Assembly (NCBI GenBank): GCA_905221615.1
Contig: CAJNDT010004502.1
Coordinates: 386,001-450,000 of the forward strand
Direction: 5' to 3'
Source: Symbiodinium sp. CCMP2592
Lineage: Eukaryota > Sar > Dinophyceae > Suessiales > Symbiodiniaceae
DNA length: 64,000 nucleotides
The notes beneath the pieces were generated by a model. That model worked only from the letters and a program-made list of their open reading frames with translations. It did not search any database and was not told the DNA's origin. Positions 1-64,000 of the stretch are shown piece by piece. Position numbers and translations under genes: made by a program. Positions within the stretch are counted from its first letter, which is position 1; each line of letters begins with the position of its first letter.

Positions 1-189
1 CATCCCTATTGTGGGTTTTGGGGGGACCTATAATTCCATAATGGAAGTGTACATGGACCCTCTTGGTTATAAGGACCCTGTCCAGGAACCCTTCTAAAGA
101 AGGAACCCTGCGCTTTCACCTGTGCTCCGCCTGAGGCTTGATGCAGAGTGCCTCCCTGCCGAGTGTCGTGCTCCGATAGTGGAAAATGC

Positions 190-427
190 CGAGGAGTCAA
201 CGATTTCAGGGGTTCCTTGAAAGAGGGATCTACATGTTTAGGGGTTTCGGGATTCAACGATTTCAGGGGTTCCTTGAAAGAGGGATCTACATGTTTAGTG
301 GTTTCGGGTGTCAACGATTTCCGAGGTTGGTTGAAAGAGGGATCCATGTGTTTAGGGGTTTGGGGTTTCAACGATTTCAGAGGTCCGTTGAAAGAGGAAT
401 CGACACATTTAGGGGTTTGGGGTTTCT
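190..427. repeat. 57-bp tandem repeat, four copies
   Basis: Copies begin near 197, 254, 311 and 368. Each opens with TCAACGATTTC, carries GTTCCTTGAAAGAGGGAT or a variant, and ends in a TTTAGGGG-like heptamer. The last two copies are more diverged. The period is a multiple of three, so open frames run through the array on both strands (about 6-488); I regard these as by-products of the repeat, not genes. Confidence 0.85.
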
Positions 428-960
428 GATGTGTTTACTGCTTTGGGGCTTCAGGGTTTTAGGATTCAGCCGCTCAGCACAGCGCTGATTTCGGATGTTC
501 GGATGTTTCGGTTAGCTTGTTCATGTTTGTTAGTTGTTTTCTTCTGGTGCCTTGGGGCTGTTTCGGGTTTTAGCGTTGCACGGCGTATGGCCTTCGGGGC
601 CTTTGGAAGCTGCGTGTTTGCCAGCAGGGATTTCAGGTTTTGGCGGTGAGGGTAAAGGCAGACGTGCGTAAGCAGACCCTAAGGCTCAAAATGACCCAAA
701 AGCTTGTAAAATGAGTCCTTCGAGCCTTAGGGAGATGCTGCTTGGGTTCTATAGAAGCCCGAATATTTATTGACATTTGGACGCCTCCGGCCACCGGTTC
801 CACGAAAGAACTCTAAACGTGGGGAGCTCGTAAATCCCCAAACTCTAGTTTGTTTACTGCTTGTTCCTTAAACTCCTTGTTACCCTGGTTTAAACTTTCC
901 TAAACCCCTAAACCGCTGAATCCTATAACCCCGAAAACGCTAAGGCCCTAAATTACTGAA
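428..960. other. Stretch without a recognisable gene
   Basis: G/T-rich sequence with scattered degenerate TTTAGGG words. A relic of dispersed repeat R1 (ACCCAAAAGC ... GAGTCCTT) lies near 688-735. Nothing else is supportable. Confidence 0.5.
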
Positions 961-1090
961 ACCTAGCCCCTTAACCCTAAACCCTAAACCCTAAACCCTA
1001 AGCCCTAAACCCTAAACCCTAAGCCCTAAGCCCTAAGCCGTAAACCCTAAGCCCTAAACCCTAAACCCCTAACCCTAAGCCCTCACCCTA
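961..1090. repeat. Interstitial telomere-like CCCTAAA tract
   Basis: A run of CCCTAAA and CCCTAAG heptamers with few interruptions. On the plus strand this is the C-rich sense of plant-type TTTAGGG telomere repeats. It is degenerate, so it is not a working chromosome end. Confidence 0.85.
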
Positions 1091-1210
1091 AGCGAACCCT
1101 TAAGGCGCCTCACCCCGTTTCGGGTTAGTAGGATCTCTCGCTTTGTGCTGGCTCTCCTCATGGAAGCCAGTGCCGTGCTCCTCGGATGTTGAACCCTAAG
1201 CCCTATAAAC

Positions 1211-1294
1211 CTACCTGGACCCCCAAAGTATGTAGAATGATGGCCTTTTATAGGTATTGGGCCATTATTTTACCTGTTTTCGGGGTCTAGGTAG
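1211..1294. repeat. Hairpin element, family H8
   Basis: CTACCTGGACCCCCAAAGTA at the left is matched in reverse complement by the right end (TTTTCGGGGTCTAGGTAG). Other copies lie at about 29640, 31396, 54651 and 55305. Confidence 0.7.
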
Positions 1295-1917
1295 GGTTTG
1301 AAGGTTTCAGGATCTAGGCTTTTACGGTTCAGGGTTTTGGGGATTAATGGGCAGCAGTTGGGATTTGGCTTCATGGATGGGGCTTCGCACAGCCGATACA
1401 ATAGGGTTTAGGGTTTACGGTTCAGGGTAGGGTTTAGGGTTTGGGGCTTTAGAACCCCAAAAAGTTGGAACATGACTATCCTCATGCCGTTAAACTCTTG
1501 AGGCCAACTATAAAGGGAATCCTAGCACAAATCATCCTAAACCCAATGTTCCAACTTTCTCGGTTCACTGACCCTAAACCCCTAAACCCTAAACCCTGTG
1601 TGCTTGGGATTCGGTTCTTGCGGCTTTAGGGCTAGCAATCTGCGGAGTATGAGCCACTCTAACCTACAAAGGCCTACTGTTCTTTGTAGTGTCCCTGCAC
1701 ATTCTCTATTGGGGCTTATAAGGAGACCCTACAAAAAGGCAGGGTATTATGGTGTAGGGTAATTAAGGTGTGGTGCTTCCGCTTCGCTCCAGAACCATGA
1801 TACAGTGGTACTGTTCAGATGTTGCACTATTGCTACAAATTTCCTGAACATGTACTTGCAACCCATGTCCTATCCCAACACATCCTATAAGCCCTGATAA
1901 ACACGAAGCCCTAAACC
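1295..1917. other. Stretch without a recognisable gene
   Basis: Mixed TTTAGGG (1400-1445) and CCCTAAA (1568-1600) words, plus an imperfect palindrome at about 1440-1560 with AACCCCAAAAAGTTGGAACAT near one end and ATGTTCCAACTTT-like sequence near the other. No coding frame stands out. Confidence 0.5.
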
Positions 1918-2027
1918 CTAATGTAGGAACCAGATGAAGAAACCCCGGGTCTATAACCCCAAAGTAATAGGACTCATATCAGGAACCCGAGTAAAGGCCC
2001 AAGGTTTCTTCATCAGGTTCCTACATT
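1918..2027. repeat. Solo hairpin element
   Basis: Terminal inverted repeats of about 30 bp: TAATGTAGGAACCAGATGAA at the left and TTCATCAGGTTCCTACATTA at the right, with near-palindromic GGGTCTATAACCCC inside. I saw no second copy in the window. Confidence 0.75.
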
Positions 2028-2460
2028 AATAAACCCTAAACCCTAAATCCTGAACCCCTAAACCCTTTGGATCCCATAACGAACCCTTATAGATCCCTAA
2101 ACCAGCCTGACAACTCTAAACCCTAAACCCTCAACAAACCCTAAACGCTTTGGATCCCTTAACGAACCCTTATAGATCCCTAAACCAGCCTAACAACAAA
2201 CAATGCGCCAAGCACACCCAAGGCCTTAAACGTAAGCAGCCCCGGAGTCTCGCCGTGGCATGCACCGGTGCAGCTTCGCCCTAAGCCCTGAACTCTGAAC
2301 TCGATAAGCCCTTTATACTCTAATTATGTACTATAAACGCTACAAATCCTGTGATATCTAAACCCTCAACCATAAAACCTTCGAAGTGTGAGGTTCGATG
2401 TCTCGAGGGCTTCGAGGCTAGCGCAGATCACCTGGCAGCTTGGGATTGATTACAGCCCTA

Positions 2461-2815
2461 AGGCTCTAAGATCCTTGCCCTTTTGCGCCGAACCAGAGCC
2501 ACAAGGTTTAGATCAACAAGGCTTATATTAAAAGAACCCAAAATCTTGTTTTTGTTAGTGTTTGGCTTTATTTGTGTTTAAAGTTGTTTTTGTATTTTAA
2601 AGTTTTTAAAAGTCTTTATTTGTATTTTTTTTGTATTTTAAAGTTTTTAAAAGTCTTTAAAAGTTTGTTTTTGTATTTTAAAGTTTTTAAAAGTCTTTAA
2701 AAGTTTTTTGAATTTTAAAGTTTTTAAACGTCTTTAAAGTCCAACTCTGTCGAAAAAGCCCTGTGGATCTAAACCTTGTGGTTCTGGTTCGGTGCAAAAG
2801 GGCAATGATAAGAGC
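2461..2815. repeat. Palindrome of about 350 bp with A/T-rich loop
   Basis: The left arm (TTGCCCTTTTGCGCCGAACC and on through AGAGCCACAAGGTTTAGATC, about 2477-2513) is matched in reverse complement by the right arm at about 2766-2806. Between them is an A/T-rich tandem region (2570-2745) built from TTTTAAAGTTTTTAAAAGTC units. It looks like a foldback element; no coding frame. Confidence 0.75.
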
Positions 2816-2846
2816 TCATACTTTGAGGCCGACTCTGGGCCCAACC

Positions 2847-2938
2847 TAGACCCCCCCCCCAACTAACCTCTATTACACCCCAATTACCCATGATTACGGA
2901 CCATAAGGGCTCCATTGCAGGGCCTTTGGTGGGTCTTG
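2847..2938. repeat. Dispersed repeat R2
   Basis: A 92-bp unit starting ACCTAGACCCCCC, with GGACCATAAGGGCTCCATT near its right end. It matches 4690-4780 and, inverted, about 44612-44702 and 52710-52802. Confidence 0.65.
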
Positions 2939-4017
2939 GAAATGACGATCCTCATGTGGCTTTTGGGCTTTGTTGTGCCTTAGGCTACGGTTTCCGGTTC
3001 AAGGTACTCGTATCAGGTTCGCGGGTTGGGTGTAGAAAGGATCGGGTTCATTGGATGTTGATGTGACCTGGCATGTAGACATTCGAGGGCTCTTCGTCTG
3101 GGATTCTATTCCTCGAGGGTCCTTATATACTAACCCTAATGGTCCATGTACTAACATACAATCTTCATGTCCTTATTTAGGTACTATATGCTATAATGTG
3201 TCGCCCGTGCTCCGGAAGCTAAGTCTGACCTTGGCGATACCGTAATATAGGCGCCTCAATAGTTTCCTGTACTATTTGTTTGGCGGGGTTCTTTATTATA
3301 ATTATAGCATTACGCGCCCCAAAAACCTACTCTATTTATTAGGGCCCCTATATTAGTCCCTAAATGCTTTGGAACCCAAGACCCTGTTGGAGCTGTTGTC
3401 GTTCATTCCATCGGATGGTTCTAAATTTCATTATGTATCCGAGGTGTGCGACCACGGTGTTTGGAGCTATGTCCTTTGTGCAGCTTGGTCAGCATGGTGC
3501 AGTCTACACCTCTGTGCCCATCGCACCAGACAAGATCCATCTTGCAAGTGTTGCTCACGCCGTCACCAACCCTACACCCCCTAAAACCTGAATCACCAGT
3601 ACATGCTTATTTTCGAAACGATATTCTGTTTTGCTGGGCCGCATTATACAGGAATACCTCACGACCCTGGTTACTCTTACTCTAAGCCCCGAAACCCTAA
3701 ACCCCTTAAGCCTGAAGGAGTTACGTTTCAATTTTCTCCGAAAACCAAGCTTTTTTGCCCAGGCACAGAATCCCAAATCATGCTGGGGGTTTCTGAGTTG
3801 AGCTCACCTCTCTCACGCTGATTTTCGACCTTCCCTGACTTCAACCCTAAATCTCAGAACTTGTATATAACCCCTTAGATGAGCCTTAGACTTATTCACG
3901 CTCCACTAGAACGCCCCCACAACCTCGATTCCGTTCTAAATGCAGCCGAAGACTCCCGACACGAGCCTCTAAACCCCCATTTTATACTGGTCTGTAGACT
4001 GTAGACCTTAGATTAGA
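2939..4017. other. Stretch without a supported gene
   Basis: Mixed-composition DNA with short open frames at 3051-3245 and 3364-3821 in competing frames. None shows motifs or splice context, so I call none. Degenerate CCCTAAA words occur at 3680-3715 and 3838-3850. Confidence 0.4.
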
Positions 4018-4028
4018 AATCCCCATTC

Positions 4029-4103
4029 CAAGGGTCCATGATACTTTGATCTTAACGGGGCCGATGAAAACACTATTTAGGTACGTGGATCATGGACCCT
4101 TAA
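4029..4103. repeat. Hairpin element related to family H3
   Basis: CCAAGGGTCCATGATAC at the left pairs with ATCATGGACCCTT at the right. It shares the GGGTCCATG end of H3 but has a different middle. Confidence 0.5.
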
Positions 4104-6470
4104 ACTATTGAAAACACAGCTTCAAAACCCGTCACCCCGACATCCTACGATCTAGAGCTGGCTAAACACCGGAGACACTAGACCCACATACCCACGAAGG
4201 TTTAGGGTTTGGGTTTAAGCTGCCGTAATATGGACCTGGACCCGATAAAACCTTCCTTTCTAGGGTTCCCCTATGACCTCCCGACATATAGTCTTTGAAA
4301 GTTCGGTTGTTTGTGGTCCAAGTATATAATGTCAATGTTCCGTTTGCTCCTATGTTATGTACGTATAGTCATCCCTAAACCCTAAGCAGTTACGTGAAGG
4401 TCAACCAAAAGAAACAAGAGAAGCCTTTCCTGAGGAGTCGCGTCGCTGTAGACACCCTCCAGGAGCACCGCCCTTTGCGGCGACTGGGCTGAATCTATAG
4501 CGTCAGTGTCTACGTATTCCTTATTAAGGAAGACAGGTCTTTTTCGTACCAGATCCGAAAATACGGGCTACTTGGACCCTGAGGCATTGGGTTTCCGGTG
4601 CCCTAAACCCTAAACCCCAAACTCTAAAGGCTCGACAATCGGGGCGAAGGTTCGGGACTTCACTACAAGGGTCCAAGAGCCTTAGGGCAGTACCTAGACC
4701 CCCCCCAATTGCCCTCTAATATACCCTAAATACCCACTATTTCGGACCATATGGGCTCATTAGAAGGCAGGTGGGGGGTTCCAAACTTTGGTCTCGTGTG
4801 GGTGGGGTTTGGGTAATTCTCTGAAGTAGGGTCCTTGTGAAACAAGTGCCGTACTATTTTGGGTTCCGAACTCACTAACAACTTGTCCTGTAAATCCACC
4901 AAACCACGCAGCGTTTATGGAAGTGTGAAGGCTTCGGGGTTAGTGGGTTGAAGAGTTCGATCCATCGCAGCGGGTCCATGCTGGCGTGCTCTTGCACCCT
5001 CTTGGTTTTGGCCCTTTGGTGTACCCTAAGCCCCCGCACGAAGGTTGGAAACTTCTCTGCCTGTGCCGGGAAGCTCCATGGAGAGTTGCCAGAATGCATT
5101 GATCTGAGGATTCAGGGTTTGGGGTTTTGTGTTTAGGGGTTTTGGCTGGGGCCTCGGAGTTCAGGGGTTGGGATGTACGGTTTAGGAGTTAGGGTTCAGG
5201 CAGGCTTCGTGGTTAAGCTCAAAGTCCTGGATCTAGAACCTTTCTCCTGCTCGGCTGGCAAAAGGGATGCAAGGCTTTCAGGTTTCGATTTCCGAGCTCT
5301 GAGTCTCGAACCATTGAATCCCAATCCCTAAACCCATAACCCGAAACCCTAAGCCCTGACCCTACAGTCTTCAATGGTTCAGGGCGATTTCAAAAGCAGC
5401 GAAACAAACTGCGACTCAAGTAACTGCGGCGTGACGGCGAGTCCCAAACAACATGTTTTCAAGTTTTCCGATGCCTTGATCAGGTAATGGGCACATGGAC
5501 CCTTAGGACCCAAAGACCTTAAACCCTCAACCCTGAACCCATAAACCCTAAACCCTGATGCCCAAGCGACATACTTTTGAAGCCCGATTCCACCGACTAA
5601 CGTCTCAGGGTCTTCGGTGCTATGATCCACTTGCTATAGAGTAGGGGTGTAGGGTTTAGGTTTTAGGGCAGCCCTGTGGAATGTTAGTAGTACTTAGTCA
5701 GACACGATATTCCGATTGATCGTGTTGATTCACTTGGTGCAGAAACAGGAGTCCTAAGCCCCAAACCCAGTTCCTAAACCCTCAAGAGTGTCTAAGTAGA
5801 GCTGCCAGGATCTTTTAGGTAAGCGATGGTGCATGCAAGCCTCTACAATGGGTTCTTGTAAAAAGTTTCATTTCAAGCTACCGTAGTATGGAAATCCTAT
5901 TATATGCTATAGAGCCTTATTCTGGCAACTGGTAACTTGCATTATATCCCTTAACAAGAACTCAGTCTATAGCTCCCGATGCCCCAGTTCCCCCCCAAAG
6001 TCTAGATCCTAAGCTGCAGGAATACACTCTGCAAGCCGCCGAAGCCCAGAAACCTCAACCAAACAGACTCCCTGAAACCCTAAAGCCATGAACCCGGACC
6101 CTGAACCCTAAAACCCTAAACCCATGAACCCGGAGCTTAAACCCTCTGAAGGTATTGCAAACTGGCCTGCGAAGATGGATTCGACCCGGTTCCCTCAGAC
6201 GGAATGCGCTGCGAACGAGGTGCTGCAAGGTTGTCGTTTGATCAAGATGGTAATAATCATAATATCAGTAATAGTAAGAAGATAATGTGGGCTTAGGGTT
6301 GTCACTTTAAGGACCTGCGTTGGGGCGAGGATGTTCGCAAGAACTTAGGACGCTATTTTGCGGTCCGTATACGAAAGCGTATCATGTAGGGTCTGTGAGG
6401 TTTGGGGGTCGAGCGGCACGATCTTTTAAGTGCATTCCCGAGCTTACGACGAGCTCCATGACGTGATGTT
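4104..6470. other. Stretch without a supported gene
   Basis: Contains R2 at 4690-4780 and degenerate telomere-like words at 4198-4215, 4600-4625, 5320-5365, 5518-5560 and 6070-6140. Short open frames at 4875-5136 and 5379-5630 run against telomere-like text and look accidental. Confidence 0.4.
4690..4780. repeat. Dispersed repeat R2
   Basis: Reads ACCTAGACCCCCCCCAATTG at the left and GGACCATATGGGCTCATTAG at the right. Same orientation as the copy at 2847. Confidence 0.65.
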
Positions 6471-6965
6471 ATTAATGATCGGGGTTGTCTATGCATGGTT
6501 GCTCAGTCACGACAAGACCCACTGCTGCTGCCTTCCTGTGCCTTAAACAAAGCATTGAAGAAAGAGACTCTCGTCCATAATGGCCCCTTTCATGCTTCCA
6601 TAATCTGTCACCCAACCACACAGAGGCGATTGGCTTTAGGGTTGTTCTTCCATTTAAAACACCAAACGACTCAACCCAATCCTGCAACCCTAAATCCTTT
6701 CAGCCAAAGCCCGTAAACCTGAAGCCCCGAATGCTCTTTCGTTAAACCTGGACCCTGTAGAACCTTCCTCTTTACGGTTCCATATTATTATGGTTTCCTT
6801 GATGCCTAACCCCGAAATCCTTAAAGTCCACCTTGAAACCTTGTTCATACATCACGGTATCATTCTACATCCGCAAACATTTTTCTAAGTTGAACCCCTC
6901 AAAGTCCAAACCCCAAAACCCTACGCCCCTGAAAACCCTGAGCCTAAATCGTCTACTGTCGGTGA

Positions 6966-7148
6966 GTGTTAGCAGGTCGCTTTTCTGCGGCGGCCTGCGA
7001 ACCGCGCGCGTGTCCCATGCCACTGGTAAACAACAGCACCTTGGTGTCAGGGCTTGAGGGCTTCTCCTCGTTCTGGGATTGGTTGAGTACCTGGAGTGGG
7101 GTTACGGTTGGTGGTTTCGACGCAGGATATGACACATGTCTGACATGA
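6966..7148 (+). CDS. Possible short coding island, unknown
   Basis: Not recognised. An open frame of 60 codons in a locally GC-richer patch, with a balanced composition (segment SGLEGFSSFWDWLSTWSG). It starts at a non-ATG codon, so if real it is an exon. A competing minus-strand frame covers the same bases (6953-7270). No splice signals are clear and the family is unknown. Low confidence. Confidence 0.2.
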   Translation: MLAGRFSAAACEPRACPMPLVNNSTLVSGLEGFSSFWDWLSTWSGVTVGGFDAGYDTCLT

Positions 7149-7401
7149 TTCAGAAGTCTCTTGGTACTGGCACATCCCATAGCCACTATCATAAGGCTGG
7201 TTTGCACGCTTTCGATGCGAACGGCTGTCATGGAATGCGGGCAAACCCTATCATGAGCCCTAAGCGGCATTTGTTTTGAGCCCTTAGCCTAGGGCAAAGC
7301 ATAAGTTTTCGTGACACATACGCATAAGCTGCCCCACCCAAATATTGTGTAGGTCTGGTATGTCTGCACTGTTGCTTTTGCTTTTTTGTTGATAGTCCTT
7401 A

Positions 7402-7500
7402 TACATATATATATATATATAGACCTATAACTATATATATATATATGTAAGTATAATTAGAATTGTAATTATAAACATATATATATATATATATACATAT
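7402..7500. repeat. TA microsatellite cluster
   Basis: Three runs of (TA)n separated by short A/T-rich text. Confidence 0.9.
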
Positions 7501-7538
7501 GAGGGTTTAGAGGCAGCTTAGGACTGCAGGCCAACGGG

Positions 7539-7670
7539 ATGTTTCGAAGATGGTTGTTGGCATCTGCTAAGAGGTGGCGATCTCTCCGATTGCTTCCAGC
7601 ACCCGAGTGGTTCCATTTGCGAGCTCCTTTGCGTGCCTTGCCTGAGGGAAAGAAGCTAGAGGCAACCTGA
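7539..7670 (+). CDS. Possible 43-residue ORF
   Basis: Not recognised. ATG at 7539 opens a 43-codon frame ending at TGA 7668-7670. The start is Arg/Trp/Leu-rich (MFRRWLLASAKRWRSLRLLP) without acidic residues, like an amphipathic organelle-targeting presequence, so a first exon is conceivable. A minus-strand frame (7469-7696) overlaps it. Nothing else supports expression. Confidence 0.22.
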   Translation: MFRRWLLASAKRWRSLRLLPAPEWFHLRAPLRALPEGKKLEAT

Positions 7671-9242
7671 TAGCGGGGTTGGAATGTTTCCTGCAAATAA
7701 GCCCTGATTACTTATAGTCCCGTAACAATCATACTAGAATCTACTAGTACTATACTTTCGTGGCAAACCCCTACTCTAAGTTAAGGCTCAAACCCTAAAC
7801 CCTGAATCCTTGATTATAGAACCCTGAAAGGAACTCGTTCAAGGAACCCTGGTCTAGCCTAACGATCACTATGTAGGTCCTTCGAAGCCTGCCGGTATGC
7901 ATGCAGCATGAGGGTCAGAGGTTTAGGGTACACTGCGGTATACCGGAGCCTGCCTGGAGGGTTTAGGGTTCAGTGCAGAGCATCCGAAACTCGCAGCCCT
8001 TAAATTCCATGGGGCAACTCCCCGAATGTTGGCAATACGTAGTGTTCAAAAGCACACTAAGTTGCATTTACAGTACTTAAGGGCTCGTTTACAGGGACCT
8101 ATCAGGATACTACATTATAAGGAATCTACAGGCGTCCAGGGTTTAAGGTACCCCAAGGGTCCAAGCAAGCGCCCGAAAGTAGGCCCTCCGAGGAATCCCA
8201 CAAGCCTTTACAAGGGAGCCGCAATCCAATCCCTAAACCCTACAACCCTCTTTCGTAGATTCCGTCACAACCGTTCCCTATTCTCTGGCACGGGCCCAAA
8301 AGTCCAAGTCCACCTAAACATAAGGATCTACAATCAAGATTTCTGAAATCCTCCCTGTCATCGGCCTCCTCGTACCCCTTCCTGCGGTTTAGGTGCTTAC
8401 TATTCCTGCAAAAGCTAAACTCACTCTTAACCACCCACATCGGGCCCCTACAAGAACTGCCCTAAGGCTTCCTGTTTCGCCCCCATGTCAAACCCTCATG
8501 CGGGTAGTTCTCTAAACTAGGGCCCGTGTTCAGGTCCCCAATATCATACGGCACCCTTACAGAAAGGAGTCCAAAAGGGACCCTAATTCAGAAAACTACC
8601 CATGTTCACAGTACCTATATATTGGAATGTAGGGGTTCTATATTAGGAATTATCATTATGATTTGGGGAAATATCTCCCAAACAGTACCTAGGACCCTTT
8701 GGGCAAACTCCCCCACTTCCGCCCTAAACCCTAAGCCCTTGAACCCCCAACCCCAAAGCCAAACCCTAAATCTATATTAAGCCGTTATAGTACTCCTGAC
8801 AGGCACCTTTACAAGGAACCCTCAAAGGAGCCATATTTTGATTATTAAGGCCCTGTACCTTAAACCCTCAAAACTTTAGCCCTAAACTATACACGAACTC
8901 CCCCACTTCCGCCTTGTGCGGCGTGGCTGCTCCCAAGGCTCGCGGCTACGTGAAAGCAGGTGCAAACCTGTACTGCGCTGCTGGTCGACAAAGTCTGGGT
9001 TTCGTGTTTCGAAGCTTTAGGGGTCCAGGGCTTTTGGACTTTAGGGGTTTACGGATTTGGTGTGTTGAGGGTTTTGGGATACAGGGGTTTACGGTTTTAG
9101 TGTGTTGAGGGGTTTGAGGCTGAATGCTTCGCAACCCTGAACACATGTTCGCCATTGGGCTCCGGTTTTGCGGTTGTTCACGGTCTGGGCTTTCATGTTT
9201 TGGATGGTGGTGTTGGGTGAAGGTTCAGGCTTAGATTGCTCC
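7671..9242. other. Stretch without a supported gene
   Basis: Telomere-like words (7788-7805, 8228-8250, 8724-8770, 9000-9115) and R4-type words near 8840-8860. Open frames at 8026-8346 and 8526-8780 read mainly through repeat text and are not called. Confidence 0.4.
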
Positions 9243-9370
9243 TACTTGGAGGGTCATTATGGGACTTAGTAAGCAAGGTCATCAGTTGCAAGTACCGTAA
9301 GTGGGCTTAGAAGTACGTATAGTTGTCTTAGTTACAACTCTATGCTCCTAAGTCCCATCATCCTCGAAGC
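9243..9370. repeat. Hairpin element, family H2
   Basis: TACTTGGAGGGTCATTATGG ... TCCCATCATCCTCGA. Middle includes GTACCGTAAGTGGG and TAGTTGTCTTAGTTACAA. Somewhat diverged from the H2 copies near 26.6 and 40.2 kb. Confidence 0.7.
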
Positions 9371-10009
9371 ACAGGACTGACAATCTTGCCAACAGACTTA
9401 TAAGTTATAAGAGTTAGTCAATCAACCCGTTGCCAGAAAGAGTTGTTTTAGACTCCGCCAATCTAAATAATGCCCTAAACCGGAAACCCTAAATCGTGTC
9501 TCTCCATTGGTTCTGTTGTGACATTGTGAAGTGCTCAGCGCCCCGAATCCTATCAATGCAGCCTTTCGAGGAAACCAGAAATGCTTGTGGACTCTTATTT
9601 CTCTGGCAGTCGGGATGCAGAGATCCTGCCCCAAAGGCTGAAACTAATTGAGAGGCCTCAATAATTACCTTTACTATTTCGGTGGTTCTTCAGTATAACT
9701 ATAGTATAGTAGGCCCCAAACTATTCCAATTATTAAGGTCCCTATAGTACTCCAACAGGCTGGCTTTGAGCAAGGGCTTTGGCCCAACAAGCCGTCAACA
9801 GTACTTCTACACAGCCGCACAGTAATGTAGGGGCCTGAATAGTGAGAATAGGGTTTTGGGGTATACTATACTACAATATTAATAAGGAACCCCAGAATCT
9901 TATTCTGATTACTGTTAAGGCCCCTACATTATGCGAGCCCTGAACCCCCTGACCCTCAAAACCGCCGCCCAATGGACCTCAAATGCTACACTCCCTATAC
10001 CCAGATCCC

Positions 10010-10760
10010 TAAACACTAAAGTCATATTACTCAACCCTAAACCCTACACCCATATTTCTAAACCTTGAACCCTGCACCCATACTTCGAAATCATAAACCC
10101 CAGACTCCTAAACCCAACTGGGTTTATAAACTCTACACCCATATTACCGGACCCTGACTGTGACTCATAAGCCCAACACCCATGTTACCGGTCCCCTAAA
10201 CCCTAAACCCTAAACATCCCTACACCCAAAACCCTAAACCTCCCCAAACTCTATAAACCCTACACCCTAAACCTCCCTAATCTCTAGACCCCTCCTTAAA
10301 CTCTAAACCCTACACCCTAAACTCTACACCATCAACCTAAACCTCCTTTAACTCTAAACCCTCCACTCCCAACTAAACCCTAAAACTCCTTAAACTCTCA
10401 ACCCTCCATCGCAAACCTACCAAAACCCCTAAACCCTAAACCTCATTAGCACTAAACCCTGAACCCCTGACCCCTATGCATCCTAAACTCGACAGCAACC
10501 TAAGGACCGGGGCAAAATCCCTTTACCGGACCCTTAAAACGTAAACCCTAAGCATCCCTAAAACTCTAAAGCCCTAAGCCCCAAACTTGCCCATAACCCT
10601 AAACCAACTCCTCCCAAAGCACCGGGGCAAGTGTTACCTGACCCCTGAACCCTGAAACCTAAACCCTATGCCCTAAACCCTAAACCCTAACCCCTTAACC
10701 TCTAAACCCTAAGGCCTCATCCCTAAACCCCAGCCCCAAAACCCTAAACCCTAAGCCTAA
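10010..10760. repeat. Long degenerate telomere-like block
   Basis: About 750 bp dominated by CCCTAAA, CCCTACA, CTCTAAA and similar heptamer variants in one orientation, with two copies of a word like AAGGACCGGGGCAAA (10502, 10758). The stretch just left of it (9371-10009) holds R4-type words and nothing coding. Confidence 0.8.
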
Positions 10761-10856
10761 GGACCGGGGCAAATGGAGCCCTGGCGCGTGCTGGCCCACT
10801 CCCGGCTGCGGCGCTCCACCGACGGTGGCGTCCTTCGGCTGTACCAAAAAGGTCCT

Positions 10857-10969
10857 CCCAGAGAGCCCAATACCCCCTTAAATAGGGAATAGAGCTTAAA
10901 TCATAGTATGAATGACCCAATAATTTAAGGCTTTTTCCTTAGTTAAGGGGGATTCGGCTCTCTGGGCTT
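10857..10969. repeat. Solo hairpin element
   Basis: CCCAGAGAGCCCAATACCCC at the left; GGGGGATTCGGCTCTCTGGG at the right. A single copy as far as I can see. Confidence 0.7.
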
Positions 10970-11009
10970 AGAACTTGGTTTATGTCTACACTTAGGCCTT
11001 ATAGGCTCT

Positions 11010-11085
11010 AAGGATGCAGATGTTGAAGGCTTTTGGGCCCAAAGACCACACTATTTACGGCTTTTGGGCTGTTTTGGGCATATTA
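11010..11085. repeat. Dispersed repeat R1
   Basis: GGCTTTTGGGCCCAAAGACC then TACGGCTTTTGGGCTGTTTT. Related copies near 23700, 26917, 36233, 36608 (inverted) and 40005. Confidence 0.6.
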
Positions 11086-11424
11086 GGGTTAGGGTTAAGG
11101 GTAGAAAGTAAGGTTTCTTTGGTAGGAATTACTAATATGATTGGGCAAGGTATCCCCATAATAGTACCTCGTTGGCCGTTAGAAGTTAGACCGACACCTG
11201 CACCCCAAAAGCACGTTGGAGAATAGCCTTTGAATATAGGTGGTGGGCTGTTCTCTTACTTCCTGTTGGGAGTTGAGGTAAGCTTCAGGGTGTAGGTGTT
11301 TGTTGGTTTAGGGTTGATAAGTCTCCAATTATCAACATCACGCGAATATGCCATGGATCGTAAACCTCCATCGTCCCACCCTAGATGCGAAACCCTTATC
11401 CGAAACCTTGAGCCTGCTCCTCCC

Positions 11425-11540
11425 CCAAAAGGCTCCATGTAGCCACATAGTAGGTACTTAGGCCTTAAAGTGCCTTTCTAGGGATCCCTTCAAGGCCTAA
11501 GTACCTACTAACTACTATGTGGGCACATGGAGTCATCGGG
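11425..11540. repeat. Hairpin element, family H3
   Basis: AAAGGCTCCATGTAGCCACA at the left, TGTGGGCACATGGAGTCAT at the right. The core has the internal pair AGTAGGTACTTAGGCC / GGCCTAAGTACCTACT. Confidence 0.7.
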
Positions 11541-12059
11541 GCTCAGGCATGCCGAGTCAGCGGAGATCCGGCACTGCGTGAACGTCGCGCGCGGCGAGCG
11601 CTGCGACGGCTTCCGATGCGACGTGGGCTTCGAGGCTCACTTCGGGGTTTTGGGTTTGTAGGAGTTAAGGTTAAGGGCATAGGGTTTGGGATTTAGGATT
11701 TTTATAGGGTTTAGGATTTAGATTTTAGAAGTTTACTTCGGGGTTTAGGTTTGCAGGTTGTTTGAGCTTAGGGATTGGGGTTTTGGGGGTTCCGGGGTTT
11801 TGAGCCCACGGTTCAAAAGTGTTTAGTAACGTAGGTATTTAGGATTTCGGCTTTAGGACTAGCCCTAAGGGTCCAAGCAGTCCTTATTTGTGGTTTTTGG
11901 TACCTTAAAAGCCCCAAAAGTCCTAGAAATAGGGAGAACTTGGACCCTCTGGGCCCCTAAACCTTGAACCCTGAACCCTAAACCGAGTACTTGGACCATC
12001 TGGGCAGGGCTTCAGGCTGCAGGGTGCTCCGGACCTCTATGGGGCTGTATCTTCTGGGG

Positions 12060-12140
12060 TCTATAAGGGTTCCTTTAAAGGGATCTATAAGGGTTCCTTT
12101 AAAGGGATCTATAAGGGTTCCTATAGGGGATCTTTAGGGT
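12060..12140. repeat. 24-bp tandem of dispersed repeat R3
   Basis: CTATAAGGGTTCCTTTAAAG is repeated from 12061, 12085 and 12109. The unit contains the palindrome CCTTTAAAGG. Single copies of R3 occur at about 16445, 25780, 26700, 26845, 28485, 36930, 47715 and 52940. Confidence 0.75.
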
Positions 12141-12149
12141 TTAGGGTAT

Positions 12150-12257
12150 ATGGGAGTCTCCGAAAATTAGGGATGCTTTATTTTGGTTGTCCTTACAATA
12201 AGGATCCTAACTACTAGTATTTGGGGTACTTAGGGTCCCCTGTTTTCGGAAACTCCC
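12150..12257. repeat. Hairpin element, family H6
   Basis: TGGGAGTCTCCGAAAATTAG at the left and GTTTTCGGAAACTCCC at the right. Confidence 0.7.
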
Positions 12258-12544
12258 GCAAAGTTGTTGAAGGGCTTGAAAAGGATATGGGTTTCTTTAA
12301 GTCTCAGTGGGTCCTCTCCCCCGGGTTTTGCGAAGGCTCTATATGCTTTTATTCAACGCCCAACGCTGCAAACCCCGAGGTTTGCTCCCCCAAACCCTAA
12401 ACCCTAAACCCTACCCTAAACCTTAAACCCTAACAGAAGATTGAGCAGAAGCCCTCCTGAGTCCAAAGCTCATGAGAGCACTCAACCCATCAGTCATCGC
12501 AGTCGTGCGTCCCGAGGTCCCCGAAAACCCTGTAAGCCCTACCC

Positions 12545-12635
12545 TAAGGCTCCATAGTAGTTCCTTTTTGGGATTATCTTCTAGGATAAAAAATATGAAC
12601 CCCAAAAAGGAACTACTATGGAGCCTTTGGGGTAG
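12545..12635. repeat. Hairpin element, family H7
   Basis: AAGGCTCCATAGTAGTTCCT at the left and AGGAACTACTATGGAGCCTT at the right are perfectly complementary, with a loop of about 50 bp. Confidence 0.8.
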
Positions 12636-12766
12636 ACCCCGAACCCGGCAGCTTATATCCGAACTTCTGAAGCCCAAGAGCATCCCTTTCGCAGGCCGCA
12701 GATGGCGAGGCCATCACTTTTACCAGGCATAACCAGTTCGGGATCTCTTAACCCACTAAAGACATC

Positions 12767-13084
12767 ATGATGTCTGAAGCAGCCCGATGCATGTCCGTGG
12801 AACTCACGAGTACCAAGGCCACCCCCGCAAGTTTGAGAATCAAAGAAGGTTGGATTGCACCACTGCGGGCAGACATATAGGCGGCAAGGGGGCTACGTAG
12901 GTTACCTTTGGGCTCGCACTTTGGGGGGGCCGCAGGGTCATGGTTGCTAGGTTTCGTGCATAGGGTGTCGCAGTTCTGTTCGAAGGCCGGGGTGATGGAT
13001 TTTCGGTTGCGGGTGTTGTGGTGTTTGGTTTGCCAGGAAGGCCGCATTGCATTGAATATTCCAGAGAGGCTGCAGGATAATTGA
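12767..13084 (+). pseudogene. Possible coding remnant with one in-frame stop
   Basis: Not recognised. Read from ATG 12767, the plus frame looks protein-like for about 105 codons and is broken once, by TAG at 12878-12880. It then runs to TGA at 13082-13084, with segments such as LRIKEGWIAPLRADI and FRLRVLWCLVCQEGR. Minus-strand open frames of 85-113 codons overlap the same bases, so strand is uncertain. It lies just upstream of the ankyrin gene and may be an upstream exon relic of something else. Confidence 0.25.
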
Positions 13085-13293
13085 CACACTGCGACGATGC
13101 ATGCAGCAGCCGCACAGTTTGGCTCGCTCTAAGAGATAGCTGTCGTTGGTGCTTTGTTTCATAGGCCTATCTGGCTTTTTCGTAAAGACTCCAACATCAG
13201 TCAAGTTCCTTGCCTTATCATCATGGACGCGTACCGCAACTTGCTATGAGGGACTTTCGCCACTAAGGGATTTGGGAGTCTGAATTAGCCAAG

Positions 13294-15625
13294 ATGCTTC
13301 AAGTGAGGCTGCTCTCTGGTGAACCTCTGACGAGCATACCCGTTCAGGAGATATTCGATGTGCGGGGCTTGAAGCAGCGCTTGAGTCACTTAGTATGAGA
13401 GTCGTAACCTTTAGCCATCTTTAACCTTGGGTACTGTAATCCCTGTAGCTTAAGCTTGAGTTCCCCCAGGATATTGGTCAAGTAAGGTCAGCTGCCTGGC
13501 TTTCCGTCGCGATTTAGACAGAGGATCCTCGTGCATGGCAAGGATTTGGAGGATTCTGCTACGCTGGACTCGCCGATGGATCTTTGTCTCGTTTTGTTGA
13601 GCTTCACCGACGTTCCTCAAAGTCAGGTTGACGTCCTAGCAGCTGCTGCTGGGCAGGGCTCTATGCCAAAGGTGGGCGGTGACAAAAGAGCAAGTCCGGG
13701 ACACAAGCTTAATGGACCAGGGACATGAGGCTTCGCAACCTCTCACTGAAGAGGACGCGGCCAGCACGTGCGAAAGTATTCAAGCCTGTTTTGCACCATT
13801 GGGCCCTATTCTAGCTATCCTGATACTTCTTACCATGTAGAGCCACCGCTCCACATCCCAGCGAATCCCTGCAACAGCTTATGGAAAATCGACACTCGGA
13901 ACCTCAGTTTAAGGGCGCCCCGCAAGGCAACGTTGTTTGTCTGCTGGCTTCTGAGTGTATCCCCGAACAAGTCGGACAGCTGTGAAAGTAGGTGCTGCGG
14001 ATGCATCCAGGATGAGTGTCGAATCAACACTGTTTAGCCACATGAAGGCGCTTCATGTGGGTAGTTGTCAAAATTAGGGTTCCTTTTCGGGGTCCTTAAT
14101 ATAGTACGGTACCTAGTATTTAGGGTACTTCAAAAGGGACCCTAATTTTGACAACCACCGTGTGTACAAGGCTTATGGTTTATGATGTAGACGTTATGAG
14201 GTATGTGATCCCTGCGTGCTGAGGATTACACAGCGGTGTTTTATATCAAGAGTATGGGAGCTGTGACTCACTGGAGTTGGGGTTGAATGTTTAGCAGTGA
14301 ACTTACAAAATCTTACAAATCAGGGGTTTGACTTGCGACTTGCCCTTCAGGTCGAGTCCATGCTTCAGTTACCCCAAGATCCAGGCCGGCTAACCTCGGA
14401 TCGCTGTACAGCCTTGATTTTGGCATCGGACGCTGGTCATGACGGAGTTGTGCGCCTGCTGCTGGAGGCTGGTGCCAAAGCAGACACCACAGGCCGCACC
14501 GCTTTGAAAGTGGCATCTTGGCGGGGTCATGTCGGAGTCGTGCGCTTGCTGCTCGAAGCCGGCGCCGACAAGGATCTGCCAGATTACGAAGGCTGCACCG
14601 CCTTGCATTCGGCATCTTTGCAGGGTCATGTAGAAGTCGTGCGCTTGCTGCTGGAAGCCGGCGCCGACAAGGATCTGCCAGATGACGAAGGCTGCGTCGC
14701 CTTGCATTCGGCATCTTTGCAGGGTCATGTAGAAGTCGTGCGCTTGCTGCTGGAAGCCGGCTCCAACAAGGATCTGACTAATGACGAAGGCTGCACCGCT
14801 TTGAAATCGGCATCTTTGCGGGGTCACGTTGACGTTGTGCACTTACTGCTGGAAGCCGGTGCCGACAAGGATCTGGCAGACGCCCAAGGCCGCACCGCTT
14901 TGTGGTCAGCATGTATGCTGGATCATGTCGACGTCGTGCGCTTGCTGCTCGAAGCCGGCGCCGACAAGGATCTGCCAGATGACGAAGGCTGCACCGTTTT
15001 GAAATCGGCATCTTTGCGGGGTCACGATGACGTCGTGCACTTACTGCTGGAAGCCGGCGCCGACAAGGATCTGGCAGACGCCAAAGGCTGCACCGCTTTG
15101 AGGTCAGCATCTGTGCGGGATCGTGTCGAAGTCATGCCGGCGGCTGGAAGCGGGCGCCGACACGGATCTGATAAATGACGAAGCGCTATACAGCCTTGAT
15201 GTCGGCATCTTCGCGGGGCCTTGTCAAAGTCGTGCGCTTGCTGCTGGAAGCCGGCGCCAACGCGGACTTGACGGACGCCAAAGGCCGCAGTGCTTTGAGG
15301 TCAGCATCTTTGTGGGGTTATGTCGACGTCGTGCGCTTGCTGCTCGAAGCCGGCGCCGACAAGGATCTGCCAGATGACGAAGGCTGTGCCGCCTTGCATT
15401 CGGCATCTTGGCAGGGTGTTGTAGAAGTCGTGCGCTGGCTGCTGGAAGCCGGTGCCGACAAAGATCTGGATGGCGCCAAAGGCTGCACTGCTTTGAATTC
15501 GGCATCTTCGCGGGGTCATTGTCGACGTCGTGCGCTTACTGCTGGAAGCCGGCGCCGACAAGGATCCGGCAATCGACGAAGGCCGCACACCTGTGACCGT
15601 TGGATCTTTCACTACAGCTCGGTAA
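13294..15625 (+). CDS. Ankyrin-repeat protein, three exons, frame-broken in exon 3
   Basis: Exon 1 is 13294-13392 (ATG, 33 codons), with GT donor at 13393. Exon 2 is 13492-13671 (60 codons), after AG at 13490-13491 and ending AAG before GTGGGC. Exon 3 begins at 14351 after TTCAG. All junctions are phase 0, and the joined text flows: RLSHL/LPGFPSRFRQ and GSMPK/VESMLQLPQD. The first ~93 residues (LLSGEPLTS, RFRQRIL, LDSPMDLCLVLL) resemble a ubiquitin-fold-like leader I remember on many symbiodiniacean ankyrin proteins; this is recall, not a search. Twelve ankyrin repeats follow. Ankyrin arrays are protein-binding scaffolds, and no enzymatic domain is visible. Three indels in exon 3 break the frame, so this may be a pseudogene or contain sequencing errors. 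No promoter was identified. Confidence 0.8.
14053..14163. repeat. Hairpin element, family H4, inside ankyrin intron 2
   Basis: TGGGTAGTTGTCAAAATTAG at the left and TAATTTTGACAACCACC at the right. It lies wholly within the 679-bp intron 13672-14350, so it is removed by splicing if the gene is expressed. Confidence 0.8.
14351..15625 (+). CDS. Ankyrin array exon, twelve repeats, three indels
   Basis: Repeats of about 99 bp share the core GHVEVVRLLLEAGADKDL and the linker DDEGCTAL or DAKGRTAL. Their DNA is very similar, implying recent unequal duplication. The frame is intact to about 15135. A 2-bp loss there (GTCATGCCGGCGG against GTGCGCTTGCTGC in sister repeats) shifts it. An extra base near 15180 and an extra T at 15519-15520 (GGTCATTGTCGAC for GGTCATGTCGAC) shift it again. 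The net change is zero, so the original frame returns and ends at TAA 15623-15625. Repeats 9-11 read cleanly in the second frame. A GTG-initiated frame extends up to 14297, but AG at 14349-14350 is the better exon start. Confidence 0.85.
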
Positions 15626-15708
15626 AGGTCGTGGCAAACAACGACGGCCGCGGAGCCTTCATGATTGCATCCTCCAAGTGGCCTGCGATTGCTCGTTTGC
15701 CAAAATGA

Positions 15709-16294
15709 TCTCCGGAGATTTAGGTTTTACCCAGGGTGTATAGGGCTTACAAGGTTTATACAGGGGATCTCCACCTGATTTTCTTGCTTGGCTGTGTGGC
15801 TTTGCCGCATCCGTCGGGAGAGTGCGTCCTCACCTGCTAGCAACCACCGAGCCCTGCTCGCTCGTCATGTTGGTGTCGGAACCATCTTCTGGGGTGGCTA
15901 CATCTGTGTATCTTCTTGTCACTCTAGTCATGTCCTCATAGACTTATACGACCAGTGACACCAAATCTCTATTCACTCCTGTAAGCCCTTTTTTTATTCC
16001 CTCAGTCTAGGCGTGAGTGGAGGCTTATAAGCCCAAACCCCTTAAACCTGGGAGGTTTCTTTCAAAACCTCTCTTCCTGCTTAAGCAGCGTCTGTGAAAA
16101 CTCAGAACCTCCGGGCAACGATAACCCATGTAAACCCGAACGGCCCCAGCGGTTCAGGCTCTTGGGTATCGGATCGAGGAAGGATTGAAGTTAGGCCCAA
16201 CAGAAATCCGGAACCCTAAGCCCTAAACTTTCCCACTAATGTTACTAGTCCTGTTAGGGGTGAATCCTGAACCCTTGGGCCCCCAAGCTCATCT
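15709..16294. other. Stretch without a recognisable gene
   Basis: Non-repetitive at first (15720-15960), then telomere-like words from 16030. No open frame of interest. Confidence 0.5.
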
Positions 16295-16419
16295 TTCAGG
16301 ATCATGGGACATAGTAAGTAAGGTTATAGGACCTGAATTAGGGTTATAAGTAGTTATAAGTATAGTTTCCCTGATTATAACCCTAGTCTAGTTACTAACT
16401 CCCATGATCTTTTAAGTAG
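16295..16419. repeat. Hairpin element, family H2
   Basis: TTTCAGGATCATGGGACATA at the left, AACTCCCATGATCTTTTAAG at the right, with AGTTATAAGTATAGTTTCCC in the core. Confidence 0.75.
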
Positions 16420-16599
16420 TCCCTAAACCCTAAACCCTATAGATGCCTTTAAGGAACCCTATAAAGATCCCTTTAAAGGAACCCTAAGTAGGATTCAGGA
16501 TGAAACCCGAAGCTCCCCGATGAGTCAGTCGGGGGTTCAACAGACCTAGCTGGACTGACCCGGCCCCGTCGGTGTAGCCCCAAACCGTTTGCTAGCCTG

Positions 16600-16693
16600 A
16601 TAAGGGAGACTTTGGGGTCTTTATTTTTTTGTAATAAGGATGCGACTAGTTGGGGTATTATATTAGGGTCCCCTATTCTCGGAAACTCCCACA
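16600..16693. repeat. Hairpin element, family H6, left end decayed
   Basis: The right end CCCTATTCTCGGAAACTCCC is clear. The left end is reduced to AAGGGAGACTTTGGGG. Confidence 0.5.
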
Positions 16694-17100
16694 AGACCGA
16701 GCTTCATAAGTTGACACCAAGTGTGCATGGAGCTGGGGGGCGAACTTGGGGTCTTAGGGTTTAGGGTTTAAGGTTGAGGGTTTATGGTTTAGGGTGAGGG
16801 GGGAAGGGTGTGGGAGAGTTTTGAGAAAATGAGACTTTTGCTACGCAATCCTAAGCCCAAAGGCCTGCATTAGTTCCTGTTTTGCGTTGTGTTAATGTTC
16901 ATATGTTTTCGGTTCTGCAGCAGTCACTTTGTTGGGCCCCAGTGCTTGCATAAGTGTGTCTGGATTTCCGACAAACCTGGGTATCCCCTAAACCCTAATT
17001 AAACCCTAAACCGTTAAAGTTCTTTTCAGGTCGCCGAGGGGTTGTCAAAGTTGTTTCCGCGACTGCTGGGGCATGGCCGTTTTGGCGCCTCCTCGAACCT

Positions 17101-17229
17101 CCAAGGGTAAAAGGACGGACCCGTAATAAGGACCCCTAGGTATATGCACTTTCTTTAGCTATTTTTTCCCCATTATATGGCCCATTATGGGGTAGGGGTC
17201 CCGCTTAAGGGTCCCTCCTTTTCCCCTTT
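17101..17229. repeat. Hairpin element, family H5
   Basis: AAGGGTAAAAGGACGGACCC at the left pairs with GGGTCCCTCCTTTTCCCCTT at the right. Internal CCCCTAGGTATATG and a CATTATATGG core. Confidence 0.75.
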
Positions 17230-17284
17230 GAGAACTGGAACTTCGAGAGACTATGGAACGTCTCGTGAGAGGTGGAGTTTTCAT

Positions 17285-17508
17285 TGCTGTTGGGGCTGGG
17301 GCCTGCCTGTCATGCTGTTTGGAATCTCTGGAATTCGGCGAATTTCAATTGCGGGGGCCTGCCTGACATGCTGTTTGGGGTTTCTGGAATTCGGCGAATT
17401 CCGCTTGCTGGGCCTTGCCTCCCAAACAGCATGACAAGCAGGCCCCAGCAGTTGAAATTCGCCGAATTCCAGACATCCCACACACCATGACAGGCAGGCC
17501 CCAGCAAT
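17285..17508. repeat. Nested direct and inverted repeat
   Basis: Two direct copies of a unit with GGCCTGCCTGTCATGCTGTT and GGAATTCGGCGAATTTC (from about 17299 and 17365) are followed by two inverted copies: CAAACAGCATGACAAGCAGG at about 17427 and GAAATTCGCCGAATTCCAG then ATGACAGGCAGGCCCC at about 17453-17503. The block can fold as a large cruciform. Open frames appear in several frames and are by-products. Confidence 0.8.
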
Positions 17509-17742
17509 GTGAAGGCTTCATGTTTGGAGTCAATCCCGGAGCAGAGTTGCCCAGAGCCTCAGCTTTGGCAGGTGGGTTCCAATAGTGTGGAGTTTGACAT
17601 GACATACCGTGACAGAGATGATGAGCGGACGATCTTGGATCAGGTCATCTTGGACTGCAGTTCTGATTGCTCTGTTCTCCCTCTATTGCACGGGCATGTT
17701 GGTGAATCCGTCGAGGGACTGGTGAAACAGCATGGTGGGGGA

Positions 17743-18052
17743 TATATGATCCCGGTTCTCGGTTCACCGACCCCCCCCCAAATGGTATCCCCCCCCACCC
17801 CCCACGCTCCCCAGGCCGAATCTGTGTGTGACTGTGCAAGCTTTTTCCACACGACGGCTCACATGCCAAGCAGACCCACGCAGGAAACCCAAACCATACC
17901 ACGCCACAGGGAGGAGTGGGGTAACCAGCCTAAGCAGACCCACTCCCGAACCAAACCAAACCACACCACACCACAGGGAGGGGGAAGCAACCCACAACCA
18001 CACCACACCACGGGGGGGGAGGGGGGGGCCGGCCGAACCGGGATCATATATT
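17743..18052. mobile_element. Possible 310-bp non-autonomous element
   Basis: TATATGATCCCGGTT at 17743-17757 is repeated inverted as AACCGGGATCATATA at 18036-18050. Between them are C-runs, G-runs and tandem ACCACACCACACCACAGGG-type units. No transposase is inside. The frame of 181 codons across 17509-18054 reads this low-complexity text and is not called. Confidence 0.45.
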
Positions 18053-18055
18053 GAT

Positions 18056-19140
18056 GCGCATGGGCATTTTTCCAGTCCCTGCTTGCAGCATCCAAGCTGC
18101 ACGGTCAGGCCTTGTCGATCGGCTCGCTGTAGAAGGTCTGCTATTATGGCCTATAAGCCGATAAGCCATCAATTTTACATGAATTAGAATGATGAAGCGT
18201 GAGGAAACAGTGCTCTGGGCCCCTGGGCTCCAAACTACGGTGCAAGCTTCCCCCCCTTGACTAGATCTTCCCTCTACCAGGCCCCCTAACGCTAACCCAC
18301 AGAGTTCGGAACCCGAAAACCTGCGACATGGAGCCTACGGTGCTACAACTTACAAACCGAAGCTTGGATTTTCAAAATGCAACATAACTCGAAGTCCCAT
18401 GTCCTAGACCCTATAAGCCCTACACATTAAATCCTAAATCTGAACATGGCCTAAACCCTACATAAGCCCTAATTAGACCCACCAACCACCTGCTAATAGA
18501 CCCTAAACACAATATAAATGGTTCTGGTGATCCTGAAGCCTAAACCCCAGCCCCCAGACCCCTAAACCCTAAACCCTGAGCCATCCTGAACCTTAAAGCC
18601 TTAAACCCTATAGACCTTAAACCGAAAGCCTTGCTCAGACGCTCAGCTGCCTGAATCACGGTGCTTTCTCCCGACCGCACTGCGTTCGGCAGCGATGTGG
18701 GAAGACGCTTAGCGAGTGTTTAGGGTTCAGGGTTCCTTTAAAGGCCTCGACCTTTCAAGGTTCCTATAGAAGGGTTCCTTTGAAGGGTTCAGTAGGGTTT
18801 GGGGCGGTTTTGGGTCCGCAAATTACGGCTTGAAGGACTCGCACCTAGTTAAAGCCTTGTTGTCAATCCTTATCATGGGGGTCATTACTGAGGATCTCTT
18901 GTTTTCTGTAACTCTCTTGTACTCAAATACTGATTTCCGGAAATAGGATTGCATTTCTGTAAGGCTCCTACCTTCAGTTTTGAATTGATTTTGGAAGCTT
19001 CCAAGCTATGCCTACCTTGGAGCTAAACCAAGGAATTTTCAGATTACCGCTTTGTCCACTGTGAATGCATCGAAGTTTGAATGCATCGAAGTTTCCTTCA
19101 TCCTAGGGTCCTAGTAAATAGCACCGAGGTTCAGGATGGG
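18056..19140. other. Stretch without a recognisable gene
   Basis: Degenerate telomere-like words (18405-18625), an R3 word near 18735-18765 and unique sequence. No coding frame is supported. Confidence 0.5.
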
Positions 19141-19144
19141 GAGT

Positions 19145-19375
19145 TTTGTAGGCTAGCCGGTTTAAGGTTTAGGTTTTAGGGTTTGGGATTTGGGGTTTAG
19201 GGTTTTAGGGTTTGGGGTTTAGTTAGGATTTGGGTTTTAGGGTTTTGGGTTTAGGGTTTGGGTGTTAGGGTTTTAGGGTTTGGGTTTAAGGTTTGGGTGT
19301 TAGGGTTTTAGGGTTTGGTGTTTAGGGTTTGGGGTTTAGGGTTTTAGGGTTTGGGGTTTAGGGTTCTAGCTTCCA
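19145..19375. repeat. Telomere-like TTTAGGG tract
   Basis: About 230 bp of TTTAGGG alternating with TTTGGGG and TTTTAGGG variants, all G-rich on the plus strand. Confidence 0.85.
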
Positions 19376-20880
19376 GGTTTTTGAGAGAATACATGATGGT
19401 TAGATACTCGGACTCATATGGCCATCATCTTCCGACAACCTCACTTCCATACCAAGGAAGTGTATTGCTGCCTCCTTTCTTGCAAACTAGCACGGCGTAG
19501 TCCTTACCACAGAACTAGTTCGATCATTGCCGAAAACAAAGTACGGTGAAAACTATGTAGGGTAGCCCTAAACGTTACGCCTACGCCCTTGCGTCCCTCA
19601 CTTACAAGTCCGTTGTAGTTGAGTGGCGAACGCTTGACGCAAAAAAGTCAACTCAACTTTAAACTCTAATTAACCCCTGAAAGCCGAACTGCCTACAGGC
19701 CCTCTCTGAACTGTCTGAGCCCCATGAACTTCTCAGAAAGCCAGTATGCTTAGGGGTACTTCGAAATGATTTTTGCTTTTTGGTTATTATAATTGCAATC
19801 TCTAAGAAACAGCTAAAATTACAATTCTTGCTAGGGTTCTAAGTTCAGTATAGTATGTTTAACACGTGCAACTTCCGTGAGCCCCGTATAGCAGATACCA
19901 GCGTAAGGAATATTTGAAGTTGTTGCTTGCCACAGCCTCAACTCAAACCGAAAACCTCAAACCCCAAACCCTTCAGCCTTACAGGAACCTTCAGTTATGT
20001 GATTACTAGGGCGAAAACGCCCTGTTCCAATCATTAAGGCCCCTACATATTAAACCGCCTGTGAATCTGTTAGGAACCTTTTGAACCTTAACTTTGTAAT
20101 TTTTTTGTTGCAGATCCCTTTCCCTCAGCTTCGAAAATGGCCCGAAAGCCTTGTACAGAATGCTTTTGCTTCCTGCAGCATTAAAATGTGAGTCCTTAGA
20201 GCCTTCGGGTTTTAGATCCTTTTTCAGCGCATTTGTTTAAGTCCCGCATAAACCCTAAACCCCAAAACTGTTCGAGTCCCGCGATCCATCCAAGGCCAAC
20301 TTTGCCCCCTAACGGCAGAGGGAGCCAGGGCTGCGAAGGCTTCACGGGCGTTTGGGGTATCGGGTTTAGGGCTCAGGGTTCACGGCTCAGGGCTTGCGCT
20401 TGGATGTATGCAAAAGGTGCAACAATCTAAACCCGAAACCCCAAACCCCAACCCCCAAGAAAGCCAAACACTACCAACCCCTTGGTGGGTGAGGGTTTAG
20501 AGACCAGGGTTTGGGTTTAGGGGTTTAGGGTTTAGGGTGAACCTTGAGCCTCCATCCGCCGTGGCAGCAGCCGTATGCCACAACCCCCCATTCCAGTCGA
20601 GATCCGCAAGGTTTAGGGCCGTTTAGGGTCTATAGTTGAACTTTTTCGGGGGGTTGTAGAGAATCTTCGAGCTTGCAGAGAGTCAAGGGCAAGGACAGTG
20701 AAATGGTTCTGTTGATGTGGGACATTGATCAGCTGCAGCCGGCTCTAAGTATGGACACTTTCATCCGAATTCTCTCATCCTCCATGCTGACGCTGCTGCC
20801 CCCCTGGAATTGTCCTCAAACCCTAAACCCTGCACTGTCAAACCCTGCGAACACTTTCGGTCTGGAATTGGAAATCCAGC
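19376..20880. other. Stretch without a supported gene
   Basis: Unique sequence, R4-type words at 20025-20050, a dispersed word AATTCTTGCTAGGGTTCTAAG at 19830-19850 (also near 37360 and 47385, with variants), and telomere-like words at 20250-20540. No exon with splice context. Confidence 0.4.
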
Positions 20881-20904
20881 CCTCTGCCACTCATCGACCG
20901 GAAT

Positions 20905-21163
20905 AGCGAAACGCCTGGTGACGAAAGAATACACCCAGCAGGTGTTCCCAGTGGAGGCGTTTGTCGATTACTATGCCGGGCACTTGGGTGGGGTGCTTTG
21001 TTTTGTCGATGGCTATGCCTTCCGGCCCTGTCCTGTCGGTGTAATATATATAGAGTCCTTCATAACTGGAATACGGTTTCGGGAGGGTCAACTGCTATCA
21101 ACCGGCTGGCCTCTCCAAATGGGTACCCTTGTAGCCGGGAACCCCAGTCGGCCTGCCATCTAA
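20905..21163 (+). CDS. Possible coding island, unknown
   Basis: Not recognised. The plus frame is open for about 85 codons with a balanced composition (segments VFPVEAFVDYYAGHLGGVL, GWPLQMGTLVAGNPSRPAI), ending at TAA 21161-21163. The frame's upstream part (20810-20900) reads telomere-like text and is unlikely to be coding, so an exon would start near 20905. A minus frame (20891-21091) competes. Confidence 0.25.
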
Positions 21164-21855
21164 ACAGACTGAACGGAAAAGCACCCATATCTGAATCCTA
21201 CTACACCCTTGTCATCCCCAAACAGCCTTCTAAACCCTCACATTGCCTTACAGGGCCTTACACGCACCTAAAAAGCACTACAAACCCCTCGAAGTACCAG
21301 ACAATCTAGATCCCATGCCTTAAACCTCACCCTTCTTACCCGAAGCCCTAAACGCTTACAAACCCTATTACCAAGCCTTAAGGAAGAGAAGCTCGGAGGT
21401 CAAACTGCCTTCCAAACCCTAAGCCCTAGGCCCTTATCCCTAAACCCTCTACCCTGCATTCTCATAGGGTCAAGGGTTTGGGCATTGGGTTTCATGTTTC
21501 TTCCTTAACCTTAAGGCCCAAAAAGGTTCAGTTTAGGGTCGGGGGCTTAGTGGTTTTAACCTCAACCCGAAACCCCAAAAAAGCCCACTTCTTGAAACCT
21601 TAACCCTCTAAAACACCAGGAGCCGACTTTTTGAAACCCTAAACCCTATAAAACTCCAAAAGCCCACTTTTGATACCCAAACCCCAAACCCCAACAGAAG
21701 CCCGCTTTTTGAGGCTGAGTGTTTGGCTCAGGTCCAGTGTTTTTGTTTAAACCCAAACCCCAACAAAAGCGCCCACATTGTGAGGCCTAAAGGTTTAGAA
21801 ACCCCCAAAGCCCATTTCTGAAACCCTAATCCCTCAACCCCAACAACAAATCACA
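21164..21855. other. Stretch without a gene
   Basis: Almost entirely degenerate CCCTAAA-type text, with AAAGCCCACTTTTTGAAACC-like words repeated around 21575, 21625, 21660 and 21700. Confidence 0.5.
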
Positions 21856-21980
21856 GGGGAAAAGGAGGGACCCTTAATGGGGACCCTTACCCTATAATGG
21901 CTATATAATGGGTATATAGTAGCTATATTAAGGGTATATACCTAGGGGTCCTTATTAAGAGTCCCTCCTTTTACCCTTGG
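21856..21980. repeat. Hairpin element, family H5
   Basis: GGGGAAAAGGAGGGACCCTT at the left, AGAGTCCCTCCTTTTACCCTT at the right, with a TATATAATGGGTATATAGTA core. Confidence 0.8.
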
Positions 21981-22021
21981 AACAAAAGCTCGCGTGTTGA
22001 GGCAACAACAAAAACTCACTT

Positions 22022-22096
22022 TCCCTAAGGGTCCATGTACCCAAATAGTATATACATTGGCCTTGAGGCCAAAAGTATATACTATTTGGGTACACA
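22022..22096. repeat. Hairpin element, family H3, short form
   Basis: GGGTCCATGTACCCAAATAG then ATATACATTGGCC; GGCCAAAAGTATATACTATT and TGGGTACA close the stem. It lacks the outermost right-end bases seen in other copies. Confidence 0.7.
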
Positions 22097-22273
22097 ACAC
22101 CCCGCAACCAGACATGGTAGCCTAGCTGCACTGGCAAGAAGGCATGAGGGTTCAAACAAAAACAACCCCAACAACAAGAGCTCACTTGTTGAGGCAAAGA
22201 GGGCTTCGCACCCAGGGCGGCCTTCCACTGCCTTCGGGGAACCTTCCTGGACCCTCGGCTCCTTCGAGGGTCC

Positions 22274-22381
22274 TACGGTGGATGACATAAATCCTGCATT
22301 ACCTATAATAATAAGGAATATACCAGAATTCTCATAGTTAAGGGTCCTTAAGGTAATGCAGGATTCATATCATCAACAGTG
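22274..22381. repeat. Hairpin element, family H1
   Basis: CTACGGTGGATGACATAAAT CCTGCATTACC at the left, GGTAATGCAGGATTCATATC ATCAACAGTG at the right, core AATAAGGAATATACCAGAAT. Confidence 0.8.
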
Positions 22382-22651
22382 GGGCTTTTGGGGTCCGTCG
22401 TAGTTAGAATAGGGTTCCCTTTAAAGGGGTCCTTACAGGACTCTGTAAGGGATCTATAGTTGGGGTTTAGAATATAGGGGCCTTAATAGTTAGAGGCTCT
22501 TGGGGCCCACTATACTATACACTTACACTGCGGAACCCCATGGTTTAGGGCTTAATTAGGAAAGGTTTAGGATTTGGAGTTTTCCTTCGGGTTTAAGGAT
22601 GTAGTAAGTGTCTATAGTTTAGGGGTTTAGGACAAGTTTAGAATTCGAGGT

Positions 22652-22972
22652 TCAGGTATATATAGTATAAGTGTCTATAATCATAGGTCTTTTTGGGGTT
22701 TCATTGTCCCCTGGAATCACTAGGGCTCCCGGTAGGCAAGTCGGATACTTGCCGGTTTCAAACGGATCTGATGCGGGAATGTTTTCGGAGGCTTTACAAA
22801 GCATTACTAGCCTCGAGTAAAGTTTTCGATCACATAGTTGCAGCCTGCGAGTTGCGTTGTCGCGGACTTTGACCGGCCAGGCCACCGCCAAGAAGCGGTG
22901 CAGGATAGTTCGTAACAACATCACCTTGTAGTCTCTATACATAACTCTCGTACGATGAACACCAAATCCCAA
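22652..22972 (-). CDS. Possible coding island, unknown
   Basis: Not recognised. The minus frame reads protein-like across about 22700-22970 (segments MYRDYKVMLLRTILHRFLAV and RLQLCDRKLYSRLVMLCK), then enters repeat text before its stop. It is Arg/Lys- and Leu-rich with scattered Cys. No flanking splice signal is certain. It may be an exon remnant. Confidence 0.28.
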   Translation of the reverse strand: MGFGVHRTRVMYRDYKVMLLRTILHRFLAVAWPVKVRDNATRRLQLCDRKLYSRLVMLCKASENIPASDPFETGKYPTCLPGALVIPGDNETPKRPMIIDTYTIYT

Positions 22973-23083
22973 TGCTGCTGGTTAAAGAGGTTAAGGACCC
23001 TGTACCCTACCCCCCCCCCTTCAAAAAAACAGCTTTCTGTATAATTACGACGGGATCATTTTTTTAAAGGAGCCTGTTCGTAG

Positions 23084-23374
23084 ACCGTTGGAGTTTCCCT
23101 GATCGTATCCGTCACAGACCCATTGAAACCGATGCAGAGATCGCTGCGTCAAAAGGCCCTGCGTCGCAGCGTGGACACCGATTGGTTTGACGAGACCATG
23201 GGACGACGGCATGCATACCGCATGGACAAGCTGCGCAACTTGCTCCAGGACGGCATAGTGCATCTACCCCGTCTCATCCACACTTTGGCTGCCATCCCAA
23301 ATTGGGCAGCGTGCGCGGACGCGTGTGAAACAGCTTTTTGGCTTCTGTGCGATTGTGTAGGTACCCTTGCGTAA
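23084..23374 (+). CDS. Possible coding exon, unknown
   Basis: Not recognised. Open from 23084 to TAA 23372-23374; the first ATG is at 23132. It reads as an ordinary globular segment, with clusters RSLRQKALRRSVDTDWFD, YRMDKLRNLLQDGIVHLP and a Trp/Cys-rich end (IPNWAACADACETAFWLL). Codon use is GC-richer than the flanks. It shares no similarity I can see with other islands in the window. Confidence 0.35.
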   Translation, partial: TVGVSLIVSVTDPLKPMQRSLRQKALRRSVDTDWFDETMGRRHAYRMDKLRNLLQDGIVHLPRLIHTLAAIPNWAACADACETAFWLLCDCVGTLA

Positions 23375-24330
23375 AGGAGCCGTACTTCGATCATTAAGGC
23401 ACCTACTTTTCACCGCTATAGTAGCCCAACCAGGAACCTCCACTGTCTTTAATTACTAGTGGGTGTTTGGGGTATGATAGAGGGTAGTTGGGGGAGGAGA
23501 TCTAGGAACTTGACTTTTTTAAGAGGGAGCCAGAAGGAGCCCTGTATTTCGTCAGCTTGGCTATAGGCCCCTGTACTAAAGCCTTATGGACCCTTGTAAG
23601 CCACAACAAGGTTATATGACAATTAGTTACTCTTAAGACAGTGAAGTAACAGAAAATTCCAAGCCCTGTTTTGAAAAGCCTGAAATATTACCTTTAAGTA
23701 TTCCCCTAAGGCTCTTGGGACCAATATTTTGAGGTTTTTTGGCTTAATCAAAGATCATACTATACACAGCTTTGGGCTTTTTGAGCCTTAGGGTTGAAGC
23801 CTCGTAAACAAAAAAAGAAAAACAACAACAACAACAGCAGAGCCTCGAGACTCAGGAGAGCCGCTGTGACCTGGTCCGAGGCGGAAGCAGTTGTTCGGGT
23901 GTTTTAGGGTTCAGGGTTTAGGTTTTAGGGCTTGGGATTTAGGGCTTTGGGGTTATCTATAGGGTTAAGGGCTATAGTACTTAGGGTTTAGGGAGGGTTC
24001 GGGTCCAGGGTTTTGATTTGGAGCACTTCCAGGGCTCTAAGTGGTCTGTATAGGGTGTTGGGGTATGGTGCTATGTATAGTTAAATTGGAGGCTTCGGTG
24101 CGGTTTCGGATTTAGGATTCAGTGCCCTGGGCTTTTCGGTTTGGGATTCGAGAGGGTTCGGGCTCAGCGCCGTTAATCCCATATAAACCCTATGCCGAAA
24201 TTGGGGGCTTCAAAATTGGAAGGGGTTCGGGCTTGGGCTTGGTTTTGAAACAGTGTTTAGTTTGACATGCGCACGGGGCAGGACTCAAGGTTTGCAACTA
24301 TATGGGTTATTGCTGAATGCGTCTCTTTCG
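23375..24330. other. Stretch without a gene
   Basis: Inverted R2-like text at about 23436-23515 (GGGTAGTTGGGGG), an R1 copy at about 23700-23795 and TTTAGGG words from 23900 to 24010. Confidence 0.5.
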
Positions 24331-24334
24331 TAGC

Positions 24335-24412
24335 TAAGCCCTAAACCCTAAACCCTAAACCCCAAACCCTAAACCCTAAACCCTAAGACCCTAAACCCTA
24401 AACCCTAAGACC
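24335..24412. repeat. Telomere-like CCCTAAA tract
   Basis: About ten heptamers, most of them perfect CCCTAAA, interrupted by AAGACCC variants. Confidence 0.85.
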
Positions 24413-24494
24413 CCAGTTCTGGAGTAGGTATCCGGGGTCGAAGCCGAACGCCCGAACTCCAAAGCCAAACCCTAAACTGCAACCTCCAACGAAC

Positions 24495-24602
24495 CCTGAG
24501 GGTCCATGTACCCAAATAGTATATACTTGGGGTTTAGTGTACCTATATAGGGACTACATTAAGGCCAATGTATATACTATTTGGGCACATGGACCCTTAG
24601 GG
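24495..24602. repeat. Hairpin element, family H3
   Basis: CCTGAGGGTCCATGTACCCA at the left, TGGGCACATGGACCCTTAGG at the right, with the AAATAGTATATAC / GTATATACTATTT inner pair. Confidence 0.8.
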
Positions 24603-24676
24603 GAATACAGCCCTCTAGAAGAGGGTCAACAGCCTTAAATCCTCATTGTGCGTGCTCCCAAGTGAATCCAACATCT

Positions 24677-24784
24677 ACTTGGAGGTTCGGGGGTAGCTAT
24701 AAGTGGTTATAAGTAAAGTATAATTTCAACCCATGTCGCGGGACTTATAACTCCACTTATAACTACCCATGAACCTCCAAGTAG
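24677..24784. repeat. Hairpin element, family H9
   Basis: ACTTGGAGGTTCGGGGGTAG at the left, CTACCCATGAACCTCCAAGT at the right, with TATAAGTGGTTATAAGTA and TTATAACTCCACTTATAA inside. Confidence 0.8.
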
Positions 24785-25273
24785 AACTGTGGCACTTCCT
24801 TGCTTGTCTGTGCCTGGTAGGCGTGAACTCATACGCCGAAGATGAGTCCTTGACGTTGGCGCTGCTACCTTGCCAGCATGTATAGACGGGTTAGCCGCGC
24901 TCTTTAGTTTGCAATTTGGGTTGAGGGTTTGGGGAGGTGGGACAGATTTCTCCCCACTGCATCACTCTAGATGGTTCGGCAGAAGAGCATGCACACGATG
25001 TGCACGCACGTGCACGTATGTAATGTTTCCAAACGCAGGTACGCATACAAAAGCAGATGTACAACGACACCAGCGTTTACTATTACGGGGTGAGCAAAAC
25101 CCTCTTGGCCCAATAGTTTGGACCGGTTTCGGGGTTCAGGGTTCAGGGTTAATGAAAGGATCATGGAGGTTTTGCTTCTTGAGGTTACAAATCAATCAAG
25201 GTAACCATACTTGTACTTATTACTGATAATCCCAAGTAGGGTTCACAAACCAAACAAGGTAGAGGCAAGTTTA

Positions 25274-25385
25274 CCTATAAGTCTCCATTGTAGTTCCCGT
25301 TTCTGGTTTAACCACTTTAAAAAGGTAGGGTCCTTCATACAAGCTAGCCCAAAAACGGGACTTCAATGGAGCCTTGGGGTAGGTT
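25274..25385. repeat. Hairpin element, family H7, long loop
   Basis: CTCCATTGTAGTTCCCGTTT at the left and ACGGGACTTCAATGGAG at the right. Loop longer than in the 12545 copy. Confidence 0.7.
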
Positions 25386-25863
25386 TAAAGTTTAAAGGTT
25401 CAAAGTGTTTAGGGTTCACCACGACCCCCCGCGCATGCCCTTCAGTAGAGCCCGTGTGGTCCTTAATCTTGGGTATTTAAGGTATATTACAGGGTAGTCG
25501 GGGGGTCTCGGTAGGGCCTAGATTTTAGTTTAGGCCTTGTTCAGATTTAGGATGTAGAATTTACGGAAAAGATCCTTTAAAACATATAAGTTAGGGTTTT
25601 AGGGTTTCAAACCCCAAAACCCTACACCCTAAACCCATAAGGGCCCTAAAACTTTCAACACCAGCCATCAAGCCCGAGGCATCTCGAGGTGCCCTACTCT
25701 GAATGGACGAACTCAGAGGCTGGCACCCCGAGATCCCAACATGGCTGAGGGTCTACTACGGCTGATGACATTAATCCTAGGGTTCCTTTAAAAGGGATCT
25801 ATAAGGCAACCTTTAAGGGGCGCCTTTAAGGGATCTATAGCGTTTTAGGGTTTAGGGTTTAGG

Positions 25864-25968
25864 GTTGATGATATTAATCCTGCATTACATTATAAAGGGC
25901 GCTAAACTACGGGAATTATGGTTTATCCCTTGTTATGGGTAATGCAGGATTTCTATCATGAACTGTAG
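25864..25968. repeat. Hairpin element, family H1, with displaced left end
   Basis: GTTGATGATATTAATCCTGC at the left and GCAGGATTTCTATCATGAAC TGTAG at the right. A second left-end fragment (CTACGGCTGATGACATTAAT CCT) lies at 25758-25780. It is separated from this copy by R3 units and a TTTAGGG run, as if the first left end was split by an insertion or rebuilt. Confidence 0.65.
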
Positions 25969-26134
25969 GCTTCCTTATTACAGGGCTCCTTTAAGGTGAT
26001 CTTTTTGGGTTCTTATGAGGGTTCTATAAGGGTCTAGTCTACTTAGAGGATCATGGGACGTAGTAACTAGGCTTCCCGGTTCCATGAAGGGATCTATTAG
26101 GGTTACTATAGGATACTGTAGGGAGGTTAGGTGT

Positions 26135-26322
26135 ACTTAAAGGATCATGGGACTTAGTAGCTAGGGTTATAAGTATAAGTAAGGTGGCTATACCTATAAA
26201 TAATAAATAGGTATAGCACCAATACTTAGTAAGTAGGATCGCAAGTAAGGCAACTATACAGTTAAGTTGTCATAACACCAATTGAGGTACTTACAACCCT
26301 GCTAAGTCCCATGATCCTCCAG
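26135..26322. repeat. Hairpin element, family H2, expanded
   Basis: TTAAAGGATCATGGGACTTA at the left, TAAGTCCCATGATCCTCCAG at the right. At about 188 bp it is longer than sister copies because internal TAGTAAGTAGG/AAGTAAGG text is duplicated. A lone left end of the same family is at 26041-26070. Confidence 0.7.
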
Positions 26323-26403
26323 GTGCAGTTTTGGGTTTGGGGTCTGGGTCGCCCGTCTAGTCCACTCGGGGATCTGCATCCAAATTCCAAACAGAAGTTG
26401 TTT

Positions 26404-26464
26404 TCTGTTTTGACAAACCCTAAACCCTAAACCCTAAACCCTAAAACCCTAAACCCTAAACATT
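26404..26464. repeat. Telomere-like CCCTAAA tract
   Basis: Roughly eight nearly perfect heptamers between unique sequences. Confidence 0.85.
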
Positions 26465-26517
26465 CGCAAGAAACGCTCCACCGAGTTCGGGATTCCCATA
26501 GCAGCGGCAGATGGAAA

Positions 26518-26554
26518 ACCCCCCCCCCCCCCCCCACCCACCCACCCACCCACC
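26518..26554. repeat. Poly-C followed by (CCCA)n
   Basis: About 17 C residues, then five to six CCCA units, ending next to an H2 hairpin. The minus strand could form a G-quadruplex; this is inference from composition. Confidence 0.85.
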
Positions 26555-26679
26555 ACTTGGAGGATCATGGGACTTAGTAAGTAAGGCTATAAGTACCTTA
26601 ATTGGGGTTATACGTAGTTATAAGTATAGTTACCCTAATTATAGCCCTAGTTACTAAGTCCCATGATCCTTTAAGTAGA
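26555..26679. repeat. Hairpin element, family H2
   Basis: ACTTGGAGGATCATGGGACT at the left, AGTCCCATGATCCTTTAAGT at the right. It is the clearest full-length copy. R3 follows at 26690-26740 and a lone right end of H2 at 26748-26781. Confidence 0.85.
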
Positions 26680-26916
26680 CCCTAAACCCTAAACCCCATA
26701 GATCCCTTTAAGGAACCCTGTAATGATCCCTTTAAAGGACCCCTAAACCCTAGTTACTAAGTCCCATGATCCTTTAAGCACGCGAAACCGATCTGAAGAG
26801 GCGTTGCAGGGCCCTAACCATAGGCATCTAAGGACTCATCTAGGGTTCCTATAAAGGGATCCATAAGGGGTCCCTTAAAGGGATCTATAGGGATTAGGGT
26901 TTATGGATCTAAGGAC

Positions 26917-27540
26917 TCGTATGTTAAGGCTTTTGGGCCCAAAGACCATACTACTTACGGCTTTTGGGCTATTTTGATGCCCATGGTAAACCCTAAACCT
27001 AAGCCTCCGGTCTTGGGTAGCTTGTGAGCTGCGGTTGTGCGACGCTTGCTTACTGCTCTCGGAGCTTCGGTAAGCTTGCTGTTGAGGCAAGCGGAATACT
27101 TAGATGAACAGAATCGCTAGGTGAATCTTGTGCACAGCCCACTGCAGAAGTTGTTCGGGAACGTTCCCCTGATCTTCCAACTAAACCTTATAACCCTCGA
27201 CCACGAATACATGTTCAAAAACTTATATAAAACCATACACAACGTCTGTGCACGACAGCCTCAACCCCCAGAAACCCAGAACCTTTGTTTCAATTTTCGC
27301 TGTCTCATAGAACCTCAAAGCAGAAGTTGTAAGACTCTAAGGCCTATAAACCGCAAGGTATCGAAGCCTGCTGGCGTGCGGGCGGCGCGGCTTAGCCGGG
27401 CCATCGCGCAGGCTTCGGGAACTCGGGCGTTATCCGCTGTAATGCATCATTGTTAGGGCCTTTTGCGGCTTCACTTCAAGTGCTTAATTGCGGGCGTCGG
27501 TCTCGGGCTTTATTGTGAGGCTTTGGGACTTAGGGGCTCT
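26917..27540. other. R1 copy, then unassigned sequence
   Basis: R1 at 26917-26982. From 27000 to 27480 the DNA is non-repetitive. The open frame at 27121-27456 has no motif, and the minus frame 26875-27090 crosses R1. I call no gene. Confidence 0.4.
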
Positions 27541-27542
27541 TC

Positions 27543-27568
27543 GTTTTTTTTTTTTTGGGGGGGGGGGT
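27543..27568. repeat. Poly-T then poly-G run
   Basis: About 13 T residues directly followed by about 10 G residues. Confidence 0.9.
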
Positions 27569-27651
27569 CTTCCTGGCGTCCAGCTGCATGCAAGGCCCTT
27601 ACTGTCAGGACGACATGAAGCCTAAAGGATTCCAGGGGTTCGTGTGCCATA

Positions 27652-27758
27652 TGGGTGGTTGTCAAAATTATGGTACCTTTGTGGGTCCCTATTATCATAC
27701 GGCACCTATTATTTAGGGTACCCCAAAAATGGACCCTAATGTTGACAACTACCCATAT
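27652..27758. repeat. Hairpin element, family H4
   Basis: TGGGTGGTTGTCAAAATTAT at the left, TAATGTTGACAACTACCCA at the right, core ATACGGCACCTATTATTTAG. Confidence 0.8.
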
Positions 27759-28036
27759 TTAGGCTTTCATCGTATAGGGGTGTGGGGCCCGTTCCCTGTA
27801 TAAGCCCAATCTACTCCCAAAGGTTGACCTTTAGTTCCCAAAGAGGATACAAAACCCCTCAACCTCTGAGCCTTAGACCCTGAACCCTACCTTTAGTTCT
27901 CCGGATACTGGACAAACAGGTAGAAAGGCGTTTTTGCAGCGCTTCAGGCCGCTGGCCCTGAACATCGCAGAACCCCAAGACACTATAAGCCGGCTCCATT
28001 GAAGGGCCATTGGGGGTCCTGGAGTGCTGCTTTCAC

Positions 28037-28140
28037 CTGGGTGGTTGTCGAGATTGAGGTTCTTTTGTGGGCACCCTAAATATCAGGTGCCGTATTACAA
28101 TAAGGACCCACACAGGGACCCTAATATTGACAACCACCCA
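28037..28140. repeat. Hairpin element, family H4, inverted core
   Basis: TGGGTGGTTGTCGAGATTGA at the left, CTAATATTGACAACCACCCA at the right. The core (GGTGCCGTATTACAATAAGG) is in the opposite sense to the copy at 27652. Confidence 0.8.
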
Positions 28141-28279
28141 CCTAACCTCAGGCCGCTGGCTTGCGGCCCTGGCGGCTGGTGGCGAAGAACGCCCGGCGCG
28201 CCTCTGAGGTTGAGCTTTGCTGGTTCTCAGAGGCTCCGGGTTTAAGATCCAGGGTTGAGCTTTGCGAGGGTTTATGGTT

Positions 28280-28382
28280 TTTAAAGTCCAGGGTTTTGGG
28301 GTTTTAGGGTTCTAGGGTTTAGAGTTTTAGGGTTTAGGGTTTTAGGGACCCTAAACCCTTGTCCCCTAAACCCTAAACCACG
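28280..28382. repeat. Telomere-like tract that switches strand
   Basis: TTTAGGG-type units (28280-28345) meet CCCTAAA-type units (28347-28380) head to head at AGGGACCCTAA. Confidence 0.8.
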
Positions 28383-28445
28383 GGTGGTTCTCAGGCTCTT
28401 AGGGTTTAATGTATCGGGCTATGGAGGTCCTTAGTCGCTTCGGTG

Positions 28446-28628
28446 CTTGAGGGTTCATGGGTAGTGATAAGTAGGGCTCCTTCAAAAGTCCCTTTAAAGG
28501 GATCTATAGGGATGCTATAAGGGTATAGGGTTTATGGGCTTATAAGTGGTGTAAAGAAAGGTACGTAGCTATAGTTATAACCCACATTAGGGGCTTTGTG
28601 CCTCCACCTATAACTACCCATGAATCAG
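28446..28628. repeat. Hairpin element, family H9, interrupted by R3
   Basis: CTTGAGGGTTCATGGGTAGT at the left, CTATAACTACCCATGAATCA at the right. R3 text (CCCTTTAAAGGGATCTATAG) sits inside the left half. Confidence 0.65.
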
Positions 28629-28649
28629 GCTTTTGCGGTTTAGGATGTA

Positions 28650-28752
28650 CCACGGTTGATGATATAAATCCTGCATCACCCATAATAAGGAATATACCAT
28701 AAATCACATAGTTTAGGGTCCTTAAGGTAATGCAGGATTCACAACATCAACC
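28650..28752. repeat. Hairpin element, family H1
   Basis: CCACGGTTGATGATATAAAT at the left, AGGATTCACAACATCAACCC at the right. Confidence 0.8.
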
Positions 28753-28830
28753 CTAAACCCTAAGGGGGGCAACCATGTTTACCTCACAACAGGTGGGCCT
28801 GACATGCGAGGCCACTTTCAGGCCGTGCGC

Positions 28831-29382
28831 ATGGAGGAGAACGCGCCGTGTCGCGCGGATGCTGCGGATGTGTTGAGGTCCCTGTGGGGTTACCTCACAG
28901 CCCGCCAGTGGAGTGGGCGGGCGGTATAGGCGAGGCTGAGTTGCAAGCCTCAGCCAGGACCTACATGGCAGCGTGTGCCGTGAAGCATTCCATTGTTGAG
29001 ACTTTGGAAGCATCTGGAGCCTTGTCGCGTCTTGTCTCCGTGGTGCACAGCACCTATGTCAAGGAGCGCGGTATGACGTATTTAAACTTCCTAGCCCGAT
29101 GCCACAATGCAGGATGCACCGTCGAGGATGTGCCCACGATGAATCCGGGCAGCACAGCACGCGAGTGTCTTGTGCTGACAATCGGGGCGCACAACGTGCA
29201 TATTGTCGAGCCTAGTGGTCGAAATGGCTGCTCAGAAGGCAAAGCGCAGCAGGAGAGCATTGTCGGCGCTCGGTGCCACCCTGCTGGGAGCAGGTGGGAC
29301 CGCAGCGATGCTCGCTGCCGGTGCCAGTCCTGGGGTGGCATGCGTTGCTGCCCTCAAATATATCCTAGATACCCTCTATTAA
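28831..29382 (+). pseudogene. Protein-like region read in three frame segments
   Basis: Not recognised. ATG at 28831 opens a 32-codon frame (MEENAPCRADAADVLRSLWG and on) that stops at 28927-28929. From about 28930 another plus frame reads well to about 29215: ARTYMAACAVKHSIVETLEA, LVSVVHSTYVKERGMTYL, STARECLVLTIGAHNVHI. A third segment in the first frame begins at ATG 29224 and ends at TAA 29380-29382. Its 52 residues have a basic start (AAQKAKRSRRALSAL), a Gly/Ala-rich hydrophobic stretch and YILDTLY at the end. Two indels or short introns would join all three. It lies directly beside the H1 copy at 28650 and is GC-rich relative to its flanks. Confidence 0.4.
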
Positions 29383-29409
29383 GGACTATAGGGGGTCCAT
29401 TAGATTGGG

Positions 29410-30020
29410 GGGTCCTGGTTGGTAAACCCCTAAACCCTAAACCCGAAACCCTGAACACCCAAACCCTAAACCCTTTTAGGGCATCGGGTTTAGGGTTTCG
29501 GGTTTCAGGTCTAAGGCTTGATGGTTTGGGCTTACGACTGCAGGCCCAAGTTCAGGGGTCAGGGTTTAGGATTCAAGATTTAGGGTTTAGGGTTTAGGGT
29601 TCAAGATTCTTAAGATTTTTTCGCAGATAGGGAGTATATGGGGCTAAGGGTACCTGGACCCCACAAGTATGTAGAATTATAGGTTTTGGTCCATTATTTT
29701 ACTTACTCTTGGGGTTTAGGATACAAGCTCTCAGACTTCAAGCTTTGTTGTTGAGCGTCGTTCGGCTGTTAGGGGGTTGGGGTTCCAGGGCTTCCGCCTG
29801 CAAGGGGGTTGAGGGTTTAGGTTTTAGGCTGTAGGGGTTTGAGGGTTTAGGGTTTAGGCTTTAGGGGTTTGAGGGTTTAGGGTTTAGGCTTTAGGGGTTT
29901 GAGGGTTTAGGGTTTAGGCTTTAGGGGTTTAGCGTTTAGGGTTTAGGCTTAGGGGTTTAGGGTTTAGGGGTTGAGGGTTTGATGGTTTAGGCTTTAGGGG
30001 TTTAGGGCATAGGGTTTGAG
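29410..30020. repeat. Telomere-like block with 30-bp tandem units
   Basis: CCCTAAA units (29420-29475) change to TTTAGGG units (29485-29615). An H8-like fragment follows at 29640-29715. At 29805-29990 a unit of about 30 bp, GGTTTGAGGGTTTAGGGTTT plus AGGCTTTAGG, is repeated four to five times. Confidence 0.75.
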
Positions 30021-30147
30021 GGTTGATTTGCTTGTGGGGGTTGGAACTTTGGGCTATGGCGGATAGTGGTTAGCACCCTGAATCGTGAAACCGCAACCCG
30101 GAAGCTGGGAACTTGCATCCACACAGGAATCTTGCTCATAGACTGCT

Positions 30148-30262
30148 TCTACTAGGATGCCCAGTAGTACCCTTATTCCCTTTTTGTAGTCCTAGGTTCC
30201 TTATAAAGTTACCCAATACCAGAAGAGAGGCATTTTTATTCTTAGGTTACTGGGTATCCTAG
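30148..30262. repeat. Solo hairpin element
   Basis: CTAGGATGCCCAGTAGTACC at the left, TTACTGGGTATCCTAG at the right, with ACCCAATACC and A/T-rich text inside. Confidence 0.6.
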
Positions 30263-30699
30263 CATCTCTAGTCGAAATAGCTTCTAAACCTAATCGCAGT
30301 GTCGCCAAGAGTTAGAGGCCCGGACAAACTATTCATATGCATACACCTACTTTTTTCGTATGCTTTGAGCACGCGCTGCTGAGATATCAAGCTAGGATTT
30401 TGCCAGAAGCACACTGCAGTAATGCAATATCGTCGGGATCATCTTTTAAGCGGTTCGCTTGCAAATATTTATATAGTCGAAAAGCCTGAACAGTCACCAA
30501 AGTTATGCCTCAGGGTTCCAGATGATTGGTATTTTCATTACACGGTAAGCAACCCTAAACCCCAACTTACGACTTTCTTCTCACATTAGGCCGTATTCAT
30601 TGAGCTCGACTGTGCTGGACCTGATCATGTGCGCCAGAGCTGCTTCGGAGTTCAGTGTTTGTCGGGTTTTGGCCTCTAGGGTGTACTTTTTCTTCAACA
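30263..30699. other. Stretch without a recognisable gene
   Basis: Mixed unique sequence, no frame above chance. Confidence 0.5.
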
Positions 30700-30808
30700 A
30701 CTCACTTTGATTTGTGATTCCCTTTTTGGGTATATACCCTAAATATTAGGTGCCGTATTATAATAAGGACCCAAAAAGGGATCATCATTTTTGACAACCA
30801 CCCACATG
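30700..30808. repeat. Hairpin element, family H4, left end decayed
   Basis: The right end ATTTTTGACAACCACCCACA is clear. The left end is reduced to TTTGATTTGTGATTCCCTTT. Confidence 0.6.
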
Positions 30809-31114
30809 TATAAAGAAATGACAAGACATGATGATAAGGCGGCTTAGTAAGAACAGGTCCTGTGGGATCGAGCTAGTGCTGATCATGTGCTGTTCTGGGT
30901 GGGGTTATATTAGGGACGGTTTAGGGTTTAGGGTTTAGATCGTAATTGTTCCCCAAATTAGGGAGAGGGGGGCTTATAAAAACCCTGAACTCTACGGACC
31001 TACAGCTCCCTTAAAAGAACCCTCACTTCTAACTTTAGAACTCCCCATGAACCTGTCAAGTAGGCTCCGGGGCCGCAGCCTTGTTGGGCTGTCAAAGTTG
31101 CACATGTTCCCTAA

Positions 31115-31225
31115 CCCTAAGGCTCCATGTACCCTTATAGTAGATACTTAAGCCCCAAAGTTGTCCCTATATAGGTACTTTAAGGCCTAAGTATCTACTA
31201 TAAGGGTACATGGAGCCTTAGGGTA
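31115..31225. repeat. Hairpin element, family H3
   Basis: CCCTAAGGCTCCATGTACCC at the left and its exact reverse complement at the right, with near-perfect pairing of TTATAGTAGATACTTA inside. The core GTCCCTATATAGGTAC is itself palindromic. Confidence 0.9.
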
Positions 31226-31395
31226 ACGGCTTCCTTTGAAGGGCCCGAAACCCTAAAACCTAAACCCTACAAGCCCTAAACCCTAAGGTTCCAAAAACCC
31301 TAAGGTTCCAAAAACCCTAAGGTTCCAAAAGGGCCTTTGAAGGGCCCTTTTGAAGGATTCCAACAGAGGGGTTTCCTTTAAGGGATCCCATGGCG

Positions 31396-31473
31396 AGAGT
31401 CCCAAAGTAGTAAAATAAATGCCCAATACCTATAAAAGGCTATTATTCTTCATACTTTTGGGGTCCAGGTACA
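31396..31473. repeat. Hairpin element, family H8
   Basis: AAAATAAATGCCCAATACCT ATAAAAGGC leads to CATACTTTTGGGGTCCAGGT. The left terminus is partly lost. Confidence 0.55.
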
Positions 31474-31883
31474 GACACTTTATATTTAGGGCCCAAGTAT
31501 ATACAATATGGGTGCATTGACCTTAGGGCTCGTTGGTGAGGTTGAGGGCTTGAGGTTTGCAGCACAAGGGGGGATACCTTTGGCCTGTGATGTGTCGTGC
31601 TGGACCTCAATCAAGGTACCTGTAAACAGGTGCACAGCCGGCCTACTACGCCCCATGACCCAAAACCCCTGAAGCAAACATCACCTGAACACTGACACCC
31701 CATCTAAGACATACATCCTACAGCACAGACACGACACACCCTGAACTCTGAGACTCCACCTAAACCCTACATCCTAAACTCCTAAACCTGAAATGATAAG
31801 CCCGGAGCCAGGTCTATCGTTCCGCCTTCAAGCTTCGCGGTACTGTACCTTAAGCATTTCGGGTACTTTAACTCCAAAGGTTA

Positions 31884-32005
31884 ATCGGAGGATCCTTGGA
31901 TGTAGAAACTAGGGATATAATCAAGGCAACTTTACTCATAACTACTAATAGCCTCAACTGAGGTACTTATAACCTTACTCTCTAAGTCCCATGATCCTCC
32001 AAGCA
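31884..32005. repeat. Hairpin element, family H2
   Basis: TCGGAGGATCCTTGGATGTA at the left, AGTCCCATGATCCTCCAAGC at the right. The left end has diverged. Confidence 0.65.
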
Positions 32006-32089
32006 ATCGTTGAGTATGTAGGTAGATTTTAGCCTTTTTGGAGGCGCCAATCCCTCGCTAATCCCAAAAGTTAGCCAGTAGCTTCCCTG

Positions 32090-32196
32090 CTTGGAGAATC
32101 ATGGGACTTAGTAAGTAAGGTTTTAAGTACCTTAATTGGGAGTTAAAGTATTTAGAAGTATAGATACCAACAATATATACAAAATCCTTTAAGTAA
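32090..32196. repeat. Hairpin element, family H2, right end truncated
   Basis: GCTTGGAGAATCATGGGACT at the left. Only AAAATCCTTTAAGTA remains at the right. Confidence 0.6.
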
Positions 32197-32312
32197 GGTC
32201 TATCGGCCCGCCACTCGGAGTCTCAATAGAGATGTCTTTCATCTTTCGGCTCCTCCTTGTTCGAGCCCTCCGGAGCCCTCTTTGCTTCGCCGGCTCCCCG
32301 GGCGTCCTCACG

Positions 32313-32341
32313 GTTTAGGGTTTAGGGTTTAGGGTTTAGGG
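32313..32341. repeat. Four perfect TTTAGGG units
   Basis: A short perfect telomere run that abuts the coding fragment starting at 32342. Confidence 0.9.
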
Positions 32342-32668
32342 TACGGGGGAGAAGAGCAGTTTGGAAAACATCGAGGGGCCCTCATGGCGAGTGCCCCGCT
32401 GAAACGACGCCTCCAACTACACACGATCCTCGTTCGCCAATCGGCTCTGTGGGCATGTGAGACCTGGCCCTGTATCGAGTATATCCTGAAGGCGGCGAAC
32501 ACGGTGCAACTGCTACACACCAGAACAATGATGAAACATCCCCGCCAATCGGGAGAAACATGGACCGAATGGAACATTCGATCCATGCGCAAAGAACGGG
32601 TGATGCTCCACAAGTACCGCGTCGAGCGCTGGAGTAGCTTCATCGGGTCTACTTGGTCATGTGTTTAA
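32342..32668 (+). CDS. C-terminal fragment of a LINE-type reverse transcriptase ORF
   Basis: Open for 108 codons up to TAA 32666-32668, with ATG at 32384 internal. The text has the landmarks of the region after the palm in LINE endonuclease/reverse-transcriptase proteins: FGKHRGALMASAPLKRRL, then ALWACETWP (compare the familiar LYGCETW), then GETWTEWNIRSMRKER and VERWSSF. The catalytic palm and endonuclease domains are absent, so the piece is dead. Telomere repeats abut its left side and TTTAGG-type text follows its stop. Assignment rests on recalled family motifs; a profile search would settle it. Confidence 0.6.
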   Translation, partial: YGGEEQFGKHRGALMASAPLKRRLQLHTILVRQSALWACETWPCIEYILKAANTVQLLHTRTMMKHPRQSGETWTEWNIRSMRKERVMLHKYRVERWSSFIGSTWSCV

Positions 32669-32784
32669 GGCTTTAGGATGGCTTAGAGTTTAAGGATTTC
32701 TGGATATTTAGGGGGGTAATTAAGGGTTTACGGGTTTAGGGTTTAACTGTTGATACCAGAACAGCAAATGCATAGTACAAATAC

Positions 32785-32910
32785 TGGGCTTTCTCACTAC
32801 GGTGGCTGAAGCTAAGTTTCCTGGACAAGCGCCCACTACAGGCTTCCAGCGAGCTATTCCGAAGATGACCTCGAATTCGAAGACTTCCAAAGAGGAGCAG
32901 GTGCGGTGCG
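32785..32910 (+). CDS. Possible short exon, frame uncertain
   Basis: Not recognised. One plus frame gives an acidic segment (YSEDDLEFEDFQRGAG) running into GAGCAG/GTGCGG, which resembles a donor. A second frame gives EAKFPGQAPTTGFQR and KTSKEEQ. Either could be a remnant; they cannot both be right. Confidence 0.2.
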
Positions 32911-33544
32911 GGGGCTTTTCGGGGCCTGCGTTTTGGCTTAAGCCTTGGGCTTCGAGGTGCAGGGTTGGGGGTTGGGTAAACTAGGGTTTTTTTGGGAGAA
33001 GGCTGCTCACTGGAAGGAGTGGGCGGATTGGCTATGTAGTGGTAGCACAACAACCCAAACCTGCAACCTCAAAACCCGCTGTCATATCCGACTATCCATC
33101 ATACCAAGACCTCGTAAAGGCCCTTGTGCAACCTTGATAAGGAGCTCTTTGAATCTGAGGGCGTAAACCCTGAACGAACCCCTTTAAACCTCCTGTCTCT
33201 ATACAAGCCCCTTATTCTCATATGTATGTATATATATATATTGCATATTTCAACAATGCGAAACAACCCTACAAACCCTTATTCAAAAGACGCCCTCCAA
33301 GACCCGTTTAATCATCTTAAGTCTTAGGCCTTAAGCCGTAAATCGTAGAGCCTAACCCCCTAAACCCTAAACCCCTAAACTCTAAACCCGTAACTTCTAA
33401 ACCCCAAATTCCCTTAAACCTAAACCCATAAACCCCTAAACCCAAGAGACCGCAAAGGACTCCGGCCTCCGCCGGCCTTCATTGCCCTCCAACGGGCACA
33501 GGAAGCGCTGCACGGGCCTGAACAGAGCGTGGAAGATGGAGGGC

Positions 33545-33885
33545 TTCCGGCTTTCGAGTTTTGGGATTTAGGGTTTGGGGTTTAGGGTTTTAGGGTTCGG
33601 GGTTTAGGGTTTTGGATTTGGAGTTTAGGGTTGAGGTTTGAGGTTTAGGGTTCGGGGTTTAGGGTTTAGGGCTTTGGATTTGGGGTTTATGGTTGGGGTT
33701 TGGGGTTTAGGATTTGGGGTTTAGGGTTTGGGAGGGTTTGCGGTTTTGGGTTTGGGGTTTGGGGTTTAAGGTTTAGGGTTTAGCCTAGGGTTTTTAAGTT
33801 TGGGGTTTAGGGTTTGGAGTTTGGGGTTTAGGATTTAGGGTTTGGGGTGTGGGGCTTGGGGTTTGCGGTTTAGGGTTTAGGGTTC
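33545..33885. repeat. Long degenerate TTTAGGG block
   Basis: About 340 bp of TTTAGGG, TTTGGGG and GGTTCGG variants, all in one orientation. The preceding 33340-33450 carries CCCTAAA units in the opposite orientation. Confidence 0.85.
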
Positions 33886-34086
33886 CCCGTGCTCCGATGT
33901 TGAATTGAAAGGATGCACGGTTTTAGTTTTAGGGTTTAGGTGTTTCAAGGTTTTAACTGATAGCGGTTAGTGCTTAAGCGGTGCACGCGCGAAAGCTGCC
34001 CAGGCAGAACCAGAGCGACCAGCTGCAGCGCGCTTTGCCGGAATCCCAGCCGTTCCATTTTCCGACGTCTAGCCTCAACTTACCTA

Positions 34087-34198
34087 CCCCAAAGGCTCCA
34101 TGTACCCTTATAGTAGATACTTAAGCCCCAAAGTAGTCCCTATATAGGTACTTTAAGGCCTAAGTACCTGCTATAAGGGTACATGGAGCCTTAGGGTA
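34087..34198. repeat. Hairpin element, family H3
   Basis: Nearly identical to the copy at 31115, differing at a few positions such as TACCTGCTATAAG in the right arm. Confidence 0.9.
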
Positions 34199-34375
34199 CG
34201 AAAGCTCTGAAGCGCGTCGTTTCATCACAAATAATTAAGTTACAAGTTCATGAAAGATAATCAGATCGGATCAAGGATTTAAGGGCCATAGCATGTAGCC
34301 ACGTGTGCAAGGCAAGGGTTCGATGGAATTGTGCCTCCGGCGTCAAAAAAGTCTGATTCAGCACCTTATGCCTTG

Positions 34376-34487
34376 TCCCTGAAGCTCCATGTACCCATAT
34401 AGAACATACTTAGGCCTCGAAGGGGTATATCTACATAGGTACTTAACGGCCTAAGTGTATACTGTATCGGTACATGGAGCCTTCTGG
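34376..34487. repeat. Hairpin element, family H3
   Basis: TGAAGCTCCATGTACCCATA at the left, CGGTACATGGAGCCTTC at the right. More diverged than its neighbour at 34087. Confidence 0.75.
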
Positions 34488-34767
34488 TTATCAGCTTTGA
34501 GCAGATACTGCATGAGTCCTTGGAACCTAGTAGGGGGTTTTTAACGGCTTATGTAGGGTTTAGGGTGTTTAGTTTAGGGGTTAGAGTTTAGGGGTTTGCG
34601 AAGGGTTTAGAGTCTGGGGCTTCAGGCCATCAGTGCGGGCTTCGGATGGAGGGTTCACCAAAGAGCAGAGCTTAGCCTGCGAAGCCGGACGGAATCCGAA
34701 GACCCTGCAACACTCAAACCTGCAGCATGAACCTCACAATCCCCAAAGCCCCTTATGCTTGATTAGA

Positions 34768-34880
34768 GTTTACTTAGAGGCTCATACCCTACCCCTTTTT
34801 AGGGCGCCTACTATTAAAATCGCAGATCCTAACCGTAAAGCTAGGTATCCTAAAAAAGGGGTAGGGTATGAGCCCCTGCG
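34768..34880. repeat. Solo hairpin element
   Basis: AGGCTCATACCCTACCCCTT at the left and AAGGGGTAGGGTATGAGCCC at the right. The inner CTTTTTAGG/CCTAAAAAAG continues the stem. Confidence 0.8.
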
Positions 34881-35179
34881 TAGATTCTCTAGAGGTTAGA
34901 GTTCCTTGTTTAGGGCTTATGGGCCTCTGACACCCTAAGCAGGGTTTGGGTTTAGTGTTGAAGCCTCAATAAAGAGGCCCAAATAACTACCAATATTAGG
35001 TTAGTGTTCCTTATTATAATTATAATATGATGGGCCCCAATTATTAAGGCTCCTATAATACTTATCACACCGCTCGTCCCAGCCCTCTGCCAGAGCCCTT
35101 GGTCTTCAGCAAGCACCTCGAAACCTCGAGCCCATAAACCCAAAGCCGAAACCCTAGCCGCCCTGATCCTAATCCTAAA

Positions 35180-35286
35180 CTACGGTTGATGATATAAATC
35201 CTGCATGATCCATACTAAGGAATATACCATAAATCCCATAGTTTAGGGTCTTTAAGGTAATGCAGGATTTATATCATCAACCGTAG
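35180..35286. repeat. Hairpin element, family H1
   Basis: CTACGGTTGATGATATAAAT at the left, ATTTATATCATCAACCGTAG at the right: a perfect 20-bp terminal repeat. The next feature's reading frame starts at once after it. Confidence 0.9.
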
Positions 35287-35287
35287 G

Positions 35288-35590
35288 TCTCCCAGTATTA
35301 CCCTTTCGCCGGTTTATCTTGGGGTCTACAGATTCAAGGCGAACACTGTAGTCGGGCGCCCCTATCTTTAAGGGGCTATTGGTGAATCTCGTACATCCCT
35401 TGATCAGGAGACTTCCCGGAAGCGCAAGGAAGATTCTCGTGAAGCAGTTAGAAGTTGTCCGAGCCTCAATCATGTGGCGCTGGACTCTGAGCCGTCAGCC
35501 GGGCTTTTATATAAGACTTTGGGATACCTTGTGGGTGCAGTCGGCCCTGCGGAGTCAGTGCAAAGTGGGGTAGTTGTATGTAATAGCTAG
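35288..35590 (+). pseudogene. Protein-like remnant with one in-frame stop
   Basis: Not recognised. A single plus frame reads ITLSPVYLGVYRFKANTVVG, stops at TAA 35369-35371, and continues in the same frame with TSLDQETSRKRKEDSREAVR and SAGLLYKTLGYLVGAVGPAE to TAG 35588-35590. The charged stretch followed by a small hydrophobic stretch looks like real protein. The H1 element forms its left border. An alternative frame on the same strand (35379-35573) is less convincing. Confidence 0.35.
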
Positions 35591-35748
35591 GATACAGGTT
35601 TAGGTTGCACGAGTCTAGGATGTAAGGTCAGGGCTTTGGAATGCTGTGTCTTAAGACTCCCCACGGGATGTTCAGCAGGCCGGCGCAGACGCCTGGATGT
35701 GAAAACCACATTCTGATTGTTGAGGCGCCTAGATTCGCCTAGATTTCC

Positions 35749-35852
35749 TGAGGGCTCATGTGCTCCTAGTATATACTTTGGCCTTAATGTATTCTCGATT
35801 CAGGTACTTCAGGGTCTACGTATATGCTAATTATTTGGGTACCGGGACCCTT
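35749..35852. repeat. Hairpin element, family H3, diverged
   Basis: GGGCTCATGTGCTCCTAGTA at the left, ATTTGGGTACCGGGACCCTT at the right. Confidence 0.5.
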
Positions 35853-35934
35853 GCCTGAACCTTATAAACCCTATCTTGCCTAGGGTTCCTTGCAGCATAA
35901 CTCCTTCGAGGCCGTTGCAGGGTAATGGGCTGGC

Positions 35935-36144
35935 TTAGGCTGCATATGCTGCAGCTTTCCAGAGCAAGTGGAAATCTTCCCGAACAGTCAAACTCCTCCT
36001 CCTTTTCTCCCCCGCCTCCTCATCATCATCAGCATCATCATCAACATCGTCCTCATCAGCACAGTGGCAGCAAGGACAGTAAGATCCATGATAATAGTGC
36101 GTGATTATTGCGGCAATGAAATTTCCTTTTGAATGTCGGACCAA
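35935..36144 (-). CDS. Possible acidic/Cys-rich exon
   Basis: Not recognised. The minus frame reads SYCPCCHCADEDD, an Asp run, then EEAGEKRRRSLTVREDFHLL. The CPCCHC cluster followed by an acidic tract and a basic patch looks like real protein, but the acidic tract comes from GAT/GAC-type simple sequence and could mislead. No splice sites are assigned. Confidence 0.3.
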   Translation of the reverse strand: MVRHSKGNFIAAIITHYYHGSYCPCCHCADEDDVDDDADDDEEAGEKRRRSLTVREDFHLLWKAAAYAA

Positions 36145-36181
36145 GCCAGTTTTTCAGGATTCGGGTGGCAAGACTCATGGC

Positions 36182-36183
<2 letters not shown>

Positions 36184-36220
<37 letters not shown>
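36184..36220. repeat. CT microsatellite
   Basis: (CT)n of about 17 units. Confidence 0.95.
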
Positions 36221-36222
<2 letters not shown>

Positions 36223-36232
36223 ACCGTTACCC

Positions 36233-36306
36233 TGATGTTTTGACGCTTTTGGGCTTGAAGACCATCCTATATGAGGCTTTTTGGGCTATTTTGAGCCTTA
36301 GGGTTA
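36233..36306. repeat. Dispersed repeat R1
   Basis: GACGCTTTTGGGCTTGAAGACC then GGCTTTTTGGGCTATTTTGA. An inverted copy lies at about 36608-36712. Confidence 0.55.
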
Positions 36307-36344
36307 CTGTGTTGACAGTCCGAGGTCCATATGACCTCAAAGCG

Positions 36345-36464
36345 CAAAAGCGCAAAAGGAGGGACCCTTGATGGGGACCCCTGCCCTATAATGGGTATAT
36401 AATAGCTATATTAAGGGTATATACCTCCGGGTGCTTATTAAGGGTCCCTCCTTCTACCCTTGGA
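36345..36464. repeat. Hairpin element, family H5
   Basis: GCAAAAGGAGGGACCCTTGA at the left, AAGGGTCCCTCCTTCTACCC at the right. Confidence 0.75.
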
Positions 36465-36897
36465 TGACCCCTAAACCCAGAACCCTCACTACATCTCGCC
36501 GATGCTTGACGTGTCGGCTTTCCTCTGAGCAGCTTTTCAGAAAGCCGTTTTTCAAGTAATATAGCAGATTAAATAATTAACACTATTCTTCCTTAGGGTT
36601 GCTTGGGTCCTTGTATCCCTGGGCATCAAAATAGCCTAGAAGCCTTACATAGTATGGTCGTTGGGCCCAAAAGCCTTAATATATGAGTCCTTAGATGCCT
36701 GGGGGTATCAGGTATAAATCATGAACACTATTCTTCCTTAGTGTTGCTTGGGTTTAGGGGTTTGGGGTTTATTGTTTAGGGTGTGTACTATAAGGGAGTC
36801 CGAAAACCCTATTCTAACTGTTAAGGCCCCTACAGTAAGTCCTGGAAGGCTCAGCTGGCGAAGCCCGAAGGATGCCTCCAACACCCACACCTACCAT

Positions 36898-37024
36898 CTG
36901 GGAGTTTCCGAAAGTAGGGGACCCTTTTAAGGGCTCCTTTAGGGGATCTATAGGTGTTCTATTAAGGGTTTAGGGTTTAGGGTTAAGAGTTTCCGATAAT
37001 AGGGGTACCTTATTTGGGTTCCTT

Positions 37025-37055
<31 letters not shown>

Positions 37056-37191
37056 AGGATCCACAGCTGGGAGTTTAGGGTTTAGGGTTTAGGGTTTTCC
37101 GAAAATGAGGGACCCTAATATAGCACCCTGAATAGTAGGATGCTTATGATCAGGACCCCCAAATAATGTACCCCTAATTTTCGGAAACTCC
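36898..37191. repeat. Cluster of family H6 ends, R3 and telomere repeats
   Basis: A lone left end TGGGAGTTTCCGAAAGTAGG (36899) is followed by R3 and TTTAGGG units. A second left end, AAGAGTTTCCGATAATAGGG (36984), precedes a TA microsatellite (37027-37056). A third left end, TGGGAGTTT at 37068-37076, is split by three AGGGTTT units before TCCGAAAATGAGGG resumes. The matching right end TTTTCGGAAACTCCCATG closes at 37191. Confidence 0.75.
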
Positions 37192-37301
37192 CATGTGGCT
37201 TGTTGTCAAAGTTATGGTTCCTTTTTGGATACCCTAGATATTTGGTGCCGGTATTATAATAAGGACCCAGCCAGGGACCCTTACATTGACAACTACCCAT
37301 A
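37192..37301. repeat. Hairpin element, family H4
   Basis: TGGCTTGTTGTCAAAGTTAT at the left, TTACATTGACAACTACCCAT at the right. It abuts the H6 cluster without spacer. Confidence 0.75.
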
Positions 37302-38140
37302 CGGGTACTTAGATTCTTGGTGTTTTTGACGCCTATAACAATCCCAAAGAAACAGATGGCTGAAATTCTAGTTTTTGCTAGGGGTCTAAGTTCAGTATAG
37401 CACCCACACCTACAACCCGGACAGGGGCTCTATTTTGCGGCGTGATTTCAACTCCTTGTAACAAGAACTCAGTACATCCGGTGCAAACTTGAGGTGAGCA
37501 ACACGGTCGGAAAGCCGGCTTCCCAGAATCGCTGCTCTAGACACCTGCAGTTTAGGGTTCAGGGTCTAAGGTTTAGGCTGCATATAAGGGTTGGGGTTTA
37601 GAGTGCTTAGATGTAACTGATATTTAGTGTAACCTCGCGGAACTTGTGTCATTCACTGGCCATTGGGATCCATTGGGATGTCCCAAACCCCTGCCTAGAC
37701 CTCGAACCCTCCCCCATCCTCCCCCGAACGCTGGTGGCAACAAGGGAGTTCGATTACTTGTACTTGGCGGTGCGTTGAGCTCATTGTGACGCTACTTGTG
37801 ACCTACATGTTCCTTCAAACATTAACCTAGGCTCATTGTTGCTGGTGCTTGCAGTGGGGCATAAATGATTACCTACATATTTCTGGGGATTTTCCTTCTG
37901 ATAGTTGTACTGTAATTAAAAGAGCCCAGAACTGTATTCTAATTATTCCCCTATACTAAACCCCCATTATAGCCCTTACAATCATCCTGATAGAGCCCTT
38001 TACAAGGAGCCCCCTTAAAGGAACCCTATTCCAATCCTTCAGGCCCTATTATATTATCTCAACCATCATCGATCTTGGCTCACTGTCCGAAACTCGAAGC
38101 CGCACGCCGGCCAACAGCCGGAACATTGGGCGCAAGAGTT
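37302..38140. other. Stretch without a recognisable gene
   Basis: A dispersed word (TTTTTGCTAGGGGTCTAAGT, 37362) related to 19830, unique sequence, and R4 words at 37940-38050. Confidence 0.5.
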
Positions 38141-38229
38141 CCTAGGGCCCCAGTTACCGACATGGTAGGTTTCTAGGGTACATAATATATGGCTCGTAAC
38201 CTACTATTCAGGTAACTGCAGCCCTAGGG
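38141..38229. repeat. Solo hairpin element
   Basis: CCTAGGGCCCCAGTTACC at the left, GGTAACTGCAGCCCTAGG at the right. The inner GGTAGGTTTCTAGG and CGTAACCTACTA extend the stem. A related end, GGGCTCCAGTTACC, occurs at 56295. Confidence 0.75.
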
Positions 38230-38554
38230 GTTTGGGATCTAAGATCTGTCGGTGCGTTTCTGTATGATTTAAGGGGTCTGAATATCTAGTCGTGCTGCGT
38301 GGTCCATTCTTGCCCTTAGATAAGTAAAACTAAGGTAGAATATACTCTAAACCCGCCAAGTAGCCTTTAATATACCCCAAAGATCCATGCACTATTCAGG
38401 GCCAGATGGACTCCATGAAAGGGCCCTTGCGGGGTCCTGGTACCCCAAGACCTTCTTCTAATCACAGGTGAACCCCACACCCAGGCTCGGACCTCTGAAC
38501 CATTGAACCCAAGAGGGCCCACATGTTTTTTGGGGACTTGGTTCTAAATGGTAG

Positions 38555-38618
38555 TAGGTTATATGTATATACATACAAATATAAATAAAGATACAAATAC
38601 AAAAATAAACATAGATAA

Positions 38619-38649
<31 letters not shown>

Positions 38650-38655
38650 ATTAGA
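38555..38655. repeat. TA/CA-rich simple sequence
   Basis: Includes (CA)n at 38617-38632 and (TA)n at 38633-38648. Confidence 0.85.
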
Positions 38656-39153
38656 TATAGGTATACGATCGATCTCTAACCGCAAAAGAACCCCTAGATC
38701 CTGAATCCTGGCTCTGGAAACTTGAGGATGTGCAGCCATCCACCGGTGATCGAGCATGCGAAAGACTTGAGCGAGTGTGCCGGGGAGCCGAGGTTCAAAG
38801 ACTAGGTTTTAGGGTTTTGTGGGGCTGAGGCTTTGAGAAGCCTAGAGAGTTCCACAAGCCTTTCACGAGGTTAAACGTGCATACTAACGTTGCCTGTTTG
38901 CACTTGGGCAGTTCTCAGGATTAGGTTCCATTTTAAAGTTCGTTTTAGAGGGTGCCGTGCTATTCGGCGGACATACAACCGGACGGGAATTTAGAGAACC
39001 ACCCACTTGCATTCCCAAGTTCAACCCAAAGTCCTATTAAGGTTCAGGTCAAGGGACAAGTCCTGAAGGCCCGCGAGGAAGGGTGTCTACTTCAAAGACA
39101 GCAAGGTACCACACCCGCGAAAGCGGCACACATAGTGTAGTCGGTTTAGGGCT

Positions 39154-39202
39154 AAACCCTAAACCCTAAACCCTAAACCCTAAACCCTAAACCCTAAACC
39201 CT
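39154..39202. repeat. Seven perfect CCCTAAA units
   Basis: An uninterrupted run, among the longest perfect telomere arrays in the window. It faces the TTTAGGG array at 39297. Confidence 0.95.
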
Positions 39203-39296
39203 GAGGCTAGTCCTCTATTCAATAAACCCCCCCCGTCCCGACTACACCAGACTCCCAAGGGTTTCGGGGCTTTAGACTTTAGGGTTCAGTTTTCAG

Positions 39297-39362
39297 GATT
39301 TAGGGTTTAGGGTTTAGGGTTTAGGGTTTAGGGTTTAGGGTTTAGGGTTTAGGGTTTAGGGT
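39297..39362. repeat. Nine near-perfect TTTAGGG units
   Basis: Opposite orientation to the array about 95 bp to the left. Coding-like sequence starts about 40 bp to its right. Confidence 0.95.
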
Positions 39363-39378
39363 CTAGGGTTCCTGAACA

Positions 39379-39763
39379 GGCAGGAGGAGAGTACTCCTCC
39401 GAGCGGTGATTGACGGCATCGTGGACAGGCATTTAGTTGGCAACATTCTGGTGAGGAGGACAGGATAAACCTGAAGGGATTGCCGAGGAAGAGAGCGACA
39501 GCTCCGAGCAGAACGATGAAGATGCCATCTTGGGTATCTTTGACTACCATGACATTGATGAATGTGAGATTGACGCTACCTACCAGAGCAAGGTTCCTGA
39601 CGAGTTTTACCAGACGCCAACGTGTTATCATCCTTGACTGCATCAGAAGAGGGTGTCTTTCAGCTTGACAGTGGGTTTCGGAACGACCACTCGCGGCCGG
39701 TTGAAGGAGAAGGTTTGCGACTTCTTGGTACAGGCATCTGAACCATTGACGCCCCCAGACTGA
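39379..39763 (+). pseudogene. Protein-like remnant, one frameshift and one in-frame stop
   Basis: Not recognised. A first segment (about 39379-39465) reads GRRRVLLRAVIDGIVDRHLV and GNILVRRTG. At 39464 the next frame takes over with a very acidic stretch: KPEGIAEEESDSSEQNDEDA, IFDYHDIDECEIDATYQ. TGA at 39635-39637 interrupts it. The same frame continues with HQKRVSFSLTVGFGTTTRGR and KEKVCDFLVQASEPLTPPD to TGA 39761-39763. The text at 39456-39464 (GGACAG/GATAAA) could instead be an intron acceptor. A minus-strand frame over the same bases looks like a membrane protein, but that is the antisense of the acidic tract. Confidence 0.4.
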
Positions 39764-39841
39764 CCCTAAGCTCTAAACCCTAAACCCTCACACCCCAACT
39801 AACCGAGCAAGCCTTGTACACTGACAAGCTTCGACCTATGG

Positions 39842-39942
39842 CCCTAAAGCTCCATGTACTGCTATGGTCGATACGTAGGCTGTTAAGGGAGTCCTTTGTA
39901 GGTGCTTCCAGGCCCACAGTATATAGGGCACATGGATTCTGA
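39842..39942. repeat. Hairpin element, family H3, diverged
   Basis: CCCTAAAGCTCCATGTACTG at the left, GGGCACATGGATTCTGAGGG at the right. Confidence 0.6.
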
Positions 39943-40229
39943 GGGGGCGGGTTCGCAAAACTAAGCCACAATGCGTGATTGCAATGCCCTAGCCCTATCT
40001 AAGGACTCATATATTAAGGCTTTGGGGCCCTATATAAGGCTTTAAAGGGCTAATTTGATACCCCGGGAAACCCGAAGCCCTATACCCTAAACCCTAAACC
40101 CTATACCCTAAACCCTCAGCCCCGAACCCCTAAACTCGTAATGGAGTGACAAGGCTTTCACCCTCAGCGGCCACGTTTGCCCCCTTGTCTGCGAAGCGGG
40201 CTTTGTCCGGCTCTCAGCTCAGGCTCGAT

Positions 40230-40354
40230 ACTTGGAGGATCATGGGACTTAGTAAGTAAGGTTATGAGTACATTTATTGGGGTTGTAAGTAGTTATAAGT
40301 ATAGTTACCCTAATTATAACCCCAGTTACTAAGTCCCATGACCCTTTAAGTAGG
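40230..40354. repeat. Hairpin element, family H2
   Basis: ACTTGGAGGATCATGGGACT at the left, AGTCCCATGACCCTTTAAGT at the right. Close to the copy at 26555. Confidence 0.85.
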
Positions 40355-40471
40355 ACACTGAGGGATTCCGTAGATTTCGCGCAGCTTTCTGTGTAGGCAT
40401 CCGAGGCATACTGCACGGGTTAGAAGATGCAAGGGAGTAGCTAGGTTGTATTGGGGCCAGTATCAATATTC

Positions 40472-40607
40472 TACTTAACGGATCATGAGACTTAGTAATT
40501 GCCTAAGGTTTTAAATAATGTGGTTATACTTATAATTCCGTAAAACCACCACTACAACTTACTGAATGTATAATCTTACTTACTAAGCCCCATGATCCTC
40601 CAAGTAG
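40472..40607. repeat. Hairpin element, family H2
   Basis: CTACTTAACGGATCATGAGA at the left, GCCCCATGATCCTCCAAGTA at the right. Confidence 0.75.
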
Positions 40608-40946
40608 TGTGGGCTTTTGGCGAGTCAGAAATTTGAAAATGTCGGAGTTAATCGGGGACCTGGATGTGGCGCCGAGGACCGTCACATGCACGATGAACCC
40701 ATGGTTTAGGTTTAGTGCAGGATCAAACCAACACCTCGAAGCGTCCTGCTTGCCCTGGGCCCTCAACCCCAAATTTCTAAATCCTAAACCCTAAGCCTTG
40801 CACCACGAACACCCAGCCCTGAAGCCCGAAGCATAGAAATCCCCAGCACCCCAAGACCAAAAAGCGAGTCCAGAGCAGAAATTAACAGAGGCGCCAAGCC
40901 ACGGCTGACACCAATCATACGATTGTCAGGCTTCTGTAAATTGGGG

Positions 40947-41051
40947 TACGGTTGATGATATAAATCCTGCATTACCCACAATAAGGAACATACCATAACT
41001 CCCATAGTTTAGGGACCTTAAGGTAATGCAGGGTTTATATCATCAACCGTA
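40947..41051. repeat. Hairpin element, family H1
   Basis: TACGGTTGATGATATAAATC at the left, GTTTATATCATCAACCGTA at the right. Confidence 0.9.
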
Positions 41052-41278
41052 TCTTACAGCTTAGGATGTAAGGTAGCGTCCCTTAGTAGATGGAGGATCC
41101 TGCTATGTAGGCTTCTAGATCAGAGGCCCTCATTCCTGAATTCTGGAGTAGCATTAGACGACGAGTAATGGGAGTGGATATCCTTATTCATAACGTAGAC
41201 CCCTGATGGATGAACGGGATGTCGTAAGTGCTGCAAAGGGCCCCCATCATAATCCTTGTAAACAGCGGAGGGGGTTGA

Positions 41279-41980
41279 TTAATCTGGGGTCGTTAAGGAC
41301 AGCTGGTAGGTAATCCCGCATACCAACAGGTAGCAGATCCCAAAGCCGCACCACATGCTCATCCTGCCCAGAGATATTGGGAGAACAGTCTTTGCAAATC
41401 TCTCATATAATCGCACAGGAACGTCATGAACAAGAACACGGGATAGATCAGTAATGTGGCCCCTGCACGCTGCTTGTACGATTCCAATGATGATCCATAC
41501 TTCTACCGCAAGCAGCCGAAAGCTGTAGTTCAAGCTCACCCCCCAGGCGGTTCCCAGCCTCTAAACTCAGCCTTAACTGCAAACCACAATTCAACAGCCT
41601 GCACCCTAAAACACCGAACAAACGAGGATCATGAACAGCGGAAACAACACGCATGCAGCTACAGAAGGCAGCAGTCCGAATAACACGCCCCTCACCCGGC
41701 ACCAGTCCTCAACAACAGAGAGAGACAGAGCTATGTCACAGACATGAATTGAAGTGAATTGCGGGTCGATGTTCTTTCGCAGATAGGCAGATAAGATGCA
41801 TAGACAGGCACGGCCTGTCAAGCACAAACCTAAGAACACTTGAGGTGCATAGCGGCGGGCTGGCCTGCCAGGATGGCGCCGGACGGCCCAGAATGGGGAT
41901 GACAATTGTGGTTTGGGCCCTCGTGTGGTTGCTCCCAGAATGAGTATGTAGATGTATGTGTTTACATATATACACACCAT
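41279..41980 (-). CDS. Possible multi-pass membrane protein fragment
   Basis: Not recognised. Two minus-strand pieces look coding. The upstream one (41980 down to about 41696) contains QVFLGLCLTGRACLCILSAY, RKNIDPQFTSIHVCD and LSLSVVEDWCR, and then meets CGG/GTGAGG, a good donor at 41695. The frame stays open through GVLFGLLPSVAACVLFPLFM to 41606, so the donor may be unused. The second piece (41539-41279) contains VEVWIIIGIVQAACRGH and MWCGFGICYLLVCGITYQL, both hydrophobic enough for membrane segments, and ends at TAA 41279-41281. How the two pieces join is not clear. A channel or transporter fragment is possible, but I cannot name a family. Confidence 0.35.
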
Positions 41981-42138
41981 GATGCATGTTTATGCATAAG
42001 CTTGTACATATTTATATACACACCCATAAAGATACATATGCATATGCACGATGTTCGTTTATACACGCATATGTATATGAGTAGCTCAATGTGTAGCTAC
42101 CTCGTTATAGATGTATAGGTGTGTTGCACATGTTGCAC

Positions 42139-42175
<37 letters not shown>

Positions 42176-42480
42176 CCTATTCTTGCGCAGGTATGTAGGT
42201 GCGTGTAAGAATGTCAGGACATAGGAATGTATTGTAAAGCGTAACACTGCAAGAATATGCAACGTATCGCGAATGTAGTGCAATCTCATGCATCAATGTT
42301 TCTACGCATGTGTGTCTTTGTGCGTCTATTTGTGTGCATGTCACATATTACACTTTGCATATTACTTAAGCATGTCATATACTACATATACATAAACATG
42401 TACATACATATGTACATGAAAGTTTACATATATACATGCATACATGTAGATTTTCGCATGCATATGCATATACGTATACA
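41945..42480. repeat. TA/CA-rich simple sequence region
   Basis: Imperfect (AT/GC)-(CA/TG) alternation with a (TA)n run at 42141-42172. Tyr/Ile/His-rich open frames on both strands come from this composition and are not genes. Confidence 0.75.
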
Positions 42481-42494
42481 TACGCATATATACC

Positions 42495-42502
42495 ATGAGA
42501 GG

Positions 42503-42549
<47 letters not shown>
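42495..42549. repeat. GA microsatellite
   Basis: (GA)n of about 25 units. Confidence 0.95.
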
Positions 42550-42554
<5 letters not shown>

Positions 42555-43716
42555 GATACAGCTATCGGTCGGTCGATCGATACCGGCCACCACGGCAGCA
42601 GCAGTCACTTCATGATAATTGCATTTAAAATGATCGTCGCCACAGTAATGGCAGCGTAAACAGGCTTGAACAGGTAGCATCAAGAGAGGGCAGTGACAAC
42701 CCGTCACAACATTCGCAGGCAATGCGAGATGAAAATGGTGAATGACGTTACCAGTTCTAGATCCTGTTGAATTTTGCGATCATCACTGAACCAGCAGCAC
42801 TGGGCCAATAGCGCCAATGAATGTGTGTTGCTGGTATACATTCTGTGGCCATCGGATTTAGGACCTTATAGAGCCTTAGACCCTTGACAGAAACGGGGAA
42901 GTTTTAAATCAAGCACAAACGCTGGCTGCCATCCTCATGCCGTGGTTCTTGGGTGGGTGCTTCATGAAGGGTGTTGTTTGGCACAGTCTTAAACAGCTGG
43001 ACCGAGATCCTAAATTCTCCGGCCTACTTCGGGGATCGGGGGATGTTGCAGGCAGGCTACCTGGTAGATTACAAGTAATTTGTGTAGGGAGGCCCCCGAT
43101 CCTTTCAACACGCGAAATGAATAAGCCCCGAACAGTTACAGTGGCTACAGTCTATCATAAACCCTGCAGCCCTTTAAGTGCTGAAACTCGTTTTGTTGGC
43201 ATGTGGGACTCAAAAGCTCAGTTCAAGTGACCCAACCTCGCTAATACCAATCTGCAAGTAAGTTTGTTGGGGGGGGTCCTTACGAATACCATGGGTTTAA
43301 TTCGGAAGTTCCGGTGTCACGTTTTGTAATCATGAGAGCAGACCCCACAAGATTTGGATCTTTAGCCCTATAGGGCTTCGCAGGTGCTAGATGTAGGGTC
43401 GATGGCCTTAGGATGCCAGGGCGAGGGCTTGAGGTCCCACAGCGCACGCCATGAACATAGAGCCTGACGTTTGAAACACAGGCAAAACAATTATACAAAC
43501 AGTATGCGCTAGCAGGTGACCCTAGAACTCGCTTCCCCACCAATTTGTTGCGTATCTTACTTGGATTGCATTGGGTTTCTAAAACGGATGTAAGGAATCG
43601 ACTATAGACTGTTGCAGTGGCACAAGTGGTATACTGAGGAATGGCTTCTTCCGCACTGTGTCCCCGCCTCATCTTTGATCACACGGGAAAGGGCTGCTGA
43701 CAACTGAAGTGAGAGC
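42550..43716. other. Stretch with weak coding signals only
   Basis: A minus frame at about 42590-42722 contains CLRCHYCGDDHFKCNYH, which recalls a zinc knuckle but with wrong spacing. A plus frame at 42937-43230 and minus frames at 43280-43841 lack motifs. GGGATCGGGGG and CCCCCGATCC (43034, 43092) form a small inverted repeat. I call no gene. Confidence 0.35.
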
Positions 43717-43875
43717 ATGATGTCAACTGCTCCGGGAAGTGAGTATGGCGAAGGCGCAAGACACAGGTTACGTTGGGCCTGGGATTTGGAAGTCGGCGAC
43801 CGCACAGGTGCCTGGGAGGTGTTTTGGAGTATAGCAGGCATGCGTGAAGCCGTGTTGCAGAACTTCTTGGACTAA
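43717..43875 (+). CDS. Possible 52-residue ORF or exon
   Basis: Not recognised. ATG at 43717 opens a 52-codon frame ending at TAA 43873-43875, with good protein character: GSEYGEGARHRLRWAWDLEV, AWEVFWSIAGMREAVLQNFL. TGA lies 12 bases upstream in frame. The next island overlaps its end in another frame, which suggests one gene with a frameshift near 43850. Confidence 0.35.
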   Translation: MMSTAPGSEYGEGARHRLRWAWDLEVGDRTGAWEVFWSIAGMREAVLQNFLD

Positions 43876-44127
43876 GCCTTGTGCATATTCATGCCACTGC
43901 ACCAAGAGTCACATGCGCCATCAACGTGCCGAGGATTTACAAGCTTCGGACCAAGATTGCGATGGACAAGGCCATGAATCCCGGATCCGATTAGTATAAC
44001 CGGGCGAAAGACAACCTGCTGCCGATCGGAAGCACAGGAGTGCTCATACATATGGTGGATGCCGAGCAAGCACGTCTTCTTTCCGTGCAGACCTGGTTGG
44101 AAATGACTTTGGAGGTGTTCCGTCTCA
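43854..44127 (+). pseudogene. Protein-like remnant cut by repeat R4
   Basis: Not recognised. The plus frame reads VAELLGLSLVHIHATAPRV, INVPRIYKLRTKIAMDKAMN, meets TAG at 43992-43994, and continues in frame with YNRAKDNLLPIGSTGVLIHM and ARLLSVQTWLEMTLEVFRL. At about 44128 it runs into R4 (AAACCCTATTCTAATTATTA) and stops there, so R4 appears to have truncated it. Probably part of the same decayed gene as the ORF at 43717. Confidence 0.4.
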
Positions 44128-44610
44128 AAACCCTATTCTAATTATTAAGGCTCCTATGTGTTCACAACATATCCTAAACCCTAAGCCACTTAAACCCCAA
44201 GCCCCCAACCCTAAGCCCTAAACCCGAATGACATACATCTGCCTCCCGCAACGATGCAGGTTTAGGGTTTAGGGGTGTCGGGTTTAGGGTCTAGGGTTTA
44301 ATTTAGGGTTTTAGGGCTTAGTGCTTTGGGTTTATACGGTTTAGGGTTAAGCCCTGGCTGGAGCATATTTTAGTTAGTAGCCTCGAGCCCGGCTCCTGGA
44401 CCCTTGTAGCAAGGTCCCAAACCCTACCCTCCAGAGCCGAAACCCTCCCCCAGAAGGCCCAAGACCCTCCTAGGAACCTGAGGGTAGGGTTGTCATTTCA
44501 GCCCTAGAAACCGGAGGAAGCTGAAGCTCCGAATGGCCAGAGCTGACGACTGGGGTACCTTCCTCAGCCCCAAAATTCACGCCACCCTAAATCCGAAACC
44601 CACATACCAG
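44128..44610. other. R4 copy and telomere-like text
   Basis: R4 at 44128-44158, CCCTAAA words to 44230, TTTAGGG words 44260-44350, then CCCTNNNCC-type degenerate text. Confidence 0.55.
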
Positions 44611-44611
44611 G

Positions 44612-44702
44612 ACCCCCCAAAGGCCCTTTAATGGAGCCCTTATGGTCCTTAACAGTGGGTGGGTTTTTTAGTGTATATTGGAGGGTAGTTGGGGGTCTAA
44701 GT
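44612..44702. repeat. Dispersed repeat R2, inverted
   Basis: GCCCTTTAATGGAGCCCTTA at the left, GAGGGTAGTTGGGGGTCTAA at the right. Confidence 0.65.
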
Positions 44703-44810
44703 AGATCCCAGGCTTATAGTTATAGACATTTCTAAAGGAACCCTTAAAACCCTAAAGCCTTATATAGATTCCCTACTACCGTGAACCCTAAACACTGAAC
44801 CGTACACTAG

Positions 44811-44933
44811 GGACCCCAAAAGCACAGGAGCATAAGCATTTTGCACGGATACCCCTACCTTATTGGACTTCGTGATAAGGGGGTTGTATATGGGATATCA
44901 TCCTAATTTTTGCGCATGTGCTTTTGGGGGCCT
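44811..44933. repeat. Solo hairpin element
   Basis: ACCCCAAAAGCACAGGAGCA at the left, TGCGCATGTGCTTTTGGGGG at the right; ACCCCTACCTTATTGG and CGTGATAAGGGGGTT pair inside. A decayed right end with the same flank (CCTAAGTACACCTCTTC) recurs at 45021-45048. Confidence 0.75.
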
Positions 44934-45059
44934 AAGTACACCTCTTCGATAAACCCTAAGCCCTAAACCCGAAACCCTAAGCCCTAAACCCTACGAACCC
45001 GGGATGTCTCCATCCTTATGCGCTTTTTGGGGCCCTAAGTACACCTCTTCAGGTTGAAC

Positions 45060-45560
45060 TTGGGTGCGACTCCGTGCCGGTCGTGGCTCATGCCGAGGAG
45101 GGATGCGACCCACGCAGTGGGTTTTATTCAGAGTCCATGGGCTGGGTTTGGGGTTTAGGGTTATGTTTTTTTTTGTTCTTGTATAGGGTTTGGGTCCGGA
45201 GTTCTGCCAGGTTTCGTGGGGTTTTGTTTTGCTTTTGTTTGCTGGGCTCGTGGGCTCGGGGCTCTGGGCTGGGCTCTGCTCTCTGGGCTCTGTGGGCTGG
45301 GTAGTTTTAACAGACGTTTGCTTGTTTTCGCCAGGAGCGGGTTCTGACAGGGCTGGGCTGGGCTGGGCTGCTGGGCTGAGCTGAGCGAAAGTTTTGACCG
45401 AAAGTTTCGTTTTTGGTTTTCAATTTTGATTCTGCGGAAAGTTTTGTTTCTTGGTTTGAATCTGTGATTTAGGAAGTGGGCTGGGCTGGTTGGGGCTGGG
45501 CCGGGGCTTGGGGCTGGGGCTGCGGCTACGCAAGGCTGAGCTGGGCGTGCTTGGATATCG
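45060..45560. repeat. GGGCTG-rich low-complexity block
   Basis: Clusters of GGGCTG/GGGCTC (45240-45300, 45345-45385, 45478-45545) separated by T-rich text such as GAAAGTTTTG and TTTCGTTTTTGG. Frames through it are Gly/Leu/Trp-rich artefacts. Confidence 0.7.
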
Positions 45561-46939
45561 GTTTGGAGTTGGGCTAGGATCTCTTTTCACACATTTAGTG
45601 AACATTCGAACCCAATGAAAACACAGTTGGAGGCAAATTGCACACAATTTATATTCATTCTGCTCTTGAGGGTTTAGGGCTTGGTTTAGGGTTTGTGATT
45701 TCGGTTTATGGGGTTTAGAGTTTAGGGTTCGCCAGCGCAGCATGGCACCTCTGTTAAGCGGTGGTGCCCTAAGCACAAATCTTGTAAAATCGGTTCGGTG
45801 GCTCAAGAAAGCTGCCAATATGTAGTTTCTAGCCGGTCAAACTTGTGTAAATCAGACGCTTCCTAGCCAGATTTCCGCAAAGTTTCGCAGTTTCACATTT
45901 CGGAATTACACACAAGTTTGGCACGTTCCGGAGTTTGTGACCGAATTCCGGCTAGCGTTGCCGTTTCCAGACTGATTCTTGGAAATTTCGGTATCCGGCC
46001 AGACTTGCACTAACATGATTAACTTTGGGTTGCTTCGAAGGGTCTAAAATGGCCTCACAACCACAGGGCACAGAACGGCAGAACACCATAGAAATCTGGC
46101 TGAAAATCAGTAGTTTTGGTGCTGGAAGAACCCCCAAATTGCCGAACATGTTGAATTTGGAGGGGTCTGCCTGGAGGGCTCAAAATAGTCAAGACTCAGG
46201 GTCCGGGAAGGCCTGAAAATGGAATTTTGGATACCTGGACACAAATCACCAACAAACCAACCTTGCAGGAAAACTGCCCAGAAGGTTTGCGTGCTTCCCA
46301 CGCATACTCCATGCCGGTTGGCTTGGCTGGTGGTGCGACCAAAGATGACAGTAAGTTGATTTGTTCGAACTGCGAAGTACATTGCTTTGAAGATGAGAAC
46401 CACAAAATGCTGCACTGGGGCATACGGGCGCAGCCCCTAAAAGTTTAGGGTTGGGTCTTAGATGGGGATCAGGGTTCAGGGTTTGCCAGGACTCCCCAAG
46501 TGCAATTGAAAGCAGCCCATGTGGCTCCTTTATTGTGGGCATTTTAATTAGCGGATGTTAGGGGGTAGTTGAGAGATCTATAGGTAAGCTTCAAGATCCA
46601 AGGTTCAGGGATTGTCATGAAATTCTAGGGTTCAGGGTCCCAGGGTTTGCCTCCAAGGTTTGGGGATTTAGCATTGGCTTTGGGGTCCAGGGCGTACATG
46701 GCTTACAGGATGTTGCAGCATCAGCGTCAGGATTTATGGTGTCAGATTTGGATTTAAGGCACTGGCAAAGGATAGTCCGAACTACCTGAGTGCAAGCTAC
46801 ACCGGTTCTATATATACATATATGTGTACACAGATATACGTCGTTTGCTTCAGGGTGCCTCCGTAGTTTCGCCGCGAAGCCAACACTTTAAAAGCCAAGA
46901 TCCTACCTACGAAGCCCTAAACACAGCTCCAGCAAACTC
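45561..46939. other. Mostly unassigned
   Basis: Unique sequence from 45760 to 46430. A plus frame near 46227-46448 contains KLICSNCEVHCFEDENHKML, a Cys/His cluster without a known spacing; I do not call it. An R2-like inverted fragment is at about 46510-46580. Confidence 0.35.
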
Positions 46940-47046
46940 TGTACCTTAACCTACCAAACCCTACTTGTTTGTAGGTTCTTAATATAGACCCTAATATGGA
47001 ATTTTTCAGGGACCCTACAAAAAATAGGTTTTGGTAGGTTAAGGTA
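46940..47046. repeat. Solo hairpin element
   Basis: TACCTTAACCTACCAAACCC at the left, GGTTTTGGTAGGTTAAGGTA at the right; TAGGGTC... pairing continues inward around ATATAGACCCTAATATGG. Confidence 0.75.
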
Positions 47047-47485
47047 AGCCTTCCACCCCTGGAATCGGACGAGCTTCGGGGCTCGACTTCCGACGCCTGC
47101 AGCTTTGCGGAGGATCTGAGCCATTGCAAGAACAGCGCTTGGGACTCAGCTACTTCTGTATATAGTGCTTATAGCGTTTAGGGTTTGAGTCGAGGCTTAT
47201 GAGAGTCTTTCAGTCCCGCATTGTGCAAGCTTTATAACTATTATTTGGGCATAAAGAGCTTGCCATGCGCTTGCGGGGGGAGGGGGGTGTCAATCGGATG
47301 TTATATGGGTTTTACAAGGGGGGTTGCATGCTTTTGAGCCCCATGGACCAGCGATAAACTTAGGACTTAGGGGCACTTAGAAATATTTTTGCTAGGGTTC
47401 TAAATTCAGTAGGGGATAATCTACCTGGTCATCGCTACTCCACAGCATCTGGCACCAGACCCGACACGAAAGTCTTCGATCCTCT

Positions 47486-47701
47486 ACTTGCAGGTTCGTG
47501 GGTAGTTATAAGTGGAGTTATAAGTCCCATAATACTGCTGATGGACAACATCCTCCATTACCTTAAGGACCCGAAACTATTGGAACTATGGTATATTCCT
47601 TGTAATGGGTAATGCAGGATTTTGTCCATCAGCAGTATAGGTTATAATTATAGTTACTTTACTTTTAACCCCCACTTATAACTACCCCTGAACCTCCAAG
47701 A
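47486..47701. repeat. Hairpin element H9 containing an H1 element
   Basis: The outer H9 ends are ACTTGCAGGTTCGTGGGTAG and CTACCCCTGAACCTCCAAG. Its left half breaks at TTATAAGTCCCATA and resumes at 47637 with AGGTTATAATTATAG. The H1 copy fills 47532-47636, from ATACTGCTGATGGACAACAT to GTCCATCAGCAGTAT, in inverse orientation. Confidence 0.8.
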
Positions 47702-48440
47702 AAACCCCTGTACCCTTATAGAATCTATATAGATCCCTTTAAAGGGACCTTTTAGGGAACCCTTATAACTACCCCCCATGAACCTCCAAGTAAAACCCGG
47801 GAGCCGCCCACATTGAACCTGAACCGCCGACCCAAACCCTTGCAGCAACCCTGAAACCCGAGCCTCAAGCCTTAGACTTAGAAGATCTTAATTCCCACAC
47901 CTGAACCCAAGTTAAATCCAAAGCCAGCGACAGCAGCCTTCGAAGGCGTATGCAAAGGGACCACAACACCACTTCAACATATATAAGGTGGTTACGGTTT
48001 GAGATTTGGGGTAATTAAAGTTCGTAGGCCCCCTTCATCCTGTTACCAGGGCTTATAGGGTTCAGGGCCACCTCCAGGAAACAAGGTAAGCCACATGCGG
48101 TTTGGCAGCCCCATTGAAAACCTGATGCCGCAACCCCTACGCGCCCGTGTTAAGATAAAGCACCAATCCTTTCAAACAAAAACATATTACCAGTCTTTCC
48201 AGGCGTCTATGCGCATCAGCACTTCTTTTTTTGCTATCACAACTAGGTATTACAATGTTCGTTGGTACTACTGTCAATGTGTTGTCTTCTGTCGATTGTG
48301 CGGCTTCCCCACCCTCTCCACCAAAACAGGAGCAGTAAATACAACAGAACCAGCTAACCCTAAACCCTAGACCCTAAACCCTAAAGCCGTGACTGAAGCC
48401 CTGTCCTCGTCCTCGTCGTCGCGGCCGTCGCTGGCGCTGC
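47702..48440. other. Mostly unassigned
   Basis: R3 and an H9 right end at 47710-47795, then unique sequence. The open frame at 48095-48370 has no motif. Confidence 0.4.
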
Positions 48441-48645
48441 AATGATACGGAATGATCGTCGTGATGGTGATAGTCAGGGTGATGTCGATCGTGAAGATGG
48501 CATGATGATGATCGTCGTCGTTGCCATCATGATGATCATGATGGTGATCGTGATGGTGATGAGGATGACGATGACGATGAGGGTGACGATGACAAGGATG
48601 ATGATAACGATGATGATGGCGGTGATGACAGCAATGAAGGGAGCT
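48440..48645. repeat. GATGAC-type simple sequence
   Basis: Imperfect GATGAT/GATGAC/GGTGAT trinucleotides. It yields Met/Asp-rich frames on plus and His-rich frames on minus; neither is called. Confidence 0.85.
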
Positions 48646-48890
48646 GCGACGACAACTCCACGAATAAATCACGTAGCGAAGCCTGGTGACGGCGCATACA
48701 CCTAGCAGGACATCCTTAACAAATACCCGCAAGCAGCACCACACCCGACCACACCAATGAGAACTTGAACTTGAACTTCTTGTCAACGTCAACCTGCTCC
48801 GTACCCGAAGGTTGGTAGTTTAGACGCGCTCAAGAAAGAAATCTGTAGAAGAAACCAAAATGTCCCCATGAGATGGCCCGCAGTGTGTAG

Positions 48891-49013
48891 AACAGATTGG
48901 ACTTCATCCCATGCGACGTGTGCGGCAACTGGGTTCCCTCGAACTTCAGCTGCCCGGCCCAGGAAAAGCTGCACGCGGGGAGGGCAAAGTCCCGCGTGCC
49001 CAAGCAACTTTAG
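48891..49013 (+). CDS. C-terminal exon, Cys-rich
   Basis: Not recognised. After GTGTAG (possible acceptor at 48889-48890) a plus frame reads LDFIPCDVCGNWVPSNFSCP, then AQEKLHAGRAKSRVPKQL, and ends at TAG 49011-49013. The CxxCxxW...C arrangement recalls the start of a CW-type or similar small zinc finger, but the last ligand is not evident. It converges on the minus-strand gene at 49010, and the two stop codons overlap. Upstream exons were not found. Confidence 0.4.
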   Translation, partial: NRLDFIPCDVCGNWVPSNFSCPAQEKLHAGRAKSRVPKQL

Positions 49014-49708
49014 GAGGCAGGGGCAGGGTTGGGGCCCCCACCCCCGGACTGCTGAGCCCTCCTCGGTCTCCGTCTCTTCGGTGAACTTGGCACTGGCTGC
49101 GACGGGGACGACTTCGGCGCCGCCCGTGTGGCCCGGTGGTTCGGCGTAGTAGCTCGCTCTAGCCGGTAACGTGTAGGCGCTGAACTCCGCAGGGAACTTG
49201 GCGGTGCGGGAACGTCGAGCTCCTCTGGCAGGAAGTGAACCCCTTGGTCAGTAAGAGACTGCGGGGAAGTCCGCGCATCATGGTCCTGGATCGCATCAGC
49301 GGTCAGAGCCCATCTCTGGTCTGTCTCCGGCTCTCTCGGCGGGTTCGGCAAAGTGACGGCGGCTTCCCCAGCCCCTTCACCTGGCCTCTCCTCCGTCTCA
49401 GCAGCGGGCGGTGGGGATTCTGCCGCAGTCTTGGCATTCTCCCTCCGCCTCTGGCGCTTTGCGCGCCTCTTCAAAGCCCGAGCTTCCCGCAGCTGTCGGG
49501 CCAGGTCCTCGCAGTTGCCACTTAGTGCAGCATCCGCGGTGCCAGCTGTCTCCACATCGCCCTGTACCCGCGCAGCCTTGGCTGTCTCTTGCAACAAAGT
49601 CGCAGTGACAGCCGCGGCCACGGAGGCGACAGTTCGACGAGGAGCCTTCGCTTGGCAAGCAGCACGGACGGCCGCGGAGATCCACGCGGCGCCATGCTGA
49701 GCAGCCAT
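49010..49708 (-). CDS. Ala/Arg-rich protein of 232 residues, unknown function
   Basis: ATG at 49706-49708, TAA at 49010-49012. The first 45 residues are Ala-rich with APRRTVASVAAAVTATLL. Residues about 65-95 form a strongly basic helix (LARQLREARALKRRAKRQRR). The rest is Pro/Ser/Glu-rich and probably disordered, ending SSPKRRRPRRAQQS and a Gly/Pro tail. I recall similar Ala-rich, PRRTV-containing starts on uncharacterised, often retroelement-linked, dinoflagellate proteins, but cannot verify this. GC-rich codon use separates it from its flanks. In-frame coding text continues upstream (next entry), so the ATG may be internal. Confidence 0.6.
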   Translation of the reverse strand: MAAQHGAAWISAAVRAACQAKAPRRTVASVAAAVTATLLQETAKAARVQGDVETAGTADAALSGNCEDLARQLREARALKRRAKRQRRRENAKTAAESPPPAAETEERPGEGAGEAAVTLPNPPREPETDQRWALTADAIQDHDARTSPQSLTDQGVHFLPEELDVPAPPSSLRSSAPTRYRLERATTPNHRATRAAPKSSPSQPVPSSPKRRRPRRAQQSGGGGPNPAPAS

Positions 49709-49759
49709 GCTCCTATAGGTGAGCCACTAAGACAGGAGTCCTAGGGGGAACTAGCTCAC

Positions 49760-50018
49760 CTTGCAGTCGCTCCACACCAATGAGTACCTTTGAGGGGCCT
49801 TGGCATGTAGTCCATGCGAACAGCTACTACAGGCGATGTAGTCCAGTGGACCGTGGATGCAATGCTGTTGCCGAGCAGCCTTGTGGATGTCCTCAGCATG
49901 TTTGTCACGAAGCTGACATATTGGGACTGATGGGGTGCTGAAGCGCTTGACTGGCGAGAGCGACACGCGAAAAGCGCTGATGTGGCACTCGACCCTACAA
50001 CGACGCGCCCCCCCCTGT
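49760..50018 (-). CDS. Upstream exon of the 49010-49708 gene
   Basis: On the minus strand a frame open from about 50030 reads RVSLSPVKRFSTPSVPICQL, HAEDIHKAARQQHCIHGPL, ACSSCSHGLHAKAP and SLVWSDCK, then meets AAG/GTGAGC, a consensus donor at 49759. A 33-bp gap (49727-49759, ending in TTAG) precedes WLTYRS followed in frame by the ATG of the next exon. The gap has two in-frame TAGs, so it must be spliced or is a lesion. HC..C.SC.H may bind a metal. Function unknown. Confidence 0.45.
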
Positions 50019-50030
50019 CCAAGAGGCTCT

Positions 50031-50600
50031 GCTATGCTTGCTCCTAATCCCTATAAGCCCTAAATTTAAAACCTTAAATCCCCAAGCCCTAAACCTTACC
50101 CCCTAATTAAGCCCCAAACTAAACCCACTCAGATTCCTCTAGAGGTAGCCTTGTAACTCCCTTTAAAGGAGGCCAAACCACATCCGAGGCCTCCGGATCC
50201 CTCTGCAGCATCGACTGTCAACCCGGTTTTCTGAGGCCGGACGTTTGGAGTGGAAGCCTTTTCAGGGTTTAGGGTTTAGGGTTTATAGAAAATGTTTAGG
50301 GTTCAGGTCCTGAGTTGTGGGCGGTTTTGTGGGGGGTTTTGCCTTTTGCTTTTGCTGGGTTGATTTTGATTCGTTGGTTGTTTTGGTGGGGTTTAGACCA
50401 TCTAAGCAATTTCTATTAATCCTGGGCTTGAGGATGTATAAAGGGTTTAGGGGTTTAGAGTTTAAGGGTTTAGGGTTTACGGGTTTATCGTGATCTTTCA
50501 GGGCTCCGTCAATGGATTCTAAACGGGTTCCAAAAAGGGATCTGTGAGGTTTGTGGGGCTTGGGTTTCAGGGTTGGGGTTTAGAGTTTTCAGTTTTTCAG
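50031..50600. other. Stretch without a recognisable gene
   Basis: CCCTAAA words (50040-50130), R3 (50150-50175), TTTAGGG words (50265-50300 and 50440-50490). Confidence 0.5.
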
Positions 50601-50601
50601 G

Positions 50602-50757
50602 GAGGGCTTGGGTGTCAGCGAACACAAGAAGGAACGATTGCGCACACCCATGGACAAAAGCCCTAACCGCAAATCAACTGATCCCGAGTCCGTGCAGGAC
50701 AGGGGACATCGAGTGTCGAAGAGGCGTTTGGGTCGCGACCCTGGTTGTCGTGGGTAG
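50602..50757 (+). CDS. Possible basic exon
   Basis: Not recognised. After TTTTTCAG (50593-50600) a plus frame reads GLGVSEHKKERLRTPMDKSP, then STDPESVQDRGHRVSKRRLG and stops at TAG 50755-50757. A competing frame (50573-50863) is open longer but has less even composition. Confidence 0.25.
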   Translation, partial: EGLGVSEHKKERLRTPMDKSPNRKSTDPESVQDRGHRVSKRRLGRDPGCRG

Positions 50758-50842
50758 AGCGAGGTTCGTGTCTGTCGGGCTTCTAGCGGGTCTTGGGAGT
50801 GGTTTCACAAGTTCTTGGACATCCTATAAGGGCCTTGTAAAC

Positions 50843-50942
50843 CCAAAGGGTCCAACTAAATAGTATAGTAGAGTATAGTAGATGCTTCTGGGGCACAAAT
50901 ATCTACAAAGTGCATACTGTATTGGTACTTGGATCCTTTGGG
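50843..50942. repeat. Hairpin element, family H3, diverged
   Basis: CCCAAAGGGTCCAACTAAAT at the left, TTGGTACTTGGATCCTTTGG at the right. Confidence 0.6.
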
Positions 50943-51147
50943 AGAGGGCTTTGGGGTTTGAAGGAGAGTGTGGGCGTTCGAGGCTGCCGCTGCTTTCGGT
51001 TCACAGGCACAGCCTGACGTAGTCTGCCAAGCCTGCCATTTAGGGTGTTAGGGTTCTGCGTTTCAGGTGTTGAAAGTTCAGGTTTTAGGGGGGCTTCAGA
51101 TAGCATAGGCTGGATTGCTAGGCCCTACAGACTCTTTCTATGCATCC

Positions 51148-51430
51148 AGGCCCTCTAAACCCTAAACCTTAAACCCCAAAACCCTAAAACCCTAAACCCC
51201 AAAACCCTAAAACCCTAAAAACCCTAAAAACCCAAAGCCCTAAATGGCCGCGCTTCGCTTCAGCTGCGGACCTCTCGGCAGTCGCCCCACACGTTTTTCA
51301 AAGCTGATTCTCGGCCCCTTGGCTTTAGGGCCGAGGGAAGTGAGCCCTTCGAGTTTAGGGTTTAGGGTTTAGGTTTTAGGTTTTAGGGTTTAGGTTTTAG
51401 GTTTTAGGGTTTAGGGTTTAGGGGTTTATA
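51148..51430. repeat. Telomere-like tracts in opposite orientation
   Basis: CCCTAAA-type units (51155-51243) and TTTAGGG-type units (51352-51425) flank about 110 bp of unique GC-rich sequence. Confidence 0.8.
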
Positions 51431-52036
51431 GGTTTTGGGATCCCCAAATTCTAAAGGGGCAGAAAGGGGCATGCTTTACGATTATATAGGGGGCGTGAAG
51501 TTGAGGTGTGGAATTTTTTCAGGGTTCTGAGATTCAGGGTTGGGGACCCTACGTCAAGACCCAAAACGGCCGTAAACCCTGAAGGCCTCGAGTCCTGTTG
51601 CCTCAAATTCTTCTCAACCTCCCGATCTTCATGAGAACCTGTGGTGCCGCAACCACGTAAGCAGAAACGCATATTGGTGCCAAAGCTTCGCAGCCTTATA
51701 AACCCTAAACTAAACCTCGGAGGGTCCTAGGTCCTGTTATGGGAGATACTTCCCCAAATCATGATAGTAATTCCTAATACAGAAACCCTACATTCTACCG
51801 TATAGGTACTTTGGACCCTTTGGGAACCTCAAGCACCGCCGCCAGCGGCAAGCCCTCGTCAATTATTAGCATCAGCAGCATCAAGTACGTCAGCGCCAGG
51901 ATCACTGCATCGCATAGACAGCGGCAGCAGGCTAATGAACAACACCAGACTCACATATTGTACAGACGTGTCATCAGCAGTCAGCGCCCAAGTGTAATAA
52001 TAGATGAAGCTGGCGAGGTGAACCGTTATCATCACA
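51431..52036. other. Stretch without a supported gene
   Basis: Unique sequence. The plus frame across 51811-52278 is open for 155 codons, but its opposite strand reads better (next entry), so I do not call it. Confidence 0.35.
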
Positions 52037-52231
52037 TCATAATTTTCTTCTTCTCCTTCCAGGATACTGGTAGGAATCGTACTCATCGACGTCATCCTCT
52101 TCATCATGAACAGACGGCCGCGACTTTGAGAACCCAAGGCATTGCTTGCCTCGGCCTCGTCTCTGCTTATCGGCTGCAGCAAGTCGAGACTGGCGAGGCC
52201 GCTCAGCTTCAACTTTCTTGTAGACTAGCGA
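52037..52231 (-). CDS. Possible C-terminal exon, charged and disordered
   Basis: Not recognised. The minus frame is open for 65 codons from 52231 to TGA 52037-52039: YKKVEAERPRQSRLAAADKQ, GKQCLGFSKSRPSVHDEED, then EYDSYQYPGRRRRKL. An acidic cluster followed by a terminal Arg/Lys run is typical of a disordered tail. The frame begins at the edge of H2 text (CATGGCATGGGGCTTAGTAA), so it is cut there. Other frames on both strands are open too, so confidence is low. Confidence 0.3.
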   Translation of the reverse strand, partial: SLVYKKVEAERPRQSRLAAADKQRRGRGKQCLGFSKSRPSVHDEEDDVDEYDSYQYPGRRRRKL

Positions 52232-52316
52232 TCATGGCATGGGGCTTAGTAACCGGGGTTCCTTTAAGGGATCTATAAGTGTTACTATAACGGTTCTATG
52301 AGGTTTTTCGGGGGAT

Positions 52317-52442
52317 ACTTGAAGTATCATGGGACTTAGTCGCTGGGGGTATAAAAAGCAGCAAATTACGTTCACAATCACTAATTAACGTCATGTAAGG
52401 TATTTCCCACTTTACTTTCTGAGCCCCGTGATCCTGCAAGTA
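52317..52442. repeat. Hairpin element, family H2
   Basis: ACTTGAAGTATCATGGGACT at the left, AGCCCCGTGATCCTGCAAGT at the right. A lone H2 left end is at 52230-52250. Confidence 0.7.
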
Positions 52443-52443
52443 C

Positions 52444-52710
52444 GGTCCCGAATACCTGGTGAATCAGTTAGCCAACGGAAAGCGTGAAACTTTTCGCCCT
52501 TCTAGATTTGTTCTATTCAGGCAAGTTTGAACTTTTGCGGGGCCCAACTTATTGGCGAAGAGAGACGACGCCTTGTACAAGCTGCAGTTCCGTGTACCGC
52601 ATGCCAAAGCGACATTCCAACTACGAATCTACGAGTTCTTCGTGGCTTCGCTTCGCAAAGAGGCGCAAACGGGTTCACCCTATGCCCCAAATCATAAGCT
52701 CGACCAGAAG
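52444..52710 (+). pseudogene. Protein-like remnant between two repeats
   Basis: Not recognised. One plus frame starts at the H2 border with GPEYLVNQLANGKRETFRPS, meets TGA at 52528-52530, and continues in frame with NLLAKRDDALYKLQFRVPHA, FQLRIYEFFVASLRKEAQTG and APNHKLDQKPP, up to where R2 begins at about 52710. The text is clearly protein-like (alternating hydrophobic and charged residues, aromatic cluster YEFF). It looks like an exon interior trimmed on both sides by repeats. Confidence 0.45.
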
Positions 52711-52802
52711 CCCCCCCGAAGTACCCTTTAATGGAGCCCTTAGGGTCCTGCATAGTCGGTATTTGAGGTATATTAGAGGGTAGGTGGGGGGGTTTAGGTA
52801 GC
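52710..52802. repeat. Dispersed repeat R2, inverted
   Basis: ACCCTTTAATGGAGCCCTTA at the left, TATATTAGAGGGTAGGTGGG at the right. Confidence 0.65.
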
Positions 52803-52829
52803 CCTAGTCCATGGGTCCTCAACTCCGAT

Positions 52830-52937
52830 CTGGGAGTTTCCGAAAGTAGGGGACCCTCATATACTCACATGGTAGCCTAAATAGTAGGATCCCTATTATA
52901 AGGGCCCCAAAATACGGTACCCAATTTTTCGGAAACT
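52830..52937. repeat. Hairpin element, family H6
   Basis: TGGGAGTTTCCGAAAGTAGG at the left, CCAATTTTTCGGAAACTT at the right. R3 text follows, and a second right end (AAAATTTTCGGAAACCCCCA) is at 53010-53041, so an R3 insertion or duplication has separated two right ends. Confidence 0.75.
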
Positions 52938-53042
52938 TAATAAACCCTTATAGAGCCCTTTAAAGGAACCCCCATAATAGTACCCTTATAGTAACCCTTT
53001 AAAGGAATCCTAAGGTACCCCAAAATTTTCGGAAACCCCCAT

Positions 53043-53610
53043 CTTCCAAACCCCCGACCGAATTGAGGCTGCTGACACGCCGGCCCCTCCCGACGATGAG
53101 GAGCAGGCTCAGGCCACCCCGCGCCACTACTGTAGGGGCCTTAAGAATTACCTATACAATTTGGAACAAGGTTTTCGGTTTTTCTTAAGGCTCACATTTA
53201 ACCCTCTACCCTAAACCCAAACCTCGGATTCCGTGATCAGCCCTAAAACCCCCAAAGCCAAACGCCAAGCCTCGGATTCCGCGATCAGGAGTTCTATCAG
53301 TGCACACGGCAGTGCCGTTGGCAGTTCGGCTTCTTCGACCTTCAGATCGTCGGAGCCAAGCGAGATTGGAAGGCCATGCCTGCACGCGCGATGTGCGGTT
53401 TGAGGCTTGGGGTTTTGCAGGTTTAGAGTTTGGGGTTTCGGTTTTACGGTTTTTTAGAGTTTAGTGTTTAGGGTTTCGGGTGAGTTTGAGGTGTAGGTTT
53501 AGAGTTTTGGGGGTCTAGGTTCCAGCTACGTTCGTTAGGGTTGGGAGGAAGGCAGGCAGTCAGAAGTCCCACCCATGCGCTTTAACCCGCCTTTGTCAGT
53601 TGAGGAGTGT
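53043..53610. other. Stretch without a recognisable gene
   Basis: R4 words, a duplicated CCTCGGATTCCG(T/C)GATCAG (53222, 53270) and TTTAGAGTTT-type words. Confidence 0.5.
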
Positions 53611-53963
53611 CGCATTCGTTTAACTTCCGGTATTCTGTGAGCAGGGGAGGCTGCAAATGTTTCAGCGACGGATCTTGTATAAGTGCATTCTGCGAAAACT
53701 ATGGTATGAAGGCCTTCAAGCAGCGTGGACATCTGCGGGACGTGAAGTGCCTTATCGAGACCCAAGTAGTGTCGGAGAGTCCCAATTCAACCATCGGAGA
53801 TGTTAACCTAGCAGCCCAAACCCTCTACATACACGCATCTACCTGCAACCCGATACTCCAAGTGTTCAACCCGCAACCGTATCACCTCAGATCTCCCCAA
53901 AGAGACCCGAGGGATCTCCCGAGGAGATGCCAAGCCCTGCTAAAGAGCTTTCTGGGATCCTGA
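53611..53963 (+). CDS. Possible coding island, frame uncertain
   Basis: Not recognised. One plus frame (53607-53963) is open for 118 codons, with CKCFSDGSCISAFCENYG and DVKCLIETQVVSESPNSTI. A second frame over 53640-53811 reads RLQMFQRRILYKCILRKLWY and GLQAAWTSAGREVPYRDP, which is more like a folded protein. I cannot decide between them. Confidence 0.25.
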
Positions 53964-54401
53964 CCCCATACCCTACACCCCCAACCCACCTCCGAGGCCT
54001 AGAATGTAATCGGGGGTTGTAAGGAATTCTAGCTGCAAGCACTCGGAAAGAAGCTCATGTAGGGCCACGATGGCTTGGGTCTATGTAAAGCCCTAAACCC
54101 CATGGTGTCGTTCAAAAGCTAATTGATCAAAACGGTGATTTGGGTTTATGGAAAGCCCGAAGCCCCATAGCGTCGGTATCACCGGGCCAAGAGCTCCTCT
54201 CTTTGCAGATTTTCCATGGCTGGACGATGTGCCAGTGCTACCGTGGCTTGGCAACGCGATGTAGGGGCCTAGGGTTTAGGGATCCCTAAACCCTATAGAC
54301 CCTAATTGGGGTGGTGGGGACTTGGCATGGGGTAATAATGGACGCGAAGCCCAAAGAGGCGAGAACCCTTCAGCCACATCGGAATTCCTAGGGCTTACTT
54401 C

Positions 54402-54530
54402 CAAGGGGAAAAGGAGGGACCCTTAATAAGGACCCCTAGGTATATACCCTTAGTATAGCTGTTATATACCCATTATATAGCCCATTTTAGGGTAGGGGTC
54501 CCCATTAAGGGTCCCTCCTTTTCCCCTTTG
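54402..54530. repeat. Hairpin element, family H5
   Basis: AAGGGGAAAAGGAGGGACCC at the left and GGGTCCCTCCTTTTCCCCTT at the right: a perfect 20-bp terminal repeat. Confidence 0.9.
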
Positions 54531-54650
54531 ATTATAATAGGGGCTTAAGGTTTATAGGGTTTCGAGCTCGGAGCAGATTCTGCTACAGATTCGCGTTCCT
54601 GGCTGCCGTGCCAAGTATCTCTGCCATTTTCGAGCAGCTCCTATAGTATC

Positions 54651-54733
54651 TACCTAGACCCCCCAAAGTAGGTAAAACAATGGCCCAAAACCTATAAAAG
54701 GCTATTATTCTACATACTTTTGGGGTCCAGGTA
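54651..54733. repeat. Hairpin element, family H8
   Basis: TACCTAGACCCCCCAAAGTA at the left, TACTTTTGGGGTCCAGGTA at the right. Confidence 0.8.
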
Positions 54734-54815
54734 TTGTAGTTCCTTTTTGGCTTTAACCAATTATATAACGAGGATCCTCTAACGTAACCCCGAAAAGGAA
54801 GTGTCACGGAGACTG
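54734..54815. repeat. Hairpin element, family H7, abutting H8
   Basis: TTGTAGTTCCTTTTTGG at the left, CGAAAAGGAAGTGTCACGGA at the right. It starts where H8 ends, as if H7 inserted at the H8 terminus or the reverse. Confidence 0.6.
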
Positions 54816-54839
54816 CAGGTTCATTCCATAAAGACCCCA

Positions 54840-55044
54840 GACCGGGCCAGGCACGATTAAACAATCGACACTTGCGCTTCTTGCGGTTGGTTTGCATCTC
54901 AGGGCTGCACGCGAGCCCCAACGCCAGCGAGACGCCGGGAGGCCAGGTGTGGTCACCGGGGGGCAAAAACACTTCAGACCTGGCTTTCAATAGGAATGGT
55001 TTTCAAAATGAACATGGAGAACAAGATTACCAAGACACCGTGAG
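54840..55044 (-). CDS. Possible downstream exon of the 55254 gene
   Basis: Not recognised. The minus frame reads EVFLPPGDHTWPPGVSLALG and CSPEMQTNRKKRKCRLFNRA before running into H7. A plus frame over 54872-55060 (SETPGGQVWSPGGKNTSDLA, NEHGEQDYQDTVSQ) is equally plausible. Strand unresolved. Confidence 0.2.
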
Positions 55045-55254
55045 TCAAGGCTTTGTATGAAGGAGATTTGTATTGCTGCGCAAGCCGGTTCTTTGTCCAT
55101 GGAAAACAGCTGTCGCCCTCACAAGCATCTGCCTTCTTGGCACGCCGCACCCATGAACATTCAGATCACAACTCCATGCAGAGGTGGTTTCCCAGAGGCT
55201 GCAGAGAGAGAGTGAGATCAGGCAAACAGCCACGAAGAACTTGGCAACAAGCAT
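55045..55254 (-). CDS. N-terminal exon with signal peptide
   Basis: Not recognised beyond its leader. ATG at 55252-55254 starts MLVAKFFVAVCLISLSLCSL followed by WETTSAWS, a textbook secretory leader (short basic start, about 15 hydrophobic residues, small residues before the likely cut). The mature part begins CDLNVHGCGVPRRQMLVRAT, with Cys residues that could pair. The frame runs to 55045. AACCG/GCTTGC near 55085 could be a GC donor. The product is expected to enter the secretory pathway. The plus strand has weaker frames over the same bases. Confidence 0.45.
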   Translation of the reverse strand: MLVAKFFVAVCLISLSLCSLWETTSAWSCDLNVHGCGVPRRQMLVRATAVFHGQRTGLRSNTNLLHTKP

Positions 55255-55304
55255 GAGAGGGCTAGCTTGGTGGGCTGATTCCACGTGTGGAGTAAATCTG
55301 GTCC

Positions 55305-55379
55305 CCACCTAAACGATAAAATAATGGCCTAATACCTTTAAAAGGCTATTATCCTACATACTTTTGGGGTCCAGGTAAC
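55305..55379. repeat. Hairpin element, family H8
   Basis: CACCTAAACGATAAAATAAT at the left (diverged), CATACTTTTGGGGTCCAGGT at the right. Its core AATGGCCTAATACCTTTAAA resembles the 54651 copy. Confidence 0.6.
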
Positions 55380-55780
55380 TATGGGTTTCTCCTGTCCAGC
55401 TATGGCTTCTCGGCCCGTAGCTTCTGTTTGCACACATCGCAGCAGCCAATGCGGTGTGAGCTCATTTTAGGCCCAAGCGCAGTCTATTTTAAGCATTAGC
55501 ACATAAATCGAAGCCTAAATGCCAAAGACCTAAGCCCATCAACCACAAGTTCAACCAAATAGAGAAAACCCAGAAGATCCACGTGCCTATTCACATCTAC
55601 GTGAGTATATAAGAATTCAACAGTACATGCTTCGGCAGCATTTTCATACTATCTGGGTTCATGGACATGTGCGGAAGCCCACCCGAAACCCTAATAAACC
55701 CTAGACCCCAAACCCTAACCCCTAAACCCTAAATCCCTAAACCCTTATAATCCCTACCGCGCCAAGCACTCCAGGAGCTG
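55380..55780. other. Stretch without a recognisable gene
   Basis: Unique sequence to 55680, then CCCTAAA words (55690-55745). Confidence 0.5.
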
Positions 55781-55932
55781 ATGTGCTCTCGCCGATGATT
55801 CCTCGGTTTACTGTACGGGACTGAGCGAAGCTTCTCTCGCGCTTTCGGGGTGAGTTGTTGTCTCCAAGGCTTTCTGCACCCAAGTAGCATATTCTGAGGC
55901 TTCCAACTACCTATGTAGAAGCCCATGTAAGG

Positions 55933-56003
55933 CGTAAGTATATACATATATAAAGACATTTGTGTACATATGTATATACACATATATCTACACACATCTT
56001 TAT
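55933..56003. repeat. TA/CA-rich simple sequence
   Basis: TATATACATATATAAAGACA and ACATATGTATATACACATAT. It would lie within an intron if the exon at 56025 is real, like the A/T-rich introns at 59907 and 62355. Confidence 0.7.
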
Positions 56004-56024
56004 GTTTCTTTGCTCATATACTAG

Positions 56025-56174
56025 GTACACAATGCCTTTGGTTATCGGGTATCAAGTGAGGCCTTTCGGGCTCTGGGATGTACCAAGACTGTGTTTTGCG
56101 GATCACCTGAACTCTGGTTCATGTCCCACAGTATTCGCAAGCGAAAGATCTTAACTACCGTGCAGTCTGGGTAG
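56025..56174 (+). CDS. Possible terminal exon
   Basis: Not recognised. Preceded by TACTAG (acceptor, AG at 56023-56024, followed by G). One frame reads VHNAFGYRVSSEAFRALGCT, then FCGSPELWFMSHSIRKRKIL to TAG 56172-56174. Another frame reads MPLVIGYQVRPFGLWDVPRL and ends slightly earlier. A strong donor (GGGGTGAGTT, about 55852) lies upstream and would give an intron of about 170 bp with TA/CA repeats. An upstream segment ending near it reads VYCTGLSEASLALS. Confidence 0.35.
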   Translation, partial: VHNAFGYRVSSEAFRALGCTKTVFCGSPELWFMSHSIRKRKILTTVQSG

Positions 56175-56289
56175 CAGCCGAGCATGTTGCTTGGCAATCT
56201 GTAATCCTGCACTGCTACATATGTGTTCGGGACATGGAGAGTTTCGAGCGCGTTAGGACAAAACAGAAGCCAGAATGTTGGAACTTCAC

Positions 56290-56495
56290 CGTAGGGCTCC
56301 AGTTACCTTAATACTAGGTTACCAAGAGGCTCCATATGTACTACTGTTATGGAATTCGGTGCCCAAAACCATGATATGGATGGTCGTTTGGGGCCTGATT
56401 CCAGAATGGTAGTATGTTGGCGCCTTCGGGTTATTAGCCAAATAAAAAATGGCCCAGTAGCCCAAAATTTAGATAGCTGGAGCCCGAGGGATACT
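56290..56495. repeat. Foldback element with degraded arms
   Basis: TAGGGCTCCAGTTACC at the left, TAGCTGGAGCCCGAGGG at the right, with CAAAACCATGATATGGATGG and AAAAATGGCCCAGTAGCCC inside. Shares its left end with 38141. Confidence 0.45.
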
Positions 56496-56571
56496 CAATC
56501 GTCGCTCTAGCTTTCTGGAGCTAAGTTCTCGAGGTCTGTGGGCCTGTTCAGGAGATCTTATTGCAAATTGA

Positions 56572-56670
56572 CATGTGAAAATAGGGGTCCCTAATATAGT
56601 ACCCGAAATAGTAGGATTCTTAGAAAAGGACCCCAAAATAGGTGCCCCTAGTTCGCGGAAACTCCCACAT
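56572..56670. repeat. Hairpin element, family H6
   Basis: TGTGAAAATAGGGGTCCCTA at the left (outer GGGAGTTTCC lost), AGTTCGCGGAAACTCCCACA at the right. Confidence 0.65.
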
Positions 56671-56771
56671 GGGTGTTTCCTGAGGCTGTGTGAGTGTCTA
56701 TCGACGTGTACTATATGGGAGTCCAGGCGCGGGAGTTTCTTAATCTACGAGGGGCCCTAAACTAGAGGTCC

Positions 56772-56948
56772 TTATACAAAGAACCCTGGTACGTTGGGAC
56801 CTACTTTCGGTCCTTCATTGTCTGGAACACCATGTACAAAGCTGAACGACCCCTCTCGCCCACTCAGAACAAGCAGTTTGACACGGTGGATACGTGGAGT
56901 GGCAACGACACCAGCGGTTTTGACTGTGCCACTTGGCTTGACTTGTGA
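56772..56948 (+). CDS. Coding exon or remnant, Trp/Asp-rich
   Basis: Not recognised. The plus frame reads LYKEPWYVGTYFRSFIVWNT, MYKAERPLSPTQNKQFDTVD, then TWSGNDTSGFDCATWLDL and stops at TGA 56946-56948. Aromatic- and Asp-rich text of this kind is unlikely by chance. After the stop another frame continues with DDGDPLLPWPARFQRVCIFC to TAA 57037-57039, so a one-base shift near 56945 could have split one exon. The alternative single frame over 56794-57039 reads less well in its first half. Confidence 0.4.
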   Translation, partial: LYKEPWYVGTYFRSFIVWNTMYKAERPLSPTQNKQFDTVDTWSGNDTSGFDCATWLDL

Positions 56949-57125
56949 TGATGGTGATCCTCTCCTGCCCTGGCCGGCTCGTTTTCAGAGGGTCTGCATC
57001 TTCTGTTCCAATTCCTGGGGTGCAATGCTTATGACTTAAACATCATGGAACACCGGGAGTCGGTTTGGGCTCCGTCGAGTCGTACAAGCCGAAACATAAG
57101 GAAAGCATAAGTGTACAGCGGTCTC

Positions 57126-57127
<2 letters not shown>

Positions 57128-57160
<33 letters not shown>
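57128..57160. repeat. TA microsatellite
   Basis: (AT)n of about 16 units. Confidence 0.95.
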
Positions 57161-57162
<2 letters not shown>

Positions 57163-57422
57163 GCGCGTGGTCATTCCCCCCCCTACATTTCTGCATCTTC
57201 GGTATTGCGCCCAATACAATACAGTGCGAATGATGTACTGACCCTAGTCATGCCCCATACCCAGATGCTCGTAGACAACCAAGCCAATGTAGGCACCTCA
57301 GATGTTTCAGCAGCAACACACGAGCATCGTTTCTCTAACTTGTTTACTTGTGCTAGCCAGCAGAGCAGTGCAATGCAGCACAGCGCTTTCCCCATCTGAT
57401 TTCAAGCTTCGACGTGCCCCTA

Positions 57423-58823
57423 CTAGATTTCAAGCAGGTCGTTCCTGCAAATGACCCCGTTGGCTCGTGCCAGTCCTTTCAGGATTGAAGACATGTCAGT
57501 TCCGACAGTGACATAAAAGACATACTCATCCATTTCGAGTATGTCCAAAGAAAGCTTTCCATAGCGGCGCCTTGACCACTTTTTGAGCCTGCCGTTTTCA
57601 GACTCTGCATCATTCGTGTGGAACCCCGTAGCAGGATCACGAAAACACTTTTCATGTTTCACAGGAGGTGCGTAATCATAGCCTAGTGCTTCCACAGCCT
57701 TTTTGGTAGCAGTCCAACCGTCAAACACCAAGTACGAGCCTTTCGCGACGTGCTTTTCAACCGTGTTTTGGATTTCTTCAAAGCCGCGAGGTTTGTTCTT
57801 TATGGCTTTCTTGCGAGAAGGCAGAAGACGATAAGTGATGCGTTTCTTGCCGTTGTCATGGGTGTAGATCTCCTTGTTCTTGCCCACAGCGACAGCAAGC
57901 CATAGCCAGGCACCGTTTGTCTTGAGGTTTGCGGCAGTCTTCTTGAGTCGTTTGGCTGGTGGTCGAACGGCAGCAGGCTTCTTCAGGATCGTTTTCATCA
58001 CACCACATGGCCGCTTCATGTGTGTTGAAGCCGGCTTCTTCAGGAGCTGTGGCCCGGTGCGTGAAGCCTTCTCTGACCCATGAAGTGTTCGAGCTGGCAG
58101 CCTTTTCATGGCACCCTTGGAAACCAGTTTTTTCCGTTCCAGGCGCGCCGTTGTCCTAGTCTGCTCTGCACCAGCTTTGTTGATCCCCCTCGAACCAACT
58201 GACCAACCATCTTCAGGATGGACTCCGACGATGGCTTCGTCCATGACGACCGTCTCCTTCTTGCCACCGACGACCCTGCAGTCCATTTTGTCCAGAGCAG
58301 CACCGATAGCCCTCTGGAAGACGTCACGCCATTTCGCAATCGTCTTTTTGGCGATGTTGCCATAGCCCGCCTGCAACTCCTGGATGATGGTGGACCAGTT
58401 CATAGAAAGACGCAACATGTTGATGAGATGGAGAAACGGGAACCAGCTATTCACCGGTATTTCAGTGAGGAAGCCGTACTGGTTGAGTTGTAGTTCCATG
58501 TGCTTGTGCCCAACAGCACTGCATGTCCATCCAAAAGTCGTCCATCCCCTCGAGGTTCGCTGCTCGAAGCGAGCGGGCTTACCACATTTAGTGCATCTCT
58601 TTATCTGTAGAGCAGCCCCGTACTTCAAGAAGATGCCGATTGCCCTCAGTGACAAGGAAACATTCGCACCGTTTTCGTCGAGAACACGACGGTGAATGAG
58701 ATATTTTTGGAAGGCTACATCGCTCTCAAAGCAGTGCTCGTCGACGTCCTTGAGCCATTCTTTGAAGGAGCAGGAGGGTAGCTCCAGAGCATGAAGGCCA
58801 TCTTCCCGCGCACGTCTAGTCAT
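57423..58823 (-). CDS. IS1595/ISXO2-type DDE transposase with basic insertion
   Basis: An intact frame of 466 codons. ATG is at 58821-58823; a GTG five codons upstream is less likely in a eukaryote. TAG is at 57423-57425. Counting from the GTG: a zinc ribbon CTKCGKPARF ... WTCSAVGH at about 82-113; a helical region with the WR.VFQRAI motif (170-180); the first catalytic Asp in ETVVMDEAIVG (D200); the second in LVFDGWT (D373); and the third acidic or Asn position in GFHTNDAESENGRLKKWSRR (about 409-412). This is the architecture of the IS1595 group, related to eukaryotic Merlin elements (PF12762-type domain); transposases cut and paste DNA in the nucleus. Between D200 and D373 is a lysine-rich insertion of about 70 residues (235-305) with LLKKPAST and ILKKPAAV. 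I found no terminal inverted repeats, so domestication is possible. Confidence 0.8.
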   Translation of the reverse strand: MTRRAREDGLHALELPSCSFKEWLKDVDEHCFESDVAFQKYLIHRRVLDENGANVSLSLRAIGIFLKYGAALQIKRCTKCGKPARFEQRTSRGWTTFGWTCSAVGHKHMELQLNQYGFLTEIPVNSWFPFLHLINMLRLSMNWSTIIQELQAGYGNIAKKTIAKWRDVFQRAIGAALDKMDCRVVGGKKETVVMDEAIVGVHPEDGWSVGSRGINKAGAEQTRTTARLERKKLVSKGAMKRLPARTLHGSEKASRTGPQLLKKPASTHMKRPCGVMKTILKKPAAVRPPAKRLKKTAANLKTNGAWLWLAVAVGKNKEIYTHDNGKKRITYRLLPSRKKAIKNKPRGFEEIQNTVEKHVAKGSYLVFDGWTATKKAVEALGYDYAPPVKHEKCFRDPATGFHTNDAESENGRLKKWSRRRYGKLSLDILEMDEYVFYVTVGTDMSSILKGLARANGVICRNDLLEI

Positions 58824-59175
58824 TGTTGCACAGGCCACGTTAAGCTAGTACATGTACCAGGTCCAAGAACGCTCAACTGTGTTCGCTGCTGTTTGTCACA
58901 TGGCATTGAAACAATGACAGTCTGCTTGCTGACGTGCAGTGGACCTGCTAGTGATAAGCCCCGCAACTTGCCAAGAAACAAGTCAATGCTTGGTGGACAG
59001 CAATTGCAAAGCAATCAATCGACATCACTTGCAGCAAATCGTAGTGGCTCCATTTTCCAAGCCCAGAGGACGCCCGCTTGATTTTTTTCAATCGGCCGCT
59101 TGATTTTGGAGGCACACGAAACTTCTATTGAATTTGAGGAAATTTCAATCGTTTGGAACTTTTGTTGGTACGTGT

Positions 59176-59395
59176 TTCTATTGATTTTGAGTGTTGACTT
59201 CTATTGATTTTAATCGTGGTCTTTCTATTGATTTTATGGAAAATTTCTATTGATTTTATGGAAAATTTCTATTGATTTTATGGAAAATTTCTATTGATTT
59301 TATGGAGATTTTCTATTGATTTTGAGGTGGATGTTTCTATTGATTTTATGGAGATTTTCTATTGATTTTGAGGTGGATGTTTCTATTGATTTCAG
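59176..59395. repeat. About 23-bp minisatellite, core TTTCTATTGATTTT
   Basis: Eight to nine units: CTATTGATTTT followed by ATGGAAAATTT (about four copies), ATGGAGATTTT or GAGGTGGATGTTT. The last two variants alternate, giving a higher-order repeat. Confidence 0.9.
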
Positions 59396-59438
59396 CTTGC
59401 TGAAACGACGGCCCGGGCGGCCCCAGTTTGCTAACCAA

Positions 59439-59440
<2 letters not shown>

Positions 59441-59527
<87 letters not shown>
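59441..59527. repeat. GA microsatellite
   Basis: About 43 uninterrupted (AG) units. It gives Glu-Arg or Ser-Leu runs in open frames, which are not genes. Confidence 0.97.
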
Positions 59528-59535
<8 letters not shown>

Positions 59536-59582
59536 CAGAGATACAGAAAGACGGAGGAGACAGACAGAAGAGATGGGATGTG

Positions 59583-59762
59583 GGCCGGACGGCCCCACGA
59601 AGGGAGAAGGCGGGGGAATCATTTTTGGCAGGTTCGTGCATGGCAGCCGTCTTGCAACCAAAGCTTCCAGGGGCCGGACGGCCCTAAGAAGGAAGAAGGG
59701 GGGGAATCATGCTTCAAATCTCGTGCATGGCAGCCGTCTTCAAGCCAAGCTGCCAGGAACTT
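59583..59762. repeat. Tandem duplication, about 89-bp unit
   Basis: Two copies share GGCCGGACGGCCC, a G/A-rich patch ending GGGGGAATCAT, and TCGTGCATGGCAGCCGTCTT then CCAGG. They lie just upstream of gene A's start codon, so could hold its promoter or 5' leader. Confidence 0.75.
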
Positions 59763-59776
59763 TGGGCTAGGTCAAG

Positions 59777-60383
59777 ATGCAGGGCGATGATGAAATTGTC
59801 GTCCAGGCCTATGCCAAGCTGCTTCACGCCAAGGTTCCAGGCAAAGTCGCGAGGTCCTTGGTCGTGATGTGGCGGAGAGGTTACCTAGACCAGCTGGAGA
59901 TTCTTGGCATGAACACATATACATATACATATATATCTACATATATATACTTATACATATGCCGTATATAGACTATGTATTTAATTTTTTACTTATATAG
60001 AGCTAAGGGATGTCGACAAGGAAGTGGGCTTCCTGAACTTTTTGGAGTACCTCATGTACAAGATCGAGAATGATATGGACATCGACCCCGAGCGCTGGCC
60101 GGAGGCGACGAAGCACATGAAGATGAAGGAGCACGGGTACATCCGCTTGTTGCTCAACGATGCTTCATTGATCGCTCTCCAAGCAAACCCAGGCCCCTTG
60201 AGCGGAATGACGAAGCCTCAACTACTTTCGGAAGCAGTGCGGGTGGGGCTTAAGGTACACCAGTCCTGGAGCGACCAGGAGTTGCGGGCGAGGATCATGG
60301 AGCACGTGGACGCTACATTTTTTTGAAATTGAGCCGCCCGTGCGCCAGGTCCGAGGATCTGACCAGTGCCAGGCGGCTGGGAG
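59777..60383 (+). CDS. Gene A: small helical protein with SAP-like segment
   Basis: Not recognised as a named family. Exon 1 is 59777-59906 (ATG), with the GC donor at 59907 (CTTG/GCATGA). The intron to 60000 is A/T-rich and ends in TATAG. Exon 2 starts at 60001. The joined text YLDQLEIL/ELRDVDKEVGF keeps frame. Exon 1 carries AYAKLLHAKVPGKVARSLVV; exon 2 carries FLNFLEYLMYKIENDMDIDP, MKEHGYIRLLLNDASLIALQ and MTKPQLLSEAVRVGLKVHQS then WSDQELRARIMEHVD, which resembles a SAP helix-turn-helix (DNA-binding). As sequenced it stops at TGA 60324-60326 (151 aa). Removing one T from the T7 run at 60318-60324 would let the frame run on through EIEPPVRQVRGSDQCQAAG to a consensus donor (GGGAG/GTGAGC, 60384), so a one-base indel is suspected. 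It heads a same-strand row with B, C and D. Confidence 0.65.
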
Positions 60384-60684
60384 GTGAGCTCCAGGACAAG
60401 CCTCAAGTTTCCAAGATTCAAGGGGTCGTTTGTTAGAAGCGGCTTAATTCAAGTGCTAATCCAGGGCAGGCTACTGCCAGGGTATAATTCAAGCCGAGAT
60501 CGATCAAGCCCTGCTTGACATGCAAAATTGTCTTGGCGAGAAGAGGACCTGAGCTGAAGTTTTTTTTCATAGTACGCTGCATGCTTCAGGCAGGCCTAGC
60601 CAGGTCCTGGGCTTCAAGCTCCAGGCAGGTCTGTCGGGTTTAAGTGCTGCAGGCCGCCAGGCAAGTCCTCAGGTTCTTAGAGCC
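60384..60684. other. Spacer or intron between A and B
   Basis: CAGG-rich sequence (CCAGGGCAGG, CAGGCAGGCC, CCAGGCAGGT) with no open frame. If the donor at 60384 is real, this is an intron and A and B could be one gene. Otherwise it is an intergenic spacer and B starts at its own ATG. Confidence 0.4.
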
Positions 60685-61845
60685 ATGGGCAGCCCCGCAG
60701 CTGCTGGCCGCGGCGGCGAACGCAACTTCGCCAAGCCGGAGGTGGACCAGGAGCACTTGCTGGACGTGTTCAAGAAACACGTCAAGCTCCTAGGTGTCCA
60801 GGCCGCCTTCAACTTCGACCCCTACGGCAACCTAGCCAAGACGAGTGCTGTCCAGGCCAAAGGGCTTTCAAAGGCGACGGTTTTGCTCAAGAAACTCCAG
60901 GAGGTGGAGAGCGGCTTGGCTTTCAAGTACAAGGACTTGAAGGAGTGCTTGGCCAAGGTCAGCAAAGACTACCCGGACCTCATCCACCAGGCCCCGCTGA
61001 GCAAGCAAACTGCTTGGGCTGGGGACACGGCCGAGATGCTGCTGACCGTCATGGCTCATGCTCGCCGCTTGTGCAACGACACCAGGTTCAAGGAGGCTTG
61101 CAGCAAGGCGACCCAGTTCGAGATCAAGGATCTCGAGGAACTCAGGGCGCTGCTTCTTCCAGAAGTGTCGGCCTCACCAGCCAAGCTCCAGCAGGCGGAG
61201 ACCCACAACACCAAGCGGCCGAGCACAGGGACGCCAAGCCCTGCGACCAAGCCGCCAAAGCTACGGTCGTTAGCCCCTGCGAGCAGTCCGCTTCGAAAGA
61301 TTCGGACCAGGGATCTGGAGCTTCCAGACACTCCCAAGACCGCCAAGACGAGTTTGAGCCAGGAAGCCGAAGGCAGTCCCGTGCCAGGCAGCAAGGCTCG
61401 AATCAGGAAGTCTTGGGAGGGCGAGGTTTTGAAGAAACCAGCTGCAGCCGCTAAGCCTGTGAAAAAGGACAGTGACAAGCCGAAGAAGAAGCCGGCCTCT
61501 AATCTTAACATTAGAAAAAAATTTTTGTTGTTCGTAAGCATATATTTCTATCTAGGAAGATGTATTTAAGTGAAGCCCTGAATGTTTAATCTCCATCATC
61601 AGGCCCCCAAGGACAAGGACAAGCCCGAGTTGACGGAGGCTGAAAGGGGCAAGCTGCAGATCATGCACTACCACGACAGTGTCGCATTGAGAGTCGACGG
61701 TTCTAGGCAGCTTTTCCAGATCGTGTGCAGGAAGCATGGTCGGGATAAGACCAAGCTTCAGGTTGCCAAGATGAAGAAGAAGCTCGCCGAGGGCGGCTCT
61801 TTGGCAGAGGCCTTCAAGGAGAAGGCTAAGTTTTTGGAGTCCTAG
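60685..61845 (+). CDS. Gene B: two-exon basic protein with KKPA tail
   Basis: Not recognised. Exon 1 is 60685-61494, from ATG in the context GAGCCATGG; the GC donor is at 61495 (AAGCCG/GCCTCT). The intron is 108 bp and A/T-rich. Exon 2 is 61603-61845, after CATCAG. Joined length is 350 residues. Residues about 15-165 look helical (VDQEHLLDVFKKHVKLLG, SKATVLLKKLQEVESGLAFK, DTAEMLLTVMAHARRLC). Residues 165-270 are Pro/Ser/Lys-rich and disordered (KRPSTGTPSPATKPPKL, EVLKKPAAAAKPVKK). The last ~80 residues (TEAERGKLQIMHYHDSVALR, QLFQIVCRKHGRDKTKLQVA) look like a small folded module. The basic tail suggests nucleic-acid or chromatin contact (inference). KKPA motifs also occur in the transposase at 57.4 kb. 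Confidence 0.7.
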
Positions 61846-61872
61846 TTTCAAGTCTTTTAGTGTTCCAAGCCA

Positions 61873-61986
61873 GGGCTGGAAGCCCGGTGGCCTCGACTGC
61901 ATAAGCCAGTATGCATGAGTGAAAAACACATCGACCCTCCAGCTGCATGAGCCTGCAAGTAAAGTTTCAAGGGCTGGACAGCCCTT
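61873..61986. promoter_or_regulatory. Two spacer hairpins between B and C
   Basis: GGGCTGGAAGCCC at 61873-61885 (stem 5, loop 3), 28 bp after the B stop, and AAGGGCTGGACAGCCCTT at 61969-61986 (stem 7, loop 4). The same motif is amplified after gene C. It may act in 3' end processing, but that is a guess. Confidence 0.45.
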
Positions 61987-62111
61987 TTCGGCGGCAAATG
62001 CTCCCAAGCGAGATCGATCTTCGGCCGCTGCAGCTCCCAAGCTCAAGAAGCAGCTTTAGGAGTTACTTAGTCAGGCAGCCAAGGAGCTGCCAAGTCAAGC
62101 CGGTCCAAGCC

Positions 62112-62952
62112 ATGGCCGGCCAGCAGCCTCGAGGGCGCCCAGGAGGACCCATCCCCGCGATGGGAAAGGGCCCCCAGCGAAACAGTCAGCCAGGCGGCAC
62201 CGGACACTTGCACGCATGTAACAAAGTTTTGCATTTGTTTTAAGGATTTAACGAAACCGTTGATGTCTATGTTTGAAAGCACTCAGACTCAAGCGCCTGG
62301 CGAGAGAACTGGAGGGCGCTTTACAGCCAGTACAAGGACGAGGCCGGCCTTGGAGTAACAAGCAAAAGTTTATACATACATTATAATATATATATATATA
62401 TATATATCAAAAAATATACATAAAAATATGTACATATATATATATATATTTGTTTTTTATATGTTTGTGTCCCTTGTTGCGGTCCCTATCTAAGCCCCCA
62501 TCCCCTAAAACTATATACTTAATGAAAACCCCTGCGGCCAGGGCGAGACCTTCGGCCACTGGCAAAACGATGTGGTGCGACACCTTAGCCTCAAGTTCGA
62601 CACCCAGATGCCCCAGGACCAGTCGATCAGGTTGTTCATTAACCGGGTATTTGAGCAATCAGGAACAATCGAGTCGATCGACGACTGGCTGGAGGTACAG
62701 TTGGATGAAATGAGCATAAAAAGGAGCAGCCAGGAGCCCCAGGATCCCCGCTCATCCAGGAGCCAGCAATCCCAGGAGCTCCACATTAATTGGACCTCCA
62801 ATGGGCAGGATGAGCAGGGTCGACCCTTGTCACCCTGGAGGCGGCCACAGCCACTGCCTGCACCTCCTAAGGGCCTCCAGCTCCAGGGCAAGACGTCGCC
62901 ACCTCCCAAGCAGCCGCCGGCGAAAGCACCTGCCCAGGAGCAGCTTGACTGA
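62112..62952 (+). CDS. Gene C: three-exon protein, unknown function
   Basis: Not recognised. Probable start is ATG 62112 in GCCATGG (MAGQQPRGRPGGPIPAMGKG, a Gly/Pro/Gln-rich leader). The frame is also open upstream to 61947. The exon 1 end is uncertain; CCAG/GCGGCA at 62193-62194 gives the right phase. Exon 2 is 62287-62354 (SSAWRENWRALYSQYKDEAG), with GT donor at 62355. Intron 2 (187 bp) holds TA repeats. Exon 3 is 62542-62952, after GGCCAG: GETFGHWQNDVVRHLSLKFD, RLFINRVFEQSGTIESIDDW, then a Ser/Gln/Pro-rich tail ending PAQEQLD and TGA. Joining gives EAGLG/GETFGHW without a frame break. The folded core is about 80 residues; no motif is known to me. Confidence 0.6.
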
Positions 62953-62989
62953 ATTTACTTGACCTTTTAATCTTCAAAACCTTTAGCTG

Positions 62990-63230
62990 TCTTCAAGCCG
63001 TCAAGGGCTGGAAGCCTATTGAAGCCGTCAAGGGCTGGAAGCCCTATTGAAGCCGTCAAGGGCTGGAAGCCCTATTGAAGCCGTCAAGGGCTGGAAGCCC
63101 TATTGAAGCCGTCAAGAGCTGGAAGCCCTATTGAAGCCGTCAAGAGCTGGAAGCCCTATTGAAGCTGTCAGGGGCTGGAAGCCCTATTGAAGCTGTCAGG
63201 GGCTGGAAGCCCTTTTAGCTGGAAGCACCC
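62990..63230. repeat. 28-bp tandem array carrying a hairpin
   Basis: About eight units of TTGAAGCCGTCAAGGGCTGG then AAGCCCTA. Most units contain the palindrome AGGGCTGGAAGCCCT (stem 6, loop 3). In two later units the G of the stem is changed (AGAGCTGG) and the last two have GTCAGGGGCTGG. It lies between gene C's stop and gene D. There are no spacers between units, so it is not a CRISPR array. Confidence 0.9.
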
Positions 63231-63285
63231 CCAAGTAGCAGTGGAAACACCCAAAATTAGCCCTTAAGTTTGAGTCATGATCTCA

Positions 63286-64000
63286 GGCCCGCTCCGCCCG
63301 CTACCCCGGCGACCTCAGTCCCAGCCACCACAGCAGAAGGCGACCTTCCAGGCTTGAATTATCCAAAGTCATGTATAAGCCACATGTAAAACGATTTTTG
63401 AAAACCCGTAAGCTTTCTTTGAAATCTCGGCAGCTTGCAGGAGGTCAAGCTGAGACGGAGGATCCCGCTGCCCTCGAGTTCTTGGAAGCCGAACTTGCCA
63501 AGCTCCAGGAGACCAGGCTCGAGGTGGCCCACGAGATCTACAGGCGCAACCGCGAGGTCGGATCTTTAAAACATAATTATCATCTACTCTTTAAGCAAAG
63601 ATTTTATTGTAAAAAAACCTATTATACTGTTTCCTTCTATTCTGAATTCTAGGAATATACGATTTCCAAGGCCCAGCTCCAGGACGAGCAGGAAAACGAA
63701 AGGCAGGCCACAGAGACGGAATTCCAAGAATTCCAAGAGTCAATGGAAGAAGTCAAGGCGAACTCTGATGCCGAATGGGAGGAAAAAATGATAAAGGAGG
63801 TGGAGGAGAGGAGGGCCAAGAGGTCGAAGACGAGGAGTGACGACCTAAGCAGAACGCTGGTCGTCAAGCGCCAAGACCTCGACAGAGAGCTCTCCAAGCT
63901 CCAGGAAGCACTCATCTCCAGGTACGACCGGGACGTGAGGGACCAGTTGTCCAGGTTGAAGTTGGAAGTCTGGAAGTCCAAGGACCAGGACTTCACGACC
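63286..64000 (+). CDS. Gene D: coiled-coil protein, runs off the window
   Basis: Not recognised; incomplete at the right edge. Exon 1 probably ends at 63351 (PPATPATSVPATTAEGDLP; GC donor CCAG/GCTTGA); its start is unclear, perhaps after CTCAG at 63286. Exon 2 is 63441-63556, after TTGCAG, reading QAETEDPAALEFLEAELAKL and RLEVAHEIYRRNRE, with GT donor at 63557. Exon 3 runs from 63653, after TCTAG, reading EYTISKAQLQDEQENERQAT, EKMIKEVEERRAKRSKTRSD and LDRELSKLQEALISRYDRDV. The Glu/Lys/Arg/Gln-rich heptad text predicts a long coiled coil, so a dimeric structural or scaffolding role is likely (inference). Both mapped introns are under 100 bp and keep frame. Confidence 0.6.

Follow-up and report, generated by a model that had tools for sequence, protein, structure and literature searches.

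A 14,863-bp multigene DNA transposon with a CMCT-like candidate transposase in the genome of Symbiodinium sp. CCMP2592

We have extended a preliminary description of a 64,000-nucleotide stretch of the Symbiodinium genome (the window, C4501:386001-450000; the genome searched is a 1.1-Gb assembly of 5,383 contigs) and find that window positions 59062-64000 are the left third of a 14,863-bp DNA transposon. The element was read in its left third and at its right end (locus L010), together two thirds of its length, with a middle of ~5 kb lying outside the sequence read. It is probably moved by a DDE transposase resembling those of the CACTA/Mirage/Chapaev/Transib (CMCT) group, the product of gene F near the right end, and the products of genes A to D and G may act as accessory proteins. 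The element is best read as belonging to a new and recently active CMCT-like transposon lineage that carries accessory proteins. Its features are as follows, in window coordinates except where a contig or locus is named.

59062..64000, + strand: transposon, left third (whole element C4501:445062-459924), common to copies on five other contigs and bounded by reference to empty sites
59060..59061, no strand: target duplication (AG, 2 bp), left copy; the right copy, C4501:459925-459926, lies beyond the window
59062..59071, + strand: left terminal inverted repeat CCCAGAGGAC, of which the right end is the exact inverse over 10 bp; 14 copies have both ends
59175..59392, + strand: subterminal direct array, nine copies of CTATTGATTTT; eight copies in the same orientation at the right end (L010)
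59777..59906, + strand: gene A, exon 1, from its frame and identity with another family's frame at 22 of 37 residues
60001..60326, + strand: gene A, exon 2, with the SAP-like segment near its end, from its frame and residues recurring in other open frames
60685..61494, + strand: gene B, exon 1, encoding the conserved N-terminal domain and the basic KKPA stretch; residues 1-166 identical in 46 copies listed, diverged families at 35-39%
61603..61845, + strand: gene B, exon 2, a small domain matching the end of a diverged-family B; three strands and two helices predicted
62112..62217, + strand: gene C, exon 1, from frame and intron borders
62287..62354, + strand: gene C, exon 2
62542..62952, + strand: gene C, exon 3, from copies and in-frame gaps relative to the copy on C278
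62995..63213, + strand: 28-bp tandem repeat in the interval between C and D
63277..63351, + strand: gene D, exon 1, end tentative; first 26 residues identical in C278
63434..63556, + strand: gene D, exon 2, start tentative
63653..64000, + strand: gene D, exon 3, coiled coil by eye, open at the window end
Readable right end (L010): gene E, tail only
L010:1914 to about 3806: gene F, three exons, near the right end of the element
L010:4043-4981: gene G

The ends of the element are precisely fixed. It runs from CCCAGAGGAC to GTCCTCTGGG, i.e. CCC...GGG, with exact terminal inverted repeats of 10 bp, and copies on five other contigs align with the window copy from ~59,060 to C4501:459,924. Flanks differ among copies, with the exception of two copies on contig C5172 that have the left flank in common. 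The flanks of the window copy, fused with a single AG, occur unbroken at six other loci, with 100% identity over 360 bases at three and 92-98% at the other three, and the window's own locus breaks exactly at the AG in this comparison. A 2-bp target duplication is present in 11 of the 14 copies in which both ends were read (chance 1/16 per copy, p 1.7e-11) and absent from the remaining three, while a 3-bp duplication was found in none of the 14. The empty sites and the 2-bp duplication show that the element has moved, inserting whole between fixed ends. Unit insertion, fixed ends, target duplication and terminal inverted repeats, by which a class II (DNA) transposon is recognised, were thus all observed, and the mobile element that the preliminary description had raised as an alternative to a gene row is borne out by dispersed near-identical copies, inverted termini, 2-bp duplications and empty sites.

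Copies are numerous and nearly identical. Among the matches listed, B residues 1-166 show no differences in at least 46 copies; an 821-bp piece of gene B gave 40 scored matches from 117 candidates, with 26 sharing the top score, and all 40 scored matches (of 120 candidates) to a 901-bp piece from the window end are long and 99-100% identical. The window copy and the C4885 copy have no differences over 3,805 aligned bases, pairwise divergence among five further copies is 0.08-0.42%, and one further sequence (L002) appears to be 2.7% divergent from L005 and L006. This near-identity, over 3,805 bases and over B residues 1-166, points to a very recent spread of the element. Because the stretch is a high-copy dispersed repeat, its earlier description as repeat-poor is incorrect, and it is likewise not the only GC-rich stretch of the window, positions 49001-50000 and 15001-16000 having 62.6% and 56.6% GC, respectively.

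The flank at the insertion site is itself repeated and adjoins an IS1595-like transposase frame on the minus strand (57423-58844), a 473-aa open frame with KKPA motifs and an IS1595-type Pfam match at E 7e-4, below the cut-off. As the sequence just outside this frame recurs at six other loci, the frame probably belongs to a second mobile element that received the transposon as an insertion.

Four same-strand coding units and six inferred introns were found where the preliminary description had placed them, genes A and B having two exons each, C three and D at least three. The four genes had been said to lie within 4.2 kb, but D continues beyond the window end. Intron boundaries were chosen by reading frame and the donor sites, GC in three introns and GT in three, are therefore putative; the 3' end is AG in all six. 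GC content is 54-61% in exons and 21-37% in introns. The exon joins are supported, at the level of sequence comparison, by this base composition together with intron-less or relocated homologues, the exons of a sub-family and in-frame gaps. In a diverged family, B is a single continuous open frame (L053, 431 aa) whose end matches B exon 2 at 33% over 73 columns (E 4e-7, in one comparison only), and A exon 1 matches a frame of family 4 at 22 of 37 residues (59%, E 9e-15). The exons are retained in a diverged sub-family copy on C278 (L060), relative to which gap lengths are multiples of three in 7 of 8 coding gaps but in just 4 of the 21 gaps outside coding exons (Fisher p 0.0014). For C the dN/dS value is invalid, as its exon 2 was taken one base too short. 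The same comparison yielded dN/dS values of 0.78 for A, 0.81 for B and 0.94 for D, which, being near 1 as expected for transposon copies, do not alone demonstrate selection on these genes. Gene A exon 2 of the C278 copy has 84 additional in-frame bases, and gene A matches in many other copies occur either as two pieces or as a longer frame.

None of A to D matches a Pfam family at cut-off, in agreement with the earlier statement that they belong to no known family, and an Rfam scan of the window gave no matches. The SAP-like segment previously noted in A survives in a weak form: residues ~63-105 of a 108-aa query recur in other open frames at 45-66% identity, but A has no match to the Pfam SAP domain. 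For B, the AlphaFold prediction of the N-terminus from one sequence had a pLDDT of 48.5, too low for use, and the B alignment matched no solved structure by sequence. Of five models predicted for exon 2 of B, the best, consisting of three strands and two helices, had a pLDDT of 84.6 and the others 57-66. Foldseek searches with the exon 2 model returned nothing at E 0.001 in the PDB or in a viral library. The top probability among the 50 PDB rows listed, 0.57 at an insignificant E of 1.6, was to a Plasmodium AP2 DNA-binding domain (6sy0), a resemblance of the predicted fold which is a lead only; the top among the 50 viral-library rows listed was an uncharacterised phage protein (probability 0.82, E 0.30).

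The transposase candidate is F. The motifs HGD, GD[ML]E, C..C.C and LD.LH..DLG...H are common to all five F sequences aligned and YG.ES to four, a masked stretch interrupting the remaining sequence. Residues D181, D255, C274-C277, H498-H502 and E521 are invariant in all four of the sequences covering them (family 1, to which the window copy belongs, C136, C445 and C2737, with C445 close to family 3). The published signature of CMCT transposases is a DDE triad whose second D and last E enclose C(2)C and H(3-4)H (PMC12730594), a pattern into which C274-C277 and H498-H502 fit, and F therefore resembles DDE transposases of the CMCT kind. With nine invariant histidines in the alignment, the H498-H502 spacing could arise by chance; the fit to the CMCT motif is good without amounting to proof. 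Searches with Pfam of the F exons and aligned sequences found no relevant family (best E 0.013, Nodulin_N, in one of five sequences), and PHROGs gave a best E of 0.051, also in one of five. Against solved structures by sequence, the F alignment had no matches and the F sequence alone had one, NadR, at E 0.94. F is itself dispersed, with at least 150 scored matches among 743 candidate places in the genome. The ~5-kb middle of the element might encode a further recombinase.

Comparison with En/Spm suggests how such an element may function. In En/Spm, TnpD is the transposase and TnpA binds the subterminal repeats, both being required (PMC2613891). On this model, F would excise the element at the CCC termini and reinsert it elsewhere. 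Less certainly, A, B, C, D and G would have accessory roles, one or more of them binding the CTATTGATTTT arrays near the two ends and helping to join the ends as TnpA does. Candidates for array binding are B, with its KKPA stretch and predicted C-terminal domain, and A, with its SAP-like segment.

Diverged families occur in the same genome. B has relatives at 38-39% identity in family 2 (at least 15 matches listed) and 35-37% in family 3 (at least 18 listed), and relatives of F are 42-49% identical over exon 2, with one sub-family at 67%. The order in family 3 is B, a C-like frame and then F, as in family 1, and in 42 of the 46 family-1 and 15 of the 18 family-3 copies listed F follows B on the same strand at a distance of no more than 14 kb. 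Gene order is not fixed, however, as in family 4 (C136) an A-like frame directly follows F, whereas A precedes B in family 1. A single relative, 51% identical over 111 residues, was found for D. The relationship of C across families is weak (E 2e-4 in a single comparison) and was not found genome-wide, and correspondence of E in family 1 with the protein at the same place in family 3 is unsupported (E 2.1). The element starts are CCCAGAGG in family 1, CCCAGAGC in family 2 and CCCAAAGG in family 3, and the right end of family 6, read inwards, is CCCATATG, so that families 1, 2, 3 and 6 all have CCC termini; the borders of families 3 and 6 were taken as the point where two copies cease to agree, and that of family 2 by likeness to family 1. 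Terminal hairpins were considered and dropped, since only family 3 was clear of its shuffles (z -2.6), the other four families ranging from -0.6 to -1.7. A fragment CLDR[HQ], encoded by a DNA word like TGTCTGGATCGACA, recurs in families 3, 4 and 6, both inside genes and in the intervals separating them (L053, L054, L056, L058), and may belong to introner-like elements.

A rival reading is that F is the transposase, with A to D, E and G being captured host or foreign passengers that have no role in transposition. We regard this as unlikely, while giving it some weight: dN/dS between close copies is near 1, A of family 4 follows F instead of preceding B, and C and E show little or no conservation across families. 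Against it, B stays linked with F in diverged families at 35-39% identity with its frame intact, A exon 1 is 59% conserved in family 4 and D retains its relative at 51%. It is less probable still that A to D are pieces of one long precursor with alternative products, comparable to tnpA and tnpD of En/Spm. Their proximity on one strand would suit such an arrangement, and En/Spm and Tam1 operate in this manner (PMC2613891), but A, B and C each have their own start and stop codon, and dinoflagellate joint transcripts can be resolved by spliced leaders (PMC11453091).

With F as a CMCT-like transposase and its neighbours as accessory proteins, the element resembles known systems to different degrees. 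CMCT elements have target duplications of 2-5 bp and mostly CA..TG termini (PMC12730594); the 2-bp duplication observed here is inside this range, while the termini are CCC..GGG, F has no detectable sequence match to a named member (Pfam) and the element adds several genes. CACTA/EnSpm elements, among them maize En/Spm, Antirrhinum Tam1 and soybean Tgmt*, are large and contain introns, short inverted termini and subterminal repeat arrays, and they encode a transposase and at least one more protein (PMC2613891). The present element is likewise large and intron-bearing with short inverted termini and subterminal arrays (nine and eight copies), but differs in its CCC..GGG termini, in a duplication of 2 rather than 3 bp, in arrays that are in direct orientation at both ends, and in that F is not recognised as Transposase_21 (PF02992). 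A genome-wide scan for Transposase_21 found none, a result to be read with the equally silent positive control. In a search lying mostly outside subscription papers, we found no account of such an element in the literature. We propose, only tentatively and with somewhat more doubt than conviction, that it represents a new DNA-transposon superfamily with a RAG/CACTA-like transposase, whose movement would depend on a dedicated group of accessory proteins (A and B, perhaps also C, D and G) and on the direct subterminal arrays, and which would be currently moving in a dinoflagellate.

A virus-derived Polinton or Polinton-like virus, with viral genes in the ~5-kb middle and A to D and G being viral genes as well, is very improbable. 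Length of ~15 kb, many genes and terminal inverted repeats are shared with such elements, the middle is outside the sequence read, and Polinton-like viruses of 14-40 kb are reported to expand in protist genomes (PMC12220804). However, no capsid, polymerase, packaging or integrase gene, nor any other viral gene, was found in the two thirds read, the inverted repeats are only ~10 bp, the target duplication is 2 bp, and F is a conserved DDE-like protein. Scans of IMG/VR, in which records near this genome are possibly absent, with B residues 1-166, F exon 2 and the F alignment gave no confirmed relatives in any of the three. Finally, an ordinary same-strand row of host genes spread by segmental duplication, as the long unidirectional gene arrays of dinoflagellates (PMC11071213) and the left flank common to the two C5172 copies might suggest, is refuted by the empty sites, and the differing flanks of other copies, the fixed ends and the 2-bp duplications also contradict it.

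Recognition of the transposon has consequences for genome annotation. Dinoflagellate gene sets contain many genes of unknown function, and one published pipeline discards gene models as transposons only upon a match to a library of known transposons (PMC8045281); in the parts of PMC11453091 and PMC8045281 consulted, transposons of dinoflagellate genomes are mentioned only in general terms. As none of the proteins read from the element reaches a Pfam cut-off, elements of this sort could pass as novel host gene families and be miscounted as such. If the superfamily reading is true, accessory genes would explain part of the lineage-specific unknown gene families of dinoflagellates. F would broaden the known relatives of the CACTA and RAG transposases, and the element, given its recent movement and exact empty sites, might be developed into a tool for dinoflagellate genetics.

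Several further observations concern the genome and the remainder of the window. The DVNP family has 25 matches in this genome and none in 14 control genomes, which identifies the genome as that of a dinoflagellate, and its genes form a tandem array at C5235:371869-378234 with a spacing of ~0.68 kb. Window positions 1-58000 contain many dispersed CCCTAAA/TTTAGGG telomere-like heptamer arrays, distant from known contig ends. A tandem array that is ankyrin-like by eye occupies two open frames on the plus strand at 14267-15708, with ~11 copies of a 99-bp period at 14491-15588.
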